A DNA stretch of 64,000 nucleotides from Bifidobacterium vansinderenii (lineage in GTDB: Bacteria > Actinomycetota > Actinomycetes > Actinomycetales > Bifidobacteriaceae). Shown here one piece after another: positions 1-64,000 of the stretch. Both the position numbers and the translations under genes were made by a program. How positions within the stretch are numbered: position 1 is the first letter of the stretch; each line of letters opens with the position of its first letter. The DNA lies in NCBI RefSeq assembly GCF_002234915.1, contig NZ_NEWD01000041.1:21-64020 (forward strand), given 5' to 3'. Below the pieces are notes generated by a model. That model had not been told where the DNA came from. It ran no database searches and was given only the letters and a program-made list of their open reading frames with translations.

Positions 1-434
1 ACGACGACTGGGAGCCGGGCCACGCCCTGCGTCTTGAATGGTGCGAGTCGCGGCGTAACGAACGCTCCCCGCTGACCTACCACAAGACCCTCAACCAGGG
101 CGACAACATCCTCGAATTCCGCAAGGCGCGCGAACGGGGATTCGACGGAGCGGTGTTCCTCAACTCCCGGGGCGAGGTGTGCGAGGCCACCAACGCGAAC
201 CTGTTCTTTGTCAGGGACGGACGCTGGTATACCCCGGCCGTCGAATGCGGCCTGCTGCCCGGCACCGTGCGCCAGCGCGTCTGCGAGATGCATCGTGCGG
301 TGGAGGCGCACATCCGGCCCGACGATCTCGGCGACTTCGACGCCTGCTACGCCACCAATTCGCTGATGGGCGTACGCCCCGTGGCTGTGCTTGGCGAGGC
401 TCGGTTCTCCATTGAGGAGCCGAACCGACTCTGA
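1..434 (+). CDS. class IV aminotransferase, C-terminal part (5' end outside window)
   Basis: The reading frame is open from base 3 to the TGA at 432-434. It encodes the C-terminal ~143 residues of a PLP fold-type IV enzyme: a KTLN segment, then FLNSRGEVCEATNANLFF and GLLPGTVRQRVCE. These are hallmarks of the aminodeoxychorismate lyase / branched-chain and D-amino-acid aminotransferase family. The catalytic lysine and substrate-specific N-terminal part lie outside the window, so aminodeoxychorismate lyase (folate pathway) and a general aminotransferase cannot be separated. The family assignment is firm and the substrate is not. The gene is followed by an imperfect GC-rich inverted repeat near 480-503 (GGCACGCC / GGCGTGTCC) that has no U-tract. 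Confidence 0.8.
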   Translation, partial: DDWEPGHALRLEWCESRRNERSPLTYHKTLNQGDNILEFRKARERGFDGAVFLNSRGEVCEATNANLFFVRDGRWYTPAVECGLLPGTVRQRVCEMHRAVEAHIRPDDLGDFDACYATNSLMGVRPVAVLGEARFSIEEPNRL

Positions 435-513
435 CCGAACATGGCCGCATGAGACCTGCGTGATGGCACGAACACCATGGGGCACGCCATATACGGCGTG
501 TCCACGTCGATCA

Positions 514-538
514 TATACTTACCAATAGTAATAACTAT
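514..538 (+). promoter_or_regulatory. promoter and candidate MarR operator for the MarR-efflux operon
   Basis: A -10-like TATACT lies at 514-519 in a locally AT-rich leader. Immediately downstream is a perfect inverted repeat ATAGT-N4-ACTAT (525-538), which would overlap the transcription start. The position suits autorepression by the MarR protein encoded 28 bp further on. The repeat is seen directly; its use as an operator is inferred. Confidence 0.45.
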
Positions 539-565
539 ACGTAATTACCTAAGGAAAGGAAGAAC

Positions 566-1072
566 GTGGACTGCGACACGCCTCACGACGGTCCGCTGAA
601 CGCCGAGGACATCCGCCGACTGCTCGACGCCTGCTGGAAGGCCAAGCGCATCACCGAGCTTCTACCGGAACTCCCGCATGGCATGAAACCACGCCACATC
701 CACGTCATCGACGCGATCTGGCACATCAACGCCGCTGCCGGGCAACAGACGCCCGCGGCCAGGGTCGGCGACGTCAGCGCATTCCTCGACGTCACCACCC
801 CCAGCGTCACCAAGCTCGTCAACGAACTCGTCCGCCTCGGACTGGCCGAAAAACACTCCTCGGACAGCGACCGGCGAGCGGTCACCCTCACCCTCACCGA
901 GCGGGGACTCGACTGCCGACGCACCTACGTCGAGCAATACCACGCCCGACTCGTCGCCGTATTGCACAGCCTCACCCCGGAACAATGCGACACCACCGTG
1001 CGCACCCTACACACCGCCCTGCGACTCATGCAGAACGACCGGAACGACCAACGCGGAAAGGACCAGCGATGA
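566..1072 (+). CDS. MarR-family transcriptional regulator
   Basis: 168 residues. A GTG start was chosen because AAGGAAAGG lies just upstream. A winged-helix core occupies roughly residues 45-135: the recognition helix region VTTPSVTKLVNELVRLGLAEK is followed by the wing D-SDRRAVTLTLTERG, the classic MarR signature. MarR proteins are dimeric repressors that often respond to small phenolic or drug ligands. The stop codon overlaps the ATG of the downstream efflux gene (ATGA, 1069-1072), so the two are translationally coupled and this is most likely the local repressor of the pump. An inverted repeat at 525-538 is its candidate operator. The ligand is unknown. Confidence 0.88.
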   Translation: MDCDTPHDGPLNAEDIRRLLDACWKAKRITELLPELPHGMKPRHIHVIDAIWHINAAAGQQTPAARVGDVSAFLDVTTPSVTKLVNELVRLGLAEKHSSDSDRRAVTLTLTERGLDCRRTYVEQYHARLVAVLHSLTPEQCDTTVRTLHTALRLMQNDRNDQRGKDQR

Positions 1073-2541
1073 CCGAACCAACAACAGCCCACGCCGTCAC
1101 GCCCACGACGGGCAATGCCGACGAACCCGGACGCCGCAGCGCCGGCGGAGGCCTCATCGTCACCGTAGTGGCCCTCGCCCTGCTCACCTTCCTCGGCATC
1201 CTCTCCGAAACCTCCCTCAACATCGCCTACTCGGCGCTCATGGAGGAATTCGCCATCTCCGCATCGGTCGTGCAATGGCTCACCACCGGCTACCTGCTCC
1301 TCCTCGCCGTCGCCATCCCCAGCTCGCCATTCCTGGTACGACGATTCCCCACCAAGGCGCTGTTCGTCACCGCCGTCGCGATCTTCTCCGCCGGCACCCT
1401 GTTCGGCGCGCTCGCAGCGAACTTCCCCATGCTGCTCGCCGCGCGACTCGTCATGGCGCTCGGCACCGGCGTATCCCTGCCATTGCTCACCACAATCATC
1501 CTCGAAAAGGCGCCGTTCGACCAGCGAGGCATGATGCTTGGCCTGGTCAGCCTCGTCACCTGCGCGGCCCCCGCCATCGGCCCCGTCTTCGGCGGCGTGG
1601 TCATGGAATACCTCAACTGGCACTGGATCTTCATCATCATGCTGCCATTCCTCGCACTCTCGCTGATCATGGGCATCGCCACCGTCCCCGACATCCGCAA
1701 ACCCGCAGACGGCGGCACCATCAGCATCCCCTCGCTGCTGCTCGCCGCCATCGGACTCAGCGGCATCATCGTCGCCGTCAGCTTCTTCTCCGAATGGCAC
1801 GGCGACTGGAGGGTCTGGGCCACACTCGCCGTCGCAATCGTCGCGCTCGCCGTGTTCACACGGATGCAGCTGCGTATGGAACGTCCGCTGGTGGAGGTGC
1901 GCACCTTCGCCCATCCGGGCTTCACGCTCGGCATTTTCATCATCCTCCTGAGCAGCGGCACCGTGCTCGGCGTGAACTTCCTGCTGCCGATCCTGCTGCA
2001 GCGCGGCTACGGCGAATCCAGCATGGTCTCGGCGCTGATCCTGCTGCCCGGCGCCGTGATCGGCGCGGTCGGCGCCCCGCTGATCGGCGCCCTGCTCAAG
2101 AAGCACTACCCGCCCAAGTTCATCATCTGCGGATTCGTGGCGCTCGCCGTGGTGAATGTGGCGCTGATGCTGGCCGGGTCCATCTGGGCCGTGGCCGTGT
2201 TCTACTTGATGTTCATGGGCGGCGCCAGCTTCGTGCTGGTGCCCGACCAGACGCACACGCTCAACCAGCTGCCCATGCGCATGAACGCCGATGGCTCGGC
2301 GGTGCTCAATACGGTGCAGCAGCTCGCCGGCGCCATCGGCACGGCGGTCGCCAGCACGCTGATCACCGAGTTCGCGGCAGGCGCGACGGCGTCCGGCGCC
2401 GGGCGCGGCGAGGCGTATCTGCAGGCGTTCTCCCATTCCATGGCGGTGTTCGTCGCTCTCGCCGTCGTCGGTCTGATCGTCGCGCTGATCATGGCCAAGG
2501 TGAGCGTCAGGGGCGTGGAACTGCACGAAGTCGATTCGTGA
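1069..2541 (+). CDS. DHA2-family multidrug efflux MFS transporter
   Basis: 490 residues with about 14 hydrophobic segments. The internal ATG at 1069 is preferred to an upstream in-frame start at 985 because it gives the ATGA overlap with the marR stop. The N-terminus enters the membrane at about residue 27. The segment AARLVMALGTGVSLPLLTT and the later ITCAAPAIGPVFGGVV-like stretch correspond to the conserved motif A/C regions of 14-TM drug:H+ antiporters (EmrB/QacA/LmrB type). Co-transcription with a MarR repressor supports an inducible export role. No terminator is evident before eno. The exported compound cannot be read from sequence. Confidence 0.87.
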   Translation: MTEPTTAHAVTPTTGNADEPGRRSAGGGLIVTVVALALLTFLGILSETSLNIAYSALMEEFAISASVVQWLTTGYLLLLAVAIPSSPFLVRRFPTKALFVTAVAIFSAGTLFGALAANFPMLLAARLVMALGTGVSLPLLTTIILEKAPFDQRGMMLGLVSLVTCAAPAIGPVFGGVVMEYLNWHWIFIIMLPFLALSLIMGIATVPDIRKPADGGTISIPSLLLAAIGLSGIIVAVSFFSEWHGDWRVWATLAVAIVALAVFTRMQLRMERPLVEVRTFAHPGFTLGIFIILLSSGTVLGVNFLLPILLQRGYGESSMVSALILLPGAVIGAVGAPLIGALLKKHYPPKFIICGFVALAVVNVALMLAGSIWAVAVFYLMFMGGASFVLVPDQTHTLNQLPMRMNADGSAVLNTVQQLAGAIGTAVASTLITEFAAGATASGAGRGEAYLQAFSHSMAVFVALAVVGLIVALIMAKVSVRGVELHEVDS

Positions 2542-2672
2542 GCGCGCCCATGCGCGGCGTTCCACCGATGGGCGCGCCACGCCGCATTTTGGAAAACACG
2601 CTGATGGAACATCGTCCTTCGTCCATAAAAGGCATTACGCTTAGTGTTCGTCAGCACAACATTTTGTCTTAA

Positions 2673-3980
<1,308 letters not shown>

Positions 3981-4050
3981 GCGATGCCCTTCACCGGCAT
4001 CACGCCTGAATGGGCCTAGCGCCTGAACAGACGTTGACGCATGGCATATG

Positions 4051-4086
4051 CCCGCCGCATTCCTCGTCGAATGCGGCGGGTATTTT
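4051..4086 (+). terminator. hairpin terminator of eno
   Basis: A perfect 12-bp stem CCCGCCGCATTC / GAATGCGGCGGG with a 6-nt loop (ctcgtc) is followed by TATTTT. The T-stretch is short but placed correctly. The same TATTTT also reads as a -10 box for the next gene. Confidence 0.8.
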
Positions 4087-4093
4087 CATAGCT
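4081..4093 (+). promoter_or_regulatory. -10 element for a leaderless divIC transcript
   Basis: TATTTT (4081-4086) stands 7 nt before the ATG at 4094, and there is no Shine-Dalgarno. This spacing places transcription initiation at or next to the start codon. The -35 position would fall inside the eno terminator hairpin. Confidence 0.45.
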
Positions 4094-4744
4094 ATGAACA
4101 AACCGGGTGCCACGACGACCCCCCGCGGCGGGAAAGGGGCCAAGACCGCCAAGAGCAGAGGCAAGGGCGACAAAACCTCGAAAATCGCAAAATCCGCGAA
4201 TCGGAAGCCAACACCCAAGCCCAAAGGAAAGTCCGGTTCCGTCTCCCGCACATCAAGCATGCCGCTGACGTTCTTCATCGCCGTGATCATCGTTATCCTC
4301 GGTTCGATTCAGCTGCTGTCCACCTTCCATACGTATGCGCTGAATCTGGCGGAGCTCAATTCGCTACGCAACCAGGAGGCCGCTCTGGTGGCCAAGAAGG
4401 CCGAGCTGGAGAACGACATCAAGCGTTGGGACGACGACGCCTACGTCACCGCGCAGGCCCGTGAACGGCTGGGATTCGTTTTTCCCGGCGAGCGTTCGGT
4501 ACGGGTGCTGCATCCCGAGGCCGTGACCGGCGGCGCCGCGACGGGAGGGGACAAGACCTCTGCCTCGACCACGGAGCAGACCAAGCCATGGTACAAGGAC
4601 ATGTTCTCGTCGCTGAGCAAGGCCGACGAGGGGTCCTCGAAGAACGGCTCCAAAAACACGTCGGAATCTCAAAACACCGACTCCAACGGCACGAACGGCA
4701 CCGACTCCAAGAACACGTCCAACAACACGAAGGAAGGTCAATGA
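4094..4744 (+). CDS. septum formation initiator, DivIC/FtsB family
   Basis: 216 residues. The ATG at 4094 is preferred over an in-frame upstream start at 4010, which would run through the eno terminator. The protein has a very basic Lys/Gly-rich cytoplasmic tail (residues 1-55), one membrane segment (about 57-75), an extracytoplasmic coiled coil (about 85-120: LAELNSLRNQEAALVAKKAEL) and the DDAYVTAQARERLGFVFPGE motif typical of DivIC. The C-terminal ~70 residues are low-complexity Ser/Asn/Thr/Lys. The family acts in the divisome with FtsL and FtsQ. The stop overlaps the next start (ATGA). The long tails are unusual but common in actinobacterial members. Confidence 0.85.
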   Translation: MNKPGATTTPRGGKGAKTAKSRGKGDKTSKIAKSANRKPTPKPKGKSGSVSRTSSMPLTFFIAVIIVILGSIQLLSTFHTYALNLAELNSLRNQEAALVAKKAELENDIKRWDDDAYVTAQARERLGFVFPGERSVRVLHPEAVTGGAATGGDKTSASTTEQTKPWYKDMFSSLSKADEGSSKNGSKNTSESQNTDSNGTNGTDSKNTSNNTKEGQ

Positions 4745-5349
4745 ACAACGACGACATCCGCAAGGTGACGGCTATTCTGCAGGATCGACTGGGCGAGGGG
4801 CTCGACCAGCGCGACATCGACGTGGTCCAGCGTCAGCTGGGGCGTTTCCCCCGCGGCATGGTCGCGGTCGGTGCCCGCTGCGTGTGCGGCAATCCGCTGG
4901 CCGTGATCACGCGTCCGCTGGTCGAGGGACGCATCCCGTTCCCCACCGCCTGCTATCTCACCTCGCCGGAGGCCGTGAAGGCCGTGTCGCGTCTGGAGGC
5001 GGATGGCGACATGGTGGAATACACACGTCAGGTGCAGGACGATCCCGACACGAAGGCCGCCTACGAACGCGCGCATGAGATGTACCTCGAGTTCCGCCAT
5101 CAGCTGGCCGAACGTCTGGGCGATGACGAGAGCCATATCGAAGGCATCAGCGCCGGCGGCATGCCCGTGCGCGTCAAGTGCCTGCATGCGCTGACCGGTC
5201 AGGCGCTGGTCATGGGCGAGGGTGTGAACCCGGTGGCCGACGACGTGCTGCGTCGCGTCAAGGCGCAGTTCGACCCGAACGTGTGCCGGTGCGCGGTGCC
5301 GTACGGTGCCGCCGAAGGGGAGAACGACGGAAAGGATGATGCACGATGA
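4741..5349 (+). CDS. DUF501 family protein
   Basis: 202 residues; the start is coupled to the divIC stop through ATGA. It matches the DUF501 family by its QLGRFPRGMVAVGARC start, a Cys-containing core (CVCGNPLAV...PFPTACYLT) and a C-terminal VKCLHALTGQALVMGEGVNPVADDVL stretch; the last Cys pair is near VCRCAVP. The conserved Cys/His residues suggest a metal or cluster site, but the function of the family is not established. It always sits between divIC and ppx in Actinobacteria, which suggests a link to division or polyphosphate/ppGpp metabolism. That link is context only. Confidence 0.85.
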   Translation: MNNDDIRKVTAILQDRLGEGLDQRDIDVVQRQLGRFPRGMVAVGARCVCGNPLAVITRPLVEGRIPFPTACYLTSPEAVKAVSRLEADGDMVEYTRQVQDDPDTKAAYERAHEMYLEFRHQLAERLGDDESHIEGISAGGMPVRVKCLHALTGQALVMGEGVNPVADDVLRRVKAQFDPNVCRCAVPYGAAEGENDGKDDAR

Positions 5350-6365
5350 GTGATGTACATGAGGTACGGGTCGCAGGTATCGACTGCGGTACGAATTCGA
5401 TCCGGCTCATGGTCGCCACGGTGGGGGAGCACGGCATGCACGTCGAGGTGCCCCGCATCATGCGCGTGGTCCGACTCGGGCAGGACGTCGACAAGACGCA
5501 CCGTTTCGCCGACGACGCGCTGGAACGCACCTACCGCGCCATCGACGAATTCGCCGACGTGCTCAGGGAGCATCCGGTCGATGCATTGCGGTTCGTGGCC
5601 ACGTCCGCCACGCGCGACGCCGAGAACCGCAAGGAGTTCGAGAGTGAGGTGGAAAAGCGCCTCGGTGTACGTCCCGACGTGATCCCCGGCACGGAGGAGG
5701 CCCGCCTGAGCTTCCTTGGCGCCACGTCGGTGCTGCACACCCAGTTCGGCGACCAGCTGCCGCCCGCACCGTACACGGTGATCGATCTTGGCGGCGGCTC
5801 CACGGAGATGGTCATCGGCGGCGACGGCGTGGACACGCCGAGCGATCAGGTGGCTGCGGCGTTCTCCATGAACATCGGTTCGGTGCGCATGAGCGAACGT
5901 CATCTGCTCAGCGACCCGCCCACTCGAGACGAGATCGATCAGGCGGTCGCCGACATCGACGAGCACATCGACGAGGCGTTCGAGAAGGTTCCGGCGTGGA
6001 GGACCGGCACGCTGATCGGCGTGTCCGGCACGGTTACCACCATGACCGGCATCGCGCTCGGCCTCCGGGAATACGATCGTGACGCCGTGGACGGCGCGGT
6101 GATCGGCTTTGCCGACGCCTGCTCCACGTGCGACAAGGTGCTGACCATGACCCGCGACGAACGCCGTGAGTATCCGGTCATCCACCCCGGCCGCATCGAC
6201 GTGATCGGCGGCGGCGCGCTGGTGTGGAACCGCGTGCTTAACCGCATCGGCGACGCGGTGCACGACCATACCGGCCGCGTGCTCAACTCCTACGTGACCA
6301 GCGAGCACGGACTGCTTGACGGCATCGTTCTGGATCTGGGTCGTAGAACGTTGTCCGCACGATGA
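5346..6365 (+). CDS. ppx: exopolyphosphatase / pppGpp phosphatase, Ppx/GppA family
   Basis: 339 residues; the start overlaps the DUF501 stop (ATGA). The ASKHA fold is evident from AGIDCGTNSIRLMVA (phosphate 1 loop, residues 8-22), FVATSATRDAENR, IPGTEEARLSFLGA, the phosphate 2 loop VIDLGGGSTEMVIG (about 139-152) and a C-terminal DVIGGGALVWNRVL. The family hydrolyses polyphosphate or pppGpp. The protein is of the short two-domain type (~300-340 aa) without the C-terminal HD domain of the long enzymes. It is the last gene of the eno-divIC-DUF501-ppx group and is followed by a terminator. Confidence 0.92.
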   Translation: MSDVHEVRVAGIDCGTNSIRLMVATVGEHGMHVEVPRIMRVVRLGQDVDKTHRFADDALERTYRAIDEFADVLREHPVDALRFVATSATRDAENRKEFESEVEKRLGVRPDVIPGTEEARLSFLGATSVLHTQFGDQLPPAPYTVIDLGGGSTEMVIGGDGVDTPSDQVAAAFSMNIGSVRMSERHLLSDPPTRDEIDQAVADIDEHIDEAFEKVPAWRTGTLIGVSGTVTTMTGIALGLREYDRDAVDGAVIGFADACSTCDKVLTMTRDERREYPVIHPGRIDVIGGGALVWNRVLNRIGDAVHDHTGRVLNSYVTSEHGLLDGIVLDLGRRTLSAR

Positions 6366-6372
6366 TGTTGTC

Positions 6373-6417
6373 CGCACGGTGATGCGACGACACCGTGCGA
6401 CGGCACGATGATTTTTT
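6373..6417 (+). terminator. terminator after ppx
   Basis: Stem CGCACGGTG / CACCGTGCG (6373-6381 and 6391-6399) with a 9-nt loop. A T6 run follows at 6412-6417. The left arm lies in the second copy of a short tandem duplication (gttgtccgcacgRtgat) that covers the end of ppx. Confidence 0.65.
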
Positions 6418-6483
6418 CCGGGGCGGGTGCGCATTCTCGTCCCGGATCGTGGCATAATAGCCAAGTCGGCATTTTGCCGGCGT

Positions 6484-6563
6484 GCCCCCGTGGCGAAATC
6501 GGTATACGCAGCTGACTTAAAATCAGCCGCTTCGGCTTGCGGGTTCGAGTCCCGCCGGGGGCA
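6484..6563 (+). tRNA. tRNA-Leu (anticodon TAA)
   Basis: 80 nt. The acceptor stem is GCCCCCG / CGGGGGC with discriminator A. The anticodon stem is GCTGA / TCAGC with loop CTTAAAA, giving anticodon TAA. A short extra arm (GC-TTCG-GC) and the T arm GCGGG-TTCGAGT-CCCGC follow. It is a class II tRNA as expected for leucine. A CATAAT -10 box lies about 30 nt upstream. No CCA is encoded. Confidence 0.95.
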
Positions 6564-6638
6564 CTGTTTCGCAAATGGCGTCCGCCATACGGTCATCGGT
6601 GCCCGTTCGTAACGTGGTTTTTCGAAACGCGTGGCACC

Positions 6639-7265
6639 ATGATGCGCATGACTCGACAGAATGGAACCATCTCACAGACTGCGGCACGGAATGCCGCCCA
6701 CTCATCGAAGGCGTCATCGCACGCCGCGGGGGAAGCGAAGACCCTGCCGCTCATACTCACCCAGGCCATCATCGCTGCCGGCGTGATGTGCGTGTGCGAA
6801 ATCATAGGCGCGCCGATGATCATCTCCATGGCGTCCGGCGCGTTTGCGCTCATCCCATGGATTGCCGTGGCGTGCATGCTCGCCGTGCTGTTCGTGCTCG
6901 TCCTCGGATTCGCATTCCTGTGGATGGCCGACAATCTTGCGCACAACTTCTCCGAGCGCCGAGCCCCCATCTGCTATGCGGTGATCGGTGGTCTGTCGTT
7001 CGGCGTCTGGGGCGGGCTGCTCTACCCCACGTTCATCAATTCGGTCCTTGAACCGGCGGGCATCGACCCCATCTCCCGCGGAGACCTCTGGGCCATCGTG
7101 TTCAACTGCGTGATCGTCGGACTGGTGTCGTACGCGTTTGCCGCGCTGTTCGGCAGGCGCCTGGCGCGGCGGCGGACCGCGACGATCGTTCTCGGCATCG
7201 TCATGCTCGCGCTCGCGGCACTGGGCGTCTTCTATCTGTGGCAGTTCTATGCCATGCTGTACTGA
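6639..7265 (+). CDS. multi-pass membrane protein of unknown function
   Basis: 208 residues from the ATG at 6639; in-frame codons upstream fall inside the tRNA. A polar Ser/Ala/Thr-rich N-terminus (~40 residues) is followed by about five hydrophobic segments: LILTQAIIAAGVMCVCEIIG, GAFALIPWIAVACMLAVLFVLV, YAVIGGLSFGVWGGLLYPTF, LWAIVFNCVIVGLVSYAFAALF and IVLGIVMLALAALGVFYLWQF. A basic patch (GRRLARRRT) precedes the last helix. I recognise no family and see no catalytic motif. It appears monocistronic, between a tRNA and the FKBP gene. No clear Shine-Dalgarno supports the start. Confidence 0.6.
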   Translation: MMRMTRQNGTISQTAARNAAHSSKASSHAAGEAKTLPLILTQAIIAAGVMCVCEIIGAPMIISMASGAFALIPWIAVACMLAVLFVLVLGFAFLWMADNLAHNFSERRAPICYAVIGGLSFGVWGGLLYPTFINSVLEPAGIDPISRGDLWAIVFNCVIVGLVSYAFAALFGRRLARRRTATIVLGIVMLALAALGVFYLWQFYAMLY

Positions 7266-7441
7266 CCGCACTCGCCGATCGGCCTCCGTACGTTCCGTGT
7301 TCGCTGTCGCGTTCGCTATGCGTTCGTCTGGTGAGGCGATGCTTGCAACTGTCTCCGACTGCGTATACGTTTAACGGTTATATGCCACGCTTGTCCGTAT
7401 GCCGGTCGGGCGTGCCCACATATTCGTGTAAGGAGTGACAG

Positions 7442-7852
7442 ATGAGCGATTCGACCATGCCCAAGGTGAACGCCGAGTTCGGCGCCAAGCCGGAGATCGA
7501 GTTCCCGACCGAGACCGCGCCCAAGGGCCTCAAGAGCGTTGAGATCATCGAGGGCGACGGCCCTGTGGTCCGCAAGGGCGACACCGTGACCGTGAACTAC
7601 CACGGTGTGGTGTGGGGCAAGCAGACCCCGTTCGACTCCAGCTTCGAGCGTCATACGCCGGCCAGCTTCGGCATCGGCGTCGGCCAGGTCATCAAGGGCT
7701 GGGATCAGACCGTTCCGGGCCACAACGTCGGCTCCCGTCTGGTCGTGTCCATCCCGCCGGAGTACGGCTATGGCTCCCGTGGCGTCCCGCAGGCCGGCAT
7801 CGGCGGCGGCGACACGCTGGTGTTCGTGATCGACATCATCTCCACTCGCTGA
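7442..7852 (+). CDS. FKBP-type peptidyl-prolyl cis-trans isomerase
   Basis: 136 residues. AAGGAG lies 5 nt before the ATG. A single FKBP domain fills residues ~45-136: VRKGDTVTVNYHGVVWG, FDSSFERHTPASFGIGVGQVIKGWDQTVPG and RLVVSIPPEYGYGSRG, ending VFVIDIIS. The active-site F/D/V-I/W/Y residues of the family are present. There is no signal peptide, so it acts in the cytosol on prolyl bonds during folding. It lies directly before greA (about 70 bp gap) and may be co-transcribed with it. Confidence 0.95.
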   Translation: MSDSTMPKVNAEFGAKPEIEFPTETAPKGLKSVEIIEGDGPVVRKGDTVTVNYHGVVWGKQTPFDSSFERHTPASFGIGVGQVIKGWDQTVPGHNVGSRLVVSIPPEYGYGSRGVPQAGIGGGDTLVFVIDIISTR

Positions 7853-7924
7853 CGTCGACTGCCGCCCGCGGAGGGCGGACGACAACGGCGATAACAATGA
7901 CCTGTGATCCAGGAGGTTTCACAT

Positions 7925-8410
7925 ATGGCAGACGATAAGGTCCTGCTGCTCACGCAGGAGGCATACGACAAGCTCCAGGAGGAGCTGCAGTACCGCGAAG
8001 GCAAGCTGCACGACGAGATTATCGCCAAGGTGGCCGCTGCCCGTGCCGAGGGCGATCTGAGCGAGAACGGCGGCTATCAGGCCGCCCGCGAGGCCCAGCG
8101 CAAGAATCAGGGACGCATCGAGGAGCTGACCGTCAAGCTGCGCGACGCCAAGATCCTGCAGGCCCCGCCGGAGGGCAAGGTCGGCAACGGTTCGCTGGTC
8201 ACGCTCGATCTCATGGGCAACGAGATGGTGTACGTGCTCGGCGCGCACGATCTGGCCGCCGCCACCGACTACGACATCATCAGCCCCGAATCCCCGATCG
8301 GCGCCGCCGTCATGGGCGCCAGCGTCGGCGACACGGTGAGCTACAAGGCTCCCAACGGTCGTGAGATCAAGGTGACCGTCAAGGCCGCCAAGCCGCTCGG
8401 CGACGAGTGA
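7925..8410 (+). CDS. greA: transcription elongation factor GreA
   Basis: 161 residues. The start at 7925 follows a strong AGGAGG. The N-terminal coiled coil (residues ~8-75) carries the acidic tip ARAEGDLSENGGYQAAREAQ, which reaches into the RNA polymerase secondary channel to stimulate cleavage of backtracked RNA. The C-terminal FKBP-like half contains the ISPESPIGAAVMGASVGDTVSY motif typical of GreA. A strong symmetrical terminator follows at 8427-8463. Confidence 0.97.
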   Translation: MADDKVLLLTQEAYDKLQEELQYREGKLHDEIIAKVAAARAEGDLSENGGYQAAREAQRKNQGRIEELTVKLRDAKILQAPPEGKVGNGSLVTLDLMGNEMVYVLGAHDLAAATDYDIISPESPIGAAVMGASVGDTVSYKAPNGREIKVTVKAAKPLGDE

Positions 8411-8426
8411 GTTCGCTTCTCGTCTG

Positions 8427-8463
8427 AAAAAGGGACGTTCCCCGTGTGGGAACGTCCCTTTTT
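8427..8463. terminator. bidirectional terminator between greA and the HlyIII-type gene
   Basis: A perfect 15-bp stem AAAAAGGGACGTTCC / GGAACGTCCCTTTTT with a 7-nt loop. It has A and T tracts on both sides, so it can serve both convergent genes. Confidence 0.92.
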
Positions 8464-8496
8464 CATGTGCCTTTGTAAAAAGCCGCAGCGCACGTC

Positions 8497-9420
8497 TCAT
8501 TGCGCCAGCATGATGCTGACGATCACGAAGTAGATGGCGACCATGTGGCAGGCGTATCCGGCCACGGTGCCGCAGTGGAAGATCTCGTGGAAGCCGAAGA
8601 CCTTGGGCCACGGGTCCGGTTTGCGCAGGCCGTAGACGATGGCGCCGGCGATATAGCAGATGCCTCCCGCCACGATGAGCCAGACGACCACCGGCCCCGC
8701 ATGGGGGGAGATCCAGAACAGCCCGAGGAACGCGGCCCCGGACACGCCGAAGATGATGTACACGATGGTGTACAGCCAGCGTGGCGCGGAGATCCACACC
8801 ACGTGAATGAGCAGCGCGACCAGCGTGCACGACCATATGCTGCCGAGGATCAGATTCCTCCAGAACGGTTCGAGCGCGAACGAGACCGGCGTGTACGTGC
8901 CTGCGATGAGCAGGAAGATGTTGACGTGGTCGATGCGGCGCAGCACGTCGGTGACCTTGGGGGACCAGTCTCCCAGATGATAGATGGCCGAGTTGCCAAA
9001 CAGGATCAGCGAGCAGGTCATGAACGCCGCACACGCCCACTTGAGCTGCGCCGTGGGGGACAGGCAGATGAGCACGATGCCCGCGGCCAGCGCCAGCGGT
9101 GTGGCGAAGGCGTGGATCCATCCACGCATCATCGGCTTCGGGCGGCCGTGCACGTCAAGCCTTACCTTGCGAATGCCGTGCGCCTTGTCCATGATGCGCT
9201 GCGCCTTGAGCTCGCCCTTGGCGATGACGCGGTCCGCCTTGGCCTTGGCGTGTGCCCGTACCTCGTCGGCCTTGGCCTGTCGTTCCTTGAGGTACGCCTC
9301 GCGCACCGCCTTGCGTGTGCGTTCCAGCTGTTCGGGGTCGGGCAGGTCGTTGGTCGGTGCCATCCGATTGCCGGAAACCTTCTGCGTTCTGACCGTGCCC
9401 CCGGCCGACTGCTTCGCCAT
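8497..9420 (-). CDS. hemolysin III / PAQR-family membrane protein
   Basis: 307 residues. The ATG at 9420 is preceded by AAAGGAG. The first ~100 residues are a charged, Ala/Lys/Arg-rich, probably helical cytoplasmic extension (AKADEVRAHAKAKADRVIAK), longer than in typical family members of ~210-220 aa. Seven hydrophobic segments follow with the conserved motifs GNSAIYHLGDW, RRIDHVNIFLLIAGTYTP and a C-terminal HEIFHCGTVAGYACH. The Ser/His/Asp/His residues form the zinc site of the PAQR/alkaline-ceramidase-like superfamily. The bacterial function is poorly known (membrane homeostasis is suggested); the haemolysin name is historical. Confidence 0.88.
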   Translation of the reverse strand: MAKQSAGGTVRTQKVSGNRMAPTNDLPDPEQLERTRKAVREAYLKERQAKADEVRAHAKAKADRVIAKGELKAQRIMDKAHGIRKVRLDVHGRPKPMMRGWIHAFATPLALAAGIVLICLSPTAQLKWACAAFMTCSLILFGNSAIYHLGDWSPKVTDVLRRIDHVNIFLLIAGTYTPVSFALEPFWRNLILGSIWSCTLVALLIHVVWISAPRWLYTIVYIIFGVSGAAFLGLFWISPHAGPVVVWLIVAGGICYIAGAIVYGLRKPDPWPKVFGFHEIFHCGTVAGYACHMVAIYFVIVSIMLAQ

Positions 9421-9441
9421 GGGTCTCCTTTCGCCATTACC

Positions 9442-9471
9442 TACGACACCGTAACTTACGCCACCGTAGCT
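9442..9471. repeat. tandem 15-bp direct repeat in the HlyIII-type promoter
   Basis: Two adjacent copies, TACGACACCGTAACT and TACGCCACCGTAGCT, match at 13 of 15 positions. They cover the -10 box and spacer of the minus-strand promoter, so they could be a regulator site. Confidence 0.5.
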
Positions 9472-9481
9472 TCTGTGTCAA
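9453..9481 (-). promoter_or_regulatory. sigma-70-type promoter of the HlyIII-type gene
   Basis: Read on the minus strand: a consensus -35 TTGACA (9481-9476), a 17-nt spacer and a -10 TAAGTT (9458-9453). It lies 33 nt before the start codon. Confidence 0.65.
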
Positions 9482-9551
9482 TACCGTCGTTCGATATGCG
9501 GCGGAACGGTGTCGGAGCCGTGTCGGCCCCCGTTTTCCCCCGACTACCCGC

Positions 9552-9564
9552 TAGCATAAGTATC
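9552..9564 (+). promoter_or_regulatory. -10 element for a leaderless pdtaS transcript
   Basis: TAGCAT (9552-9557) lies exactly 7 nt before the ATG at 9565, and no Shine-Dalgarno is present. Confidence 0.45.
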
Positions 9565-11046
9565 ATGGTTGATTTTTCACATCTTGTAGCGAATAATCCG
9601 GATTTCGACGATGCGGATCGTGAATGGCTGCATCACCTCGTCGCCGACTGGCAGGTCATCGCCGACCTGAGCTTCGCCGACCTGCTGCTGGTGCTGCCCG
9701 GTGCGAATGGCCAGTACGTCGTGGCCGGACAGTGCCGTCCCTCCACCGTCATGTCGGTGCGATTCGAAGACATGGTCGGCTCGACGATCGAAGGCGAGGA
9801 CGCCCGCGCGATCTCCAAGGCCATGACCGAGCAGAAGATCTCGCGACTCGATCACTACCGTGCCGTCGGCAACACCACGGTGTGCGACGTCTACGCACCG
9901 GTGCGCCGTGAGGGCAAGGTGCTGGGCGTGGTGGTCCGCGAGACCAACATGGCCACCCGCATGCTCAACGGCCGGTACGAGTCGGAAAGTATCGCGGCGG
10001 GCAAGAACCTGTTCGAGATGATCCCCGCCGGCACCTTCCCCTACCGCGACGCCATCCTCAACCAGCGCCACAATGCCCGCGTGTCCGACGGCTTCATCGT
10101 GCTCAGCGAGGACGGCATCGTCGAATACGCCTCCCCGAACGCGATCAGCTGCTTCCGCCGTCTCGGATCCATCGGCGTCATGGAGGGGCAGTCCCTCTCC
10201 CAGATCGGCACGTCGCTGATCCATGAGAACGACATGCTGCCGGAGACGCTTCCGCTTGTGCTCGCCGGCAAGGCCGCCGTCGATTCGGAGATCAACGCCA
10301 ATCGCTCCACGGTGTCCCTGCGTTCCATGCCCTTCTTTGGCCCCCACGGCCGTACCGGCGCCGTAGTGCTCTGCCGAGACGTGACCGAGGTCCGTCGCCG
10401 CGAGAAGGAGCTGGAGACCAAGGACGCGGCGATCGCCGAGATCCATCACCGTGTGAAGAACAATCTGCAGGCCGTGTCCGCACTGCTGCGTCTGCAGGCG
10501 CGCCGCACCAAGTCCCCCGAGGTCAAGTCCGAGCTTGAGGAGGCCATGCGCCGCGTGGAGACCATCGCCGTGGTGCACGAGGGCCTGAGCCAGACTGCCG
10601 ACGAGATCGTCGACTTCGACAAGGTGATCGCCGACCTGCTGCGCATGAGCGTGGACCTCGCCACCAGCAAGGACCAGCACATCCGCATCTCGTATCTGGG
10701 CAAGTTCGGCATGATGCCCGCCCAGGACGCCACGCCGCTGTCCCTGGTGCTCACCGAGCTTGTCACCAACGCCGTGGAGCACGGCTTCCAGGGTCGTACC
10801 GAGGGCAACGTGTGGATCTCCGTGGGGCGTGGTGGCAGCAGCCTCAACATCGTGGTGGAGGACGACGGCATCGGCTACACGTCGGAATCCGATCAGGGCA
10901 TGGCCCGCTCCAGCGGTTCGGGTCTCGGCACGCAGATCATTAACACGTTCGTGAAGAACGACTTCGGCGGTTCCGTGCGCTGGGAGCCGCGACGCGATGG
11001 CGGCACCCGCGTGGTGCTCGACATGAAGCTGCGCGCCGCACAGTGA
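9565..11046 (+). CDS. pdtaS: sensor histidine kinase PdtaS (HisKA_2 type)
   Basis: 493 residues. The start was chosen at the ATG with a correctly spaced -10; the frame stays open far upstream without another plausible start. The protein has an N-terminal GAF-like domain (residues ~5-150), a PAS domain (~165-285), the HisKA_2 dimerisation helix EIHHRVKNNLQAVSALLRLQ (phosphoacceptor His at 294/295) and a HATPase_c domain with VLTELVTNAVEHGF and EDDGIGY. No membrane segment is present, so the kinase is cytosolic. It corresponds to mycobacterial PdtaS, whose partner is an ANTAR antiterminator; that partner is at 41713-42318 here. The adjacency to whiB1 is also shared with mycobacteria. Confidence 0.92.
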   Translation: MVDFSHLVANNPDFDDADREWLHHLVADWQVIADLSFADLLLVLPGANGQYVVAGQCRPSTVMSVRFEDMVGSTIEGEDARAISKAMTEQKISRLDHYRAVGNTTVCDVYAPVRREGKVLGVVVRETNMATRMLNGRYESESIAAGKNLFEMIPAGTFPYRDAILNQRHNARVSDGFIVLSEDGIVEYASPNAISCFRRLGSIGVMEGQSLSQIGTSLIHENDMLPETLPLVLAGKAAVDSEINANRSTVSLRSMPFFGPHGRTGAVVLCRDVTEVRRREKELETKDAAIAEIHHRVKNNLQAVSALLRLQARRTKSPEVKSELEEAMRRVETIAVVHEGLSQTADEIVDFDKVIADLLRMSVDLATSKDQHIRISYLGKFGMMPAQDATPLSLVLTELVTNAVEHGFQGRTEGNVWISVGRGGSSLNIVVEDDGIGYTSESDQGMARSSGSGLGTQIINTFVKNDFGGSVRWEPRRDGGTRVVLDMKLRAAQ

Positions 11047-11082
11047 CCGTCACGCAACGCCTCCTATAGGCCGCACATACGA

Positions 11083-11130
11083 AAAGGTCCTGTTCCCAAC
11101 CCCGATCAGGGGGTTTGGAACAGGACCTTT
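11083..11130. terminator. bidirectional terminator between pdtaS and whiB1
   Basis: A 14-bp perfect stem AAAGGTCCTGTTCC / GGAACAGGACCTTT extends inward through AACCCC / GGGGTT. The genes are convergent and the hairpin serves both. Confidence 0.9.
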
Positions 11131-11164
11131 CCCGTATATGTCGTATGCCCGTATGCGGAAGCGG

Positions 11165-11443
11165 TCAGGCCTGCATCTGCAGGGCCGCGGAACGACGCGC
11201 GCGCATGGCGCGACGCTTCAGAGCGCGGCGCTCGTCCTCGCTCAGACCGCCCCACACGCCATAGTCCTGGTTGGTGTCCATGGCGCATTTCAGGCAGGCG
11301 TCAATGACTTTGCAGGTGCGGCAGACGGCCTTGGCTTCCTCGATCTGTTGGTAGGCGGCACCGGTGTTGCCCACGGGGAAGAACAGCTCCGGGTCCTTAT
11401 CTCGGCAAGCGGCCTTCGCGCGCCAATCGTATGCACTGCTCAT
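11165..11443 (-). CDS. whiB1: WhiB-family iron-sulfur transcription factor (WhiB1-like)
   Basis: 92 residues. The ATG at 11443 follows GAGGA; a longer in-frame extension upstream has no supporting features. The four cluster-binding cysteines are present as C-x(n)-C-x2-C-x5-C (AACRDKDPELFF..., VCRTCKVIDAC), followed by the D-x-GVWGGLSEDERR turn and a basic C-terminal tail (ALKRRAMRARRSAA) that should contact DNA. WhiB1-type proteins bind sigma factor region 4 and an NO-sensitive [4Fe-4S] cluster. The short length and the neighbour pdtaS match the WhiB1 clade. Confidence 0.93.
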   Translation of the reverse strand: MSSAYDWRAKAACRDKDPELFFPVGNTGAAYQQIEEAKAVCRTCKVIDACLKCAMDTNQDYGVWGGLSEDERRALKRRAMRARRSAALQMQA

Positions 11444-11541
11444 AGGTGTCCTCGATCCCAAACGAAATACAAAACTCTCATCTATGAGCAAACCACGAAT
11501 GGCACGATTTTTCAAGGGTTTTATGCAACTGAACGCAAGAT

Positions 11542-13428
11542 TCACCAGAATGGGACGCAATCATGACATTGCACCGGCGTGGCGGCACCCTGCATAAGCA
11601 GTATCGCTCGTCCGGGAACACGCACATCATCGCCGTCGAACTGGGCGAGTGCCTGTGCGGGCACGCCGGCCATCATGTCGATGGCGCGGTCCCCGGTGGG
11701 GAACACCAGACGTATGCCGCAGTGATCGGGGAACCGCAGATGGCGTGCCGCGCTCAGCGTGAATATCACGGTGCGGTGGGGGTCGGCGATCGCCTCCTGA
11801 AAATCGTCGTGCTCCGTTCCACGTCCCAATGGATCGAGCAGTTCATCAGCATCGTCAACCAGCCAGACTCGTACCTGTGGGCTCCCCGCGGCGGGGGAGG
11901 GGCCTCGTTGGCTGCCATCCGCCGATGGATGCGCGGTATCGTAGCCGTCCGCCGTCTTATGTGTGATCGTGACGTCAACGCCGTCGCGTACGGACAGCAG
12001 CCGCGCGATCGCGGACAGGATCGTGGTTTTGCCGCGCGGGCCCGATCCGACGATCGCGATGTTGCCCAGATCCAATGGCAGCAGTAGCGGTTCGAGCGTG
12101 ACTCCGGTGTCGGCGACGCCGATATGCAATGGCGCATCCGGTTCCGTGCCCACGATGACGGTCTCGGTCCTAGCCTCTATGCGCTGGGGCAGCGGCGGGG
12201 AGAACAGCGGTGACGCGGTCTGCTCGCCGAGGAACCTGCATGCCCACCGGGCCCCTCGTGTCAACGCCTCACTGGAGGCGGGGACCGCGCATCGGAAGGC
12301 CTCCAGTTCCTCTCCGCCGTAGGCGAACGCAACGCCCGGTGCCTGCGGGCTGATCAGCGAGGCCGCCTTGGACCCGAGCAGCTCGGACGACTGCATGGGG
12401 TCGCGCACTCGCAGGCAGATGTTAAGACCGATGTTCGCCTTCATCTCGCCGCTGACCTGGCCGAGCGGATTCTGCGTGCAGGCGATGAGATGCATGCCGA
12501 GGGACCGACCCAACGCCGCCAGCGCGGTCAGCTGGGTCAGATAGTCGGGCAGCTGGCGTTTCAGCGCATGGAACTCGTCGATGACCACGACGATACGTGC
12601 CGGAGGATGCTTTAGCTCGTTGACGTCGGCCACATGCGCACGGGAGACGATCATCTCACGTCGTTTGAGTTCCAGCTCCATGGCTCGTAGCGCCCTGACC
12701 GCGTGCTTGAGATCAAGATCCGACACGAATCCGACGGTATGAGGTAGCCGGTGCAGCACACGGAATGCCGAACCGCCCTTGAAGTCCAGAAACACGAAGT
12801 TCAGCATGGACGGCGGGAACCTGCCGGCCAACGACAGGCACCATGATTCCAGCAGCACCGATTTTCCCGAACCCGTGGTGCCGGCGACCAGTGCGTGCGG
12901 TCCCTGCCTCGGCATGTTGATCGTGAATATACCGGTCGGACTCACGCCCACGGGCACGGTGTGCAGCGAGGCGAGCAGCCGCCGATCGCCGCGATCCTGC
13001 GCGCATCGAGACCGCTCCCACTGACGGGCCATGGCCTTCCACGCCGAAGGAATGTCCCCTGCCTCCACGCCGAGCAGCTCCTCAAGCTCCATGCGCATGG
13101 CTGCGCATCGCCGTGCGGCTTCGGCGTCGCGATCGTCCGGTGGTGTGCCGAAGCCGCTGCCGGACGCAACGGTTCCGGTGTTCGTCGTGCCGTTCTCCTC
13201 GTTCGCTTTGGCTCGGCGTCGCATCGCGATATTGGCCAGCGCCGAGGCCAGACAGCCGATGAGTCCGGGTACGATCAGTCCGACGAACATCCATCGTTGT
13301 TCGATGATCATCATCACCAGCATCATGGCCTGGCCTGCTACCGGTGCGATCATGGACAGCAGCAGCAATCCCGAGCCGTCGCCTCCTGCTGTGCGAGAGC
13401 CGGCTCGTGTATGTCGTGTGGTAACCAT
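11542..13428 (-). CDS. FtsK/SpoIIIE-family tandem ATPase resembling EccC of type VII secretion
   Basis: 628 residues from the ATG at 13428; a longer start at 13563 would overlap the neighbouring LCP gene. Two hydrophobic segments lie near the N-terminus (residues ~15-70). The first ATPase domain has Walker A VAGTTGSGKS (about residue 185), NFVFLDFKGGSAF, LPHTVGFVSDLD and Walker B IVVVIDEFHAL (about 283). A second, degenerate P-loop domain follows (IVGSGPRGKTTIL, about 462; VWLVDDADELLD, about 526). DFKGG plus tandem domains is typical of EccC/YukBA rather than chromosome-pumping FtsK, which has a long linker and a gamma domain. No WXG100, EccB or EccD gene is nearby. The substrate (protein or DNA) is unknown. 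Confidence 0.75.
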   Translation of the reverse strand: MVTTRHTRAGSRTAGGDGSGLLLLSMIAPVAGQAMMLVMMIIEQRWMFVGLIVPGLIGCLASALANIAMRRRAKANEENGTTNTGTVASGSGFGTPPDDRDAEAARRCAAMRMELEELLGVEAGDIPSAWKAMARQWERSRCAQDRGDRRLLASLHTVPVGVSPTGIFTINMPRQGPHALVAGTTGSGKSVLLESWCLSLAGRFPPSMLNFVFLDFKGGSAFRVLHRLPHTVGFVSDLDLKHAVRALRAMELELKRREMIVSRAHVADVNELKHPPARIVVVIDEFHALKRQLPDYLTQLTALAALGRSLGMHLIACTQNPLGQVSGEMKANIGLNICLRVRDPMQSSELLGSKAASLISPQAPGVAFAYGGEELEAFRCAVPASSEALTRGARWACRFLGEQTASPLFSPPLPQRIEARTETVIVGTEPDAPLHIGVADTGVTLEPLLLPLDLGNIAIVGSGPRGKTTILSAIARLLSVRDGVDVTITHKTADGYDTAHPSADGSQRGPSPAAGSPQVRVWLVDDADELLDPLGRGTEHDDFQEAIADPHRTVIFTLSAARHLRFPDHCGIRLVFPTGDRAIDMMAGVPAQALAQFDGDDVRVPGRAILLMQGAATPVQCHDCVPFW

Positions 13429-13534
13429 GACCCGAGTCTGGGCCGGCCGAGCATACGGACGCAAGAGAAAACGGGCAATGTGCGCCAACGTGAATGCACG
13501 ACGGCGCACATTGCCCGCGTAGGGGAGGGAAGGG

Positions 13535-14923
13535 TTACATGCCTCCCACCGTGCCGGGATCATGGGTGCCGTCCTCGAGCTGGCTGAACAGTTCGGTGTT
13601 CTTCGACTCGTTGAGCAGTACCGTCGAACCGATTCCGGACTTCGGATAGTAGTCGGTGTTTGTGTAGTAGACGCTGCCGGTCACGCCTTTGGTCCCCGTG
13701 GCGGCCTTGAACGCCAGTGCCATGCCGATCAGATCGAATGCACCGGTCTTCTCGTCCACGGTGAGGCTGGACAGTCCGGCCTTCATGAGCTTGCTTACGG
13801 TGGCTGGGTTGGTGAGTACTGCGGGCGAGGACGCCTTCTTCGCCACGGCCGCGATGACCTGACGCTGACGGGCCGCACGTCCGATATCGCCGGTGGGATC
13901 CGAATAACGCATGCGGGAGAACGCCAATGCGGTGCCGCCGTCCGCCTGATGACATCCGGCCTCCCATACCAGACCGGAGTTGGCGTCGTTCACCGTACTG
14001 TCGTAGCACAGCTCCACGCCGCCGATCGCATCGACCACCTTCTCCACGCCGCCGAAGCCGATCTGCACCACATGGTCGATCTTCATGCCGGTGATGCCCT
14101 CCACCTGCTCGACGAGCGCCTTGTATCCGCTCATCGTGGCCACGGCGTTGATCTTCATGTCCTGACCGTCCACGGTCACGTAGGAGTCGCGGGGAATGGA
14201 GATCAACGAACTGGAACCGCTCTTGGGACGGGTGAGCACCAGAATCGAATCGGTGCGGGATCCCGGCACGTCCTGTTCGGTACCGGTGCCCGCGGTGCCG
14301 TCACGTTCGTCGGAGCCGAGGATCAGCCATGTGCTGGCCGGGGTGTTGGCCATCGACGACAGCATGTCCTTGTGGGTGAGCTGACCGTTGACCCAGTTGA
14401 CCAGACCGATCATCGCCACCAGGATCACGACCAGCAACGCCGCCAACACCGTCAGCGCACGATGACGAATGCGATGCGCCCCCATGGCTCGCGTACGGCC
14501 ATGTCCGATGCCGTGCAGTTGGGGTCGGACGGTTCGTTGCATGTTTCGCGCATCGTTGCCGTGCCGTTCACGGATTCCACGATCGGCGGGATGATACGGT
14601 TCGGGGGTGAAGGGTCGGAGCCTGCTCTCCCGACGGGAGATGAATGGTGCGCTCTCACCGTTGACCGCGGTCTTCTGGGAACGGTCGGCCATGCGGTTGC
14701 CGGAACCGGATGATGAACGCGGTTCGGCGCGGCGGGATGCGGCGACGGGGGAGAAGCTCGGCGGCACAGCGCCTTCCGCCGCCGGGGATTCGGCGCGCTT
14801 GGGGGTGCTGCGACGCGGCTGGAAGGACTGCGGCTGGGCGGAGGCCTGAGAAGGCGTGGAACGGCGGCGCGGAGCCCCTGAGGGTATGAAGCTCGGGGGC
14901 GTGGTTTCCGGCGTGCCGTTCAT
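13535..14923 (-). CDS. LytR-CpsA-Psr (LCP) family cell-wall glycopolymer ligase 1
   Basis: 462 residues. The N-terminal ~150 residues are a disordered Pro/Ser/Arg-rich cytoplasmic region, then one membrane segment (ALTVLAALLVVILVAMIGLVNWV) and the LCP domain. The domain has WLILGSDERDGTAG, RTDSILVLTRPKSGSSSLISIPRDSYV, an INAVATMSGYKALVEQVEGITGMKIDHVVQIGF stretch and ALAFSRMRYSDPTGDIGRAARQRQVI. The conserved Arg/Asp residues that bind lipid pyrophosphate are present. LCP proteins move glycopolymers from undecaprenyl carriers onto peptidoglycan. The gene is followed by a second LCP gene on the same strand. Confidence 0.92.
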   Translation of the reverse strand: MNGTPETTPPSFIPSGAPRRRSTPSQASAQPQSFQPRRSTPKRAESPAAEGAVPPSFSPVAASRRAEPRSSSGSGNRMADRSQKTAVNGESAPFISRRESRLRPFTPEPYHPADRGIRERHGNDARNMQRTVRPQLHGIGHGRTRAMGAHRIRHRALTVLAALLVVILVAMIGLVNWVNGQLTHKDMLSSMANTPASTWLILGSDERDGTAGTGTEQDVPGSRTDSILVLTRPKSGSSSLISIPRDSYVTVDGQDMKINAVATMSGYKALVEQVEGITGMKIDHVVQIGFGGVEKVVDAIGGVELCYDSTVNDANSGLVWEAGCHQADGGTALAFSRMRYSDPTGDIGRAARQRQVIAAVAKKASSPAVLTNPATVSKLMKAGLSSLTVDEKTGAFDLIGMALAFKAATGTKGVTGSVYYTNTDYYPKSGIGSTVLLNESKNTELFSQLEDGTHDPGTVGGM

Positions 14924-14996
14924 GAATCTCCTCTCGCGGTGAATACGGTGCTCACCTGACTATGACGCATAATGCCCGGTCTGATGCCGGTGAAGG

Positions 14997-16463
14997 TTAT
15001 TCCTTCTCAGTAACGGCACAGAACGTGCTGTTCACATAGGCGTCGGCGATGCCGATGGCCTGACTGGTGTTGGGATCGCGGATGGTTCCGGTCTTCGGGT
15101 CCACGATGCCGCCCGTATCCGGATCGACCAGTGTGCCGTCGGCTTTGGTGATCAGTCCGGTCACCGGATCGGGCGTCGAATCGGCGCTGGCCGATGCGGA
15201 CGAGCCGGAATTGGCGGACTGCTGATCGCTTGCCGACTCGGAAGGTGTGGGGGAGGACGTCTCGGACGGGGTGGCGCTCGATGTGCTCGACGATGCGTCC
15301 GAGGAATCATTATTCGAGGAGTCGTCGTTCTTCGAGTCGTCGGCGACGGTCAGTGGCTTGCTGTCGGCGAGCTTCTTCCACAGGGTGTCGGCGTCCTTCG
15401 TCCACACCACACGATTGCGATCGCGTGCCCATTCGGTCACCGGGACGGTCTGCGCGTAGATCTTAGACGTGTCGAGGTTCTTCAAGGCCGCGGCCAGGCC
15501 GACCAGCACGCCGGCGTCAGCAAGGCCGTCGCTCATCTTCAGGGACTGGATGCCCGCCGTGGCCAGCTGATACAGCTGGTTCGTCTGGGTGAACAGATTC
15601 TTGCTTGATGCCTCGCGCAGCAGCGACTTGACCAGATACTGCTGGCGGGTTGTGCGCATGATGTCGGTGCCGTCGCCCACATGACGGACGCGAGCGTACT
15701 GCGTGGCCGCCACACCGTCGAGATGATGCAGCCCCTGCGTCAGATCGATGCCGGTCGTGTCGTCCTTCATATCCTGATTCACGCAAATGTCCACGCCGCC
15801 CACGGCGTCGATCATAGAGCTCAGACCGGCGAAGTCGGCCACCACGAACTGGGAGATGTCCAGTCCGGTCAGCGAATTGACCGCGTTGAGCGTGCAGCTG
15901 GCCGCGGATGCCACGTCGCCGCCGGTCGAATAGCCCAGTGCGAAGATCGAATTGAACTGCGCGTTATGGCGTTCCGGCACCGTGCCGTTGGTCGTGTTGC
16001 AGCTCGGAACGTCGACGATCGAATCACGCGGAATGGAAACGATGTTGATATAGCTGCGGTCGGCCGAGATCTGCACGATCATGGCGGTGTCGGACTGATG
16101 GTCCGACGCGGAGCCGCCGGCGCCGATCGCAGCGTTCGCCTCACCCTCACGCGTATCCTGACCCAGTACGAGAATATTGACGGTCTTGCCCGCGTTCGGA
16201 TCGACCACCTGATTGCTTTTCACATGCGACTGTCCCAGCACCGCCGTCTTGCTGTCGTTGATCAGAGTGAACAGATTGCTGGCAGTGGCTCCCGTCGCGG
16301 TGGCGACGAAGGCGAACACGGCGACCAGCACCAGCGCGATCGTGGTGCGCAGTTTGTGACTCACCGTGTAGCCGAGGGAATGAAGCGGCCTGGCGCCCCC
16401 GTGATTCGCCAGATTGGGGGCGGTGTACCTGCCTCGGGAACTACTTGGGCGGTGTGAAGCCAC
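14997..16463 (-). CDS. LytR-CpsA-Psr (LCP) family cell-wall glycopolymer ligase 2
   Basis: 488 residues from a GTG at 16463 preceded by AGAAAGG; an upstream in-frame TTG at 16514 has less support. The protein has a short basic N-terminus, one membrane segment (LRTTIALVLVAVFAFVATATG) and an LCP domain (ILVLGQDTREGE, SDTAMIVQISADRSYINIVSIPRDSIVDVP, QYARVRHVGDGTDIMRTTRQQ). After the domain come ~45 residues of Ser/Thr/Asp linker and a tail with DPxTGxI octad repeats, ending in a single Cys. Both LCP genes have the residues expected of active enzymes, so two acceptor or donor polymers may be served. Confidence 0.92.
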   Translation of the reverse strand: MASHRPSSSRGRYTAPNLANHGGARPLHSLGYTVSHKLRTTIALVLVAVFAFVATATGATASNLFTLINDSKTAVLGQSHVKSNQVVDPNAGKTVNILVLGQDTREGEANAAIGAGGSASDHQSDTAMIVQISADRSYINIVSIPRDSIVDVPSCNTTNGTVPERHNAQFNSIFALGYSTGGDVASAASCTLNAVNSLTGLDISQFVVADFAGLSSMIDAVGGVDICVNQDMKDDTTGIDLTQGLHHLDGVAATQYARVRHVGDGTDIMRTTRQQYLVKSLLREASSKNLFTQTNQLYQLATAGIQSLKMSDGLADAGVLVGLAAALKNLDTSKIYAQTVPVTEWARDRNRVVWTKDADTLWKKLADSKPLTVADDSKNDDSSNNDSSDASSSTSSATPSETSSPTPSESASDQQSANSGSSASASADSTPDPVTGLITKADGTLVDPDTGGIVDPKTGTIRDPNTSQAIGIADAYVNSTFCAVTEKE

Positions 16464-16653
16464 GGGAACGCCTTTCTGCCGGGTATGGAAGACAACGGGG
16501 GTGTACGGTCGCAAAGGCCGACGAACCTGTAATATACAGATTCATCTTTCGACGACGAGCATGTGACACGGTCGGGAAATGAGAATTGTTTACAACACCC
16601 TTCCATTAGCCGACAGCATATGCCGACGCGCCTTTACCACTCCATATGAATAT
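16464..16653. other. intergenic region upstream of LCP2 and whiB2
   Basis: The 300-bp divergent gap between LCP2 and whiB2 holds no gene. It is AT-richer than its surroundings. A perfect inverted repeat CTGTA-ATA-TACAG (16527-16539) contains a TATATT -10-like box for the minus strand. Two copies of GCCGAC flank GCATAT near 16612-16626. Confidence 0.5.
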
Positions 16654-16733
16654 TGTCGGTAACGACACCCCTTAAACTTGACAAAAACTGAGTGACAAGT
16701 GTGTAATTTACCATGTCTTCCGTACTGGAAGAC
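16654..16733 (+). promoter_or_regulatory. whiB2 promoter with two flanking inverted repeats
   Basis: -35 TTGACA (16678-16683), an 18-nt spacer and TGTAAT (16702-16707). A perfect inverted repeat TGTCG-GTAA-CGACA (16654-16667) lies just upstream of the -35. A second, GTCTTCC-N5-GGAAGAC (16715-16733), starts at the expected transcription start. Either repeat could be an operator; the second could also form an RNA hairpin in the leader. The Shine-Dalgarno GGGAGG is at 16751. Confidence 0.55.
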
Positions 16734-16764
16734 GTTTCACGGCATATTTTGGGAGGTTTTCGGC

Positions 16765-17106
16765 ATGTGGGGAGTGTTCGACGATTCCCAAAAGGGCGAC
16801 GATTCCGACTCCGCCACACCTGAGGCCGCCGAGCGTGCGCTGTTTGAGCTCTGGGGATTGTTCGACACCGACGAGGACGTGTCATGGCAGCACAAGGCGC
16901 TGTGCGCCCAAACCGATCCCGAGGCCTTCTTCCCGGAAAAAGGCGGCTCCACTAGGGACGCCAAACGCGTATGCGCACAGTGCGAGGTCCGCGAGCAGTG
17001 CCTCAAATGGGCCATCGACCATGACGAACGATTCGGCATCTGGGGCGGCATGAGCGAACGCGAACGTCGCCGCTATAAGAAAGAACATGGTAAAGAACAA
17101 GCCTGA
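16765..17106 (+). CDS. whiB2: WhiB-family transcription factor (WhiB2/WhmD-like)
   Basis: 113 residues. The ATG at 16765 is 8 nt after GGGAGG. An acidic N-terminal extension (~45 residues) precedes the cluster domain: LCAQTDPEAFFPEKGGS, VCAQCEVREQCLKWA, GIWGGMSERERRRYKK. All four cysteines and the G-[VI]-W-G-G turn are present, and the C-terminus is basic. WhiB2/WhmD proteins act in septation and cell division in other Actinobacteria. The gene stands immediately upstream of the giant glycosyltransferase and DUF5719 genes, an arrangement shared by many Actinobacteria, so it may regulate envelope genes. Confidence 0.9.
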   Translation: MWGVFDDSQKGDDSDSATPEAAERALFELWGLFDTDEDVSWQHKALCAQTDPEAFFPEKGGSTRDAKRVCAQCEVREQCLKWAIDHDERFGIWGGMSERERRRYKKEHGKEQA

Positions 17107-17135
17107 CGGATACGCCGTGTTCGCCCGGGTTGTCA

Positions 17136-17148
17136 TACAGTGGAGAAG
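17136..17148 (+). promoter_or_regulatory. -10 element for leaderless expression of the glycosyltransferase gene
   Basis: TACAGT (17136-17141) is followed by 7 nt and the ATG at 17149. GGAGAA sits within those 7 nt, too close to serve as a Shine-Dalgarno. Confidence 0.4.
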
Positions 17149-20100
17149 ATGAAATCTGTTATGGATGAGGCCCAAGGCATACAGGAGACGGTCGGCTCCG
17201 TACTTTCCGGCCACCGGGCGCAAGCCGGACAGGAAGTGAATTCCTCCGTCGCGGCCGTGATCTGCGTGGAATCCGACACCCGATACCTGCCCGACACACT
17301 CAATGCCGTGCTGGCACAGACCACGCTGCCCGGCATCATCGTCATCGCCGACTGCACCGGGGGAACGCAGTCCGCCGTACGATGCGCATTCCGACTGGCC
17401 ACGCCCGTCTACGGTTCCTATGATCGTGAACAGGCAAGCATGGTTCACGACATCGACATCCAGATCGTCGGCGCCGCCGGCGCCACCACATTCGGCGACG
17501 CGATACGACTCGCCGTTGGTCACGCACGACTCACCCCGGCCATCCGCGCGCTCTGGCTGCTCCACGACGATTCCCGCCCCGCCGACGACAACTGCCTCGA
17601 AACGATGACCGAGGCATGGCGCAACGCCCCGACGGCATCCATCCTCGGCTGCAAGCAGCTCGCATGGGACGGCGACCACCTGCACGACGTCGGCGCCTAC
17701 GCCACCCGCAGCCACGGTATCGCCTCCCTCGTGGTCGACGGAGAACCCGACCAGGAACAATACGACGCCCGACAGGACGTCTACGCCGTCGACCTCGCCG
17801 GCGCCCTCGTATCCCTGCAAACCTGGACCACTCTCGACGGCACCAGCCCACAAATGGGACCATTCGCCGAATCCGCCGACTTCTGCCGACGAGTCTGCCT
17901 CTCCGGAGGCCGCGTTCTCATCGTGCCCCGCAGCGCCATCCGCCACCGCCGCGCACGATTCGAAGGACTGCGCACCCACAACGGCCATGCCACCGGCAGC
18001 CACACGTCGATCAACCCATACGCCATGAAGGCAGACGCACGCGAACGCTACCGCTTCACCGACATCCGCGGCATCATGTGGCTGCCCGTCTGGCTCCTGC
18101 GATTCCTCATGTCCTTCGCACTCGCCTTCACCCAACTGGCCCGTAAACGCCCATACGAGGCCCTCTGCGAACTCGGCACACCATGGCGGCTCCTCATCTG
18201 GATGCCCAAAGGCGTCAACGCGCGCCGCAAAGTGGCCCGACAGGCCACCATGAACCTGCGCCAGCTATCCGTACTCGTCGCCCGGCGCGACCAGATCGCC
18301 CAATGGCACGAACGCCGTGCGGCCTTCGCCGACTCGCAGGACACCACGCTGCTCAGCCCGCTCGCCATGGCACACCTGCGCGCCCAACGTCGCCGTCGCC
18401 TCCTCTGGGTGGGAGCCATGATGCTCCTCGCACTCGTCGCCGGCATCCTGTCCAACCTCAGCGTCTTCACCTCACTGACGACAGGCACGTCCTTCCACTC
18501 CGCCACGCTCGTTCCCTCGTCGGCCAGCCTCTCCCAGATCGCCAAGGCCGCCACTGGCGTCTTCACCTACGCCAACGGCATGGGCACCCCGGCACCGCCC
18601 GCACCGTTCCTCCTGATCCTCATGGCGGCCACCGCAGTCACCCTCGGCCATGTCACCGCGGCGATGGCGCTCATCGTCTTCCTCGCGGCACCGCTGTCCG
18701 CACTGTCATTCTGGGCGCTCGCGGGCATCTTCACCCGTTCCAATTCGGTACGTGTCGCCACGGGCCTGCTCTGGTGCATGTTCGGCGGTCTGCTGGGCCT
18801 GTATTCGCAGGGCAATCTGCCGATGCTTACGGTAATGGTCTTCCTGCCCGCCGGCATGGCGTTCGTCTTCCGGGCCGTGGGCATGTACCACACGGAGGCG
18901 GTGCTCACCCCGACGGCATCCGTGCAGTCCGCGGGCCTCGCCTCACTCTGCCTAGCCGTGGTCGTGGCCTGCGAGCCTCAGCTGGTGCTACCGCTGGTGA
19001 CGGTGTTCGTCGCATTCCTTGTTATGGTGCGTTCTCATCGCGTGATGCTGCTGCTGATCCCGGTGCCGGGTGCATTCCTCCTCGCACCTACGCTGCTCAA
19101 CGTCGTCCTGAACCTCAACGACCATTCATATCGCCAGCTGTTCGCCGACATGATGCTGCCCTCGACCGCAGTCAATGGGTCCGTTCGTTCAGCAAGCCTG
19201 CTGAGCGTTCTCGGAGAGGCCATGGGCATCTCTGAAAACAGTGCGTCTCCGGTGCTGTCCATGCTCCGTAATCCCGAATCGGCAGCGGTGCTCGCCACCG
19301 TGGTCCTGATCGTCGTCGTGGCCATGATCGCCCTGTTCCTGCCGTTCGCGCTGCGCGCCTCCCGCATGATGTGGACCATCGTGCTGACCGGCGCTCTGAC
19401 GGCGATCGTCGCAGTGCGTGTGGCAATAGCTCCGGGTACGGAAGCACCGATCGCGGGAACCGCGCTGCCGGGACTTGCATTCATGATGGTCGGTGTGTTC
19501 TCCTGCGTATGCATCGTCGCCGGCCGTGCGGTGCGCCCGTTCTCCCCGCTGCTGGTGCGGGAAAGCGGCGACTCCGCAGCGCGCATTGAATCCCGGCACA
19601 AGGGGTTCTACGGCCGTCGCAATCTCATCATCGTGGCGCGTGCCCTACTGGTGCTCTTGCTCGCCGCGTGCCTCGGACTGTGGGGCTCGATCTGTGGCGT
19701 ACGTGTGCAGCAGGGTGCGCACCTCTCCGTGCAGAACCATGAACTGCCGTTGATCGCGCAGGACTATCTTGCCGCCGATTCGAGCCACCGCATCCTCGCG
19801 TTGAGTGCCGAATCGTCCACCTCGATCGACTACGCGTTCATGCGCAGCGGTCAGGGCGACTTCATCGACAGCTCACCCGTCATCAATGCTCGGTCCGTCG
19901 CACAGCCGCAGGACAAGACGATCCGACAGGTGTCCAAAGCCGCGGCCAGCCTGCTGCAGAGCAACGACGACTCGGCTGTGAGCACACTGGCTTCACTGGG
20001 CATCGGCGGCATCTATGTCCCATATTCCGACGATTCCGCCGATCGCGATCTGGTGTCGAATATCCTTGCCAGTGGCGGCACCCAGTCCGTGGTGAGTAAC

Positions 20101-20295
20101 GAATCCGGAACCTACGTGCGACTGACTACCACGTCGGGCGGCAACATCGGCATCGACACCGGTGCCGAATCCCGCGCATTGTCCGACGGCTGGCGTCTGG
20201 CCTGGGTCTGGTGCATGGGGATCGTCGTGGCGCTGTACTGCATCGTCGCATTCCCGCGATTCCGTCGAATCAACATCAATGGGGGACAGGCATGA
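17149..20295 (+). CDS. giant membrane-bound family 2 glycosyltransferase
   Basis: About 1048 residues. The start is uncertain: GTG at 17140, ATG at 17149 or ATG at 17161. An N-terminal GT-A domain (~residues 25-300) begins VAAVICVESDTRYLPDTLNAVLAQT and has LLHDDSRPADDNCLETM, a metal-binding DD region. At least 12 membrane segments follow, then an extracytoplasmic C-terminal region (~residues 870-1020) and a last membrane helix. The type is typical of actinobacterial enzymes that build envelope glycopolymers on a lipid carrier. The stop overlaps the next start (ATGA), so it is coupled to the DUF5719 protein. The sugar donor and product are unknown. Confidence 0.85.
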   Translation: MKSVMDEAQGIQETVGSVLSGHRAQAGQEVNSSVAAVICVESDTRYLPDTLNAVLAQTTLPGIIVIADCTGGTQSAVRCAFRLATPVYGSYDREQASMVHDIDIQIVGAAGATTFGDAIRLAVGHARLTPAIRALWLLHDDSRPADDNCLETMTEAWRNAPTASILGCKQLAWDGDHLHDVGAYATRSHGIASLVVDGEPDQEQYDARQDVYAVDLAGALVSLQTWTTLDGTSPQMGPFAESADFCRRVCLSGGRVLIVPRSAIRHRRARFEGLRTHNGHATGSHTSINPYAMKADARERYRFTDIRGIMWLPVWLLRFLMSFALAFTQLARKRPYEALCELGTPWRLLIWMPKGVNARRKVARQATMNLRQLSVLVARRDQIAQWHERRAAFADSQDTTLLSPLAMAHLRAQRRRRLLWVGAMMLLALVAGILSNLSVFTSLTTGTSFHSATLVPSSASLSQIAKAATGVFTYANGMGTPAPPAPFLLILMAATAVTLGHVTAAMALIVFLAAPLSALSFWALAGIFTRSNSVRVATGLLWCMFGGLLGLYSQGNLPMLTVMVFLPAGMAFVFRAVGMYHTEAVLTPTASVQSAGLASLCLAVVVACEPQLVLPLVTVFVAFLVMVRSHRVMLLLIPVPGAFLLAPTLLNVVLNLNDHSYRQLFADMMLPSTAVNGSVRSASLLSVLGEAMGISENSASPVLSMLRNPESAAVLATVVLIVVVAMIALFLPFALRASRMMWTIVLTGALTAIVAVRVAIAPGTEAPIAGTALPGLAFMMVGVFSCVCIVAGRAVRPFSPLLVRESGDSAARIESRHKGFYGRRNLIIVARALLVLLLAACLGLWGSICGVRVQQGAHLSVQNHELPLIAQDYLAADSSHRILALSAESSTSIDYAFMRSGQGDFIDSSPVINARSVAQPQDKTIRQVSKAAASLLQSNDDSAVSTLASLGIGGIYVPYSDDSADRDLVSNILASGGTQSVVSNESGTYVRLTTTSGGNIGIDTGAESRALSDGWRLAWVWCMGIVVALYCIVAFPRFRRININGGQA

Positions 20296-21839
20296 GCAGA
20301 TCATCACGTTCGACCACGCGTCGCTCCCGCAGCGTATGGGGCACCGTCGGCAAGGTGGTCGTCTCCTCGATCACCGCAATAGTGCTGCTGGCGGTATTCG
20401 GTCTGCTCTCCGTCGTTGCGCCCGCCGGATGGCTGGTCGACGGCGCCGATTCCCAGCCGGGCTTCCGCACGGTCGGTGTGGGCCAGACCACGTTGCAGTC
20501 CTATTGTCCGGCGCGTATGCAGCTGGCCGACACCGGATCCTACGGTGACTCCGAGTACCAGATCTCTGAGGGCAATATCACCGGCAAGGCCAGATTCGCC
20601 GCATTCGGTTCCATGTACAGCACCGCGGTTACGTCGCTGAACGGCGACAACAAGCAGGACACCGCGAACATCGATCTTGCCGACTCGTCCAAGGCGTTTG
20701 TACATGGTTCTGACATCGCCGCCGACCCACTGCTGCTCACCGCCAAGATGCTCGAGGTAGGTAAGGGTTCCGGTTCGGCGGCGGCAAGCGCATCATGGGC
20801 CACCGAAGGCGATCTGCGGGGTGTGTCCGCCGTGCAGTGCGCTTCAGCCCAGCTGCGTCAGTCGTTCCTGCTGCCCGCAACGCAGACCGGCTGGACGCAG
20901 CAGCTCGTGCTGGCCAACCCCTCGGAGAAATCGACCACCGTGTCGATGACCATGTGGGGAACCGGCTCCGCACAGGCCATTGCATCGTCCACCGACAGCA
21001 AGGTGACCGTGGCCGGCAAGTCGCAGACCGTAGTGGACATCTCCGCCGCGGCCCCCTCCCAGGACGGCCTGTACCTGTCATTGACAAGCAGCGGTGCGCC
21101 GGTTGCGGCCGTCGTACGCGTGGTGCATGCCGAAGGACTGACTCCGCGTGGATCCGACTACGCTTCGGCATTGCCGTCTGCTGCTTCCACGGACGCCACG
21201 ATTGCAGGCATCGGAGCGGGACAGGATGTCACTGTCAATCTCTACTCCGAACAGGATGGGGAAGTGACGCTGTCCTGGATCACCGATTCCGGCGTTACCG
21301 AGGCCAAGAAGGACAGCGTGTCCGCCAACACAGTCAAGACGATCTCGCTGGGCAAGGCCCCCGACGGGACTCTTGGCGTCCGCGTGCAGGGCAGCGTCGC
21401 TGCATATTCGTCGGCAATCAGTTCCGAGTCCTCCGACAGCCAGACCGACTTCTCGTTGATGAACGGCACCGTCGCGGTGGCCTCTGGAGCGATCGCCGTT
21501 CCGGACGGCGTGAACGCCACGCTGGCGTTGGTGAACGACTCCGACAAGCAGACCATGGTGAAGCTGACCGGATACGGCGACGACGGTACGCAGAAGGGCG
21601 AGAAGGACGTCACCATCGACGCACGCAAGGCCGTATCGGTCAATCCCGGCGACATCGCCGACGGTGTGGTAGCGGTGACCATGGATGATGACGACGCGTC
21701 CGTCGTCTGGAGCGCCATGATCAACGTCGGCGCGGTAAACGACGCACAGCTCGCCGGACTCGGCGTGATCGGCTCGTCAAGCCTCATGCCGGCACAGGCT
21801 CAAGTGCGTACCGACCAATCGCTGTCCGTCGTCAGGTAG
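20292..21839 (+). CDS. DUF5719 family secreted/anchored protein
   Basis: 515 residues; the start is coupled to the upstream gene by ATGA. A basic N-terminus and one hydrophobic segment (VVVSSITAIVLLAVFGLLSVVAP, ~residues 18-40) act as signal anchor. The rest is predicted extracellular, Ser/Thr/Ala/Asp-rich, with repeated beta-type stretches such as LVLANPSEKSTTVSMTMWG and LALVNDSDKQTMVKLTGYG that look like tandem Ig-like modules. The domain family has no known function, but it is nearly always paired with the large GT2 enzyme, so it probably assists that enzyme or the mature glycopolymer. A terminator follows at 21893-21934. Confidence 0.75.
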   Translation: MSRSSRSTTRRSRSVWGTVGKVVVSSITAIVLLAVFGLLSVVAPAGWLVDGADSQPGFRTVGVGQTTLQSYCPARMQLADTGSYGDSEYQISEGNITGKARFAAFGSMYSTAVTSLNGDNKQDTANIDLADSSKAFVHGSDIAADPLLLTAKMLEVGKGSGSAAASASWATEGDLRGVSAVQCASAQLRQSFLLPATQTGWTQQLVLANPSEKSTTVSMTMWGTGSAQAIASSTDSKVTVAGKSQTVVDISAAAPSQDGLYLSLTSSGAPVAAVVRVVHAEGLTPRGSDYASALPSAASTDATIAGIGAGQDVTVNLYSEQDGEVTLSWITDSGVTEAKKDSVSANTVKTISLGKAPDGTLGVRVQGSVAAYSSAISSESSDSQTDFSLMNGTVAVASGAIAVPDGVNATLALVNDSDKQTMVKLTGYGDDGTQKGEKDVTIDARKAVSVNPGDIADGVVAVTMDDDDASVVWSAMINVGAVNDAQLAGLGVIGSSSLMPAQAQVRTDQSLSVVR

Positions 21840-21892
21840 TCCCTTATGGCCCCTATGTAGACCGTCCGATCGGCTTCGTCGGTCGACAGACC

Positions 21893-21934
21893 GAGTGATC
21901 CCCTGCCGTATGCGTATACGACAGGGGATCACTC
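21893..21934. terminator. bidirectional terminator between convergent genes
   Basis: A 19-bp stem with one mismatch (21893-21911 against 21916-21934; arms begin GAGTGATCCCCTG and end CAGGGGATCACTC) and a 4-nt loop. It lies between the DUF5719 gene and the metallopeptidase-like gene. Confidence 0.85.
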
Positions 21935-21962
21935 ATATCATCGCGGTTGTCGGGGCCGAAGG

Positions 21963-22433
21963 TCAGAAACCCCAATCCGGGTCGATGTCTTCGGGATGCC
22001 GTCCCGTCAGATCGGCCAGACGCGCCACGATCTCGTCGCGGATCAGGAACTGCATATCCAGACGGTCCCTGCTGCGCTGTTCGATCGGCTTCCGGTACAG
22101 CACGATGCGGGCGGGCGAACCATGCTCGGCAGGGAAGCCCTGCGACAGAAAGGCGCGTTTCGTCTCCCACGACACCGGTCCCGACGGGGGAACATCCTCC
22201 ACCGCGCATTCCACGTTCTTCAGCAGCTCCGGCCATGCGGCGTTGAGACGTTTCAGCTGGGCCACCACCATGCCGTCGAACGTGCCCGACTTGGTTCGGT
22301 ACCGGGGCATGCGTATGCCGAACATCGCCTGACGGCTTCCCCGGCCGTGTCGATTGCGGTATATCTTGCGTTCCCACGGCAGTACGGTGCCTGTGGCGCG
22401 CAGCAGAGAGGTGAACTCGGATTCCTTGGTCAT
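21963..22433 (-). CDS. metallopeptidase-like (Zincin_1) protein without HExxH
   Basis: 156 residues. It resembles actinobacterial members of the Zincin_1/PF06262-type family: a basic start (RNRHGRGSRQAMFGIRMPRYRT), a FDGMVVAQLKRLNAAWPELLKNVECAVEDVPP core and a C-terminal RIVLYRKPIEQRSRDRLDMQFLIRDEIVARLADLTGRHPEDIDPDW. The zinc-binding HExxH expected near the C-terminus is replaced by RDEIV, so peptidase activity is doubtful. The genes on both sides are in the opposite direction. A TAGTGT box 8 nt before the ATG suggests a leaderless mRNA. The family assignment is from recognition of the motif order and is moderately secure. Confidence 0.65.
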   Translation of the reverse strand: MTKESEFTSLLRATGTVLPWERKIYRNRHGRGSRQAMFGIRMPRYRTKSGTFDGMVVAQLKRLNAAWPELLKNVECAVEDVPPSGPVSWETKRAFLSQGFPAEHGSPARIVLYRKPIEQRSRDRLDMQFLIRDEIVARLADLTGRHPEDIDPDWGF

Positions 22434-22447
22434 GAGCCCCTACACTA
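22434..22447 (-). promoter_or_regulatory. -10 element for the leaderless metallopeptidase-like gene
   Basis: On the minus strand TAGTGT (22447-22442) is followed by 8 nt and the ATG at 22433. No Shine-Dalgarno is present. Confidence 0.4.
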
Positions 22448-22620
22448 GCCTGCGGGGCTGATGTCATGGTGGGGTGCCCCCTTACGGGACGGCGACACTC
22501 CGAACCTCTGGAAGGCGTTGTGAACAATGGCGTGTGACCTGCTTTCGCTGTATCGTTTGTGCGATAATGCTGGAATGCGGATGCCTGTCGTGGGCGTTCA
22601 TAGGTGTCGAAGGAGGACTG

Positions 22621-23445
22621 ATGGGCGACGTGGCGATTCACAGCTGGGATGAAGTGGATTACGGCCGGCTGGGTGGGCTGATCGACGCCGTGGGATTCGA
22701 CCTGGACACCACATTGGCCAAGTCGAAGACGCCCATGACCCGCGAGATGGCCGACGCTTTCGCCGAGCTGACCCATCACATTCCCTGCGCCGTGGTGTCC
22801 GGCGGCAAATATCATCTCTTTACCAATCAGATCCTCGCCATGATCGGCGACAAGGCGGATCGGAACAACTTGCATCTCATGCCGACCAGCGGCACCAGAT
22901 ACTATGCGTGGAACGGTTCCTCATGGCAGTGTCGTTATGCGCATGATCTCAGTCCGGAGGATCGTGACGCCGCCATTGAATCCCTGACCAGACATGCCAA
23001 GGAACAAGGATTGTGGCTGCCCGACGACAGCATCTGGGGAGATCGGCTGGAGGACCGCGGCAGTCAGATCACCTTCTCGGCACTGGGACAGCTGGCGCCG
23101 GTGGAGGCCAAGGAGGCTTGGGATCCGGACCGTGTCAAGAAGAACAGGCTTGCCGCTGCGGTTGCGGCCGACTTGCCTAAGCTGACCGTTCGCTCGGGTG
23201 GCTCCACCAGCATTGACGTGGTCGCCAAGGGCATCGACAAGGCCTACGCCATGCGTCAGCTGTCGGGCATTCTTCACGTACCGGTGAGTCGTATCGCCTT
23301 CATTGGCGACCGTATGGATCCGGATGGCAACGACTATCCGACTGCGGTGGCCGGTGCATACGCGATCCGTGTCACCTGTCCCGACGACACGCTTGAGGCG
23401 ATTCGACGACTGACCGCCGTGCTGTCGTTGACGACGGCGGAATGA
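22621..23445 (+). CDS. HAD-superfamily (type IIB) phosphatase, phosphomannomutase-like
   Basis: 274 residues. GAAGGAGGA precedes the ATG. The catalytic loop is GFDLDTTLAKS (residues ~24-34), with Asp nucleophile and acid/base in the usual DxD; the common DxDGT is DxDTT here. Motif II VVSGGKYH, a lysine in the KGIDKAYAMRQL segment and motif IV IGDRMDPDGNDYPTAVAGAY complete the active site. The C2B cap lies between motifs II and III. GDxxxPxGNDYP resembles eukaryotic-type phosphomannomutase and related sugar-phosphate phosphatases, so a sugar phosphate is the likely substrate. The next gene starts 73 bp downstream. Confidence 0.82.
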   Translation: MGDVAIHSWDEVDYGRLGGLIDAVGFDLDTTLAKSKTPMTREMADAFAELTHHIPCAVVSGGKYHLFTNQILAMIGDKADRNNLHLMPTSGTRYYAWNGSSWQCRYAHDLSPEDRDAAIESLTRHAKEQGLWLPDDSIWGDRLEDRGSQITFSALGQLAPVEAKEAWDPDRVKKNRLAAAVAADLPKLTVRSGGSTSIDVVAKGIDKAYAMRQLSGILHVPVSRIAFIGDRMDPDGNDYPTAVAGAYAIRVTCPDDTLEAIRRLTAVLSLTTAE

Positions 23446-23518
23446 CGGACGATGCCAATGACGACGATATTGGCGACGATGCGGCACCGGTGAGCAACCG
23501 GTAGAAGGCGAGGCCGCC

Positions 23519-24283
23519 ATGCATGGACAGTCCTATTCTCGTCTGGCACCCGTGCTGGATGTTATGGCTGAGCTGGGTCGTGAGATGCGTGATCTGCTGC
23601 TTCCCAGAGGCTGCGCCGGCTGCGATCTGCCGGACGCCGTGCTATGCGATTCCTGTATGGCGCTGTTCGAACGCGACATGGTCCGTCCGATGCCTAGGAC
23701 GGTGCTTCTCTCCGGCCGTGTGCATGCGTGTGGCACGTACCGGGGTGAGGTGCGGCGAGCCGTATTGATGTGGAAGGACCATGACGATCAGGAACTCGAC
23801 GCTGAATTCAGCCGGGTGATCGCCGGTTGCGTGCGGCGCAGCGGCGTATCCGAGGTATTGAGCCGTCGGGGCTCCGGTACGATTGCGGTGGTGCCGGCGC
23901 CGTCCACGTCATCGTCCATGCGGCGTCGTGGACGATTTCACACGATCGTATTGGCGCGGGCGGTGGCGGACTGCCTTCGCATGCGTGGAGTGCGGGCACG
24001 ATGCGTGCCGGCACTAAGCATCATGGGCACAAAGGCCAAATCGGTGCAGGCCGGGGGAGCGAGGGCCCGGTCCGAACGTCTTCGCAATCATGTCCGGGTG
24101 AACCATGGTCTATTGAGCGGTTGTCGTATGGCGGTGCTGGTCGACGACATCATCACCACCGGCTCCACGATACGACAATGCGCCCAAGCGTTGGACGATG
24201 CCGGCGTTCCGGCGTATACGGGCTTTACACTCGCTGCCGTGCCGGCGCCGTCCGAACGGGATCATTCGTCGTCAATACTGTGA
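23519..24283 (+). CDS. ComF-family phosphoribosyltransferase-like protein
   Basis: 254 residues. An N-terminal double-CxxC zinc ribbon (CAGCDLPDAVLCDSC, residues ~33-47) precedes a type I PRTase domain with a PRPP-binding loop VAVLVDDIITTGSTIRQCAQAL (~residues 203-224) and a flexible MGTKAKSVQAGGARARSERLRNH stretch. ComF is needed for DNA uptake in naturally competent bacteria, but family members are widespread and no other competence gene is in view. The 3' end overlaps the convergent histidine-kinase gene by 22 bp. The start at 23519 has only a weak Shine-Dalgarno (GAAGGCG). Confidence 0.85.
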   Translation: MHGQSYSRLAPVLDVMAELGREMRDLLLPRGCAGCDLPDAVLCDSCMALFERDMVRPMPRTVLLSGRVHACGTYRGEVRRAVLMWKDHDDQELDAEFSRVIAGCVRRSGVSEVLSRRGSGTIAVVPAPSTSSSMRRRGRFHTIVLARAVADCLRMRGVRARCVPALSIMGTKAKSVQAGGARARSERLRNHVRVNHGLLSGCRMAVLVDDIITTGSTIRQCAQALDDAGVPAYTGFTLAAVPAPSERDHSSSIL

Positions 24284-25401
24284 TATTTGGGCAGTTCGAT
24301 CTCGAAATTCGCGCCACGAGGGTCGGGCACCACATTCACGGTGCCGCCATGCAGTCCCGCTGCCCAGCGCGCAATGGACAAGCCCAGTCCGGTTCCTCCC
24401 GAACCGGTGCCGGGCCGTCCGGTGCCCTTGACGTAGCGTCGGAAGATGTCGTTGCGAGCCTCTTCCGGAATGCGTGAACCGTAGTTCACCACGTTCGTCA
24501 CGATGGTGCCTCGCTCCTCGTTCTCGTGAGTCTCGATCAGCACTTCGGTGCCGTCGGGGGAGTGCTTGAGCGCGTTGGCGATGATATTGGTGAACAGCTG
24601 GTTCAGACGGTTCGGATCGCCCTCCATGCGCAGATGTTCGGGTACGTTGACATGGATAGTGTGTCCGTGGCCGCCATCGGCGATCTCGAGTGGCTTGACG
24701 GTGTCGTCGATGAATTCCGCGAAGTCGAACGGCTCCACCTCGAGGCTGGCCGCGCCGGCCTCCACACGGGACATGTCAAGCAGGAACGCGATGAGGTCCG
24801 ATAGCTTGTGCGTCTGGTCGAGAATGCCCTCCAGATTGGCAGGGGTGGGCTCCACCACACCGTCGGCCATGTTCTCCACCAGCGCCTGCAATGCGGATAC
24901 CGGAGTACGTAGCTCATGACTGACGTTGGCGACCATATCTCTGCGCATCTGATCGGCGTGCTGCAGCTCGCCAGCCATCTCGTTGAACGATCGGGCCAGC
25001 TGGCCGACCTCATCCCGACTGTCGTTGGCGCTTTCCACACGCACGGTGTAGTCGCCGGCGGCCATCGCCTCGGCCGCGTCCCGCATCTGACGCAGCGGAG
25101 CGGTTAGCCCATGGGCGAAGAAATACGTGATGCCCAAGGCCACGATCAATGTCAGCGGCATGGCGATCCAACCGCTCCACCCCCATTTGAGGAAGTGCCA
25201 TGCCAGCACGAACGCGATCGCCGTGGACAGGGTGATCAGGATGCTCAGTTCGGCCTTCAGTGAGCTGAACATGCCGATCGGACGATCCCGCCAACGGTCC
25301 AGTTTCGCGGTGAGCCCCGTCTTCTCGTCGCCGCGTCGCCCGGCTGTCGGGGCCGGACGCGACGATTTGGCCTTACTTGGCTTCCGGCGGTTCAAAGGCA
25401 T
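24262..25401 (-). CDS. sensor histidine kinase with short-loop (intramembrane-sensing) topology
   Basis: 379 residues. Two membrane helices (ILITLSTAIAFVLAWHFLKW and AMPLTLIVALGITYFFAHG) are separated by only a few residues, so there is almost no external sensor domain; this pattern fits intramembrane or envelope-stress sensing. HAMP (LTAPLRQMRDAAEAMAAGDYTVRV), HisKA (VANVSHELRTPVSALQALVENM, His at about 163) and HATPase_c (LFTNIIANALKHS, RYVKGTGRPGTGSGGTGLGLSIARW) follow. Its start lies inside the 3' end of the response-regulator gene, so the pair is one operon. The stimulus and target genes are unknown. The start is not well supported by a Shine-Dalgarno. Confidence 0.88.
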   Translation of the reverse strand: MPLNRRKPSKAKSSRPAPTAGRRGDEKTGLTAKLDRWRDRPIGMFSSLKAELSILITLSTAIAFVLAWHFLKWGWSGWIAMPLTLIVALGITYFFAHGLTAPLRQMRDAAEAMAAGDYTVRVESANDSRDEVGQLARSFNEMAGELQHADQMRRDMVANVSHELRTPVSALQALVENMADGVVEPTPANLEGILDQTHKLSDLIAFLLDMSRVEAGAASLEVEPFDFAEFIDDTVKPLEIADGGHGHTIHVNVPEHLRMEGDPNRLNQLFTNIIANALKHSPDGTEVLIETHENEERGTIVTNVVNYGSRIPEEARNDIFRRYVKGTGRPGTGSGGTGLGLSIARWAAGLHGGTVNVVPDPRGANFEIELPKYHSIDDE

Positions 25402-26092
25402 AGCCCACACCGTGCACGGTACGGATGAGTTCCGGTCCCAGCTTGTGACGCAGGGCCTTGACGTGTGAATCCACGGTTCGGGTGCCGGATGCGTCCACCC
25501 AGTCCCACACCTCCTCGAGCAGTTTCTCGCGCGTGAGCACCGACTTGGGGCGTCGGGCGAGCGTGGCGAGCAGATCGAACTCGGTGGGGGTCAGATGCAC
25601 TTCACGTCCGTCGAGCGTCACGATGCGCTGGGCTGGATCGATCACCAGTGTGCCGAAGTCGAGGATCTTCTCGTTCTCGGAGTTCTTGGCGATGACCTTG
25701 GCACGCTCCACGCGGCGCAGCAGCGCCTTGCACCGGGCGATGAGCTCGCGCATGGAGAAGGGCTTGGTCATGTAGTCGTCGGCACCTGCGCCCAGACCGA
25801 TCACCTTGTCGGCCTCGTCGTCTCGGGCGGTGAGGATGAGCACGGGGACGGGGCGACTGGCCACGATGCGCTTGGTGGCCTCGAGTCCGTCCATTACCGG
25901 CAGCATGATGTCCATGATCACCAGATCGGGCTTGAGCTGGGAGGCGGCCTGCACCGCGCTGGCCCCGTCTCCGGCGACACGGGCGTTCCATCCTTCCGCG
26001 GTCAGTCGCTGGGCGATAGCAGTGGCCAGCGTGGGTTCGTCCTCGACGACGAGGATCGTGCGTCTGGGGGTGTGTGCATCGATAGTATTCAT
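25373..26092 (-). CDS. OmpR/PhoB-family response regulator
   Basis: 239 residues. The receiver domain (residues 12-125) has the acidic pair VVEDE, phosphoacceptor Asp61 (VIMDIMLP), a switch Thr (LILTARDDE) and Lys in YMTKPFSM. A winged-helix effector domain (~140-235) has LTPTEFDLLATLARRPKSVLTREKLLEEVW and GTRTVDSHVKALRHKLG. It is upstream of, and overlaps, the histidine-kinase gene. It belongs with two-component systems such as PhoP/MprA/SenX3-RegX3, but sequence alone does not tell which orthologue. Confidence 0.92.
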   Translation of the reverse strand: MNTIDAHTPRRTILVVEDEPTLATAIAQRLTAEGWNARVAGDGASAVQAASQLKPDLVIMDIMLPVMDGLEATKRIVASRPVPVLILTARDDEADKVIGLGAGADDYMTKPFSMRELIARCKALLRRVERAKVIAKNSENEKILDFGTLVIDPAQRIVTLDGREVHLTPTEFDLLATLARRPKSVLTREKLLEEVWDWVDASGTRTVDSHVKALRHKLGPELIRTVHGVGYAFEPPEAK

Positions 26093-26142
26093 TGTTGCCT
26101 TACATCACCTTGTTGTTGCCATGTCTGTTGACCACCATCATA

Positions 26143-26174
26143 CGTAAGGCCAGGAAAAGTATCCTGGCCTTACG
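26143..26174 (-). terminator. hairpin terminator downstream of glgB
   Basis: A perfect 13-bp stem CGTAAGGCCAGGA / TCCTGGCCTTACG with a 6-nt loop. No U-tract is present, so efficiency is uncertain. It separates glgB from the two-component operon. Confidence 0.6.
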
Positions 26175-26227
26175 CTGACGGATGCCCTTCGCGCCCGTTC
26201 ACGGTGTGGACGCTGGGGACCGCTGGA

Positions 26228-28477
26228 TCACTCCTCGGGCTTGAGGAACAGGGCGCCCAGCGCCGGCACGGTGAGCTTCCCCGAGTACGGACGGGAGTGG
26301 TATTCCTCCTCTTCGGCCTCGATGTCCGTGTTGGCGATGCCCGAACCGCCATACTCCTCGGCGTCGCTGTTGAGGATCTCGACCCACTTGCCGCCCTTGG
26401 GCAGCGGCACCTGGTAGTCGGACCATGCCGAACCGGAGAAGTTGACGATCACGACGATCGGGTTGCCTTCCTTGTCCAGTCGCATGAAGCTCAGGACGTT
26501 GTGGTCGGCGTCGTCGCTGGTGAGCCACTGGAATCCGGACGGTTCGAAGTCCTGGCTCCAGAACTCGGGGCTCTTCTTGTACAGGGCGTTGAGATCGGCC
26601 ACGAACTTCTGCACTCCCTGATGATCCGGCCAGTTGAGCGCGTCCCAATCAACGGAGGTCTTATAGTTCCACTCGCCGTACTGGGCGATCTCGTTGCCCA
26701 TGAAGGTGAGGTTCTTGCCCGGATGCGCCCACTGGTAGGCGAACAGGGCGCGCACGCCTGCGTACTTCTGCCAGTCGTCGCCCGGCATCTTGCCGAACAG
26801 TGCGCCCTTGCCGTACACGACCTCGTCGTGGCTGATCGGCAGCACATAGTGCTCCGAGTAGGCGTACACCATCGAGAAGGTGATCTCGCCGTGATGCCAC
26901 TTGCGGTTGATCGGCGACTCGTGCAGGTACTCGAGCGTATCGTGCATCCAGCCCATGTTCCACTTGAGACCGAAGCCAAGTCCACCTTCGGAGGTGGGGG
27001 CGGTCACGCCCGGCCACGCGGTGGACTCCTCGGCGATCATCATGGTGCCGGGGTAGCGGCCGTATGCGGTGGCGGTGGCCTCCTTGAGGAACGCGATGGC
27101 CTCGAGGTTCTCGCGGCCGCCGTAGATGTTCGGCCTCCACTGGCCGTTCTCGCGGCTGTAGTCGAGGTAGAGCATCGAGGAAACGGCATCCACACGCAGG
27201 CCATCGACGTGGAATTCGTCGAGCCAGTAGCATGCGTTGGCCACCAGGAAGTCGCGCACCTCGTTGCGGCCGAAGTTGAATACGTAGGTGCCCCAGTCGG
27301 GGTGTTCGCCGCGCAGCGGATCCGGATCCTCGTACAGCGGCGTGCCGTCGAAGCGGGCGAGTGCGAAGTCGTCCTTCGGGAAGTGGGCGGGCACCCAGTC
27401 CATGATCACGCCGATGCCCTCCTGATGGAAGGCGTCGATCAGGGCCTTGAGATCGTCGGTGGTGCCCAGACGGGACTGCGGGGCGTAGTAGCCGGTGACC
27501 TGATAGCCCCACGATCCGGTGAACGGGTGCTCGGCCAGAGGCATGAACTCCACATGGGTGAAGCCCATCTTCTTGACGTAGGGGACCAGCTCGTCGGCGA
27601 GGCTACGGTAGGTCGTACCCTCCTTCCAGCTGCCGGCGTGGACCTCGTAGATGCTGATGGGGCCAGCGTGCGGATCGGTGTTGCGGCGGTGCTCCATCCA
27701 CTCGTCGTCCTGCCATTCGTGCTTGGAGTCCACGACGATGGACGCGGTCTCCGGCGGCACCTGATGCTGGCGCTCCATCGGATCGGCCTTCTGCTTCCAT
27801 TCGCCGTTGGCGTTGAAGATCTCGTACTTGTAGCGTTCGCCGGCGCCGATGCCGGGGATGAAGATCTCCCAGATGCCGGAGGAGCCCAGCTCGCGCATGG
27901 CGAACTGCCTGCCGCCCCAGGAGTTGAAGTCGCCCACCACGCGCACGGCGCGGGCGTTCGGGGCCCACACGGCGAATGCGGTGCCGGAGACGGTGTCGCT
28001 GGAGGAGCCGTCGGGCTCGCCCATGGCGTCGTCGTACGTGTGCACGTGTGCGCCGAGCACCTCCCACAGGCGCTCGTGGCGTCCTTCGCCGAACAGGTAC
28101 ATGTCCATGTCGCCGACGGTGGGCATGTAGCGGTAGGGGTCATCGGCCAGTGAGGAGGAGCCGTCCTCGTATTCGGTGCGTACGCGGTAGTCGGGCACGG
28201 TGTAGCCGTCGTCGGCCTTGGCAGCCGGGACCACGGCCACGAATACGCCGTTCCACTCGTGCCAGGCCTGCCATTCGCCGTCCTGGGTGATGATGGTCAC
28301 GGTCTTGGCGAGGGGCTTGAGCACACGTACGGTGGCGAAGCCTTCGCCGTCCTCCTCGTTGAGGTGCACGCCGAGCACGGTGTGCGGGTTGTAGAAAACG
28401 CCGTTGCTGACTGCATCCAGGGCTGCCTGGTCGACTTTGACAGGCTGCGGGATGCTCTTCTCATTTGAATTTGCCAT
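26228..28477 (-). CDS. glgB: 1,4-alpha-glucan branching enzyme (GH13)
   Basis: 749 residues, the usual length. It makes alpha-1,6 branches in glycogen. An N-terminal CBM48-type region (~residues 20-240; [36 protein letters not shown]) is followed by the GH13 catalytic barrel with [41 protein letters not shown] (catalytic Asp), [14 protein letters not shown] (catalytic Glu) and [17 protein letters not shown], and a C-terminal beta domain. Glycogen synthesis is a known storage route in bifidobacteria. TACACT lies 6 nt before the ATG with no Shine-Dalgarno, suggesting a leaderless transcript. Divergent carD shares the intergenic region. Confidence 0.97.
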
Positions 28478-28489
28478 ACCAAAAGTGTA
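28478..28489 (-). promoter_or_regulatory. -10 element for leaderless glgB
   Basis: On the minus strand TACACT (28489-28484) is followed by 6 nt and the ATG at 28477. Confidence 0.4.
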
Positions 28490-28532
28490 CGTAAACCCCC
28501 GCCTAAAATTAAAAAATGACGTGCCGGTGTTT

Positions 28533-28567
28533 GAACGTTCTTATGGCGATTTCGCCGCGATTTCGCG
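28533..28567. promoter_or_regulatory. palindrome cluster in the glgB-carD intergenic region
   Basis: An 8-bp perfect palindrome GAACGTTC (28533-28540) is followed by two abutting near-palindromes, GGCGATTTCGCC (28545-28556) and CGCGATTTCGCG (28556-28567), which share the core CGATTTCGC. They lie 56-90 bp upstream of the glgB start and about 80 bp upstream of the carD -35. They are candidate operators; no protein can be named. Confidence 0.4.
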
Positions 28568-28644
28568 TTATTCTGGGCGACACGCCGTACCGCCCAAATC
28601 TGTCCCGATCCTAGTTTCCGCGTGCGTCGTATCGGAGGAATTCG

Positions 28645-28673
28645 TTGACGTCCATACGATATGCGATTATGAA
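28645..28673 (+). promoter_or_regulatory. carD promoter
   Basis: -35 TTGACG (28645-28650), a 17-nt spacer and -10 TATGAA (28668-28673). This gives a ~30-nt leader with the Shine-Dalgarno TTGGAGGGG before carD. Confidence 0.65.
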
Positions 28674-28707
28674 ATGTCTTCTGTAATCATTTGGAGGGGC
28701 TGTCTTT

Positions 28708-29328
28708 ATGACTTATCAGGTTGGCGATACCGTTGTCTACCCGCGCCACGGCGCCGCGAAGATCGTCGAGATCACCGAGAGGGAGATGAACGGCGTCAAG
28801 CGTACGTATCTCAAGCTTTCCGTGCTGTCCTCCGACGGTCTTGTCATCCAGATTCCCGAGGAGAACGTCAAAAAGGTCGGAGTGAGGGATGTCGTCGACG
28901 GCAAGGCGGTCTCCAAGGTGTTCGAGATCCTGCGCACGCCGATCGTCGAGGAGAAGACCAACTGGTCCCGTCGCTACAAGCTCAACGTCGAGAAGATCGC
29001 CACCGGTGACGTCAACAAGGTCGCCGAGGTCGTGCGCGATCTCGCGCAGCGTGATGACGACGAGCACGGTCTGTCCGCCGGCGAGAAGCGCATGCTCACC
29101 AAGGCCCGCAACATCCTCACCTCCGAGATCTCGCTCAGCGAGAAGCTCAGCGAGGAGGAGACCCAGCGTCTGCTCGATGTGAACCTCGGCTACCGCGATC
29201 CCGAGCCGGGCGATGAGAAGCACCACACCAAGGCCCCCAAGGAGCCTGCCGCCGACACCCTCGCTCGCATCGAGGCGGAGGCCAAGGCCGCCAAGGGCAA
29301 GAAGAAGTCGACCCGCAAGGCCAAGTGA
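28708..29328 (+). CDS. carD: CarD/CdnL-family RNA polymerase-binding regulator
   Basis: 206 residues; the start follows GGAGGGG. The N-terminal RNAP-interaction domain (residues ~1-60) begins YQVGDTVVYPRHGAAKIVEI and carries the LSSDGLVIQIPEENVKKVGV strands. A helical DNA-contacting domain follows (~70-165; WSRRYKLNVEKIATGDVNKVAEVVRDLAQRD, LSAGEKRMLTKARNIL). The C-terminal ~40 residues are a Lys/Ala-rich tail beyond the ~162-residue mycobacterial protein. CarD stabilises the open promoter complex and affects rRNA transcription. The stop overlaps the ispF start, as in other Actinobacteria. Confidence 0.95.
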   Translation: MTYQVGDTVVYPRHGAAKIVEITEREMNGVKRTYLKLSVLSSDGLVIQIPEENVKKVGVRDVVDGKAVSKVFEILRTPIVEEKTNWSRRYKLNVEKIATGDVNKVAEVVRDLAQRDDDEHGLSAGEKRMLTKARNILTSEISLSEKLSEEETQRLLDVNLGYRDPEPGDEKHHTKAPKEPAADTLARIEAEAKAAKGKKKSTRKAK

Positions 29329-29834
29329 TGGCCGATATGACCGCGGTGCGCATCGGACAGGGATTCGACGCGCACCGCTTCGCCGAACAGGGGACGTGCA
29401 AACCACTGTGGCTGGCATGTCTGCGTTGGGCGGACGACGAACGGCGCGGCGTGGAAGGCATCGACGGCGATTCCGACGGCGACGTGGCCTCGCATGCCGT
29501 GGTCGATGCCGTGCTGTCGGCGTGCGGTATGGGGGATATCGGTTCGATGTTCGGCGTCGGCGCTGATTCGATGGGAGCCGGCATGCATGGAGATCGCATG
29601 CTGCAACTCGTGCACGACCGCGTGACGTCGGACGGCTGGCACGTGGTCAACGTATCGGTGTCGATCGTGGGAAACGCCCCGCGCGTCGGCAAGCGCCGTC
29701 AGGAGGCTTGCGAGGCCATGACCCGTGCTCTCGGTGCGCCGGTGACGATTACCGCCACCACCACGGACGGCATGGGATTCACCGGGCGTGGCGAGGGCAT
29801 CGCCGCCATCGCCACCGCGCTGGTCTCCCGGTGA
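29328..29834 (+). CDS. ispF: 2-C-methyl-D-erythritol 2,4-cyclodiphosphate synthase
   Basis: 168 residues from the ATG that overlaps the carD stop (TGATG, 29326-29330); a GTG three bases earlier is also in frame. It catalyses the fifth step of the MEP isoprenoid pathway. The metal-binding GFDAHRF (DxH) is near the N-terminus, with SHAVVDAVLSACGMGDIGSMFG and the C-terminal ITATTTDGMGFTGRGEGIAAIATALV. The N-terminal half has a small insertion (ADDERRGVEGIDGDSDGD) relative to typical ~158-residue enzymes. Coupling of carD and ispF is common in Actinobacteria. Confidence 0.93.
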   Translation: MADMTAVRIGQGFDAHRFAEQGTCKPLWLACLRWADDERRGVEGIDGDSDGDVASHAVVDAVLSACGMGDIGSMFGVGADSMGAGMHGDRMLQLVHDRVTSDGWHVVNVSVSIVGNAPRVGKRRQEACEAMTRALGAPVTITATTTDGMGFTGRGEGIAAIATALVSR

Positions 29835-29841
29835 GGCAGCT

Positions 29842-30672
29842 TTAGCGCTTCCTGCCGCATACTATCTTGGCCACGACCCACATCAGCGTGCTCAGCGTCA
29901 CGATGACGAAGCTGGGCGGCGTGGGGAACATGGCGGACAGCACTAGGCCGCCCCAGATGCTGATCAGGCACAGCACGCACGACACCACGATGGCCGCGAA
30001 CGGAGACCGGGTCACCATCGATGCCGTCGCGGCCGGGGTCACCACCAGCGCGAAGATCAGCAGCGTTCCCACGGCGGGCACGGCCACGGTGATCACCCCG
30101 GCCATGATCGCCATGAACAGCACGTTCATCAGCGAGATCGGCACGCCCTTGGCGCGAGCCACCTGCTCGTCGAGGGAACTGAACAGCAGCGGCCGGTAGA
30201 CCAGCGCCAGCACCGCGAGCAGCACCACGTCAAAGACGGCGAATCCGATGATCTGCCCGTCGGTGATCGTCAGGATCGAGCCGAAGAGGATCGACTGCAT
30301 CTGCTGGGAGGCGCTCGAGGACAGTCGCGCGAAGAACAGGCCCAGGCCGGTGGCAAACGCCAGCACGGTGCCGGTAGCGATCTCGCGCTCCGACACCTTC
30401 TTGCCCAGCGCGCCGATCACAAGTGCGCCGCCGAGCGCGAAGGCGCCGAGTCCCAGCGAGACCGGAAGCCCCAACAGCACCGCACCGGTGGCACCGGGCA
30501 GGCCGATGTGGGCCAGCGCATGCGCGGCGAAGGTGGAGTGGCGGGTGATGGTGAAGTAGCCCATGATGCCTGCGGCCAGCGCAATGAGCAGCCCCGCCTC
30601 GATGGCGTTCGTCATGAAGGGGGCGGTGAGCACCGACAGCCATTCGGGGTCGAATGCGAATGTGACGTTCAT
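29842..30672 (-). CDS. metal ABC transporter permease (ZnuB/MntB family)
   Basis: 276 residues with 8-9 hydrophobic segments: an N-terminal NAIEAGLLIALAAGIMGYFTITRHSTFAAHALAHIGLPGA and a later RAKGVPISLMNVLFMAIMAGVITVAVPAVGTLLIFALVVTPAATA, both strongly conserved in ABC-3 family permeases for Zn2+, Mn2+ or Fe2+. It overlaps the ATPase gene by ATGA (30669-30672). The matching binding lipoprotein is encoded on the other side of folD (32907-33926). The specific metal is not determined by the permease alone. Confidence 0.9.
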   Translation of the reverse strand: MNVTFAFDPEWLSVLTAPFMTNAIEAGLLIALAAGIMGYFTITRHSTFAAHALAHIGLPGATGAVLLGLPVSLGLGAFALGGALVIGALGKKVSEREIATGTVLAFATGLGLFFARLSSSASQQMQSILFGSILTITDGQIIGFAVFDVVLLAVLALVYRPLLFSSLDEQVARAKGVPISLMNVLFMAIMAGVITVAVPAVGTLLIFALVVTPAATASMVTRSPFAAIVVSCVLCLISIWGGLVLSAMFPTPPSFVIVTLSTLMWVVAKIVCGRKR

Positions 30673-31583
30673 CGGTTGTTCTCCTTCGGCGGAATGTGAT
30701 GGTGATGCTCGTGGAAGCGTGCGGCCTCCGCCGCCGCGTGCGTGTTCTGATCGCGTTCCTTGGGTTCCAGCGTGCGGTCGGGGGTGACGAACATGTCGCC
30801 CTGCGGCGTGGTCACCACCTCGATGCGGGTGCCGTACAGGTGCGTGAGCAGATCGGAGTCGAGCACGGAGCTGATGGGGGAGTAGTGCGGATGCCCGTCG
30901 AGCAGGTAGATCGCGCCCGTGAGGATCGGCAGCAGCATGTTGAGATCATGGGCGACCACCTGGATGGTCATGCCCCATTCGCGGTTCAGCCGTGCCAGCA
31001 GCTCCACCACGGCCCGCTGGCTGGCCATGTCGAGGTTGGCCAGCGGTTCGTCGAGCAACAGCAGTTTGGGGCCGCCGACCAGTGCCTGTGCGATGGCGGC
31101 GCGCTGACGCAGTCCGCCGGACAGCTCGTTGAGTCGGTAGTCGGCCTTGTCGGCCAGTCCGACGAACTCCAGCACCTGCTGGGCGCGTGCCTTCTCCTCC
31201 CTGGTGACGAAGTGAATGCCGAAACGGGTGCCGGTCAGTCCCAGGATCACCGACTGGCGTGCGGTGATGTTGGAGTCCAGTCCGGCGATGTACGACTGCG
31301 GAACATAGCCGATCATGCCGTTGTTCTGCCCCGCCGGGCTTCCCATGACGGTGATGGATCCGGCATACAGCGGCACCAGACCGAGCTCGGCGTCGAGCAG
31401 CGTGGTCTTGCCCGCGCCGTTGGTGCCCACGATGGCGGTCACCGTGCCGGCGGGAATGGCGAGATTGCCGTGCGACCAGATGGTTCTGCCGCCGCGGCGC
31501 ACTTCGGCGTTACGGAGAACGACGGCGTCCGTCGCGGCGTCGTGCTCCGCAACGGTGCCTGGGGAAACGGGCGTTTCTGACAT
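30669..31583 (-). CDS. metal ABC transporter ATP-binding protein (ZnuC/MntA-like)
   Basis: 304 residues. Walker A is IVGTNGAGKTT, then the Q-loop YVPQSYIAG, signature LNELSGGLRQRAAIAQAL, Walker B LLLLDEPLANLD and H-loop VVAHDLNML. The C-terminal ~70 residues extend beyond the normal ABC domain and end in a His-rich stretch (FHEHHHHIPPKE) that may bind metal. It is co-transcribed with the permease. Its promoter region carries a 7-1-7 Fur-family-like site (31620-31634). Confidence 0.92.
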   Translation of the reverse strand: MSETPVSPGTVAEHDAATDAVVLRNAEVRRGGRTIWSHGNLAIPAGTVTAIVGTNGAGKTTLLDAELGLVPLYAGSITVMGSPAGQNNGMIGYVPQSYIAGLDSNITARQSVILGLTGTRFGIHFVTREEKARAQQVLEFVGLADKADYRLNELSGGLRQRAAIAQALVGGPKLLLLDEPLANLDMASQRAVVELLARLNREWGMTIQVVAHDLNMLLPILTGAIYLLDGHPHYSPISSVLDSDLLTHLYGTRIEVVTTPQGDMFVTPDRTLEPKERDQNTHAAAEAARFHEHHHHIPPKENNR

Positions 31584-31619
31584 GATTCATCCCTATGATG
31601 ACGATTCCGATAATGCTAT

Positions 31620-31634
31620 TGAGAATAATAATCA
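31620..31634 (-). promoter_or_regulatory. candidate Fur/Zur-family operator upstream of the metal ABC operon
   Basis: TGAGAAT-A-ATAATCA is an imperfect 7-1-7 inverted repeat with 5 of 7 symmetric pairs, in an AT-rich stretch 37 bp before the ATPase start. The spacing is that of Fur/Zur/Mur boxes. Inferred; a second, different site is before the binding-protein gene. Confidence 0.45.
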
Positions 31635-31724
31635 GTATTTAATGGATTCGTCCAATTCCCGACGTGTCCGCCGACGCCCGCACGAGATCGACCGAGGGAA
31701 CGCGGAAGATCCCGGGAAACGAAC

Positions 31725-31764
31725 AGGGGTGCGGCACCCCGGATGAACGGAGTGCCACGCCCCT
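31725..31764 (-). terminator. terminator-like hairpin after folD
   Basis: Arms AGGGGTGCGGCAC / GTGCCACGCCCCT pair at all but two or three positions, with a 14-nt loop. It lies 30 bp downstream of the folD stop on the minus strand. The T-tract is weak. Confidence 0.4.
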
Positions 31765-31793
31765 GGAAACGCTAATTGTGCGCGAATGCCGCG

Positions 31794-32669
31794 TCAGACC
31801 AGACGCTCGGCGATATCCACCACGTTGCGCAGCAGCATGGCGCGAGTCATCGGCCCCACGCCGCCCGGGTTCGGCGTGTACGCGGCGCACGCCTCACGCG
31901 CCGCGGGATCCACGTCGCCCAGAATCCTCGACTTGCCGGTCTCGGGATCGGTCACACGGCTCACGCCGACGTCGACGAGCACGGCGTCAGGTCGAACGTC
32001 CTCGGGCTTGACGAAGTGTGCATTGCCCATCGCCGCGACGATCACATCGGCCGAACGCATGATCTCGTGGATGTTCCTCGTGCCGGTGTGGCACAGCGTC
32101 ACCGTGGCGTTGATCTCCTTGCGGCTGATCAGCAGGCCGATCGTACGGCCGATGGTGATGCCACGGCCAAGCACCACCACATGCTTGCCGTTGAGATCGA
32201 TGCCGTTCATGGCCAGCAGCTCCACTACGCCGCGAGGGGTGCACGGCAGCGGGGTGACCAGTTCCCCTCGCGGATGCAGCACCAGCTCGCCCAGATTGTA
32301 GGGATGCATGCCGTCCGCGTCCTTCTTCGGGTCGATCAGATCGATCGCCGCGTTCTCGTCGATGCCCTTGGGCAGGGGTAGCTGCACGATGAAGCCGGTG
32401 CACGCCGGATTGGCGTTCAGACGCTCAATGGCCTCGGCGATGTCGTCGAAGCTCGCATCGCCGGGAAGCTCCTCGGCGATGGAGGCGATGCCCACCTCGG
32501 CGCAGTCACGGTGCTTGCCCGCCACATACTTGACGCTGCCGGCGTCATTACCGACCAGCAGCGTGCCCAGGCCGGGCGTGATCCCCTTGGATTTCAGCTG
32601 CTCCACCCGCTGCGCCAGATCAGCCTTGATGGTGGCTGCCGCCTGCTTGCCGTCCAGTCGAAGTGCCAT
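31794..32669 (-). CDS. folD: bifunctional methylenetetrahydrofolate dehydrogenase/cyclohydrolase
   Basis: 291 residues. The ATG at 32669 (MALRLDGK) was chosen over an upstream in-frame start because it matches the family N-terminus and is preceded by AAGGAG. It interconverts 5,10-methylene- and 10-formyl-THF. The substrate site [16 protein letters not shown] contains the YxxxK Lys, with [30 protein letters not shown] and the NAD(P) loop [18 protein letters not shown]. The gene is inserted between the two halves of the metal-transport locus with no functional link. Confidence 0.96.
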
Positions 32670-32770
32670 CGATATTCTCTCCTTGCATTCACATTCCGAG
32701 CGTTTCCGCGCGTCCGTCTCTCGAACGCCGATAACGCGTCCTGTCACGATACTCCGCCTCATGGGCTATC

Positions 32771-32785
32771 GTGAAATCATTCCAC
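32771..32785 (+). promoter_or_regulatory. candidate Fur/Zur-family operator upstream of the metal-binding lipoprotein
   Basis: GTGAAAT-C-ATTCCAC is a 7-1-7 inverted repeat with 6 of 7 symmetric pairs. A possible -10 TATGTT lies at about 32800, which would place the site over the -35 region. Confidence 0.45.
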
Positions 32786-32906
32786 AGAACGGAATCGCGT
32801 ATGTTTCGACGGTCGAACAAAACCGACCGAAGCGACTGACGATTCCCCACATGGCGGCATATACGGCGGCATGTGGAAGCCAACGTATGAACGACCGGAG
32901 GAAGTC

Positions 32907-33926
32907 ATGACGTTTTCCGCGAACATAGGCAGGGTGGCCGCCGCGGTGATGGCCTGCGCCATCATGATCTCGACCGGAGGATGTGGATCCTCGCAGTCCG
33001 ACGACGGCACACCGTCGGCCTCGTCGACGTCCGGCACCATCACCGTGGTCGCATCGATCAACCAATGGGGCATGCTCGCCAAGGAAATCGGCGGAGACAA
33101 GGTCAACGTCACCTCGATCCTCGGCACCACCAACGTCGACGCCCACGACTTCGAACCGCAGACCAGCGACATCGCAGCCATCTCCAAGGCGACCGTCCTC
33201 ATCGTCAACGGTGCGGGATACGACGAATGGGCCACCAAATCCACCACGAACGCAACTGTGGTGAACGCCGCCGACACCGTGGGCGCATCCGACGGCGACA
33301 ACCCGCACCTCTGGTTCTCCAGCGACGCGCGAACCGCGGTGGCCAAGGAGATCGCCGAAGCCTACGGCAAGGCCGAGCCATCCGCCAAAACATACTTCTC
33401 CCAGCGTCTCGCCACATGGAAGAAAAGCGAACGCGAACTCGAGACGAACATGGCCGTCTTCTCCAAGAAGCACCCCGACGCCACCTACGCGGCCACCGAA
33501 TCCGTGGCCTACTACCTGATGAGCGACCTCAAGCTCACCGACGTCACCCCGCAGTCCTACGCCCAGGCCATGCTCAACGAAAGCGAGCCAGCCCCCGCCG
33601 ACGTGCAGAAGATGCAGAAGACACTCACCTCGAAAAAGGCCTCCCTCCTGGTCAACAACCCCCAGGAGGAGTCCGACATGACCGCACTGATCACCAAGAC
33701 GGCCGGCGAAGCCGACGTGCCCGTGATCGACGTGACCGAGCAGGTCCCGGACGGCGCCACCGGACTCATCGCGTGGATGAACTCCCTGATCTCGCAATTC
33801 GACAAGGCGCTCGCCGACGATCAATCCGATCAGGATGATCAATCCGATCAGAATGACGCTTCGGATTCGGCGTCCGACGGTTCCTCGGAATCCCCGTCCT
33901 CCGACTCTTCGAATTCCGCGGATTAG
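32907..33926 (+). CDS. metal ABC transporter substrate-binding lipoprotein (TroA/ZnuA superfamily)
   Basis: 339 residues; the ATG follows CGGAGGAAG. A lipoprotein signal is present with cleavage before Cys in ISTGGC (about residue 27). The metal ligands visible are His in DAHDFEPQ, His in GDNPHLWFS and Glu in YAATESVAYYL. The third position is His in typical zinc proteins but Glu in manganese-type proteins such as PsaA, so Mn is a real alternative to Zn. The C-terminus is an acidic Asp/Ser repeat tail (DDQSDQDDQSDQND) that may collect cations. It pairs with the ATPase and permease at 29842-31583. Confidence 0.9.
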   Translation: MTFSANIGRVAAAVMACAIMISTGGCGSSQSDDGTPSASSTSGTITVVASINQWGMLAKEIGGDKVNVTSILGTTNVDAHDFEPQTSDIAAISKATVLIVNGAGYDEWATKSTTNATVVNAADTVGASDGDNPHLWFSSDARTAVAKEIAEAYGKAEPSAKTYFSQRLATWKKSERELETNMAVFSKKHPDATYAATESVAYYLMSDLKLTDVTPQSYAQAMLNESEPAPADVQKMQKTLTSKKASLLVNNPQEESDMTALITKTAGEADVPVIDVTEQVPDGATGLIAWMNSLISQFDKALADDQSDQDDQSDQNDASDSASDGSSESPSSDSSNSAD

Positions 33927-33984
33927 GCGGGGGAGCGGCGCTGCCCGAAGACGTTTTCAGCCGAGCGCGACACGCCCGGATTCC

Positions 33985-34090
33985 TTGACCATGCGTTAGG
34001 CTAGACTATTTCCTTGTGCGTGCCCGCAGGGCATGCGATAACTGAATATCGATTCTTATCCACCCACTATTAGAAAACCAGTACATTTAC
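33985..34090 (+). promoter_or_regulatory. rpsA promoter and structured leader
   Basis: -35 TTGACC (33985-33990), a 16-nt spacer and TATTTC (34007-34012). The leader then has an 8-bp hairpin (34018-34036; GCGTGCCC-GCA-GGGCATGC, with one G-U pair) and an A/T-rich, SD-less stretch before the ATG. S1 autoregulates its own translation in other bacteria; this structure could serve that, by inference. Confidence 0.45.
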
Positions 34091-35572
34091 ATGGCAGAGA
34101 ACAACGCAGAGGTCACCAAGGTCGCCATCAACGACATCGGCACCGAAGAGGACTTCATCAAGGCAGTCGATTCCACCATCAAGAACTTCGATGATGGTGA
34201 TCTGGTCGAAGGCACCGTCGTGAAGATCGATCGCGACGAAGTGCTCCTGGATATCGGCTACAAGACCGAGGGCGTGATCCCCTCCCGTGAGCTTTCCATT
34301 AAGAAGGACGTCGATCCCGACGACGTCGTCGAGGTCGGCGATACCGTCGAGGCCCTTGTCATCACCAAGGAAGACAAGGAAGGCCGTCTGATTCTGTCCA
34401 AGAAGCGTGCCCAGTACGAGCGCGCCTGGGGCGATGTCGAGAAGATCAAGGAAGCCGATGGCGTTGTCGAAGGCACCGTCATCGAAGCCGTCAAGGGCGG
34501 CCTCATCGTGGACATCGGTCTGCGTGGCTTCCTGCCGGCTTCCCTCGTCGAGATGCGCCGCGTGCGCGACCTGGCCCCCTACATCGGCCAGAAGATCCAG
34601 GCCAAGATCCTGGAGCTCGACAAGAACCGCAACAACGTGGTCCTGTCCCGTCGCCAGTACCTCGAGGAGACCCAGTCCGAAGTGCGCGAGACCTTCCTCT
34701 CGCAGCTCAAGAAGGGCCAGATCCGTGAGGGCGTCATCAGCTCCATCGTCAACTTCGGCGCGTTCGTCGATCTCGGTGGTGTTGACGGTCTGATCCACGT
34801 GTCCGAGCTGTCCTGGAAGCACATCGACCACCCGTCCGAGGTCGTCAAGGTCGGCGATAAGGTCACCGTTGAGGTGCTCGACGTCGATCTCGATCGCGAG
34901 CGCATCTCCCTGTCCCTGAAGGCCACCCAGGAGGATCCGTGGCAGCGCTTCGCTCGCACCCACGTCCCCGGCCAGATCGTCAAGGGCAAGGTCACCAAGA
35001 TCGTGCAGTTCGGTGTGTTCATCTCCGTGGATGACGGCATCGAGGGTCTGGTGCACATCTCCGAGCTGGCCAACCGCCACGTGGAGAACCCGGAGACCGT
35101 GGTCAAGCCGGGCGAAGAGGTGTTCGTCAAGGTGATCGACGTCGATCTCGATCGTCGTCGTATCTCCCTGTCCCTCAAGCAGGCCAACGACTCCGTCGAC
35201 ATCTCCTCCGAGGACTTCGATCCGGCGCTGTACGGCATGCCGGCCGAGTACGACGAGCAGGGCAACTACAAGTACCCCGAGGGCTTCGACCCGGAGACCA
35301 ACGAGTGGATCGCTGGCTACGAGAAGCAGCGCGAGGAGTGGGAAGCCCAGTACGCCGCCGCCCACGATCTGTGGGAGCAGCACAAGGAGTTCGTCGCCAA
35401 GGAGCTCGAGAACGCCGAGGCTTCCGCCGCTGCCGATGGTCAGGGCGAGCCGAAGGAAGAGAAGGTCGAGGAGACCTCCAACTACTCTTCCGAGAGCACG
35501 TCCGAGGGCACCCTCGCTTCCGACGACCAGCTGGCCGCCCTGCGCGAGCAGCTGCTCAACGAGAAGAAGTGA
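34091..35572 (+). CDS. rpsA: 30S ribosomal protein S1
   Basis: 493 residues with four S1 OB-fold repeats (about residues 36-105, 122-188, 209-277, 294-363). The third and fourth have the canonical GAFVDLGGVDGLIHVSELSW and GVFISVDDGIEGLVHISELA. This four-domain form is usual in Actinobacteria, compared with six in E. coli. An acidic Glu/Ala-rich C-terminal tail (~110 residues) follows. S1 helps mRNA binding and unwinding on the 30S subunit. No Shine-Dalgarno is visible, and codon use is that of a highly expressed gene. Confidence 0.97.
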   Translation: MAENNAEVTKVAINDIGTEEDFIKAVDSTIKNFDDGDLVEGTVVKIDRDEVLLDIGYKTEGVIPSRELSIKKDVDPDDVVEVGDTVEALVITKEDKEGRLILSKKRAQYERAWGDVEKIKEADGVVEGTVIEAVKGGLIVDIGLRGFLPASLVEMRRVRDLAPYIGQKIQAKILELDKNRNNVVLSRRQYLEETQSEVRETFLSQLKKGQIREGVISSIVNFGAFVDLGGVDGLIHVSELSWKHIDHPSEVVKVGDKVTVEVLDVDLDRERISLSLKATQEDPWQRFARTHVPGQIVKGKVTKIVQFGVFISVDDGIEGLVHISELANRHVENPETVVKPGEEVFVKVIDVDLDRRRISLSLKQANDSVDISSEDFDPALYGMPAEYDEQGNYKYPEGFDPETNEWIAGYEKQREEWEAQYAAAHDLWEQHKEFVAKELENAEASAAADGQGEPKEEKVEETSNYSSESTSEGTLASDDQLAALREQLLNEKK

Positions 35573-35604
35573 ACTCGTTCCGTCGCATAGCTGACTAAAC
35601 GATG

Positions 35605-35646
35605 AAACCCGGTTGTCATTACCCAATGGCAGCCGGGTTTTTCTGT
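35605..35646 (+). terminator. rpsA terminator
   Basis: A 16-bp stem (35605-35620 against 35625-35640; AAACCCGG / CCGGGTTT at the base) with a 4-nt loop, followed by a T-rich run. Confidence 0.88.
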
Positions 35647-35717
35647 AAACTGAAAACATTCGAGTCGAAGGCGGCCGAGGGCAAGGACGCCCTATGGCGC
35701 GATGTGAGGAGATGAGA

Positions 35718-36344
35718 ATGTTCACTCGTGTGGGTCTTACCGGGGGTATCGCGGCCGGGAAAAGCACCGTGGCCAAGCGATTCGTGCAGCTTGGCGCCTA
35801 TGTGATCGATTACGATCAGCTGGCCCGGCAGGCGGTGGCCAAGGGCAGCGAGGGGCTTGATCAGGTGATACAGCGATTCGGTCGTCGTGCCCGTGGCCGT
35901 GACGGCGAGATGAACAGGGCGTGGGTGTCGGCCCACGTGTTCTCCGATCCGGAGAAGCTGCAGGAGCTCAACGACATCGTGCATCCGATCGTGTTCCGTG
36001 AGGCCGGTCGTCTGGAATACCAGTGGCTTGATACGCACCCCGAGCCGAAGGACGGCACCCGCAGACTGGTGGTTCATGACATACCGCTGCTGGTGGAAAC
36101 CTCGAGGTGGGACTATTTCGATGCGATCATCACCGTCGAGGCGCCCAAGGAGACCCGTATTCGTCGCATGATCCGCAACCGAGGCATGAAGCGTGAGGAC
36201 GCCGTGGCGCGTATCAACAATCAGGCGTCGCAGCAGCAGCGGTTCGACATCTGCGACTATGTGATCGACTCCACCAAACCGCTAGAACAAATGTTTGAAG
36301 ATGTTGATAGGCTGTATCACGTACTGACGCATCCGTCGTACTGA
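35718..36344 (+). CDS. coaE: dephospho-CoA kinase
   Basis: 208 residues. The ATG at 35718 is 6 nt after GAGGAG; in-frame ATGs at 35694 and 35712 are less well placed. It phosphorylates dephospho-CoA in the last step of CoA synthesis. The P-loop is VGLTGGIAAGKSTVAKRF, then IDYDQLARQAV, VHDIPLLVETSRWDYFDAIITVEAP and the lid RMIRNRGMKREDAVARINNQASQQQR. The gene lies between rpsA and uvrB, an arrangement common in Actinobacteria. Confidence 0.94.
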   Translation: MFTRVGLTGGIAAGKSTVAKRFVQLGAYVIDYDQLARQAVAKGSEGLDQVIQRFGRRARGRDGEMNRAWVSAHVFSDPEKLQELNDIVHPIVFREAGRLEYQWLDTHPEPKDGTRRLVVHDIPLLVETSRWDYFDAIITVEAPKETRIRRMIRNRGMKREDAVARINNQASQQQRFDICDYVIDSTKPLEQMFEDVDRLYHVLTHPSY

Positions 36345-36415
36345 TCGTACTGATGATCACGCACTGATGATCGCGAACGACGGGTGCCGCATGAAGCAGA
36401 CACCGGGGGCATTGT

Positions 36416-38530
36416 ATGGGCTACAACATCGAACGAACCAACCGTCCTTTCGTGGTCAAATCGCCATATCAGCCGAGCGGTGATCAGCCGGCGGCGATCG
36501 AGGAACTCGCCACGCGCATCGAGAACGGCGAGAATGATGTGGTGCTCATGGGAGCCACCGGCACGGGCAAGACCGCCACGACGGCATGGCTCATCGAACG
36601 TCTGCAGCGGCCCACGCTCATTCTCGAGCCGAACAAGACGCTGGCGGCGCAGTTGTGCGCGGAGTTCCGCGAGCTTATGCCCGACAATGCCGTGAGCTAC
36701 TTCGTGAGCTACTACGACTACTATCAGCCCGAGGCGTACATTCCCCAGACCGATACGTATATCGAGAAGGACTCCAACATCAACGACGACGTGGAGCGAC
36801 TGCGCCACGCCGCCACGGCGAACCTGCTCACGCGACGCGACTGCGTGGTCGTGGCCACCGTCAGCTGCATCTACGGTCTGGGCACCCCCGAGGAATATGC
36901 GGGACGCATGCTGTTCCTCAAGGAGGGGCAGGAGATCAACCGCGACGATCTGCTGCGCACGTTCGTCGACATGCAGTACAAGCGCAACGACATCGCGTTC
37001 ACCCGAGGCACGTTCCGTGTGCGCGGCGACACGGTGGAGATCATTCCCGTGTATGAGGAGCTTGCGGTGCGCATCGAGTTCTTCGGCGATGAGATCGATC
37101 GCATCTCCACGCTCCACCCGCTCACCGGCGACGAGATCGCACACGAAAGCGAGGTGCACATCTTTCCGGCCTCGCATTACGTGGCCGGACCGGAGCGCAT
37201 GCAGCGCGCGCTCAAGACCATCCGTGAGGAACTCGACGATCGCGTGGCCGTGCTGAAGAAGCAGGGCAAGGATCTGGAAGCGCAGCGTCTCACCCAGCGC
37301 ACCACCTACGATCTGGAGATGCTGTCGCAGATCGGCGTATGCCAGGGTGTGGAGAACTATTCCCGTCACTTCGACGGTCGCGAGCCCGGCACGCCGCCGC
37401 ACACGCTGCTGGACTTCTTCCCCGACGACTTCCTGCTCGTCATCGACGAGTCGCATGTGACGATTCCGCAGATCGGCGCCATGTACGAGGGCGACGCCTC
37501 ACGCAAGCGCACGCTGGTGGAACACGGCTTCCGTCTGCCCAGCGCCATGGACAACCGTCCGCTCAAATGGGACGAGTTCCTTGACCGCATCGGCCAGACC
37601 GTCTACCTGTCCGCCACCCCCGGCGACTACGAGCTGGGGCTGTCCGACGGCGTGGTGGAACAGATCATCAGGCCTACGGGACTGGTCGATCCCAAGATCG
37701 ACGTACGTCCGGTTGAGGGACAGGTGGACGACCTTCTTGGCGAGATCAAGGATCGCGTGGCCAGGAACGAACGCGTGCTCGTCACCACGCTGACCAAGAA
37801 GATGGCCGAGGATCTCACCGATTATCTGCTGGAGCGGGACATCAAGGTGGAGTATCTGCACTCCGACGTGGACACGCTGCGACGCGTGGAGCTGCTGCGC
37901 GAGCTGCGCGAGGGCAAGATCGACGTGATCGTGGGCATCAACCTGCTCAGGGAGGGCCTCGACCTGCCTGAGGTTTCGCTCGTGGCGATATTGGACGCAG
38001 ACAAGGAGGGCTTCCTGCGGTCCTATCGTTCGCTGATCCAGACCATTGGCCGTGCGGCGCGAAACGTGTCCGGAACGGTGATCATGTACGCGGATCGACG
38101 GACCGAGGCCATGACCAAGGCCATCAACGAGACGAACCGTCGTCGCGCGAAGCAGATCGCCTACAACAAGGAGCATGGCATCGATCCCAAGCCGCTGATC
38201 AAGAAGATCAGCGACGTCAACGACATGCTCGCCAAGGAGGACGTCGACACCCAGACACTGCTGGAGGGCGGCTATCGCAACGCCAACAAGGCCGGCAACT
38301 CGCATCTGGGTGTGCCGGGCGCGTCCTCGCCGGACGAGGCCCAGAGGCGCCACCGCGACCTGCTGTCCGCCGGTCTGCCGGCCCAGGATCTCGCCGATCT
38401 CATCCGACAGCTCAGCGAGCAGATGCACACGGCCGCCGAGCAGCTGCAGTTTGAGCTCGCGGCCCGTCTTCGTGATGAGATCCGCGATCTCAAGAAGGAG
38501 CTGCGGCAGATGACCGAGGCGAACAAATAG
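36416..38530 (+). CDS. uvrB: excinuclease ABC subunit B
   Basis: 704 residues. This is the damage-verifying helicase of nucleotide excision repair. Walker A is [15 protein letters not shown], the beta-hairpin region is [22 protein letters not shown], the Walker B/DEAD-like box is [20 protein letters not shown], and motif VI is [15 protein letters not shown]. The C-terminal UVR domain ([32 protein letters not shown]) contacts UvrC. No Shine-Dalgarno or -10 is clear at the ATG, but conservation begins at [25 protein letters not shown]. Confidence 0.97.
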
Positions 38531-38594
38531 GGCAGGCGCCTATCGTTTCGTGACGAAAACGCTGCGGCGATTTCGTCCGGTCACCTACGGTCCG

Positions 38595-38608
38595 TATGAT
38601 GGTGACCC
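38595..38608 (+). promoter_or_regulatory. -10 element for a leaderless terC-like transcript
   Basis: TATGAT (38595-38600) is followed by 8 nt and the ATG at 38609. Upstream, at 38544-38561, is a near-palindrome with CGTTT / AAACG arms. Confidence 0.45.
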
Positions 38609-39601
38609 ATGGCTGAGACTCCACTATGGTTTATGGTGAGTGCCTTCGCGGTGCTCGCCGTGTTCTTTATCGTCGATCTGCTGATCATCGGTCGTCGTCC
38701 TCATGTGCCCTCCACTGCTGAATGCGTGCGACACATCGCGTTCTTCGTGGTCATGGCACTGATCTTCGGCGGACTCATCTGGGCCGTGGCTGGTTCCAAG
38801 CCGGCCCTGGAGTTCTATTCCGGTTGGCTTACCGAGTATTCGCTCAGCATCGACAATCTGTTCGTGTTCGTCATCATCATGGCGAATTTCGCGGTTCCGA
38901 AGCAGTTGCAGAAGTTCGTGCTGTCGATCGGCATCACGATCGCGCTGGTGCTGCGCGGTATTTTCATTCTGCTCGGTGCCGCCATCATCACCCGGTTCAC
39001 GTGGGTGTTCTTCCTGTTCGGCGCGTTCCTGCTGGTCACCGCGTTCAAGCTCGCCTTCGGCAAGGACGATGACGAGGAATACCATGAGAACGCGCTGATC
39101 GCCACGCTGCGCAAGGTGATCCGCATCTCCGACGACTACGACGGCGAGAAGCTGCGGACCACCAAAAACGGCGTGAAGTACTGGACGCCCATGCTCATCG
39201 TGTTCCTTGCGATCGGCACCACCGACGTGATGTTCGCCTTCGATTCCATTCCCGCGATCTTTGGTCTGACCAAGGATCCGTTCATCGTGTTCACCTCCAA
39301 CGTCTTCGCCCTGCTGGGCCTGCAGCAGCTGTACTTCCTGCTCGGCGCTCTGCTCGACAAGCTCGTGTACCTGCCGATCGGCCTGTCCGTGGTGCTTGGC
39401 TTCATCGGCGTCAAGCTGATCATGGAGGCCCTGCACGCCAACACGCTGCCGTTCATCAACGGCGGCCATCCCATCCACGCCGTTCCCGAGGTGCCCACGT
39501 GGCTTTCGCTTGCGGTGATCGTGCTGTCGATCGGCATCGCGTCCGCCGCCAGCGTCATCAAGATGAAGTCGATGGAGAAGGCGAAGGATTCGCAGGACTG
39601 A
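38609..39601 (+). CDS. TerC-family integral membrane protein
   Basis: 330 residues with about nine membrane helices. The acidic intramembrane motifs typical of the family are GWLTEYSLSIDNLFVFVIIMANF and AIGTTDVMFAFDSIPAIFGLTKDPFIVFTSN, followed by VYLPIGLSVVLGFIGVKLIMEALHANTLPFI. TerC proteins were named for tellurite resistance and several act in Mn2+ export or metallation of secreted proteins. There are no ter genes nearby, so a metal-homeostasis role is more likely than tellurite resistance. A strong terminator follows. Confidence 0.93.
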   Translation: MAETPLWFMVSAFAVLAVFFIVDLLIIGRRPHVPSTAECVRHIAFFVVMALIFGGLIWAVAGSKPALEFYSGWLTEYSLSIDNLFVFVIIMANFAVPKQLQKFVLSIGITIALVLRGIFILLGAAIITRFTWVFFLFGAFLLVTAFKLAFGKDDDEEYHENALIATLRKVIRISDDYDGEKLRTTKNGVKYWTPMLIVFLAIGTTDVMFAFDSIPAIFGLTKDPFIVFTSNVFALLGLQQLYFLLGALLDKLVYLPIGLSVVLGFIGVKLIMEALHANTLPFINGGHPIHAVPEVPTWLSLAVIVLSIGIASAASVIKMKSMEKAKDSQD

Positions 39602-39701
39602 TCTGCTGATTCATGATCCGTTGATACCGCGTTATGCAGGACGTTCGCGTGTTTCCGCAGGGATGACACGCACGGACGAATGCCGCGCATGACGATGTTT
39701 C

Positions 39702-39758
39702 AGGTCTTCGTCCATGGCCGGCCGGTAATCGGTCGTCATGGACGAAGACCTTTGTTTT
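39702..39758 (+). terminator. terminator after the TerC-family gene
   Basis: A perfect 15-bp stem AGGTCTTCGTCCATG / CATGGACGAAGACCT (39702-39716, 39737-39751) with a 20-nt loop, followed by TTGTTTTT. Confidence 0.92.
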
Positions 39759-39795
39759 TGCCGTTTTGAGCACGATGACACGAAAGTGCCCACTA

Positions 39796-39809
39796 TGTGA
39801 ACGCTCACA
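39796..39809 (+). promoter_or_regulatory. LacI-family-type operator upstream of pyk
   Basis: TGTGA-ACGC-TCACA has perfect 5-bp arms; the 14-mer differs at one position from the idealised LacI-family operator TGTGAGCGCTCACA. It ends 20 bp upstream of the pyk -35. Bifidobacteria use global LacI-type regulators for sugar and glycolytic genes, so such a protein is the likely binder (inference). Confidence 0.5.
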
Positions 39810-39829
39810 CAACACACCATGATTGTGCC

Positions 39830-39857
39830 TTGCTCGGTCTGGAACAGCTAGTAAGCT
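39830..39857 (+). promoter_or_regulatory. pyk promoter
   Basis: -35 TTGCTC (39830-39835), a 16-nt spacer and -10 TAAGCT (39852-39857). The leader to the ATG is about 60 nt. The rest of the 321-bp gap (39602-39922) contains no gene. Confidence 0.5.
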
Positions 39858-39922
39858 ATTCCATGGCAACAGCGGGGAAACATCCTGTTCCTCGTTCCGT
39901 CTAGAAGAAATAGGCAGGCAAT

Positions 39923-41365
39923 ATGCGTAAAGCCAAGATCGTAGATACCATCGGACCGGCTACCGAATCCCTCGAGAACATCACCAAGCTCGTCGAGGCC
40001 GGCATGGACGTCGCTCGTCTGAACCGTTCTCACGGTACGCCTGAGGACCACCTCAGGGTCTACAACAACCTCCGCGAGGCCGGCAAGACCGTCGGTCGCA
40101 ACGTGGCTGCCCTGGTTGACCTGCAGGGTCCGAAGATCCGCTGCGGCTGGTTCAAGAAGAACGCTGATGGCGAGGACAAGGTCTACCTGAAGGCCGGCCA
40201 GGAGTTCACCATCACCACCGACGACATCGAAGGCGATGAGACCATCACCTCCACCACCTTCAAGGGTCTGCCCGGCGACTGCCACCCCGGCGACCCGATC
40301 CTGATCGATGACGGCAAGGTCCGTCTCGAGGTCACCAGCGTCGAGGGCAACAACGTGCACACCAAGGTCGTCGTGGCCGGCCCCGTCTCCTCCCACAAGG
40401 GCATCAACCTGCCCGGCGTGGCCGTGAGCCTGCCCGCTCTGACCGAGAAGGATGAGGCCGATCTGCGTTGGGCCATCCGCACCGGCGCCGACATCATCGC
40501 CATGTCCTTCGTGCGTTTCGCCACCGACATCGACCGCGCCCACGAGATCATGGACGAGGAGGGTCGTCGCATCCCGATCGTCGCCAAGATCGAGAAGCCG
40601 CAGGCTCTGGAGAACCTCGAGGACATCGTCAAGGCCTTCGACGGCATCATGGCCGCCCGTGGTGACATGGCCGTCGAGTGCCCGCTGGAAGAGGTCCCGC
40701 TGGCCACCAAGCGCATCATCGAGCTGGCCCGTAAGTACGCCAAGCCCGTGATCGTGGCCACCGAGGTGCTCGGCTCCATGGTCAACTCCCCGGTGCCGTC
40801 CCGCGCCGAGGCCTCCGACTGCGCCAACGCCGTGCTCGATGGCGCCGACGCCACCATGACCTCCAACGAGACCGCCGTCGGCAAGTACCCGACCGAGACC
40901 GTGGCCACCATGGCTCGCATCTCCGAGTACGCCACCTCCCACGGCTTCGACCGCATCCCGGAGCTCAAGGGCCTCGACATGTCCAAGTCCGGCGCCGTGT
41001 CCTCCGCTGCCGTGGATCTGGCCGACAAGCTCAACGCCAAGGCCATCGTCGCCTTCACCCAGACCGGCGACACCGTGCACCGCATCGCCCGTGAGCGTCC
41101 GGCCGCCCCGATCTACGGTCTGACCTCCAACGAGCACACCTACCACTGGCTGGCTCTGAGCTGGGGCACCGAGGCCTTCCTGCTGGACAAGGATTACCAC
41201 GACATGACCCGCAAGGAGATCATGGCCCTCACCGACGCCACGCTGAAGGCCGCCGGCAAGGTCGAGGACGGCGACCACATCGTCGTGCTCAGCTGCTCCA
41301 AGGGCGACCACAAGCCCGGCAGCACCGACTCCATCTACGTGCACACTGTCGGCAGCACCAAGTGA
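39923..41365 (+). CDS. pyk: pyruvate kinase
   Basis: 480 residues, the usual length without an extra C-terminal domain. It converts PEP and ADP to pyruvate and ATP. The N-terminus MRKAKIVDTIGPATES is followed by substrate-binding VARLNRSHG, QGPKIRCGWF, the catalytic-lysine segment VAKIEKPQALENLEDI, MAARGDMAVE, the K+/Mg2+ region and ATEVLGSMVNSPVPSRAEASD. Strong codon bias indicates high expression. A LacI-type operator and a promoter lie upstream and a long hairpin follows. The order pyk - tRNA - pdtaR - polA is actinobacterial. Confidence 0.97.
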   Translation: MRKAKIVDTIGPATESLENITKLVEAGMDVARLNRSHGTPEDHLRVYNNLREAGKTVGRNVAALVDLQGPKIRCGWFKKNADGEDKVYLKAGQEFTITTDDIEGDETITSTTFKGLPGDCHPGDPILIDDGKVRLEVTSVEGNNVHTKVVVAGPVSSHKGINLPGVAVSLPALTEKDEADLRWAIRTGADIIAMSFVRFATDIDRAHEIMDEEGRRIPIVAKIEKPQALENLEDIVKAFDGIMAARGDMAVECPLEEVPLATKRIIELARKYAKPVIVATEVLGSMVNSPVPSRAEASDCANAVLDGADATMTSNETAVGKYPTETVATMARISEYATSHGFDRIPELKGLDMSKSGAVSSAAVDLADKLNAKAIVAFTQTGDTVHRIARERPAAPIYGLTSNEHTYHWLALSWGTEAFLLDKDYHDMTRKEIMALTDATLKAAGKVEDGDHIVVLSCSKGDHKPGSTDSIYVHTVGSTK

Positions 41366-41419
41366 ACTCGTAGATGACCTAGCGGTGTACAGCCGCTGAA
41401 CGGTGTCTTACGACATGCA

Positions 41420-41465
41420 TTGGGCCCATTCGCGTGGCGAAACACGCGGATGGGCCCAAACTTTT
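41420..41465 (+). terminator. pyk terminator
   Basis: A 17-bp stem with one mismatch (41420-41436 against 41443-41459; arms TTGGGCCCAT... / ...ATGGGCCCAA), a 6-nt loop, then ACTTTTG. Confidence 0.88.
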
Positions 41466-41504
41466 GTGTCGCGGAGACAAATGGTGTACCCTCTCTTAAG
41501 GATT

Positions 41505-41578
41505 GCCCCGGTATCCCAATTGGTAGAGGAGACAGCCTCAAAATCTGTACAGTGTGGGTTCGAGTCCCACCCGGGGCA
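41505..41578 (+). tRNA. tRNA with Leu anticodon CAA and a class I (short variable loop) body
   Basis: 74 nt. The acceptor is GCCCCGG / CCGGGGC with discriminator A. The D arm is short, the anticodon stem ACAGC / TCTGT has a C-T mismatch next to the loop, and the loop CTCAAAA gives anticodon CAA. The variable loop is only 5 nt (ACAGT), and the T arm is GTGGG-TTCGAGT-CCCAC. A normal bacterial tRNA-Leu has a long variable arm, as does the TAA one at 6484, so the body does not match the anticodon's usual class. A TACCCT box precedes it. Confidence 0.88.
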
Positions 41579-41712
41579 CTGACGTGACGGTTGCTGGTAC
41601 GCGCCTGCAATCGTTTACGTGATGAATGTATTGCGTTGCAGAGTGCGTGATTTGAATTGGTTACGATGATGTAACGTGATTCAGTATGGTTCCAAACGCG
41701 AAAGGGACGGAT

Positions 41713-42318
41713 ATGTCTGATATGGATGCGCTGTCGGAGGATTCGAAGGGACGCACCGTCGTCGTGGCCGAGGATGAGGCCCTGATTCGTCTTGATATCG
41801 TCGAGTCGTTGCGCGCCGCCGGCTATGACGTGGTCGGTGAGGCGGCCAGCGGCCAGGAGGCCGTGGATCTAGTCCGCGAACTGGTCCCCGATGTCGTCGT
41901 CATGGATGTGAAGATGCCCGGCAAGGACGGCATCACCGCCGCCAAGGAGATCGCCGAGGAAAACCTCGCCCCTGTGGTCATGCTCACCGCGTTCTCCCAG
42001 CAGAACCTCGTGGAGAAGGCCGCCGACGCCGGCGCCATGGCCTACGTGGTCAAGCCGTTCGTTCCCGAAAAGCTGTTCCCGTCCATTGAAGTGGCCATCA
42101 GCCGTTTCGACCAGATGAACGCCCTGCGTGACGAGGTCTCCGACATGAAGGCCCGCTTCGAGGCTCGCAAGCGTGTCGACCGCGCCAAGGGCCTGCTGAT
42201 GGAGAACATGGGTCTCACCGAGTCCGAGGCGTTCCGCTGGATTCAGAAGACGTCGATGGATCGCCGTCTGACCATGCAGGAAGTCGCCGACGCGGTCATC
42301 GAGCAGGTGCAGGGCTGA
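41713..42318 (+). CDS. pdtaR: PdtaR-like response regulator with ANTAR RNA-binding domain
   Basis: 201 residues. The ATG at 41713 follows AAAGGGA. The receiver domain (residues ~14-130) has AEDEALIRLD, phospho-Asp65 (VVVMDVKMPG), MLTAFSQ and VKPF. A short coiled coil links to the ANTAR domain (~145-200; RAKGLLMENMGLTESEAFRWIQKTSMDRRLTMQEVADAVIE). ANTAR proteins bind paired RNA hairpins to prevent transcription termination. The cognate kinase PdtaS is at 9565-11046. It is followed closely by polA. Confidence 0.95.
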   Translation: MSDMDALSEDSKGRTVVVAEDEALIRLDIVESLRAAGYDVVGEAASGQEAVDLVRELVPDVVVMDVKMPGKDGITAAKEIAEENLAPVVMLTAFSQQNLVEKAADAGAMAYVVKPFVPEKLFPSIEVAISRFDQMNALRDEVSDMKARFEARKRVDRAKGLLMENMGLTESEAFRWIQKTSMDRRLTMQEVADAVIEQVQG

Positions 42319-42326
42319 GTCGATCC

Positions 42327-45173
42327 ATGGTTCTGTCTTCGCACGATTCTCTTACTACGGAAAGGGCGACGGCAGAACATCGACTGCTCGTCGTCGACGG
42401 GCATTCATTGGCCTTCCGCGCATATTTCGCGCTCCCGGCCGAGAATTTCACCACATCCGCCGGATTCGCCACCAACGCGGTGTGGGGTTTCGCCAACATG
42501 CTCACGCGAGTGATTCTGGACGAACATCCCACCCACGTTGCCGTGGCGTTCGACGTCAAGGGCGGCACGTTCCGTAATGATCTGCTGCCGCAATACAAGG
42601 GCACGCGCGATGCGGCGCCGGAGGACCTGCTGCCGCAGCTGCCCGTGATTCAGGACATGCTCAAGGCGTTGGGCGTGACCTATATCGAAAAACCCGGATA
42701 CGAAGGCGATGACGTCATCGCCACGCTCGCCACCATGGGGGAGAAGGCGGGCTTCGACGCGCTGGTGCTGTCCGGCGACCGTGACGCGTTCCAGCTGATC
42801 GACGACCGCATCACGGTGCTCTATCCAGGGCACCACTTCAAGGACCTCAAGCATATGACGCCCGAGGCCGTGGAGGAGAAGTACAAGGTCAGTCCGCAGA
42901 AATACCCCGATCTGGCCGCACTGCGAGGCGAGACCGCCGACAACATTCCCGGCGTGCCCGGCGTGGGCGACGGATTCGCAGCCAAATGGATCAACCAGTT
43001 CGGCGGGCTCGACGGCATCATCGAACACGCCGACGAGATCAAGGGCAAGAAGGGCGACGCCCTGCGTGAGAACATCGAGCAGGTGAAACTCAACCGCAAG
43101 GTCAACGCTCTGGTTCGCGACCTCGACCTTGGGGTCGACATGAATGATCTGGTGATGTCCCCGCCGAATCTCACGGCAATCGACAAGCTCTTCGCGTCGC
43201 TGGAATTCGGGCCGCGTACCAAAACCCGACTGCTGAAGGCGTTTCCGGGCGGCATCGTCGAAGAGGGCGCCGGTGAGGAGGCCGTCGACGAGGGGCCTGC
43301 GCTTGAGGATCCGATTCTCGATACTCTCGACGGAGATGCTGCCGTTGCGACATCGCTGCAGCAGTGGATCGACACGCATATCACCGCATCGATCACGCCG
43401 AAGACCGTGCCTGACGACGAACTCGACGACGTCGTTCCTGCACTGGAATCATCCTGGTTCCTTCACGCCGAAGGCGACGTCCATCCCGGTGCCACGACAC
43501 TGAACGCCGTTGCGCTTCTGGGACCTGATAACCATGCCGTGATGTTGACCGTAGCGGACATGACCGCGTGCGGTACCGTACTGCAGCGGCTATTGGATAG
43601 CCGTGCCGGAGCGTGCGCGCTGCACGGGCTCAAGGAACAGTCCCATCTGCTCGCCAAGGCCGGCGTTCGCATTCCCCGACCGTGGTTCGACACCCAGCTC
43701 GCCGGATATCTGGTGGAATCCGACTATCATCCCGATTCCCTGGATGCGGCTGCGGCGCATTTCCTTGATCTGCCGATCGAGGACGGGGACGAACCCGCAC
43801 AGGGCGAGCTGGCGCTCGACATCGACGATGAGCCCGAAGCCGTCAAACCGACATCCGTGATCCGTCATGTGGCCACGGTCCGTGCCCTCGCCCACGAACT
43901 GGCATCCAAGGTGGTGGCACGCAAGCAGTACTCCCTGTTGCACACCATCGAGCTGCCGGTGTCACAGGTGCTCTTCGGTATGGAGTCGATCGGCGCGGCC
44001 GTGGACGAAGGCCGACTGATCGCCATGCGTGACCGGTTCGCCACCGAGGCGCGCGACGCCCAGGAGCAGGCATGGGATGCGGCCGGCAAACGCATCAACC
44101 TGCAGAGCCCCAAGCAGCTGCAGGCGGTGCTGTTCGACGACATGCAGCTTCGCGGCACACGAAAGACCAAATCCGGCGGATACACCACCGATGCGGCCGC
44201 CCTACAGGAAATGGCCGTGCGCAACGTGAACAACGAACGCGCCAGCTCGTTCCTCGTGGCGCTGCTGCGCCATCGCGAGACCAACAAGCTCAAGCAGATC
44301 GTGCAGAGTCTGCTCGACGAGGTCAACCACGACGACGGCCGCATCCACACCACGTTCGAACAGACCGTGGCCGCCACCGGTCGTCTGAGCTCCGCGGCCC
44401 CGAACCTGCAGAACATCCCCAACCGCAACGCCGCCGGACGCGAGATCCGCGGCGCGTTCGTGCCGGGGGATGGCTTCGTGTCGCTGATGAGCTGCGATTA
44501 CTCACAGGTGGAACTGCGCATCATGGCGCACCTGTCCGGAGACGAGGCGCTGATCGAGGCGTTCCGCTCCGGCGCCGACTTCCACCGATACGTGGCCTCG
44601 CTCGTCTACCAGATTCCGGTGGACGAAATCACCGGCGACCAGCGCTCCCACGTCAAGGCGATGAGCTACGGCCTAGCCTACGGACTGAGCACCTACGGCC
44701 TCGCCCAGCAGCTCAAGATCTCCCCGGCAGAAGCCGACGTACTCAAGGACAAGTACTTCGCCACGTTCGGCAAGGTGCACGACTATCTGGAATCCCTGGT
44801 GTCCGAAGCCAAGCGCAACGGCTACACCGAAACCATGTTCGGACGCCGCAGGTACTTCCCCGGACTCAAATCCACGAACCGTCGCGTACGAGACGCGGCC
44901 GAACGCGCCGCACTCAACGCGCCGATCCAGGGAACCGCAGCCGACATCATGAAGATCGCCATGATCCGCGCCGCCGAAGCCCTGCATGACCACGGTCTGT
45001 CCAGCCGCATCATCCTGCAGATCCACGACGAACTCGTGGTGGAGATCGCGCCGAACGAAGCCGATACGGCCACCGAGCTGATTCGTGACGCCATGGAGAA
45101 CGCCGTGCACCTCGACGTGCCGCTCGACGTCTCCACTGGAATCGGCGACGACTGGCAGCTCGCCGCACACTGA
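42327..45173 (+). CDS. polA: DNA polymerase I
   Basis: 948 residues. The N-terminal 5'-nuclease domain (~1-320) has VVDGHSLAFRAYFALP, AVAFDVKGGTFRN and YEGDDVIATLATM. The central 3'-5' exonuclease-like domain (~345-540) lacks the catalytic DxE (the equivalent strand reads LNAVALLGP), so proofreading is probably absent, as in mycobacterial PolA. The polymerase domain has motif A SCDYSQVELRIMAHLSGDE, motif B VKAMSYGLAYGLSTYGLAQQL and motif C QIHDELVVE. The O-helix position equivalent to E. coli Phe762 is Tyr. No Shine-Dalgarno is clear. Confidence 0.97.
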   Translation: MVLSSHDSLTTERATAEHRLLVVDGHSLAFRAYFALPAENFTTSAGFATNAVWGFANMLTRVILDEHPTHVAVAFDVKGGTFRNDLLPQYKGTRDAAPEDLLPQLPVIQDMLKALGVTYIEKPGYEGDDVIATLATMGEKAGFDALVLSGDRDAFQLIDDRITVLYPGHHFKDLKHMTPEAVEEKYKVSPQKYPDLAALRGETADNIPGVPGVGDGFAAKWINQFGGLDGIIEHADEIKGKKGDALRENIEQVKLNRKVNALVRDLDLGVDMNDLVMSPPNLTAIDKLFASLEFGPRTKTRLLKAFPGGIVEEGAGEEAVDEGPALEDPILDTLDGDAAVATSLQQWIDTHITASITPKTVPDDELDDVVPALESSWFLHAEGDVHPGATTLNAVALLGPDNHAVMLTVADMTACGTVLQRLLDSRAGACALHGLKEQSHLLAKAGVRIPRPWFDTQLAGYLVESDYHPDSLDAAAAHFLDLPIEDGDEPAQGELALDIDDEPEAVKPTSVIRHVATVRALAHELASKVVARKQYSLLHTIELPVSQVLFGMESIGAAVDEGRLIAMRDRFATEARDAQEQAWDAAGKRINLQSPKQLQAVLFDDMQLRGTRKTKSGGYTTDAAALQEMAVRNVNNERASSFLVALLRHRETNKLKQIVQSLLDEVNHDDGRIHTTFEQTVAATGRLSSAAPNLQNIPNRNAAGREIRGAFVPGDGFVSLMSCDYSQVELRIMAHLSGDEALIEAFRSGADFHRYVASLVYQIPVDEITGDQRSHVKAMSYGLAYGLSTYGLAQQLKISPAEADVLKDKYFATFGKVHDYLESLVSEAKRNGYTETMFGRRRYFPGLKSTNRRVRDAAERAALNAPIQGTAADIMKIAMIRAAEALHDHGLSSRIILQIHDELVVEIAPNEADTATELIRDAMENAVHLDVPLDVSTGIGDDWQLAAH

Positions 45174-45202
45174 ACGCAACCATCCTTCGGAAAGGGGCCG
45201 AA

Positions 45203-46117
45203 ATGACCGAACCGACCACGCCTCCCACCCTCAAGCAGGTCATCGACGTACTCGAGACGCTGTACCCGCTGCGTTACGCGGAAAGCTGGGACGAACCCGG
45301 CCTGATCGTGGGCGACCTCGCCCGACCGGTTCGACGCATCTACTGCGCGGTCGACCCCACCCGCGAAATTGTGGCCGAAGCCGTGGCCTACGGCGCCGAC
45401 CTGCTCATCACCCACCATCCGCTGTTCTTCCGATCGGTACACCAGATCTCCGGACTCGGATTCCGAGGCGACATCGTCAACACGCTGATCGCCAACCACT
45501 GCGGACTCTGGGTGGGGCACACCAACGCCGACTCCGCCCACCGCGGCACCGCCCACGCCTTCGCCGACCGACTGGGACTGGTCAACCAGCGTCCACTCGA
45601 ACCCATCAACGATCCGACCAGCGAACACCCGGTCGGACTCGGACGCATCGGCGAACTTCCCGAACCGGTCACACTGCGCGCGCTCGCGGAACGTGTTGCC
45701 GGCCTGCTGCCGCATACGGAACTCGGCATCCAGGTGGCGGGCGATCCCGACCAGACGGTCCATACCGTCGCCACCCTGCCCGGTTCCGGCGATTCGATGT
45801 TCGACGAGGTCCGTGCCAGCGGCGCCGACGTGTACATCACCAGCGACCTGCGGCATCACCCCGCCACCGACGCCTGGCAGCAGGCGCTGTACGAGGCGGA
45901 ACTGCGCGAACGCGGATTCGCCGTCGGACAGGGGAACACGGGGGAGTGCGTACCCCGTCCCGCGCTGATCAACACGCCGCACTCGGCCATCGAGCGCTCG
46001 CTGTTCCACTATCTGGTGCCGGACGTAGCGAACGCCCTCAAGGAGACAACCGGCGCGGACGTGGAGATCGCGCTGTCCGAAACCAGCACCGATCCCTGGA
46101 CCTTCCGCGTCGGCTAA
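45203..46117 (+). CDS. Nif3-like dinuclear metal centre protein
   Basis: 304 residues; the start follows GAAAGGGG. The family fold is shown by LKQVIDVLETLYPLRYAESWDEPGLIVGD, YCAVDPTREIVAEAVAYGADLLITHHPLFF (metal-ligand His pair) and VGHTNADSAHRGTAHAFADRLGL (ligand Asp). The C-terminal metal region reads YITSDLRHHPATDAW. Family members are annotated GTP cyclohydrolase I type 2 or YbgI/Nif3; the true bacterial activity is not settled. It follows polA by 29 bp and is probably co-transcribed. Confidence 0.9.
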   Translation: MTEPTTPPTLKQVIDVLETLYPLRYAESWDEPGLIVGDLARPVRRIYCAVDPTREIVAEAVAYGADLLITHHPLFFRSVHQISGLGFRGDIVNTLIANHCGLWVGHTNADSAHRGTAHAFADRLGLVNQRPLEPINDPTSEHPVGLGRIGELPEPVTLRALAERVAGLLPHTELGIQVAGDPDQTVHTVATLPGSGDSMFDEVRASGADVYITSDLRHHPATDAWQQALYEAELRERGFAVGQGNTGECVPRPALINTPHSAIERSLFHYLVPDVANALKETTGADVEIALSETSTDPWTFRVG

Positions 46118-46144
46118 ACGATCGGCTGAACGACGGCGTTGCCG

Positions 46145-47587
46145 CTATCGTCCCAGACGGGTCAGCTTCAGCGGGTCGAGCACGTCATCCAGAATCTCCT
46201 TGCGGATCCTGCCCTCGTCCACGGCCACGTCATGCACGCTGCGTCCCTCGGCCAACGCCTTGTGTGCGAGTCGCACCGCCTCCTCGTACCCCACGTAGCC
46301 GTTGAGCGACGTGGCCAGCGAAGCGCTGTTCTCCGCGCGCTCCATGCCGATCTTCGCGTTGACGGTGATGCCCTCCACACAGTTGGTGCGCAGCGTATCC
46401 ATGGCATGGGCCAGGATCAGCATGCCGTCGAGCAGCGAATGCACGATCACCGGTTCGAACGCGTTGAGCTGCAGCTGTCCGGCCTCGGCGGCGAACGCGA
46501 CCGTGGTGTCCATGCCCATCACGGTGAACACGCTTTGGTTCACGCTCTCCGGGATCACCGGGTTGATCTTGCCCGGCATGATCGACGAACCGGCCTGGCG
46601 CGCCGGAATATGAATTTCCACCAAACCGGCCTGCGGGCCCGAGGTGAGCAGTCGGATGTCGTTGGCGATCTTGCCTAGGTGCACGGCCAGACGCTTTACC
46701 GCGGACGACGTGTCGACGAAATCGGCCATGTCGCTGGTCGCCGCGATCGCATCATCGGCGGACGTCACGGCAATGCCGGACACGGCGCGCAGTCGTTCGG
46801 TGACGATGCCGCGGAACCGAGCGTCTGCGCAGATGCCCGTGCCGATGGCGGTACCACCCAGATTCACCACTGCAAGACGGTCGATCATGTCGGAAAGCCT
46901 GCGAGAATCGCTGGCGATCGTGGTGTGAAACGCGCCGAATTCCTGGCCGAATGTCATCGGCACCGCGTCCTGCAGCTGGGTGCGGCCGAGCTTGACCACG
47001 TCGGCGGTACGACGGGACAGTGCCAGGAACGACATGGACAGCGCGTCGACGCTGCGGATCAGCGTACGCAGCGCGAAGATCAGCGACAGTCGGGCTGCGG
47101 CCGGATACGTGTCGTTCGTCGACTGGGACTTGTTCACCGTGTCGTTCGGATGAATGACCGAGTATTCACCACGCTCATAGCCGCCAAGTTCCAGCGCGCG
47201 GTTGGCGATCACCTCGTTCATGTTCATGTTCGTGCTCGTGCCGGCGCCGCCCTGCAGCACGTCGACCGGGAACTGATCGTCGAACATGCCGGCGTACACG
47301 TCCTTGCACGCGCGTTCGATCAGGCGTCCCTGTTCACGGGTGATGCCTCCCAGCGCCACATTCGCCTGGGCGCAAGCCTGCTTGACGAGCGCGTAGGCGC
47401 GGATCAGCTCCGGGTGATGACTAACGGGTACGCCGGAGATGGGGAAGTTCTCGATGGCTCGTTGCGTGTGAATACCCCAGTAGACGTTTGCGGGAACCGG
47501 CAGCGTGCCGATACAGTCCTTCTCGATGCGGGTGGTGCCGTCGTTGTTGTTCATACGTACCGTGTCGGTCAGGATCGCAGCGGTCAT
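46145..47587 (-). CDS. aspA: aspartate ammonia-lyase
   Basis: 480 residues; the ATG follows GGGAGGAAT. It deaminates aspartate to fumarate. It belongs to the fumarase/aspartase superfamily: GAGTSTNMNMNEVIANRALELGG, SQSTNDTYPAAARLSL, LGRTQLQDAVPMTFGQEFGAF and the mobile catalytic loop GSSIMPGKINPVIPESVNQ with its Ser. The MNMNE form and the N-terminal GTLPVPANVYWGIHTQRAIENFPISG favour aspartase over class II fumarase. Bifidobacteria have an incomplete TCA cycle, so fumarate supply is a plausible role. A LysR gene is divergent with a T-N11-A box between them. Confidence 0.9.
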   Translation of the reverse strand: MTAAILTDTVRMNNNDGTTRIEKDCIGTLPVPANVYWGIHTQRAIENFPISGVPVSHHPELIRAYALVKQACAQANVALGGITREQGRLIERACKDVYAGMFDDQFPVDVLQGGAGTSTNMNMNEVIANRALELGGYERGEYSVIHPNDTVNKSQSTNDTYPAAARLSLIFALRTLIRSVDALSMSFLALSRRTADVVKLGRTQLQDAVPMTFGQEFGAFHTTIASDSRRLSDMIDRLAVVNLGGTAIGTGICADARFRGIVTERLRAVSGIAVTSADDAIAATSDMADFVDTSSAVKRLAVHLGKIANDIRLLTSGPQAGLVEIHIPARQAGSSIMPGKINPVIPESVNQSVFTVMGMDTTVAFAAEAGQLQLNAFEPVIVHSLLDGMLILAHAMDTLRTNCVEGITVNAKIGMERAENSASLATSLNGYVGYEEAVRLAHKALAEGRSVHDVAVDEGRIRKEILDDVLDPLKLTRLGR

Positions 47588-47932
47588 TTGGTATTCCTCC
47601 CTGTACTCCCGGTCGTGCCGGGCGTTGGTGATGATTGTGGGATGTCATCGTCGCCGGTTGGCTTCGATGTCACCAGACCATACGCGGGCACGACACACCG
47701 TACAAGAGCACCGATTCCTTCATTTCCCATAGGAGAAAACTATGGATGGGAAGTCGCGTAAGCGACGTTAGACAGAAAGATCGTTGCAATCATGCGGATA
47801 ATGAGCGTATGACAAGGGCGTGGTACGAGCCATGACGAGAAACGTCACCTCGATATGAGGCTATTGCGCACTCGCCGGGATTTACATGCCGAACATATTC
47901 GCGATACCGTTTCGCATCACTGGCGTTTCACC
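47588..47932. promoter_or_regulatory. aspA-lysR divergent intergenic region with LysR box
   Basis: 345 bp without a convincing gene. CCATA-N9-TATGG (47727-47745) contains the LTTR consensus T-N11-A within ATA-N9-TAT. A second inverted repeat, GTCGC-GTAA-GCGAC (47753-47766), lies 8 bp further. They are ~140 bp upstream of the aspA start. The pairing is visible; regulation of aspA by the divergent LysR protein is inferred from orientation. Confidence 0.55.
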
Positions 47933-48877
47933 ATGTTTGCCATGACATTGACGCAGATTCAGGCGTTCTACTACGCCGCCACCTTGGGATCGTTCACCGC
48001 AGCGGCCGAATACATGGGCATGACCCAGCCCACCGTGTCGGAACTGGTGCGACGCATCGAGGCCAATTATGGTCTGCAGCTGTTCGTGCGCGGCGGACGT
48101 CGTCTGGTGCTCACCACTGCGGGGCGTACGCTGCTGCCGTGGGCCAAGCGGCTCATGGACGGCGCACTGGGCGCCGACACCGCGTTGAACGCTCTGCTGA
48201 CGGGCCGTGGGGGAACGGTGTCGTTCGGCATTCTGCGTAACGCCGGCTACTATGGACTGTCCGATCTGGCGTCCGTGTTCAGCGAGGCGCATCCGAACGT
48301 GCACCTGCGATTAGTGGGGCAGAATTCGTTCGAGGTTGCCGATGCGGTTCGAGACGGTGAGTTGGAGGCCGGACTGCTGTGTCTGCCTATCCCCACCGAT
48401 GGACTCGCCATTACCCCCCTGATGCGGCAGGAGATCCTGTGGGCCAGTTCCAAGCCCGAGCGCTGTGAGAAGCCGATGCCGGTGGAGAAGATCGGCGACG
48501 AACCGCTGATCCTGTACGATGCCCATCACGGATGGCGTGACCCGTCGCGCAGGCAGCTCGCCCAGCAGGCGCAGATGCACGGCGTGACCTTGGACCCGAT
48601 GATCGAGATCGAATCGGTGGATGCCGCGATCTCCTTGGTATCGCTGGGTCTTGGCGACACGATTCTGCCGCGTGCGGTGGTCGGAACGGACGGTTTCCCC
48701 GACAACGTGTACACCACGTCGCTTGCCGAACCGATCTACGACACGTTCGCTCTGGTGACCCGCAAGAACTGGGAGCTGTCGCCGATGGCGAAGTACCTCG
48801 CCGGACTTGCCGTGGACATGCTGCTGGCGAATGCCGACGGTGCCGACGAAGTACTGGCACATACCCCCGTCACCTGA
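47933..48877 (+). CDS. LysR-family transcriptional regulator
   Basis: 314 residues from the ATG at 47933; an ATG three codons later (47942) and one at 47855 are alternatives, none with a Shine-Dalgarno. The N-terminal helix-turn-helix is MTLTQIQAFYYAATLGSFTAAAEYMGMTQPTVSELVRRIEANYGLQLFVRGG. A type 2 periplasmic-binding-like effector domain follows (~residues 95-300). LTTRs act as tetramers on T-N11-A sites, typically controlling a divergent gene, here aspA. The co-inducer is unknown. Confidence 0.88.
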   Translation: MFAMTLTQIQAFYYAATLGSFTAAAEYMGMTQPTVSELVRRIEANYGLQLFVRGGRRLVLTTAGRTLLPWAKRLMDGALGADTALNALLTGRGGTVSFGILRNAGYYGLSDLASVFSEAHPNVHLRLVGQNSFEVADAVRDGELEAGLLCLPIPTDGLAITPLMRQEILWASSKPERCEKPMPVEKIGDEPLILYDAHHGWRDPSRRQLAQQAQMHGVTLDPMIEIESVDAAISLVSLGLGDTILPRAVVGTDGFPDNVYTTSLAEPIYDTFALVTRKNWELSPMAKYLAGLAVDMLLANADGADEVLAHTPVT

Positions 48878-48927
48878 TGGTTCGGGGGCTGCGCTCGATT
48901 GCGTTGATTGACTGTTGCTAACCGGAA

Positions 48928-49479
48928 TCAGGCGGCGAGCGTGTCCTTGATCGCGCCGACGAAGTAGTCCAGATCGTCGGGCTTGCGGGACGTGATCAGA
49001 CGCCAGCCGTTCTCATCGTCCACGGTCAGCTGGCTGTCGACGTAGTGACCGCCGGCGTTCTCGATGTCGGCGGCGATGTAACGGCAGGGGGAGGCGGTCT
49101 TGCCGTCGATCAGACCGGCGTTGACCAGCAGCCAGGCGCCATGGCAGATCGCGGCGATCGGCTTGCCCTCGTGGGCGAACTCCTGCGCGAGCGTGATCGC
49201 GTCCTCGTTCACGCGGATGCGATCCACGTTGCAGGTGCCGCCGGGCACGACCAGCAGATCGTAGTCGGCCGCCTGCACGTCGGACAGCTTGGCATCCGGC
49301 GTGAGCGTCTCGCCCTCGTAACGGTCGTGCTGCACGGTCTCGCACTTGTCGAGCGTGGTCGCGGCGAGCGTCACCTGCGCGCCTGCGGCCTTGAGATCGC
49401 ACAGCGGACGGGTCAGCTCGGTCTCCTCGATGCCCCAGTTGTTCACGATGATCAGCACCTTGGCGTTCTCGACGGCCAT
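48928..49479 (-). CDS. DJ-1/PfpI family protein
   Basis: 183 residues; the ATG follows AAGGAGGAA. The flavodoxin-like fold has VLIIVNNWGIEETELTRPL (conserved Glu), LLVVPGGTCNVDRIR and the nucleophile elbow AAICHGAWLLV with the reactive Cys. It is the PfpI/YhbO type, whose members act in carbonyl-stress defence (glyoxalase or deglycase activity has been proposed). No operon partner is apparent. The enzymatic role is not certain. Confidence 0.88.
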   Translation of the reverse strand: MAVENAKVLIIVNNWGIEETELTRPLCDLKAAGAQVTLAATTLDKCETVQHDRYEGETLTPDAKLSDVQAADYDLLVVPGGTCNVDRIRVNEDAITLAQEFAHEGKPIAAICHGAWLLVNAGLIDGKTASPCRYIAADIENAGGHYVDSQLTVDDENGWRLITSRKPDDLDYFVGAIKDTLAA

Positions 49480-49590
49480 GATTCGTTCCTCCTTGATCGG
49501 GTTGGATTCCCGTATCCATTATGCGCGTGCATGGCGTATTCTGTGTTCCGTTTGCGGATAAATGATTTGTCGTATAAAAGAGGAACGATC

Positions 49591-50556
49591 ATGGTCACAT
49601 CGAACAGAAGTCGTGTCGTCGTCATCGGTACGGGTAGCGTCGGATCGGCGGTGGCAAGCGCCATCGTGCAGCAGGGGCTGTGCAACGAACTGGTGCTGAT
49701 CAACCATAATCCGGACAAGGCGAAGGGACTGGCCATGGACCTGGCCGACGGCTTGGAGTTCCTCGGCCGTTTCGTGACGATTCGTCCTGGTAGCTGGGCC
49801 GATTGTCAGTGCGCCGACGTGGTGATCGTGACTGCCGGACCCAAGCCGAAGCCGGGGGAGACCCGCATGCAGGAGCTTGGCGCCGCCATCGACATCGTCG
49901 ACCCGATTCTGCGGCATATCGCGGATTCGGGATTCGATGGCATTCTCCTCATGGTGTCGAATCCGGTTGATGTGCTCAGCTGGTTCGCGTGGAAGCGAAC
50001 GGGATTGCCTCGCGAGCAGGTGCTTGGCTCGGGCGCCGCGCTCGACACGGCGCGCATGAAGACGATCATCGGTGAGTTGACCCATCTTGATCCGCGCCTC
50101 GTCTCCGGCTATGTGATCGGAGAGCATGGGGATTCCCAGTTCGTGCCATGGTCCACGGTCTCGTTCATCGGCAAGTCCTTCGCACAGTATCTTGAGGACA
50201 ACCGATCCCGGTATCCAGGCGTTACGCTCGCCGGCATCGAGGAGTCGACCCGACGGCGTGGACTCGACATCAAGGGATTGCGCGGCGGCACGAGCTACGG
50301 CATCGCGGCCACCATAGCCGGACTGGTGCGCACGATCCTGTGGAACGAGCGCAGCGTCGTCTCCATCTCGACGCTGGTCGACGGGGAATATGAGTACGGT
50401 GAGCGGGATGTGTTCCTGTCGCTTCCCGTCGCTCTTGACGGCAATGGCGTGGGAGACTTCGTAGACCTGCACCTCAGTGGTGACGAACTGTCGCGATTCC
50501 ACGCATCCGCCGCTGTGGTCCGCGAACACTGCGCGCTTATCGCCGATCGGTTGTGA
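49591..50556 (+). CDS. L-lactate/2-hydroxyacid dehydrogenase-like protein (LDH/MDH superfamily)
   Basis: 321 residues; the ATG follows AGAGGAACG and a TATAAA box. The Rossmann motif is VVVIGTGSVGSAVASAI. The catalytic Asp/Arg is in GSGAALDTARMK and the catalytic His in GEHGDSQ. In the substrate loop GPKPKPGETR, the residue that is Gln in lactate and Arg in malate dehydrogenases is Pro here, so the preferred oxo-acid is uncertain. Bifidobacteria usually carry a separate canonical LDH for sugar fermentation; this looks like a paralogue, perhaps a hydroxyisocaproate-type enzyme. Confidence 0.85.
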   Translation: MVTSNRSRVVVIGTGSVGSAVASAIVQQGLCNELVLINHNPDKAKGLAMDLADGLEFLGRFVTIRPGSWADCQCADVVIVTAGPKPKPGETRMQELGAAIDIVDPILRHIADSGFDGILLMVSNPVDVLSWFAWKRTGLPREQVLGSGAALDTARMKTIIGELTHLDPRLVSGYVIGEHGDSQFVPWSTVSFIGKSFAQYLEDNRSRYPGVTLAGIEESTRRRGLDIKGLRGGTSYGIAATIAGLVRTILWNERSVVSISTLVDGEYEYGERDVFLSLPVALDGNGVGDFVDLHLSGDELSRFHASAAVVREHCALIADRL

Positions 50557-50622
50557 CCGCATGTGGTGTCGTATTCCGCCGCAGATGAATTCGTTCAGTG
50601 AGTGAATTAAAAACGGTAAGCG

Positions 50623-51015
50623 TTAAAGAACAGCGAAAAGCAGCAGAAGCAATAGGGTGATCGCCGGGAACGCGAACTGCTTGAGGGCCGCACCGCGCTT
50701 GTCGGGACTGCCGGTGAACAGAACCAGGGCGGCGAGCGCCATGGACGCGGTGCCGGCGATCATCAACGTCACGCCGACGACCTGCTGCCCGCACAACGCA
50801 AGACCCGCGCCGACCAGAGCCATGGCTCCGAGAAACAGATTGTAAAAGCCCTGATTGTAGGCCATCTCCTTAGTCGCCTCGGCCTCCTGAAGCGAGGGAA
50901 TGGAAAAGGTCGTCATCGTTTTCGGCTCGGTCCACCGAAACGATTCCAGAACAAAGATCACCACATGGAGCAGTCCCGCCAGAATCGCGAACACACAGGC
51001 AGCCGTCAACATCAT
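50623..51015 (-). CDS. DUF1304 family small membrane protein
   Basis: 130 residues. The ATG at 51015 follows AGAAAGGAAA. Four hydrophobic segments are seen: LTAACVFAILAGLLHVVIFVLES, FYNLFLGAMALVGAGLALCG, VVGVTLMIAGTASMALAALVLF and AFPAITLLLLLLFAVL. The conserved HVxIFxLE and NQGFYNLFLG motifs identify DUF1304. Function is unknown. It stands alone between two unrelated units. Confidence 0.82.
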   Translation of the reverse strand: MMLTAACVFAILAGLLHVVIFVLESFRWTEPKTMTTFSIPSLQEAEATKEMAYNQGFYNLFLGAMALVGAGLALCGQQVVGVTLMIAGTASMALAALVLFTGSPDKRGAALKQFAFPAITLLLLLLFAVL

Positions 51016-51121
51016 CGATTTCCTTTCTCTAGGCAATAAGCCGGATACAGGATGATAGTCGTAGATGTTGATTGAGATCAGAACTGCTTGCGGCGCAGTA
51101 TTTTAAGACGGATACAGAAAT

Positions 51122-51141
51122 GCCGGGGGAATACCCCCGGC
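51122..51141. other. strong isolated hairpin in a 254-bp intergenic gap
   Basis: A perfect 8-bp stem GCCGGGGG / CCCCCGGC with a 4-nt loop (aata) and no T-tract. The gap (51016-51269) between the DUF1304 gene and the export operon is AT-rich and contains no credible gene. Confidence 0.6.
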
Positions 51142-51269
51142 GACTTGGAGCCTTGCCGTTACCGGACAAAGCAAAATAATTATGTCAGAATCAGCCTCGA
51201 CTTGCAAGCTCGCCATCGGTCATGGTGTTGGCTGGCGCTCTTCCACCCTTACATGCATTTGTTATTTCG

Positions 51270-52367
51270 TTACCGTTCTTTGAAGTAGGTGAAGAGGTGT
51301 CGTTCTCGGATATGGAGCGTGGCGGCTGTGGTGGCGAGTAGGTAGGCGGTGCTGGTAGTGATGGTGGTTTGTATGGCGTTGAGGGTGATGGTGGTTCGGT
51401 CGGTGGCGTCGATGAGGAGTCTGGCGGCGGTCATGTCGATGGGCAGGCTGATGGCGGTGGCGAGCAGGATGGTGATGCCGGTTTCGATGATGATTTGCGT
51501 GGCGAGTGCGGGTTTGGGGACGCCGCAGTGCAGTGCGGAGGCGATTTCGAGCCGGCGGCCGCGTATGAGCAGGTATCCGATGGCGAGGGCGATGAGCGCA
51601 CCGCAGGCGGGCAGGATGCGTGTGGAGCGTTGCCGGTAGAGGGTTTGTCCGTCGAAGTCGTCGCCTTTGGTGGTGTTGAGCTGGCTGAGGGTGGGTGCGT
51701 CGTCGCCGGTGGTTTTCGCGTTCGGGGTGAGGGTGGACCAGAGGGCGTCGCGGGTCTGGCTGGTTTGCGGCCAGGTCTTGGCCCAGCAGGCGTCGAACGT
51801 GCTGGTGGCGGGTGTTTCCTCCATGAGCGCGTACGCGTATCCGGGGGTGCGTCCGTCGTCGGGGTATTGGTAGACGCCCTTGACGTGTGCGGTGCGCCCG
51901 TCGGCGAGGCCGATCGTGCCGCCGGTGGTGGTGCCGAGCGTTTCGGCGATTTGTTGGGATGCGATCAGTCCGGTCGTGTTCGCGTCCTGTTTGGCGTCGA
52001 GGAGTTTGGCCAGTCCGGGGGTGATCTGGTAGAGGGGCGTGGTGGTGTCGGGCAGGGCCGCGAGGGTGAGCGGGTCCGCCGTGCGGATCGCTCCGGCGGC
52101 CTGGACGCCTGTGAGACTGGTGAGGCGTTCGCAGGATGCCGCGTCGATGCCGTCGGGCGCGTTGAGCACGAGGATGTCGGCCCCGGACTGCCGGTATGCG
52201 CTTGCCTGGTCGAGGATGGCCGAGCCGGCGGCGATGTCCATGACGCCCGTGCCGGCGGCGGTCAGGGCCAGGGCGAGGACGGCCGGGGCGAGGCGGGCGG
52301 CGCCGCTGGTGATGGAACGCCATGCCTCGGAGATGACGGAGGTTGCTTTCATCGTGGTGTGGTTCAT
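51270..52367 (-). CDS. MacB/FtsX-type ABC transporter permease
   Basis: 365 residues; the start overlaps the ATPase stop (ATGA, minus strand). One N-terminal membrane helix (APAVLALALTAAGTGVMDIAAG), a ~200-residue extracytoplasmic domain, then three helices (ILPACGALIALAIGYLLIRG, IIIETGITILLATAISLPI, and one near ITTSTAYLLATTAATLHI) give the 1+3 topology of type VII ABC (MacB, LolC/E) permeases. These transmit force to an external substrate or adaptor. It is the last gene of the operon. The substrate is unknown. Confidence 0.8.
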   Translation of the reverse strand: MNHTTMKATSVISEAWRSITSGAARLAPAVLALALTAAGTGVMDIAAGSAILDQASAYRQSGADILVLNAPDGIDAASCERLTSLTGVQAAGAIRTADPLTLAALPDTTTPLYQITPGLAKLLDAKQDANTTGLIASQQIAETLGTTTGGTIGLADGRTAHVKGVYQYPDDGRTPGYAYALMEETPATSTFDACWAKTWPQTSQTRDALWSTLTPNAKTTGDDAPTLSQLNTTKGDDFDGQTLYRQRSTRILPACGALIALAIGYLLIRGRRLEIASALHCGVPKPALATQIIIETGITILLATAISLPIDMTAARLLIDATDRTTITLNAIQTTITTSTAYLLATTAATLHIRERHLFTYFKER

Positions 52368-52966
52368 TGGTAGTTCTTCAGGTCGATGATGTCGGTGCAT
52401 GCGTCGCGCGTGTTCGGGTCGTGGGTGGAGACCACGACGATCGTGTCGTTGCGGGCGATGCGGGAGAGTGATTCGCTGACCGTGGCCGCGGTGTGCATGT
52501 CGAGCTGGGCGGTGGGTTCGTCCACGAGCATGAGCGAGGGTTGGGCGGCGAACGCGCGGGCGAGCATGAGGCGCTGGGCCTCGCCGCCGGACAGTTCCGC
52601 GAACCTGCGGTCGGCGACCCGTGTCAGGTTGAACCGGTCCATGAGCGTGCGCGCCTGTTCCTCGGCCTCGCGGCGCGGGAGCCCCCGGGCGAGCAGGGGC
52701 AGGCTGACGTGGTCGATCGCGGTACGCTGGGCCACGCCGTGCGGGTTCTGGAAGATCCAGCGCATCGAGTCGATGCCCTGACGGGCCACCCGGCCTTCGG
52801 CGGGCGTGGTCCAGCCGGCGATGATGCCGAGCAGCGTGGACTTGCCCGCGCCGCTCGGCCCGGTCAACGCGTACACGTGTCCGGGCATGAGGCTTGCGGT
52901 CAGATCGTGGAACAGGAGCGGGCCGTCGGCGTACCGGTGGCCGACGTGGCCGAGGTCAACGCGCAT
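52364..52966 (-). CDS. ABC transporter ATP-binding protein (LolD/MacB-type)
   Basis: 200 residues, a single compact nucleotide-binding domain. Walker A is TGPSGAGKSTLLGIIAG, then Q-loop WIFQNPHGVAQRTAIDHVSLPLL, signature AELSGGEAQRLMLARAF, Walker B LMLVDEPTAQLD and H-loop VVVSTHDPN. It overlaps the adaptor gene by 11 bp upstream and the permease by 4 bp downstream, so all are co-translated. Confidence 0.92.
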   Translation of the reverse strand: MRVDLGHVGHRYADGPLLFHDLTASLMPGHVYALTGPSGAGKSTLLGIIAGWTTPAEGRVARQGIDSMRWIFQNPHGVAQRTAIDHVSLPLLARGLPRREAEEQARTLMDRFNLTRVADRRFAELSGGEAQRLMLARAFAAQPSLMLVDEPTAQLDMHTAATVSESLSRIARNDTIVVVSTHDPNTRDACTDIIDLKNYQ

Positions 52967-54056
52967 CGCACGCCGCCTGTCCCGGATCGGCCTTGATGCG
53001 CGCGGGCGCCTTGCCGTCGATCGTGACCAGCGTGCGGCCCAACGAGCTGCCGGCCACGTGCGCCTTGACGCTCGTGCCGTCGGTCGCCACCACGCACCCG
53101 TCGCTGCCCTTGAGCCCGGTGAGCGCGGCCGCGGGCACCGAATACACGCCGATCGGCTCCTTGAGCTTGTAGGTCACGGTCACGCTCGTGACGTCCTCGC
53201 CGTCCTTGCGCGCGCCCGTGTACGTGGACCATCCGGCCATCGCCTGCAACGCGGCCGTGTCCGACACGATGCCGTCGTCGCCGATGGGATAGTCCCGGCC
53301 GTTGATCTCGACCACGCGATCGCCTTGGATGCGGCCGTCCGGCAGGGACGCGGCCTTGACCGACGCGACCCCGGCCAGGCTGCGGAACGCGGGCGAATCC
53401 GTCGAATCGCCGGTCACGGTCGAACCCAGCGACGCCGCGCACGACACGCTCATCGCCTGTGCGGGCAGCCACACCGCCAACGCGCGGGAGAACGCGCCCT
53501 GCTGGACCCTGGCCGTCGCCGCGGCCGTGCCGGCGTTCGTCGCGTACAGGCGCCGCCACGCGTCCCACGTGGCCCAGTCGAACACGCCCGACCGGGAGCC
53601 CCCGTAGCCGAGCGCGGCCAGCTCGTCCTGCAACGCCGTCACGTCGTCGCCCTTGTCCCCGTACGCCAGATCACGATACAAGGGCGTGTCCGTGTGCAGA
53701 CTCACCAGAGGAGTGCCGTCCACGTCGTACTCGTGCGAGCCCGAACGCACCACGCCGTCCGCGGGACACGACGCGAACGTGACCCTGCCTGACACCGGGA
53801 ACGCGACCCCGCCGGCCGGCGATGCCGTCACGTCCACGTTCAGGGAACGCGCGTCGTCGAAATCCTCCGACCCCAACGCGAGACTCCCCGCATCCGGGGA
53901 AGCCGACAGGGACGGCGGCGTCGCCATCCGTTCCAACCCCACGGCCAATCCCATGCCGGCCGCCAGACACGCGACCATGCACGTCGCCACGAACCCCACG
54001 CCGTTTACCCGACGACGCGTGCGGGCACCGTTCTTTCCCGATCGAAACACGAGCAT
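52956..54056 (-). CDS. membrane-anchored efflux adaptor with peptidoglycan-binding domain
   Basis: 366 residues. The ATG at 54056 is preceded by GAGAGGGGG. One N-terminal signal-anchor helix (GVGFVATCMVACLAAGMGLAVGL) is followed by an extracellular region with a PG_binding_1-like module in the middle (LAYGDKGDDVTALQDELAALGYGG...FDWATWDAWRRLY). C-terminal beta segments such as VTVTYKLKEPIGVYSVPAAALTGL and CVVATDGTSVKAHV resemble HlyD/MacA adaptors. It would tie the ABC permease to the cell wall in a monoderm. It carries four cysteines after the anchor. The assignment rests on domain order and operon context. Confidence 0.72.
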   Translation of the reverse strand: MLVFRSGKNGARTRRRVNGVGFVATCMVACLAAGMGLAVGLERMATPPSLSASPDAGSLALGSEDFDDARSLNVDVTASPAGGVAFPVSGRVTFASCPADGVVRSGSHEYDVDGTPLVSLHTDTPLYRDLAYGDKGDDVTALQDELAALGYGGSRSGVFDWATWDAWRRLYATNAGTAAATARVQQGAFSRALAVWLPAQAMSVSCAASLGSTVTGDSTDSPAFRSLAGVASVKAASLPDGRIQGDRVVEINGRDYPIGDDGIVSDTAALQAMAGWSTYTGARKDGEDVTSVTVTYKLKEPIGVYSVPAAALTGLKGSDGCVVATDGTSVKAHVAGSSLGRTLVTIDGKAPARIKADPGQAACDAR

Positions 54057-54066
54057 CACCCCCTCT

Positions 54067-54708
54067 CTACTTGCTCGGATTCGCCAGGCACTGGGAGAAC
54101 GCATCCGACGACGTGTCCAGCTTCGACGACCCCTCGGGCTTGCCCATCTCGGTCAGGTAATCCTGCTTCGTGAACGAGTCCGGCACCAGCTTGCGTCGCT
54201 TCAGGCAACCCACGACCAGTTCGATCTCGTCCGCGTTCGACGGGTTCTGCACCATACGCTCGTACAGGTCGCGGATCTGCAGGTTCGTGCCCTTCGCGCA
54301 CGCCATGCTGTCCTCGTTCGCCTTGGCTGAATCATAGTTGTCGTCCGTGTTCATGTGTTCCTGCATCAACCCGGTGGACTGGTCCGTGTCAAACTCCACG
54401 TCATCGCCCTTGGCGGCCATGCACTCCTGGTACTTCTCGTTCGCCTCCCGGTAATCCGACTCGCTGATCTTGCCCGCCTTGACCGCGCGCTCCAGCACAC
54501 CGCGCTCGAAATCGCTCGACGCCGACTGCAACGCCTGCTTCAACTCCGCCTCATACGACGACGATTCGGAAGACGACGAAGACGAGGAGGAAGCCCCGTC
54601 CGACGCGCCGGCATTCCCGGAACCCGGCATCGAACACGCCCCCAAACCCAACACCACCGACAACACGCCGGCAGTCGCGACCACGCGCAGCATCCGCTTC
54701 AACAGCAT
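54067..54708 (-). CDS. Cys-containing lipoprotein of unknown function, first gene of the export operon
   Basis: 213 residues; AAGGAG lies 10 nt before the ATG. A lipoprotein signal is present with lipobox LGLGAC (Cys25), then a polySer linker and a mainly helical domain. Four further cysteines occur as paired motifs (YQECMAAKG, SMACAKG, VVGCLKRR, FSQCLANP), probably two disulfides. I recognise no named family, though similar Cys-helix lipoproteins occur beside ABC/two-component genes in Actinobacteria. It lies 11 bp upstream of the adaptor and faces away from the response-regulator gene. A sensor, receptor or immunity role is possible. Confidence 0.7.
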   Translation of the reverse strand: MLLKRMLRVVATAGVLSVVLGLGACSMPGSGNAGASDGASSSSSSSSESSSYEAELKQALQSASSDFERGVLERAVKAGKISESDYREANEKYQECMAAKGDDVEFDTDQSTGLMQEHMNTDDNYDSAKANEDSMACAKGTNLQIRDLYERMVQNPSNADEIELVVGCLKRRKLVPDSFTKQDYLTEMGKPEGSSKLDTSSDAFSQCLANPSK

Positions 54709-54882
54709 GATGATGTGCTCCTTTCGTGTGAACATTGACTGTGACGGGAACACACCGTAAAAGACGGTTCGATGGGTTTGGGCGGTTTCGACCCGCTTCC
54801 GACCGTTTTTGACCGATTTCCGACCTCGTTCGCCACGGCCGATATGATGTGCCGCAGTCAATCAACCGGAAAGGAGACGCCG

Positions 54883-55539
54883 ATGCGCGTGCTGGTCGTC
54901 GAAGACAACGTGAACCTCGCCGATGTGGTCGGCATGGGGTTGCGTATGAAGGGCTTCGACACGACGGTCGTCTACGACGGACGAGACGCGATCGACGAAC
55001 TGGACGGAAGCCAGTGGGACCTGCTGATCCTCGACCGCGATTTGCCCGGCGTGCATGGCGACGAGATCTGCCGACGGCTGCGGGCGCGACGCGATCCTGT
55101 TCACATCCTCATGCTCACCGCCGCCTCCCGCACCGACGACATCGTGCAGGGACTGGGACTCGGCGCGGATGATTACCTGACCAAGCCGTTCGCGTACGCG
55201 GAGCTGCTCGCCCGTGTCGAAGCAGTCCAGCGGCGGCTTGGCCTGGCCGATACCGGACTGTTCGTGCGAGGCGGGTTCCGGGCCGATTTCCGCACCGGTG
55301 ACATCAGCATGAACGGCGAGCCATTGCGCTTCGGCCAACGCGAGCTCGCCGTGCTGCGCATGCTGGTGGAGGCGCATGGTGCAGTGGTGGGTGTCGATCG
55401 GTTATACGACGAGGTCTGGAAAGACGATCACGCACGTACGAAAAACATTGTCAAAAGCACCGTGTACACGCTGCGCTCCAAGATCGGCGACCTGGACATC
55501 ATCGAGACCATACCCGGACAGGGATACCGCATATCATGA
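54883..55539 (+). CDS. OmpR-family response regulator of the export cluster
   Basis: 218 residues. AAAGGAG precedes the ATG at 54883. The receiver domain has VVEDNVNLAD, phospho-Asp51 (LLILDRDLPG), MLTAASR and YLTKPFAYAEL. The winged-helix domain has LRFGQRELAVLRMLVEAHGAVVGVDRLYDEVW and KNIVKSTVYTLRSKIG, ending IPGQGYRIS. It overlaps the kinase gene by ATGA. The 170-bp divergent region before the lipoprotein operon makes that operon the natural target. Confidence 0.92.
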   Translation: MRVLVVEDNVNLADVVGMGLRMKGFDTTVVYDGRDAIDELDGSQWDLLILDRDLPGVHGDEICRRLRARRDPVHILMLTAASRTDDIVQGLGLGADDYLTKPFAYAELLARVEAVQRRLGLADTGLFVRGGFRADFRTGDISMNGEPLRFGQRELAVLRMLVEAHGAVVGVDRLYDEVWKDDHARTKNIVKSTVYTLRSKIGDLDIIETIPGQGYRIS

Positions 55540-56804
55540 ACCAACAGCACACCACACGCGAGCCACGTCCGCGCATTCTTCGCCCATCGCAATGGTCGAC
55601 GCGAGGCCGTCTGACCGCCACGATCGTCATCGCGTTCCTGCTGCTGACGACCGCCGTCACCGCCGGCACGTTCCTCATCGTGAACCGGCAACTGTCCACC
55701 GTAACGGTCGGCGGCATCGACACGAGCACGGACTCCGAAAGCGCGGACCAGTCGCTCCGTCAACCATCGTCAAACGCTCCCGACGGCGACGATTCCGGCT
55801 ACACGTCCATCCGCGTCAATGAGGACAGGGAAGACGGACTGTCGCTCAAGGCGACGGCGGGCGATGCCCGTACACGCGATCTCGTGCTCGCCGCCGCCGT
55901 CGCGCCGATCCTCGTGTTCGGCGCGCTGGCGGCCATCCTCACATGGACCATCGCCACCAACAGTCAGAAACGCATCAACATGGTGGCTAGGCAGATCACG
56001 ACCGCGGACGGGCCGCTGTCCATACGCCATGCCGTCAGCATCCCGGAACGCAACGACGAGGCCACGACCATCGCCAACGCCTACAACGTCATGCTCCGCG
56101 ACCTGAACGACTCCATCGAGCGGGAGAAACAGTTCATCGCCAACGCATCCCACGAACTGAAAAACCCGCTCGCCGCCACCTCGGCCGCCCTCGAAATCCC
56201 ACTCGACGCGGGATTGTTCGACGACTTAACTCGACCATTCGTGCAGAAAGCGATCGAAGCCAATCGTAGCGGCTCGGCGCTTGTGCTCCGCTTGCTTGAA
56301 CTCGCCAGCATCCAACATCTCGACAGTGCAGACTTTACCGACGTTGACCTTGCCGAGATCGTCGCCAATGTTCTTGACGCGGAACATGATGTTATTGGTG
56401 AATTCACGATAACGACGTCTCTTATACCTGTGACACTACGGGCAGATCATACGCTCGTTCATCGGCTGGTTGAGAACCTTATTCTTAACGCTGCGCAACA
56501 TAACATTTCTGGTGGCAGCATTGACATCGTCACTGGAATGGAGCATGACGACACCGGAGCCAGCTATGCAATACTTGCGGTCACCAATACTGGCAAAGAT
56601 CTCACCAAGATCGATTTGACGGAACTACTCGCTCCGTTCAACCGCGGTCCCAACAGTAGAATCAACAACAAGTATGAGACTCCCAATCACGGGCTCGGTC
56701 TATCCATATGCGATGAGATAGTTCGTCTCCACCACGGCACCATGAATCTAAAAGCCAACCCACAAGGAGGGCTGATGGTCAACGTACATTTGCCTGACCG
56801 CTAA
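55536..56804 (+). CDS. sensor histidine kinase of the export cluster
   Basis: 422 residues. It has an N-terminal membrane helix (ATIVIAFLLLTTAVTAGTFLIV), a ~70-residue external loop, a second helix (LVLAAAVAPILVFGALAAILTWTI), a HAMP-like linker, HisKA (FIANASHELKNPLAATSAALEI, His206) and HATPase_c (HRLVENLILNAAQHN, NHGLGLSICDEIVRLHHG). From about base 56225 (residue ~230) to the end the GC content falls to about 48%, against above 60% before, with many A/T-ending codons. The frame is intact, so it looks like a recombinant gene with an acquired ATPase half. Confidence 0.9.
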   Translation: MNQQHTTREPRPRILRPSQWSTRGRLTATIVIAFLLLTTAVTAGTFLIVNRQLSTVTVGGIDTSTDSESADQSLRQPSSNAPDGDDSGYTSIRVNEDREDGLSLKATAGDARTRDLVLAAAVAPILVFGALAAILTWTIATNSQKRINMVARQITTADGPLSIRHAVSIPERNDEATTIANAYNVMLRDLNDSIEREKQFIANASHELKNPLAATSAALEIPLDAGLFDDLTRPFVQKAIEANRSGSALVLRLLELASIQHLDSADFTDVDLAEIVANVLDAEHDVIGEFTITTSLIPVTLRADHTLVHRLVENLILNAAQHNISGGSIDIVTGMEHDDTGASYAILAVTNTGKDLTKIDLTELLAPFNRGPNSRINNKYETPNHGLGLSICDEIVRLHHGTMNLKANPQGGLMVNVHLPDR

Positions 56805-56879
56805 ACAGACAATCCGCGCTCGCAGGCTGCGAGTCTGGTTATGATGTTCGGCATTGTCGATCATCGAAAGGAGAAGCGC

Positions 56880-57287
56880 ATGGCTATCACGTTCACCGAG
56901 GAGAGGACGTTCACTCAGGATCAGGCGCAGCAGCTGTTTCGTTCGGTCGGCTGGGTGTCGGGCGAATATCCGGAGCGGTTGCATAAGGCGCTGATGGGCT
57001 CGTCCACCGTCATCTCCGCCTGGGATGGGGATCGGCTGGTCGGTCTCGTGCGTGCGCTGGACGACGGTTCGATGCTCGCCTACGTGCATTACGTGCTGGT
57101 TGATCCGGAGTATCAGGGCAACGGTATTGCCGGCCATATGATCGAAATGATCAAAGACAAGTACCGCGACTACTTCTACATCGAAGTCATGCCTGAGGAG
57201 AGCAAGAACGCGTCCTTCTACGAGGGTCACGGTTTCCACGTCATGGACGATGGTGTGGCAATGCAGATCGTGAACCCGAATTGGTGA
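56880..57287 (+). CDS. GNAT-family N-acetyltransferase
   Basis: 135 residues; the ATG follows AAAGGAGAA. The acetyl-CoA-binding motif A is YVLVDPEYQGNGIAGHMIEMIKDKY, with a preceding ISAWDGDRLVGLVRALDDGSMLAYVH strand pair and a C-terminal NASFYEGHGFHVMDDGVAMQI typical of small GNAT enzymes. The substrate is unknown. A TATGAT box at the upstream in-frame ATG region (56841) may be its promoter. Confidence 0.88.
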   Translation: MAITFTEERTFTQDQAQQLFRSVGWVSGEYPERLHKALMGSSTVISAWDGDRLVGLVRALDDGSMLAYVHYVLVDPEYQGNGIAGHMIEMIKDKYRDYFYIEVMPEESKNASFYEGHGFHVMDDGVAMQIVNPNW

Positions 57288-57312
57288 ATGGTTCCTGTCC
57301 CTCGCTGATATG

Positions 57313-57942
57313 TCATCGGGTGACGGTCCTGCTCTTGGCCCGTGCCTGATGCTCGTAATGGTCGACGAGCGGGAGGAACAGTTCGTCTACCGTGGCGATG
57401 ATGTCCGCTTCGGACAGTGGGCGCATGTCGCGCAGGATGATCGCGCGGCCGAGTTCTCCGGGCATGCGCAGCAGCGATTCCGGCAGTTCGCAGGTGATGT
57501 CGCCGCGCGCCCGCGCGTTGTCGATGGCCATCATGATGCTGGGCTGGTCGCTGATCATCGTGCGTTCGTACAGTTCGTGCGCGCTCACGCCGAGCCAGCT
57601 GGCGTAGACACCGAACTTGGCCAGCGCCATCACCGCGTCGGACTGTTTGCGATTGAGTTGCAGGAGGACGGAGATGACGTCGCCTCTGAGTGTGCCGGTA
57701 TTAGGCCGTTCTATGACGGCGTGGATGCGATGTTGTTTCATGGCGGCCACGAACAGTTCCGTACGATTCGACCATCGTCGGTAGAGCACCGGTTTGCTGG
57801 TATGAGCTCTGGCGGCCACGTTGTCGAAGGTGAACTCCTCGGCGCTGCACGTGGACAGCTGCTCCCAAGCGGCCTCCAGAATGGCCGTTTCCAAGGCCTT
57901 GCCTCGACGGCGTGTCTGCTTCGGTGTGGCGTGTTCTCCCAT
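57313..57942 (-). CDS. TetR-family transcriptional repressor
   Basis: 209 residues. The ATG at 57942 is preceded by GGAG at 6-nt spacing; upstream ATGs at 57948 and 57954 are alternatives. The N-terminal helix-turn-helix is AILEAAWEQLSTCSAEEFTFDNVAARAHTSKPVLYRRWSNRTELFVAAM. The C-terminal ligand domain is helical (TetR_C-like, PLSEADIIATVDELFLPLVD). It is divergent from a DHA2 efflux gene, and two copies of a 20-bp operator lie in the 151-bp intergenic region. The ligand is probably a pump substrate. Confidence 0.92.
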   Translation of the reverse strand: MGEHATPKQTRRRGKALETAILEAAWEQLSTCSAEEFTFDNVAARAHTSKPVLYRRWSNRTELFVAAMKQHRIHAVIERPNTGTLRGDVISVLLQLNRKQSDAVMALAKFGVYASWLGVSAHELYERTMISDQPSIMMAIDNARARGDITCELPESLLRMPGELGRAIILRDMRPLSEADIIATVDELFLPLVDHYEHQARAKSRTVTR

Positions 57943-58007
57943 GGTCATCTCCATATGCTGCGTGGCATGGGCGCTGTGTCTTGGTGATCGTTCATGCCGT
58001 CGTTTAC

Positions 58008-58079
58008 AAGATACCACGGCGTTTCTTATTCGCGGATATCTATAATCGTGGGTGTTTATAAGAAACTTATTGGTATCTT
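58008..58079. promoter_or_regulatory. divergent TetR/efflux promoter with two operator copies
   Basis: Two 20-bp sites, AAGATAC-N6-GTTTCTT (58008-58027) and its inverse AAGAAAC-N6-GTATCTT (58060-58079), have identical half-sites in mirror orientation, making a 72-bp palindrome centred at 58043.5. A consensus -10 TATAAT lies between them at 58041-58046, so both sites flank the efflux promoter. Confidence 0.75.
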
Positions 58080-58093
58080 AAAGGGATTGGGGC

Positions 58094-59614
58094 ATGAACG
58101 ATACGGATGAGAAAACGAAGAGCCTGAACCGTTCCATGGTCTGCTTGTGCGCGGCCGAACTGGTGATGATGATCAACACCACCGCGTTCAACGTGGCGTT
58201 GCCGAACATCGCCGAGTCGTTCGGGGCGAGCATGGCGGAACAGCAGTGGATCGTCTCCAGCTACAACCTCGTATTCGCGGCCGTGGTGCTGCTGGCCGGA
58301 TTCCTCGGTGACCGACTCGGTCATCTGAAGACCATGATCGTCGGACTGGCCATGTTCGTCATCGCATCAGTTATCGGTCTTGCAGCAGGGAATGTACCGG
58401 TGCTGCTCGTCTCGCGATCGATCATGGGAGCCGGCGCGGGCGTGGTCATTCCGATGGGGCAGGCGCTGCTCGGCATTCTGTTCCGGGACTCCGAATTGTC
58501 TCGCGCCATGACCGCATGGGCGATAGCCGGCACCTTGGGCGTGCCGTTCGGGCCGCTCGTCGGTGGAGCCCTCACCGCGACATTGGGATGGCGCGGCATC
58601 TTCGGATTCGACGGCGTGGTGTTTCTCGCCGTGATCGTGGTCATCCACATGAACGTTTCGCAGGTGAGCGCGTCGCATGAATCCCGGTCGTTGCATATGC
58701 CATGGATGTCGGTGGCGATGATGTTCGCCGGATTCACCCTGTTCTCGGCCGGCCTGGTCAATGCGCAGCATGGTGTGCTGTCCATGGACGCCTGGATTCC
58801 GATGACGGTCGGCGTGGCGCTGATCGTGGGATTCGCGTTGCATGATCGTGCATCCCGCAATCCACTGATGGAGCTTGGACTGATGAAGGATCCGTCGTTC
58901 GCCGCCTGCGCGCCGGCGTTGATGATGCTGAACTTCTCGATGTACGGCATCATCTTCATCATGCCCGCCTACCTGGAGACCGTGTTGCGCCATGACGCGC
59001 TGATCGGAGGAATGCTGCTGATGCCGCTGGTCGTCGCATCCATCGTGGGGGCGCGGATGAACGATTGGATCGTCTCCCGGATCGGCTCGCGCGGCACGAG
59101 TCTGATGGCCTTGGGATGTCTGGCCGTCGGCATGCTGACGATCGGCGTCGCCATGCGATTGCCCGAAGGCATGATGGAGCAGTCGATGGTGATGGTCGGT
59201 CAGATCGTGGCCGGTTTCGGACTGGGCGTAGGCCAGCCGGCAATGCTGACCTGGGCCATGGGAAGGGTGCCTGTCGAACAGTCCGGCGCCGGTTCCAGTC
59301 TGCTGACCGTGTTCCGTCAATTCGGGTCCATCATCGGTGTGGGAATCTTCGGCAGCATACAAAGCGGACTGTATGCGACCGGGTTCCAGAGTCTCGCGCG
59401 GACCGCCGGGCTGTCCTCGCAATCCGCCGGATCCGTGATGCTGGACTTCCAGCAGGCGGCCGGATTCACGGACGCAACGGGCGACGCGATACGGCAGGTG
59501 GCCTCCCACGCCTATGAATCCGCGATGCTCGGCAGCTTCGCCACAGCCGCCGCGATCATCGCCGTCACGCTCGGCGTCGTCGCGCTACTATCCCGTAGGG
59601 TGTCGACGAAGTAA
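58094..59614 (+). CDS. DHA2-family multidrug efflux MFS transporter 2
   Basis: 506 residues with about 14 membrane segments; AAAGGGATTGGGG precedes the ATG. Motif A is LAGFLGDRLGHLKTMIVGL, motif C is WAIAGTLGVPFGPLVGGALTATLGWRGIF, and a late GFGLGVGQPAMLTWAMGRVPVEQSGAGSSLLTVFRQFG follows. It is a separate protein from the pump at 1069 (different signature spacing). Control by the divergent TetR protein is strongly suggested by the flanking operators. Confidence 0.9.
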   Translation: MNDTDEKTKSLNRSMVCLCAAELVMMINTTAFNVALPNIAESFGASMAEQQWIVSSYNLVFAAVVLLAGFLGDRLGHLKTMIVGLAMFVIASVIGLAAGNVPVLLVSRSIMGAGAGVVIPMGQALLGILFRDSELSRAMTAWAIAGTLGVPFGPLVGGALTATLGWRGIFGFDGVVFLAVIVVIHMNVSQVSASHESRSLHMPWMSVAMMFAGFTLFSAGLVNAQHGVLSMDAWIPMTVGVALIVGFALHDRASRNPLMELGLMKDPSFAACAPALMMLNFSMYGIIFIMPAYLETVLRHDALIGGMLLMPLVVASIVGARMNDWIVSRIGSRGTSLMALGCLAVGMLTIGVAMRLPEGMMEQSMVMVGQIVAGFGLGVGQPAMLTWAMGRVPVEQSGAGSSLLTVFRQFGSIIGVGIFGSIQSGLYATGFQSLARTAGLSSQSAGSVMLDFQQAAGFTDATGDAIRQVASHAYESAMLGSFATAAAIIAVTLGVVALLSRRVSTK

Positions 59615-59678
59615 AGGATGCTGGATTGCATCGGTTTATGTCAGCGTTGATTATGACCAATCCGTGATCGGTGGTCGC

Positions 59679-60329
59679 TCACCGGAAGTCTTCGACTCCA
59701 TAAAAGGACATCTGCTCATCGCCCCACCATGCAAGGAATTGTTCAGCGGTCTCGCCGTTATGTCCGTCGTGGTTGAACGCCCCGTCGATAGACGCCATAC
59801 GTCCGCGCGTTTCCTCGGCTAGGGCCGCGGCGACAAGTCCATAGCCAATGGAGGAGACGGCGGGGCTGCCGATATTCCGATACTCGTACCATGAATGATC
59901 CTGTGCGTTGATCAATCGCAATTCATCTGAAGTCAATGGCACATCGAATTCGTCGGCCTCTAATGGAATTATCTTGCCCAGCATGGATGCCGGGTAGCCG
60001 TGCTCTCCATTGGTTCGTTCATAGTCGTCGACCCAGGATTGGTCAACTCGGTCGCGAACCCACGTTGACGGCCATGAACTCGACTGCCACTGACCGTTGA
60101 CCACATACGCAAAGCCAAGATCCATTTCGACTTTCCATCGTGTGGTCGGATCCACATACCGCACTTCCTTATCGGACGGTTTGCGTGGGTAGAATGCTCG
60201 TATCTCTAAGGTGCTATCGATGCTATACCGGTTGAGCAGCTGCTGATAGAGGATCTGAGTGCGCCGTCTTGTTTCTTCGACAAGCGGCATGTAATCCGTC
60301 GTCGGATATACGTCGATCGTAGTGGACAT
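59679..60329 (-). CDS. protein of unknown function in a lower-GC island
   Basis: 216 residues. The ATG at 60329 is preceded by TGAGGA; a longer in-frame extension to 60530 lacks support. The sequence is soluble, Trp/Tyr/Asp-rich and acidic (WVRDRVDQSWVDDYERTNGEHGYPASML, ADEFDVPLTSDELRLINAQDHSWYEYR), with no signal or membrane segment and no motif I recognise. GC content is about 50-52%, well below the core genes. The neighbour on the same strand is also unrecognised. A role in a mobile or defence context is possible but unproven. Confidence 0.6.
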   Translation of the reverse strand: MSTTIDVYPTTDYMPLVEETRRRTQILYQQLLNRYSIDSTLEIRAFYPRKPSDKEVRYVDPTTRWKVEMDLGFAYVVNGQWQSSSWPSTWVRDRVDQSWVDDYERTNGEHGYPASMLGKIIPLEADEFDVPLTSDELRLINAQDHSWYEYRNIGSPAVSSIGYGLVAAALAEETRGRMASIDGAFNHDGHNGETAEQFLAWWGDEQMSFYGVEDFR

Positions 60330-60505
60330 GTCCTCATGGTACCTGCTTATTGAAATTCCAAGGGGACGGTCATTCGACTGCAGTGCCTGAACGCTCGCAA
60401 AACTGCGATCAATTTCCCGTCTTATTGAACATATGGCTGAAGAGCATGGCAGCCGTTCTCTGTCCAGAGCGGTTCCAGTGGGCACGGCGCATCGCATCAG
60501 GACGT

Positions 60506-61774
60506 TCACCGTTCTTTCCAACGGATCCATTCGTCGTAGCTCATCTCCGGAATGCCTTCCGTGGGCAGCGGAATGTGGCGGAAGGGGTTGGAATCACGGA
60601 GATAGGTCTCGGCCCATGACAGATAATCCGCGAGCCTGCCGGCATCGGGCGCATCGACAATCCTGTCCGCGAGCGCCCTGCGCAGCAATGCCACTGTCTC
60701 CTCGAACTCCTTGTGCCGCACGATGTCGGCGCGAAGGCGGTCAAGCGTATCCATCCATTGCCTGTATTGAGCCGCCCTCCGGCGCAGTTCCTCCAATCGA
60801 CGTGCGCGTTCCTTGCGTTCGATCTCTTCCTGCTTCCGTTGCTCGGCGCGTTCCCGGGCCCTGTCGGACACAAACTGGATCTTGTTAAGTACGTTTCCCA
60901 ACTTGCGCTCCAGCTTTATGGTTGACGTGTCCTCGAATGTGAAACGCTCATAGGAATTTTCCCGGATTTCGATTCTCATGATTTCCGTAGGAATGTAATC
61001 ATAGGTGGGATAAGAACGCCAATGTGCCCGTTCGCTTTGCTCACGTTCTTCCTTACTGGGAACATGGTTTACACGTTTCGTTCTCATGCTTACGCAGACA
61101 GTGACAGGCGAGTCTCCCGCGTCGATCATGAAAAGATCGGGGCCGGGGAAGATGCTCCGGCGGCGGCCCGTCCATGGATCCGTTTCGTATGTTGACGGAT
61201 TGGCGGTCACCGTCCATCCTCGGCGAAGCGATTCCTCGACTAGGGCGTGCAATATGAGCAATGCGCGTTGGCACTGTTCGGGTGGGACGCTCAGTCTCTT
61301 CCTATGGTTCATCAGTTCCCGTATGGCCGGGTGTGGGCGTCGTATCTGGGAAGGTATCGGTAAGATCTGCATAGTGTTGCGGACTTTCGTGCCATGTTGG
61401 AGCGGCACACCGCTGTCTCGGGATGATACCGTTTTCTCTGGTGCTGTCATGGACGTTGCCTCGGAACGTTCTGGTGAAGCACCCTCCATGTGACGTTTCA
61501 CTGCAGGACGTCTTCGGCTTTCGACATCGGGGGTTGCCGGGAGCTCGCCCGGGTAACGTCTATGCTCGATGTAATATTTCCCTGCCTCGGTGATAGAGGC
61601 CTTCCAGCTTTTGCCGTGCCCGGAGGATTCGATCAGACCGCGATTGCGCAGAGCCACGGCCGAAGAGAAGTGCCGAGAATCATCACGTTGATATACGTCA
61701 TCCGGGCATCCTTCGCCGATCCATCGCAACACTGCCAATTGTGCATCGTTGAGTGGCGTTCTGCTTGGTCCCAT
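60506..61774 (-). CDS. winged-helix and coiled-coil protein of unknown function
   Basis: 422 residues from the ATG at 61774 (MGPSRTPLND). The first ~75 residues look like a winged helix (LNDAQLAVLRWIGEGCPDDVY, SSAVALRNRGLIESSGHGKSWKASITEAGKYYI). A Pro/Ser/Arg linker, a mixed central domain (~140-290; RALLILHALVEESLRRGWTVTANPS, LFMIDAGDSPVTV) and a long charged coiled coil (~290-375; RARERAEQRKQEEIERKERARRLEELRRR) follow. I do not recognise the family. The DNA-binding start plus coiled coil suggests a regulator or a defence-associated protein. GC content is slightly lowered. Confidence 0.62.
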   Translation of the reverse strand: MGPSRTPLNDAQLAVLRWIGEGCPDDVYQRDDSRHFSSAVALRNRGLIESSGHGKSWKASITEAGKYYIEHRRYPGELPATPDVESRRRPAVKRHMEGASPERSEATSMTAPEKTVSSRDSGVPLQHGTKVRNTMQILPIPSQIRRPHPAIRELMNHRKRLSVPPEQCQRALLILHALVEESLRRGWTVTANPSTYETDPWTGRRRSIFPGPDLFMIDAGDSPVTVCVSMRTKRVNHVPSKEEREQSERAHWRSYPTYDYIPTEIMRIEIRENSYERFTFEDTSTIKLERKLGNVLNKIQFVSDRARERAEQRKQEEIERKERARRLEELRRRAAQYRQWMDTLDRLRADIVRHKEFEETVALLRRALADRIVDAPDAGRLADYLSWAETYLRDSNPFRHIPLPTEGIPEMSYDEWIRWKER

Positions 61775-62117
61775 ACCATCATTATGAAAGTTGCCTCGAA
61801 CATTGGCGACCGACACGTACCTGACGTTGTGCTCTCTAATGACGAGCGAGGCGGTAAGGCCAAGGGCGTATCCAGATGATATTGTTCCGGATTCACGAGT
61901 CCGTTGTGAAACACGACTATCAACCCGGTGAGTAGATTCGAGCGGTAAAGAGTGATCATGTGGTTTCTGTCGGTGTTTACGGTTCCGTTCCTGTTCTCGT
62001 TGACGTTGTGGCTGGTGACGTCCGTGGCGTTGACAGTTCCGGTGTTGGTGATGCTGTATAACGCATTACTGTTATTCATAACAAACTTCCTCATAAATTG
62101 GGAACGGAGTGATGCTT
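61775..62117. other. intergenic region with AT-rich sequence and ambiguous small frames
   Basis: 343 bp of lower GC. On the plus strand a frame from 61958 encodes a hydrophobic stretch that turns Arg-rich after ~45 residues, typical of a chance read-through. On the minus strand a frame starting at about 62079, with AGGAAG upstream, encodes an Asn/Thr-rich stretch (SITNTGTVNATDV) but overlaps the preceding gene. Neither is convincing enough to call. Confidence 0.4.
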
Positions 62118-62261
62118 ATGGACGGTATGGCTACCGAACTCGTACAGCAATACCTGTCGCATCGGTTCGGCTTGGACTCCGAGGACGCGCAGCGACGGAA
62201 CTTCTCCAAAGACGAGTGGCGCATGATCCGAATGTTGCTGGAGCAGCTGATTGGCATGTAG
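62118..62261 (+). CDS. small protein of unknown function (47 aa)
   Basis: ATG at 62118, TAG at 62259-62261; GGAG lies 9 nt upstream, and an ATG at 62112 is an alternative. It encodes a soluble, helical peptide rich in Leu/Arg/Glu/Met (TELVQQYLSHRFGLDSEDAQ, WRMIRMLLEQLIG). GC content and codon use match genuine genes. It sits just before the PhzF gene. No homologue is recognised. Confidence 0.45.
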   Translation: MDGMATELVQQYLSHRFGLDSEDAQRRNFSKDEWRMIRMLLEQLIGM

Positions 62262-62350
62262 AGGTAAGGTGATTCCCAGTGGAATGCTGGTTCCGCATCG
62301 TTGGCATGTGATGGCTGCCAGGGCTGATTCTAGGGGCGGTAAGGAGCGGT

Positions 62351-63160
62351 ATGGGAATACGGCAATACGTGGTGGACGCTTTCACGGACAGGGTGTTCAA
62401 GGGTAATCCGGCGGCGGTATGTCTGCCGGAATCATGGCCGTCGGACGAACTGATGACGAACATCGCAATGGAGAACCGGTTCTCCGAGACCGCGTTCGTC
62501 GTTCGCGAGCCGGAGGGGTGGCGGCTGCGTTGGTTCACGCCGGGAGGTGAGATCGACCTGTGCGGACATGCGACGCTGGCCTCCGCATATGTGATGCTGC
62601 ATTTCGTTGAGCCGGACGTGAACGAGGTGAGTTTCCGGACATTAAGCGGTGTACTGATCGTGACTCGGAAACGTGAGAATAAGCACGGTGGCGAGATCTT
62701 TACCATGGATTTCCCCGCATACGATCTCAAGCCCACGCCCGTCACCGACATGATGGAACAGGCTCTTGGTGCTCGCCCCGTTGAAGCATGGCTTGGGCGA
62801 GATCTGCTGTGCGTGATGCAGGACGAGCAAAGCGTGCGTGCACTCAAACCCGACATGATGACGCTCAAGGAGCTGCCCGGACTATTGGCCAACGTTACGG
62901 CCGCCGGTGATCCGGAGTCGGGATTCGACTGCGTCTCCCGCTCGTTTGCTCCGAAATGCGGCATCGCGGAGGATCCGGTCTGCGGTTCCGGCCACTGCCA
63001 CATCCTGCCCTATTGGAGCGACCGCCTCGGTCGGACCGATCTGGTGGCCTATCAGGCATCCGCGCGTGGCGGCGTCATCCATGCGACGGTCGGTAACGGA
63101 CGCGTCGGCCTCGGCGGCAGTGCGACGCTGTTCTCCGTCGGAGAGATCCTGCCCGAGTGA
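62351..63160 (+). CDS. PhzF-family epimerase/isomerase
   Basis: 269 residues; AAGGAG lies before the ATG. The diaminopimelate-epimerase-like two-domain fold has VDAFTDRVFKGNPAAVCL, the catalytic Glu46 in AMENRFSETAFV, LRWFTPGGEIDLCGHATLASAYV and the C-terminal GIAEDPVCGSGHCHILPYW. The name comes from phenazine synthesis, but most family members are isomerases of unknown substrate and no other phz gene is here. The gene is monocistronic and normal in GC. Confidence 0.92.
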   Translation: MGIRQYVVDAFTDRVFKGNPAAVCLPESWPSDELMTNIAMENRFSETAFVVREPEGWRLRWFTPGGEIDLCGHATLASAYVMLHFVEPDVNEVSFRTLSGVLIVTRKRENKHGGEIFTMDFPAYDLKPTPVTDMMEQALGARPVEAWLGRDLLCVMQDEQSVRALKPDMMTLKELPGLLANVTAAGDPESGFDCVSRSFAPKCGIAEDPVCGSGHCHILPYWSDRLGRTDLVAYQASARGGVIHATVGNGRVGLGGSATLFSVGEILPE

Positions 63161-63313
63161 TCACGTGCCGTTCCCGCGATGTTGCCGTCGGTTGCGCATG
63201 TGGCGCGTCGATCTTAGGAGAGATTCCCTCTCTGTCGCGCCCGTAGTTGTTGACTAAACGGATGGGAACAGCGCACCGCGGATACGAAAGCCTCGAATCA
63301 TGAGGAATCGGGA

Positions 63314-64000
63314 TTAAGGACGTCTTGCGCGTAATGCTGTCACCCGTGATTGACTACGTATCCAGTCGGCGGCCTTCGGGTCGATGGCACGGGCAATCCA
63401 GCCGAGATTGGCGCACTGCCCATCCAGGTAGCGCTGTTCGTCGGCAAGGTTGCCAAGCACGATGTGCTCCTGATGCGACAGACGGTTACGCAGATCGCGC
63501 ATCGTCTTGACATGGCTCTCAAACATGGCGCGTCTACGAGATGGATAGTTTGGCATGCCGCCATTCGCCGGGTCTCGAAGTGCCCTCCACACGGTCTGCT
63601 CCAGTCTGGACGAGAGCAGGAAGCACCATGATCCGAGTGACATGTCAGCGATTACGCGACCCGGTGTGACCGGTTTGCCCGAATACCGTATCTGACGTTC
63701 GATCTCGTCAATCGAGTTCTCGAACCGTCTCGTCCTCGACGAGTTGAATCGAAACCTCGCATCATCTCGGTACCAGTCGTCGTGTCCGCATGCGTTGGCG
63801 AGACGAACGGACATGAAGTTGCGCAGTAGCACCTCCACATGTGCGATGTCTTCAAGCAGAGCCTTGGAGATGCGCCCGTTCCACACGTACAAGTCGACCA
63901 CGTCGCATCCGGTGGCCTGTGCGGAACGTACATAGGTGGCCATGCGCTCGACAGAGAACCATCGTTCGAGGTCGGCAAGTGTAACGGATTGACTTTCGGG
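63314..64000 (-). CDS. Abi-family (HEPN-type) protein, start beyond the window edge
   Basis: The frame is open from base 64000 to its stop at 63314-63316, giving at least 228 residues and a missing N-terminus; an internal ATG at 63943 is not the likely start because LADLERWFSVERMATYVRSA upstream matches the family. The N-terminal part reads WNGRISKALLEDIAHVEVLLRNFMSVRLA, then WYRDDARFRFN, and a C-terminal MRDLRNRLSHQEHI holds the RX4H HEPN ribonuclease-type motif. Abi_2-like proteins act in abortive phage infection or as toxins; the function here is inferred. No partner is visible within the window. Confidence 0.75.
   Translation of the reverse strand, partial: PESQSVTLADLERWFSVERMATYVRSAQATGCDVVDLYVWNGRISKALLEDIAHVEVLLRNFMSVRLANACGHDDWYRDDARFRFNSSRTRRFENSIDEIERQIRYSGKPVTPGRVIADMSLGSWCFLLSSRLEQTVWRALRDPANGGMPNYPSRRRAMFESHVKTMRDLRNRLSHQEHIVLGNLADEQRYLDGQCANLGWIARAIDPKAADWIRSQSRVTALRARRP

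Follow-up and report, generated by a model that had tools for sequence, protein, structure and literature searches.

A lipoprotein–adaptor–ABC transporter cassette of Bifidobacterium vansinderenii as a candidate actinobacterial bacteriocin-immunity module

The question raised by this locus is what four adjacent genes for envelope proteins, flanked by a divergent two-component system, do for Bifidobacterium vansinderenii and against which compound they act. The window, i.e., the whole stretch of DNA analysed, comprises 64,000 nucleotides of contig NZ_NEWD01000041.1. A first-pass annotation made from the sequence alone had described here a self-contained module able to detect and export, or neutralise, an envelope-active compound.

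Gene content and predicted architecture of the cassette

All the components named at the outset (lipoprotein, wall-binding adaptor, ABC ATPase, permease, and a divergent two-component operon) were found. The minus-strand genes follow the order LIPO-ADAP-ABC-PERM, the two-component system is of the OmpR type, and all six genes have intact motifs. The features are as follows:

51122..51141, minus strand: terminator-like hairpin GCCGGGGG-TATT-CCCCCGGC downstream of PERM, such matches being near background (5 found vs. 3.5 expected)
51270..52367, minus strand: PERM, predicted FtsX/MacB-type permease of 365 aa with 1+3 TM topology
52364..52966, minus strand: ABC ATPase of 200 aa, MacB/FtsE/LolD-like, all motifs intact
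52956..54056, minus strand: ADAP, predicted membrane-anchored MacA/HlyD-like adaptor of 366 aa (AF2 model, Foldseek/VIA matches)
53457..53687, minus strand: peptidoglycan-binding-like domain within ADAP, aa 124–200 (Pfam, profile matches, VIA)
54067..54708, minus strand: LIPO, lipoprotein of 213 aa with lipobox LGAC, from a family with four invariant Cys
54791..54825, minus strand: putative response-regulator operator in the divergent promoter, with tandem GGTC direct repeats
54883..55539, plus strand: RR, OmpR/PhoB-type response regulator of 218 aa
55536..56804, plus strand: HK, sensor histidine kinase of 422 aa with 2 TM and a ~67-aa extracytoplasmic loop

The four genes had been described as overlapping, which at the favoured starts applies to two of the three junctions (ADAP/ABC by 11 nt, ABC/PERM by 4 nt); LIPO and ADAP lie 10 nt apart and overlap only if the start at 54104 is taken.

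Besides its lipid cysteine (Cys25), LIPO carries the four further cysteines noted earlier (96, 137, 168, and 207), which lie at mature positions 72, 113, 144, and 183 and are invariant across a family of 79 sequences; two disulfides probably stabilise the protein. It is indeed unrecognised, as no family was matched in Pfam, NCBIfam (above cut-off), PHROG, or PDB sequences, the last giving zero matches to the LIPO profile. The sole NCBIfam match, to PplA, was discarded as chance-level (17 bits vs. a cut-off of 325). The AF2 model (pLDDT 89.9) found nothing significant in the PDB with Foldseek (best E 0.7), and a second look with VIA reached at best Z 4.4 over 62 residues of unrelated proteins, so no fold is assigned to LIPO.

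ADAP has a single N-terminal TM segment (23–41) and two near-invariant C-terminal cysteines (321 and 363). Its AF2 model (pLDDT 89.7) points to a MacA/HlyD-type adaptor fold, with Foldseek matches to CusB, MexA, and AcrA (E 1e-8 to 1e-6) and to MacA (7e-6), and with BesA also among the Foldseek/VIA matches; the overall superposition is loose (5nik_D: VIA Z 6.7, 223 residues, 8.1 Å rmsd). The peptidoglycan-binding module ascribed to the adaptor was recovered both as a PG_binding_1-like stretch scoring just below the Pfam cut-off (E 2e-4, 22.2 vs. 23 bits) and as a structural match of the SleB N-domain (6tci) to residues 124–200 of the model (VIA Z 5.6, rmsd 2.6, 70 aligned). Profile searches gave lipoyl matches at profile positions 72–108 and 185–240 and a PGBD match at 124–181; the peptidoglycan-binding-like domain splits the lipoyl domain of ADAP between its two half-motifs. 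The full adaptor alignment lacks conserved stretches on which a scan could rest.

The ATPase has Walker A, the LSGG signature, Walker B, and the H-loop, and from its matches (ABC_tran 2e-27; AztA, FtsE, and LolD among the best generic ones) it belongs to the MacB/LolD/FtsE group. In PERM, a TM segment (29–47) is followed by an extracytoplasmic domain of ~200 aa and by segments at 250–268 and 292–310. The last TM falls below the hydropathy cut-off in the window copy; family members are nevertheless hydrophobic throughout at this segment, which makes the 1+3 topology proposed earlier credible. Two extracytoplasmic cysteines (79 and 194) are invariant. The Pfam match to FtsX is weak and below cut-off (E 8e-4); within the family, FtsX is matched by 5 of 29 members and MacB_PCD by one, and the topology fits a MacB-like permease.

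Conservation and spread of the cassette

With the permease alone as the query and as the scan alignment, 80 loci were collected. LIPO lies within 8 kb of PERM in 74 of them, directly upstream in 65, and among 396 Actinomycetales genomes it is found within 7 kb at 47 of the 51 strong PERM places; all 38 genomes with a strong PERM possess LIPO. Across Actinomycetales, the genes are repeatedly arranged as LIPO-ADAP-ABC-PERM, at 23–35% identity. Co-occurrence, named by the first-pass annotation as its own refutation test, is thus strongly positive, and because of this linkage, the cassette is a unit and not a chance gene set.

The two-component system behaves differently: RR and HK carry the expected D/H/N/G-box residues, but a closely related kinase adjoins only 14 of the 80 cassettes, so the system is a lineage-specific addition and no constant part of the cassette. 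Since, moreover, many relatives have an extra gene for a secreted bacteriocin-like peptide, the term "self-contained" holds only in part. The GGTC repeats, with an 11/10-nt period, are present in the window and in 13 of 15 related promoters, and it is through them that the divergent two-component system would induce the window cassette.

Lipoprotein copies exceed pumps (119 LIPO vs. 75 PERM places in the 396 genomes), and arrays of 3–5 LIPO genes occur in loci L107, L112, and L118. A surplus of this kind would be anticipated if the lipoproteins were immunity proteins that differ in specificity. The constant and often multiplied presence of LIPO, together with an ATPase resembling LolD/FtsE, could also fit a LolCDE-like pump that acts on the LIPO lipoproteins themselves in lipoprotein trafficking or envelope maintenance. 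We regard this as highly improbable, as 41 of the 119 LIPO places are far from any pump, some pumps (L105, L117) have no LIPO, and the patchy distribution (38 of 396 genomes) speaks against a housekeeping role.

The cassette has spread horizontally among bifidobacteria: its DNA is 91–96% identical to that of other bifidobacteria vs. 66–69% for a chromosomal gene. Within the clade of the window copy, B. scaligerum has one cassette with a peptide gene (L091) and one without (L096).

Three other assignments were rejected. For a prophage origin, PHROG gave endolysin peptidoglycan-binding matches and nothing further; for plasmid carriage, matches were only partial, below 60% identity, across the wall-binding region of ADAP; for anti-phage defence, PADLOC had no match for LIPO, ADAP, or PERM and only generic ATPase matches for ABC.

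Secreted peptides beside the cassette and its proposed function

A small Sec-secreted peptide gene precedes many cassettes, a feature newly described here, and in five of the 80 loci (L104, L108, L119, L132, and L138) a gene of the lactococcin-972 bacteriocin family stands directly upstream of LIPO. From the 24 PF09683 places in the 396 genomes, ~0.001 such neighbours would be expected by chance in 80 loci. The peptide of L108 reaches 43.9 bits for TIGR01653 (PF09683 2e-11) and the other four 33–42 bits (cut-off 32.1), while those of L211 and L213 reach the cut-off of PF09683 only, scoring too low for TIGR01653. Since L104, L119, and L138 come from related Microbacteriaceae, the five cases represent a smaller number of independent events. 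In the reverse test, LIPO-ADAP-ABC-PERM comes after 2 of the 24 PF09683 genes, and most others have behind them a large multi-TM protein and an ABC protein, the usual DUF1430/ABC pair.

A recognisable bacteriocin-family neighbour adjoins only a minority of cassettes. Further families of small secreted peptides were found upstream of LIPO, several of those adjoining the cassette having no Pfam match, and L268 has a peptide-LIPO pair without a pump. An automated signal-peptide screen counted 27/66 upstream vs. 12/66 on the opposite strand and 6/65 downstream, i.e., with substantial background. Peptides of cluster 271 (L110, L121, L125, L131, L139, and L148) and of L113 are only suggestively lactococcin-972-like by sequence, the hhalign probability of 88% being boosted by the signal peptide. 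For the cluster-18 peptide, found beside the closest relatives of the window, such a likeness was not demonstrable: it gave no match to a known family and has no profile similarity to lactococcin 972.

The window copy has no such partner. A PF09683 search of its genome found none, hence none beside the cassette; a remnant peptide gene was sought in the window, where only 174 bp separate LIPO from RR, and the peptide of the relatives is absent from this genome. As the bacteriocin gene is missing, the window copy is best read as an orphan immunity (cross-resistance) set.

The known lactococcin-972-type bacteriocin acts on lipid II. Peptides of this type are presumed to be secreted through Sec, and an immunity role has been ascribed to the orf2-orf3 ABC genes of the producer (PMC11796350, PMC4055356), although experiments had yet to verify what the B and C genes of such loci do (PMC11796350). 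Given its linkage to bacteriocin-family genes, we read the cassette with moderate confidence as a bacteriocin-immunity module of actinobacteria, which possibly also exports the bacteriocin. Small Sec-secreted bacteriocins, lactococcin-972-like or of other families, would act outside the membrane, where the membrane-held LIPO would bind them on the cell surface. A pump of the MacAB type would be assembled from ADAP, ABC, and PERM; powered by ATP hydrolysis, its extracytoplasmic domains would dislodge the bound peptide from the membrane and drive it into the wall or beyond, while the wall-binding domain of ADAP would hold the pump against peptidoglycan. The earlier notion of detecting and exporting or neutralising an envelope-active compound is partly supported. 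Judging from the linkage, the substrate is likely a bacteriocin peptide, of the lactococcin-972 type in several loci, and less likely bile salts, for which the analysis yielded evidence in neither direction.

The window copy, with its two-component system and no peptide gene, might instead represent a general envelope-stress exporter, a MacAB-like pump under two-component control that acts on host peptides or on antibiotics directed at the cell wall (bacitracin, nisin, LL-37), much like BceAB or YknWXYZ, and has no dedicated bacteriocin partner. The predicted MacA/MacB-like character of ADAP and PERM and the lack of an obvious peptide neighbour at several non-bifidobacterial cassettes agree with this; yet the repeated position directly behind bacteriocin-family genes, the pump-less peptide-LIPO pairs, and the multiple lipoproteins per pump would be left unexplained, which makes such an exporter unlikely. 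Where the peptide gene, with its Sec signal, comes first in the apparent operon, and given a wall-binding-type domain in the adaptor, one may also think of a secretion or maturation unit that picks up the folded peptide at the membrane surface after Sec translocation and carries it across the wall, much as MacAB-TolC does with a periplasmic peptide toxin, LIPO being a chaperone. This seems quite improbable, since peptide-less orphan cassettes are common and horizontally kept, the usual lactococcin-972 loci have neither LIPO nor ADAP, and a special exporter is presumed unnecessary for lactococcin-972 peptides (PMC11796350).

If the immunity reading is extended to the whole order, the cassettes may, tentatively, represent an undescribed class of bacteriocin immunity across Actinomycetales, in which four-Cys lipoproteins paired with many unrelated Sec-secreted peptides work with a peptidoglycan-anchored MacAB-type pump and pass between bifidobacteria as orphan resistance cassettes under sensor control. 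If true, the LIPO family and the cassette would be a genomic marker for actinobacterial bacteriocin loci missed by current family models, would suggest how bifidobacteria compete and gain cross-immunity, and would offer an example, open to experiment, of a MacAB pump anchored to the wall in a cell with a single membrane.

Comparison with known systems

A literature search found no paper on this four-gene set, in agreement with the initial view that no named system has this composition. The BceAB/BceRS detoxification modules, directed at cell-wall-active peptides, combine a two-component system with an FtsX-type ABC transporter, much as the window locus would, but there the kinase is an intramembrane sensor and the permease has 10 TM; here, HK has two TM and an extracytoplasmic loop, PERM has about four TM, and LIPO and ADAP are extra. 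Lantibiotic immunity, which consists of a LanI lipoprotein and a LanFEG transporter under NisRK-type regulation, is similar on paper (immunity lipoprotein, ABC pump, induction by a sensor kinase) but appears to differ in the permease and in having no adaptor. In Pfam and NCBIfam, PERM gave only the weak FtsX match and LIPO matched no lantibiotic-immunity family, a search that fast-evolving LanI proteins could escape, and no lanthionine machinery was seen among the neighbouring ORFs.

With MacAB-TolC and the Gram-positive MacAB-like exporters (e.g., YknXYZ and YvrPON), the cassette shares the predicted MacA/HlyD-type adaptor fold, a putatively FtsX/MacB-like permease, and an ABC protein of the same broad group. 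It differs in its dedicated four-Cys lipoprotein, in the weak Pfam matches of its permease, and, from MacAB-TolC, in the peptidoglycan-binding domain of ADAP, which sits where MacA has the TolC-docking α-hairpin and would replace it.

The lactococcin 972 locus consists of the bacteriocin (TIGR01653/PF09683), a DUF1430 7-TM protein (TIGR01654), and an ABC ATPase (TIGR03608). As in some cassettes, albeit not in the window copy, a small bacteriocin gene with a Sec signal precedes the transporter genes, which in the classical locus have been ascribed an immunity role; the gene upstream of those cassettes is a bona fide family member. Unlike that locus, the cassette has no TIGR01654 protein, and PERM has no NCBIfam match. 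Its ABC proteins score 107–118 bits for TIGR03608 (118 in the window) vs. 229–244 in the classical loci, themselves slightly below the cut-off of 254.85. The lipoprotein and the wall-binding adaptor of the cassette have no counterpart in the classical locus.

Gene layout and regulation in the window

The cassette consists of a four-Cys lipoprotein (LIPO), an adaptor (ADAP), an ATPase (ABC), and an FtsX/MacB-type permease (PERM), and a two-component system (TCS) reads divergently from it. The genome measures 3.1 Mb and belongs to the family Bifidobacteriaceae.

51270-52367, minus: PERM
52364-52966, minus: ABC
52956-54056, minus: ADAP
54067-54708, minus: LIPO
54791-54825, divergent promoter: GGTC direct repeats
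54883-55539, plus, divergent from the cassette: OmpR-type response regulator (RR)
55536-56804, plus, divergent from the cassette: kinase

ADAP and ABC overlap by 11 nt and ABC and PERM by 4 nt, so translational coupling of both pairs is likely. All ATPase catalytic motifs are intact, as are the TCS phosphorelay residues. G+C reaches 71% at 52001-54000 (adaptor/ABC genes) versus ~62% in the remaining window. Just past the kinase and a GNAT acetyltransferase, a TetR regulator diverges from an MFS multidrug-type transporter (57313-59614), probably an independent drug-efflux pair.

The divergent promoter of the window contains GGTC repeats with a 10-11-nt period, and so do those of 13 out of 15 related TCS-linked cassettes (scores of 11-12 out of 12), with or without an intervening peptide gene; the exceptions are locus L101 (score 10) and the second L094 locus (none). 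They are absent from five more distant TCS-linked loci. The repeats fit a putative regulator operator that would control both cassette and TCS.

Conservation, protein architecture, and transfer of the cassette

The LIPO-ADAP-ABC-PERM order is kept in most of 40 loci collected around adaptor and lipoprotein matches, at identities as low as ~23%. An independent scan of GTDB species genomes, with a permease alignment as the sole query, gave 80 loci (Bifidobacterium, Pseudoscardovia, Cryobacterium, Agreia, Agromyces, Rathayibacter, Microbacterium, Actinomyces, Schaalia, Cellulomonas, Propionibacteriaceae MAGs, and others), where the lipoprotein HMM placed LIPO within 8 kb of the permease in 74; in 65 of these, LIPO is the direct upstream neighbour, on the same strand. 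Among 396 evenly drawn Actinomycetales genomes, LIPO lies within 7 kb of 47 of 51 strong permease places, and all 38 genomes with a strong permease also possess LIPO. The first-pass annotation had proposed a self-contained module; tested against generic, unlinked ABC genes, the linkage was borne out by both samples (74/80 loci, 47/51 places), and generic unlinked ABC genes are therefore not the picture. A further clade of cassettes, within Bifidobacterium, combines one pump with 4-5 surrounding lipoprotein genes, one on the opposite strand (L107:93-2104; related L111, L112, L116, L118, L123, L134, L136, L166, L168); in L107, a LuxR/NarL-type TCS lies upstream in place of the OmpR type.

Besides the lipid Cys, LIPO has four Cys invariant in 79 diverse sequences, plausibly forming two putative disulfides. 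Its AF2 model is compact, mostly helical, and of high confidence, and a PDB search with it gave no significant match. The ADAP model resembles MexA, AcrA, CusB, BesA, and MacA. Profile matches place a peptidoglycan-binding domain between two lipoyl half-motifs, and a structure aligner matched residues 124-200 to the SleB N-domain; MacA-type adaptors have their TolC-docking hairpin at this site, and by this domain order, the peptidoglycan-binding domain therefore stands in place of the hairpin. PERM matches FtsX weakly, shares the TM pattern of MacB, and has two invariant extracytoplasmic Cys.

The window's 174-bp LIPO-RR gap contains no peptide gene, and a search of the genome for PF09683 (lactococcin-972 family) and cluster-18 peptides found none at the thresholds used. 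B. scaligerum has two close cassettes: L091, which has the peptide and another TCS, matches the window at 96.3% identity between 54689 and 51270, and L096, which lacks the peptide, is 92.4% identical across cassette and TCS. For a chromosomal gene of the window (46145-47587), identity to the counterparts in genomes with close cassettes is just 66-69%, so the cassette travels between lineages. The window's genome also has a partial second permease without a lipoprotein (G000:C34:50513-51061, L283) and two orphan four-Cys lipoproteins distant from any cassette (G000:C27, L270; G000:C19, L087).

Secreted peptides beside the cassettes

In L104, L119, L132, and L138, LIPO is closely preceded on its own strand by a lactococcin-972-family gene that scores above the TIGR01653 cut-off; L108 (Bifidobacterium santillanense) is a fifth case. 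Given 24 PF09683 places in the 396 genomes (~1.3 Gb) and counting 900 bp of the same strand per locus, chance would yield ~0.001 such neighbours over 80 loci. Conversely, a cassette directly follows 2 of the 24 PF09683 genes (L211, L213; two different families); most others adjoin a large multi-TM protein and an ABC gene; where scanned, the former is TIGR01654-like and the latter scores 229-244 bits to TIGR03608. By position, the cassette replaces the B/C genes of lactococcin-972 loci. In the lactococcin-972 loci L201, L202, and L204, the neighbour of the ABC gene is a short TIGR01654 protein (439 aa, ~4 TM); this is a third transporter architecture for the bacteriocin family.

Further loci carry other Sec-type small peptides ahead of LIPO, among them the closest relatives of the window (L091, L093, L097, L101, and L103). 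A heuristic screen for Sec-type small ORFs was positive upstream in 27 of 66 loci, background included (e.g., ORFs within regulator genes of L095, L096, L098, and L115), versus 12 on the opposite strand and 6/65 downstream. Of 151 Bifidobacteriaceae genomes, 4 encode the cluster-18 peptide; all four carry a close cassette, and in the loci read the peptide gene lies just upstream of LIPO. L268 has two peptide-LIPO pairs without a pump (3950-5258 and 6241-7497); a repeated transposase-like ORF fragment lies close by. Another Sec-secreted family (~70 aa mature), weakly similar to lactococcin 972, adjoins the cassette in L110, L121, L125, L131, L139, L148, and L113; its members are candidate bacteriocins outside Pfam coverage. 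L125 is B. thermophilum, whose strain RBL67 has been termed bacteriocinogenic (PMC4215022).

A possible immunity role and known systems

The arrays of lipoproteins, the orphan lipoproteins, and the orphan cassettes resemble the immunity repertoires of other bacteriocin systems. Lactococcin 972 inhibits septum formation and is a lipid II binder; an immunity role has been assigned to its orf2-orf3 genes (PMC9964109, PMC4055356). Peptides of this type are assumed to exit by Sec, with the B and C gene roles unverified (PMC11796350). LIPO would capture the peptide at the cell surface, and ADAP-ABC-PERM would then expel it. Alternatively, the pump might secrete the peptide.

The openly searchable literature (subscription journals and RefSeq annotation being outside its scope) yielded no description of the lipoprotein family, of a wall-binding adaptor in such a role, or of a cassette paired with Sec peptides, whether lactococcin-972-like or of other kinds. 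An earlier description of these features may exist. The working principle, an immunity lipoprotein with an ABC pump and a TCS, is already known from lantibiotic immunity; the pump of the cassette is of the MacAB-like type.
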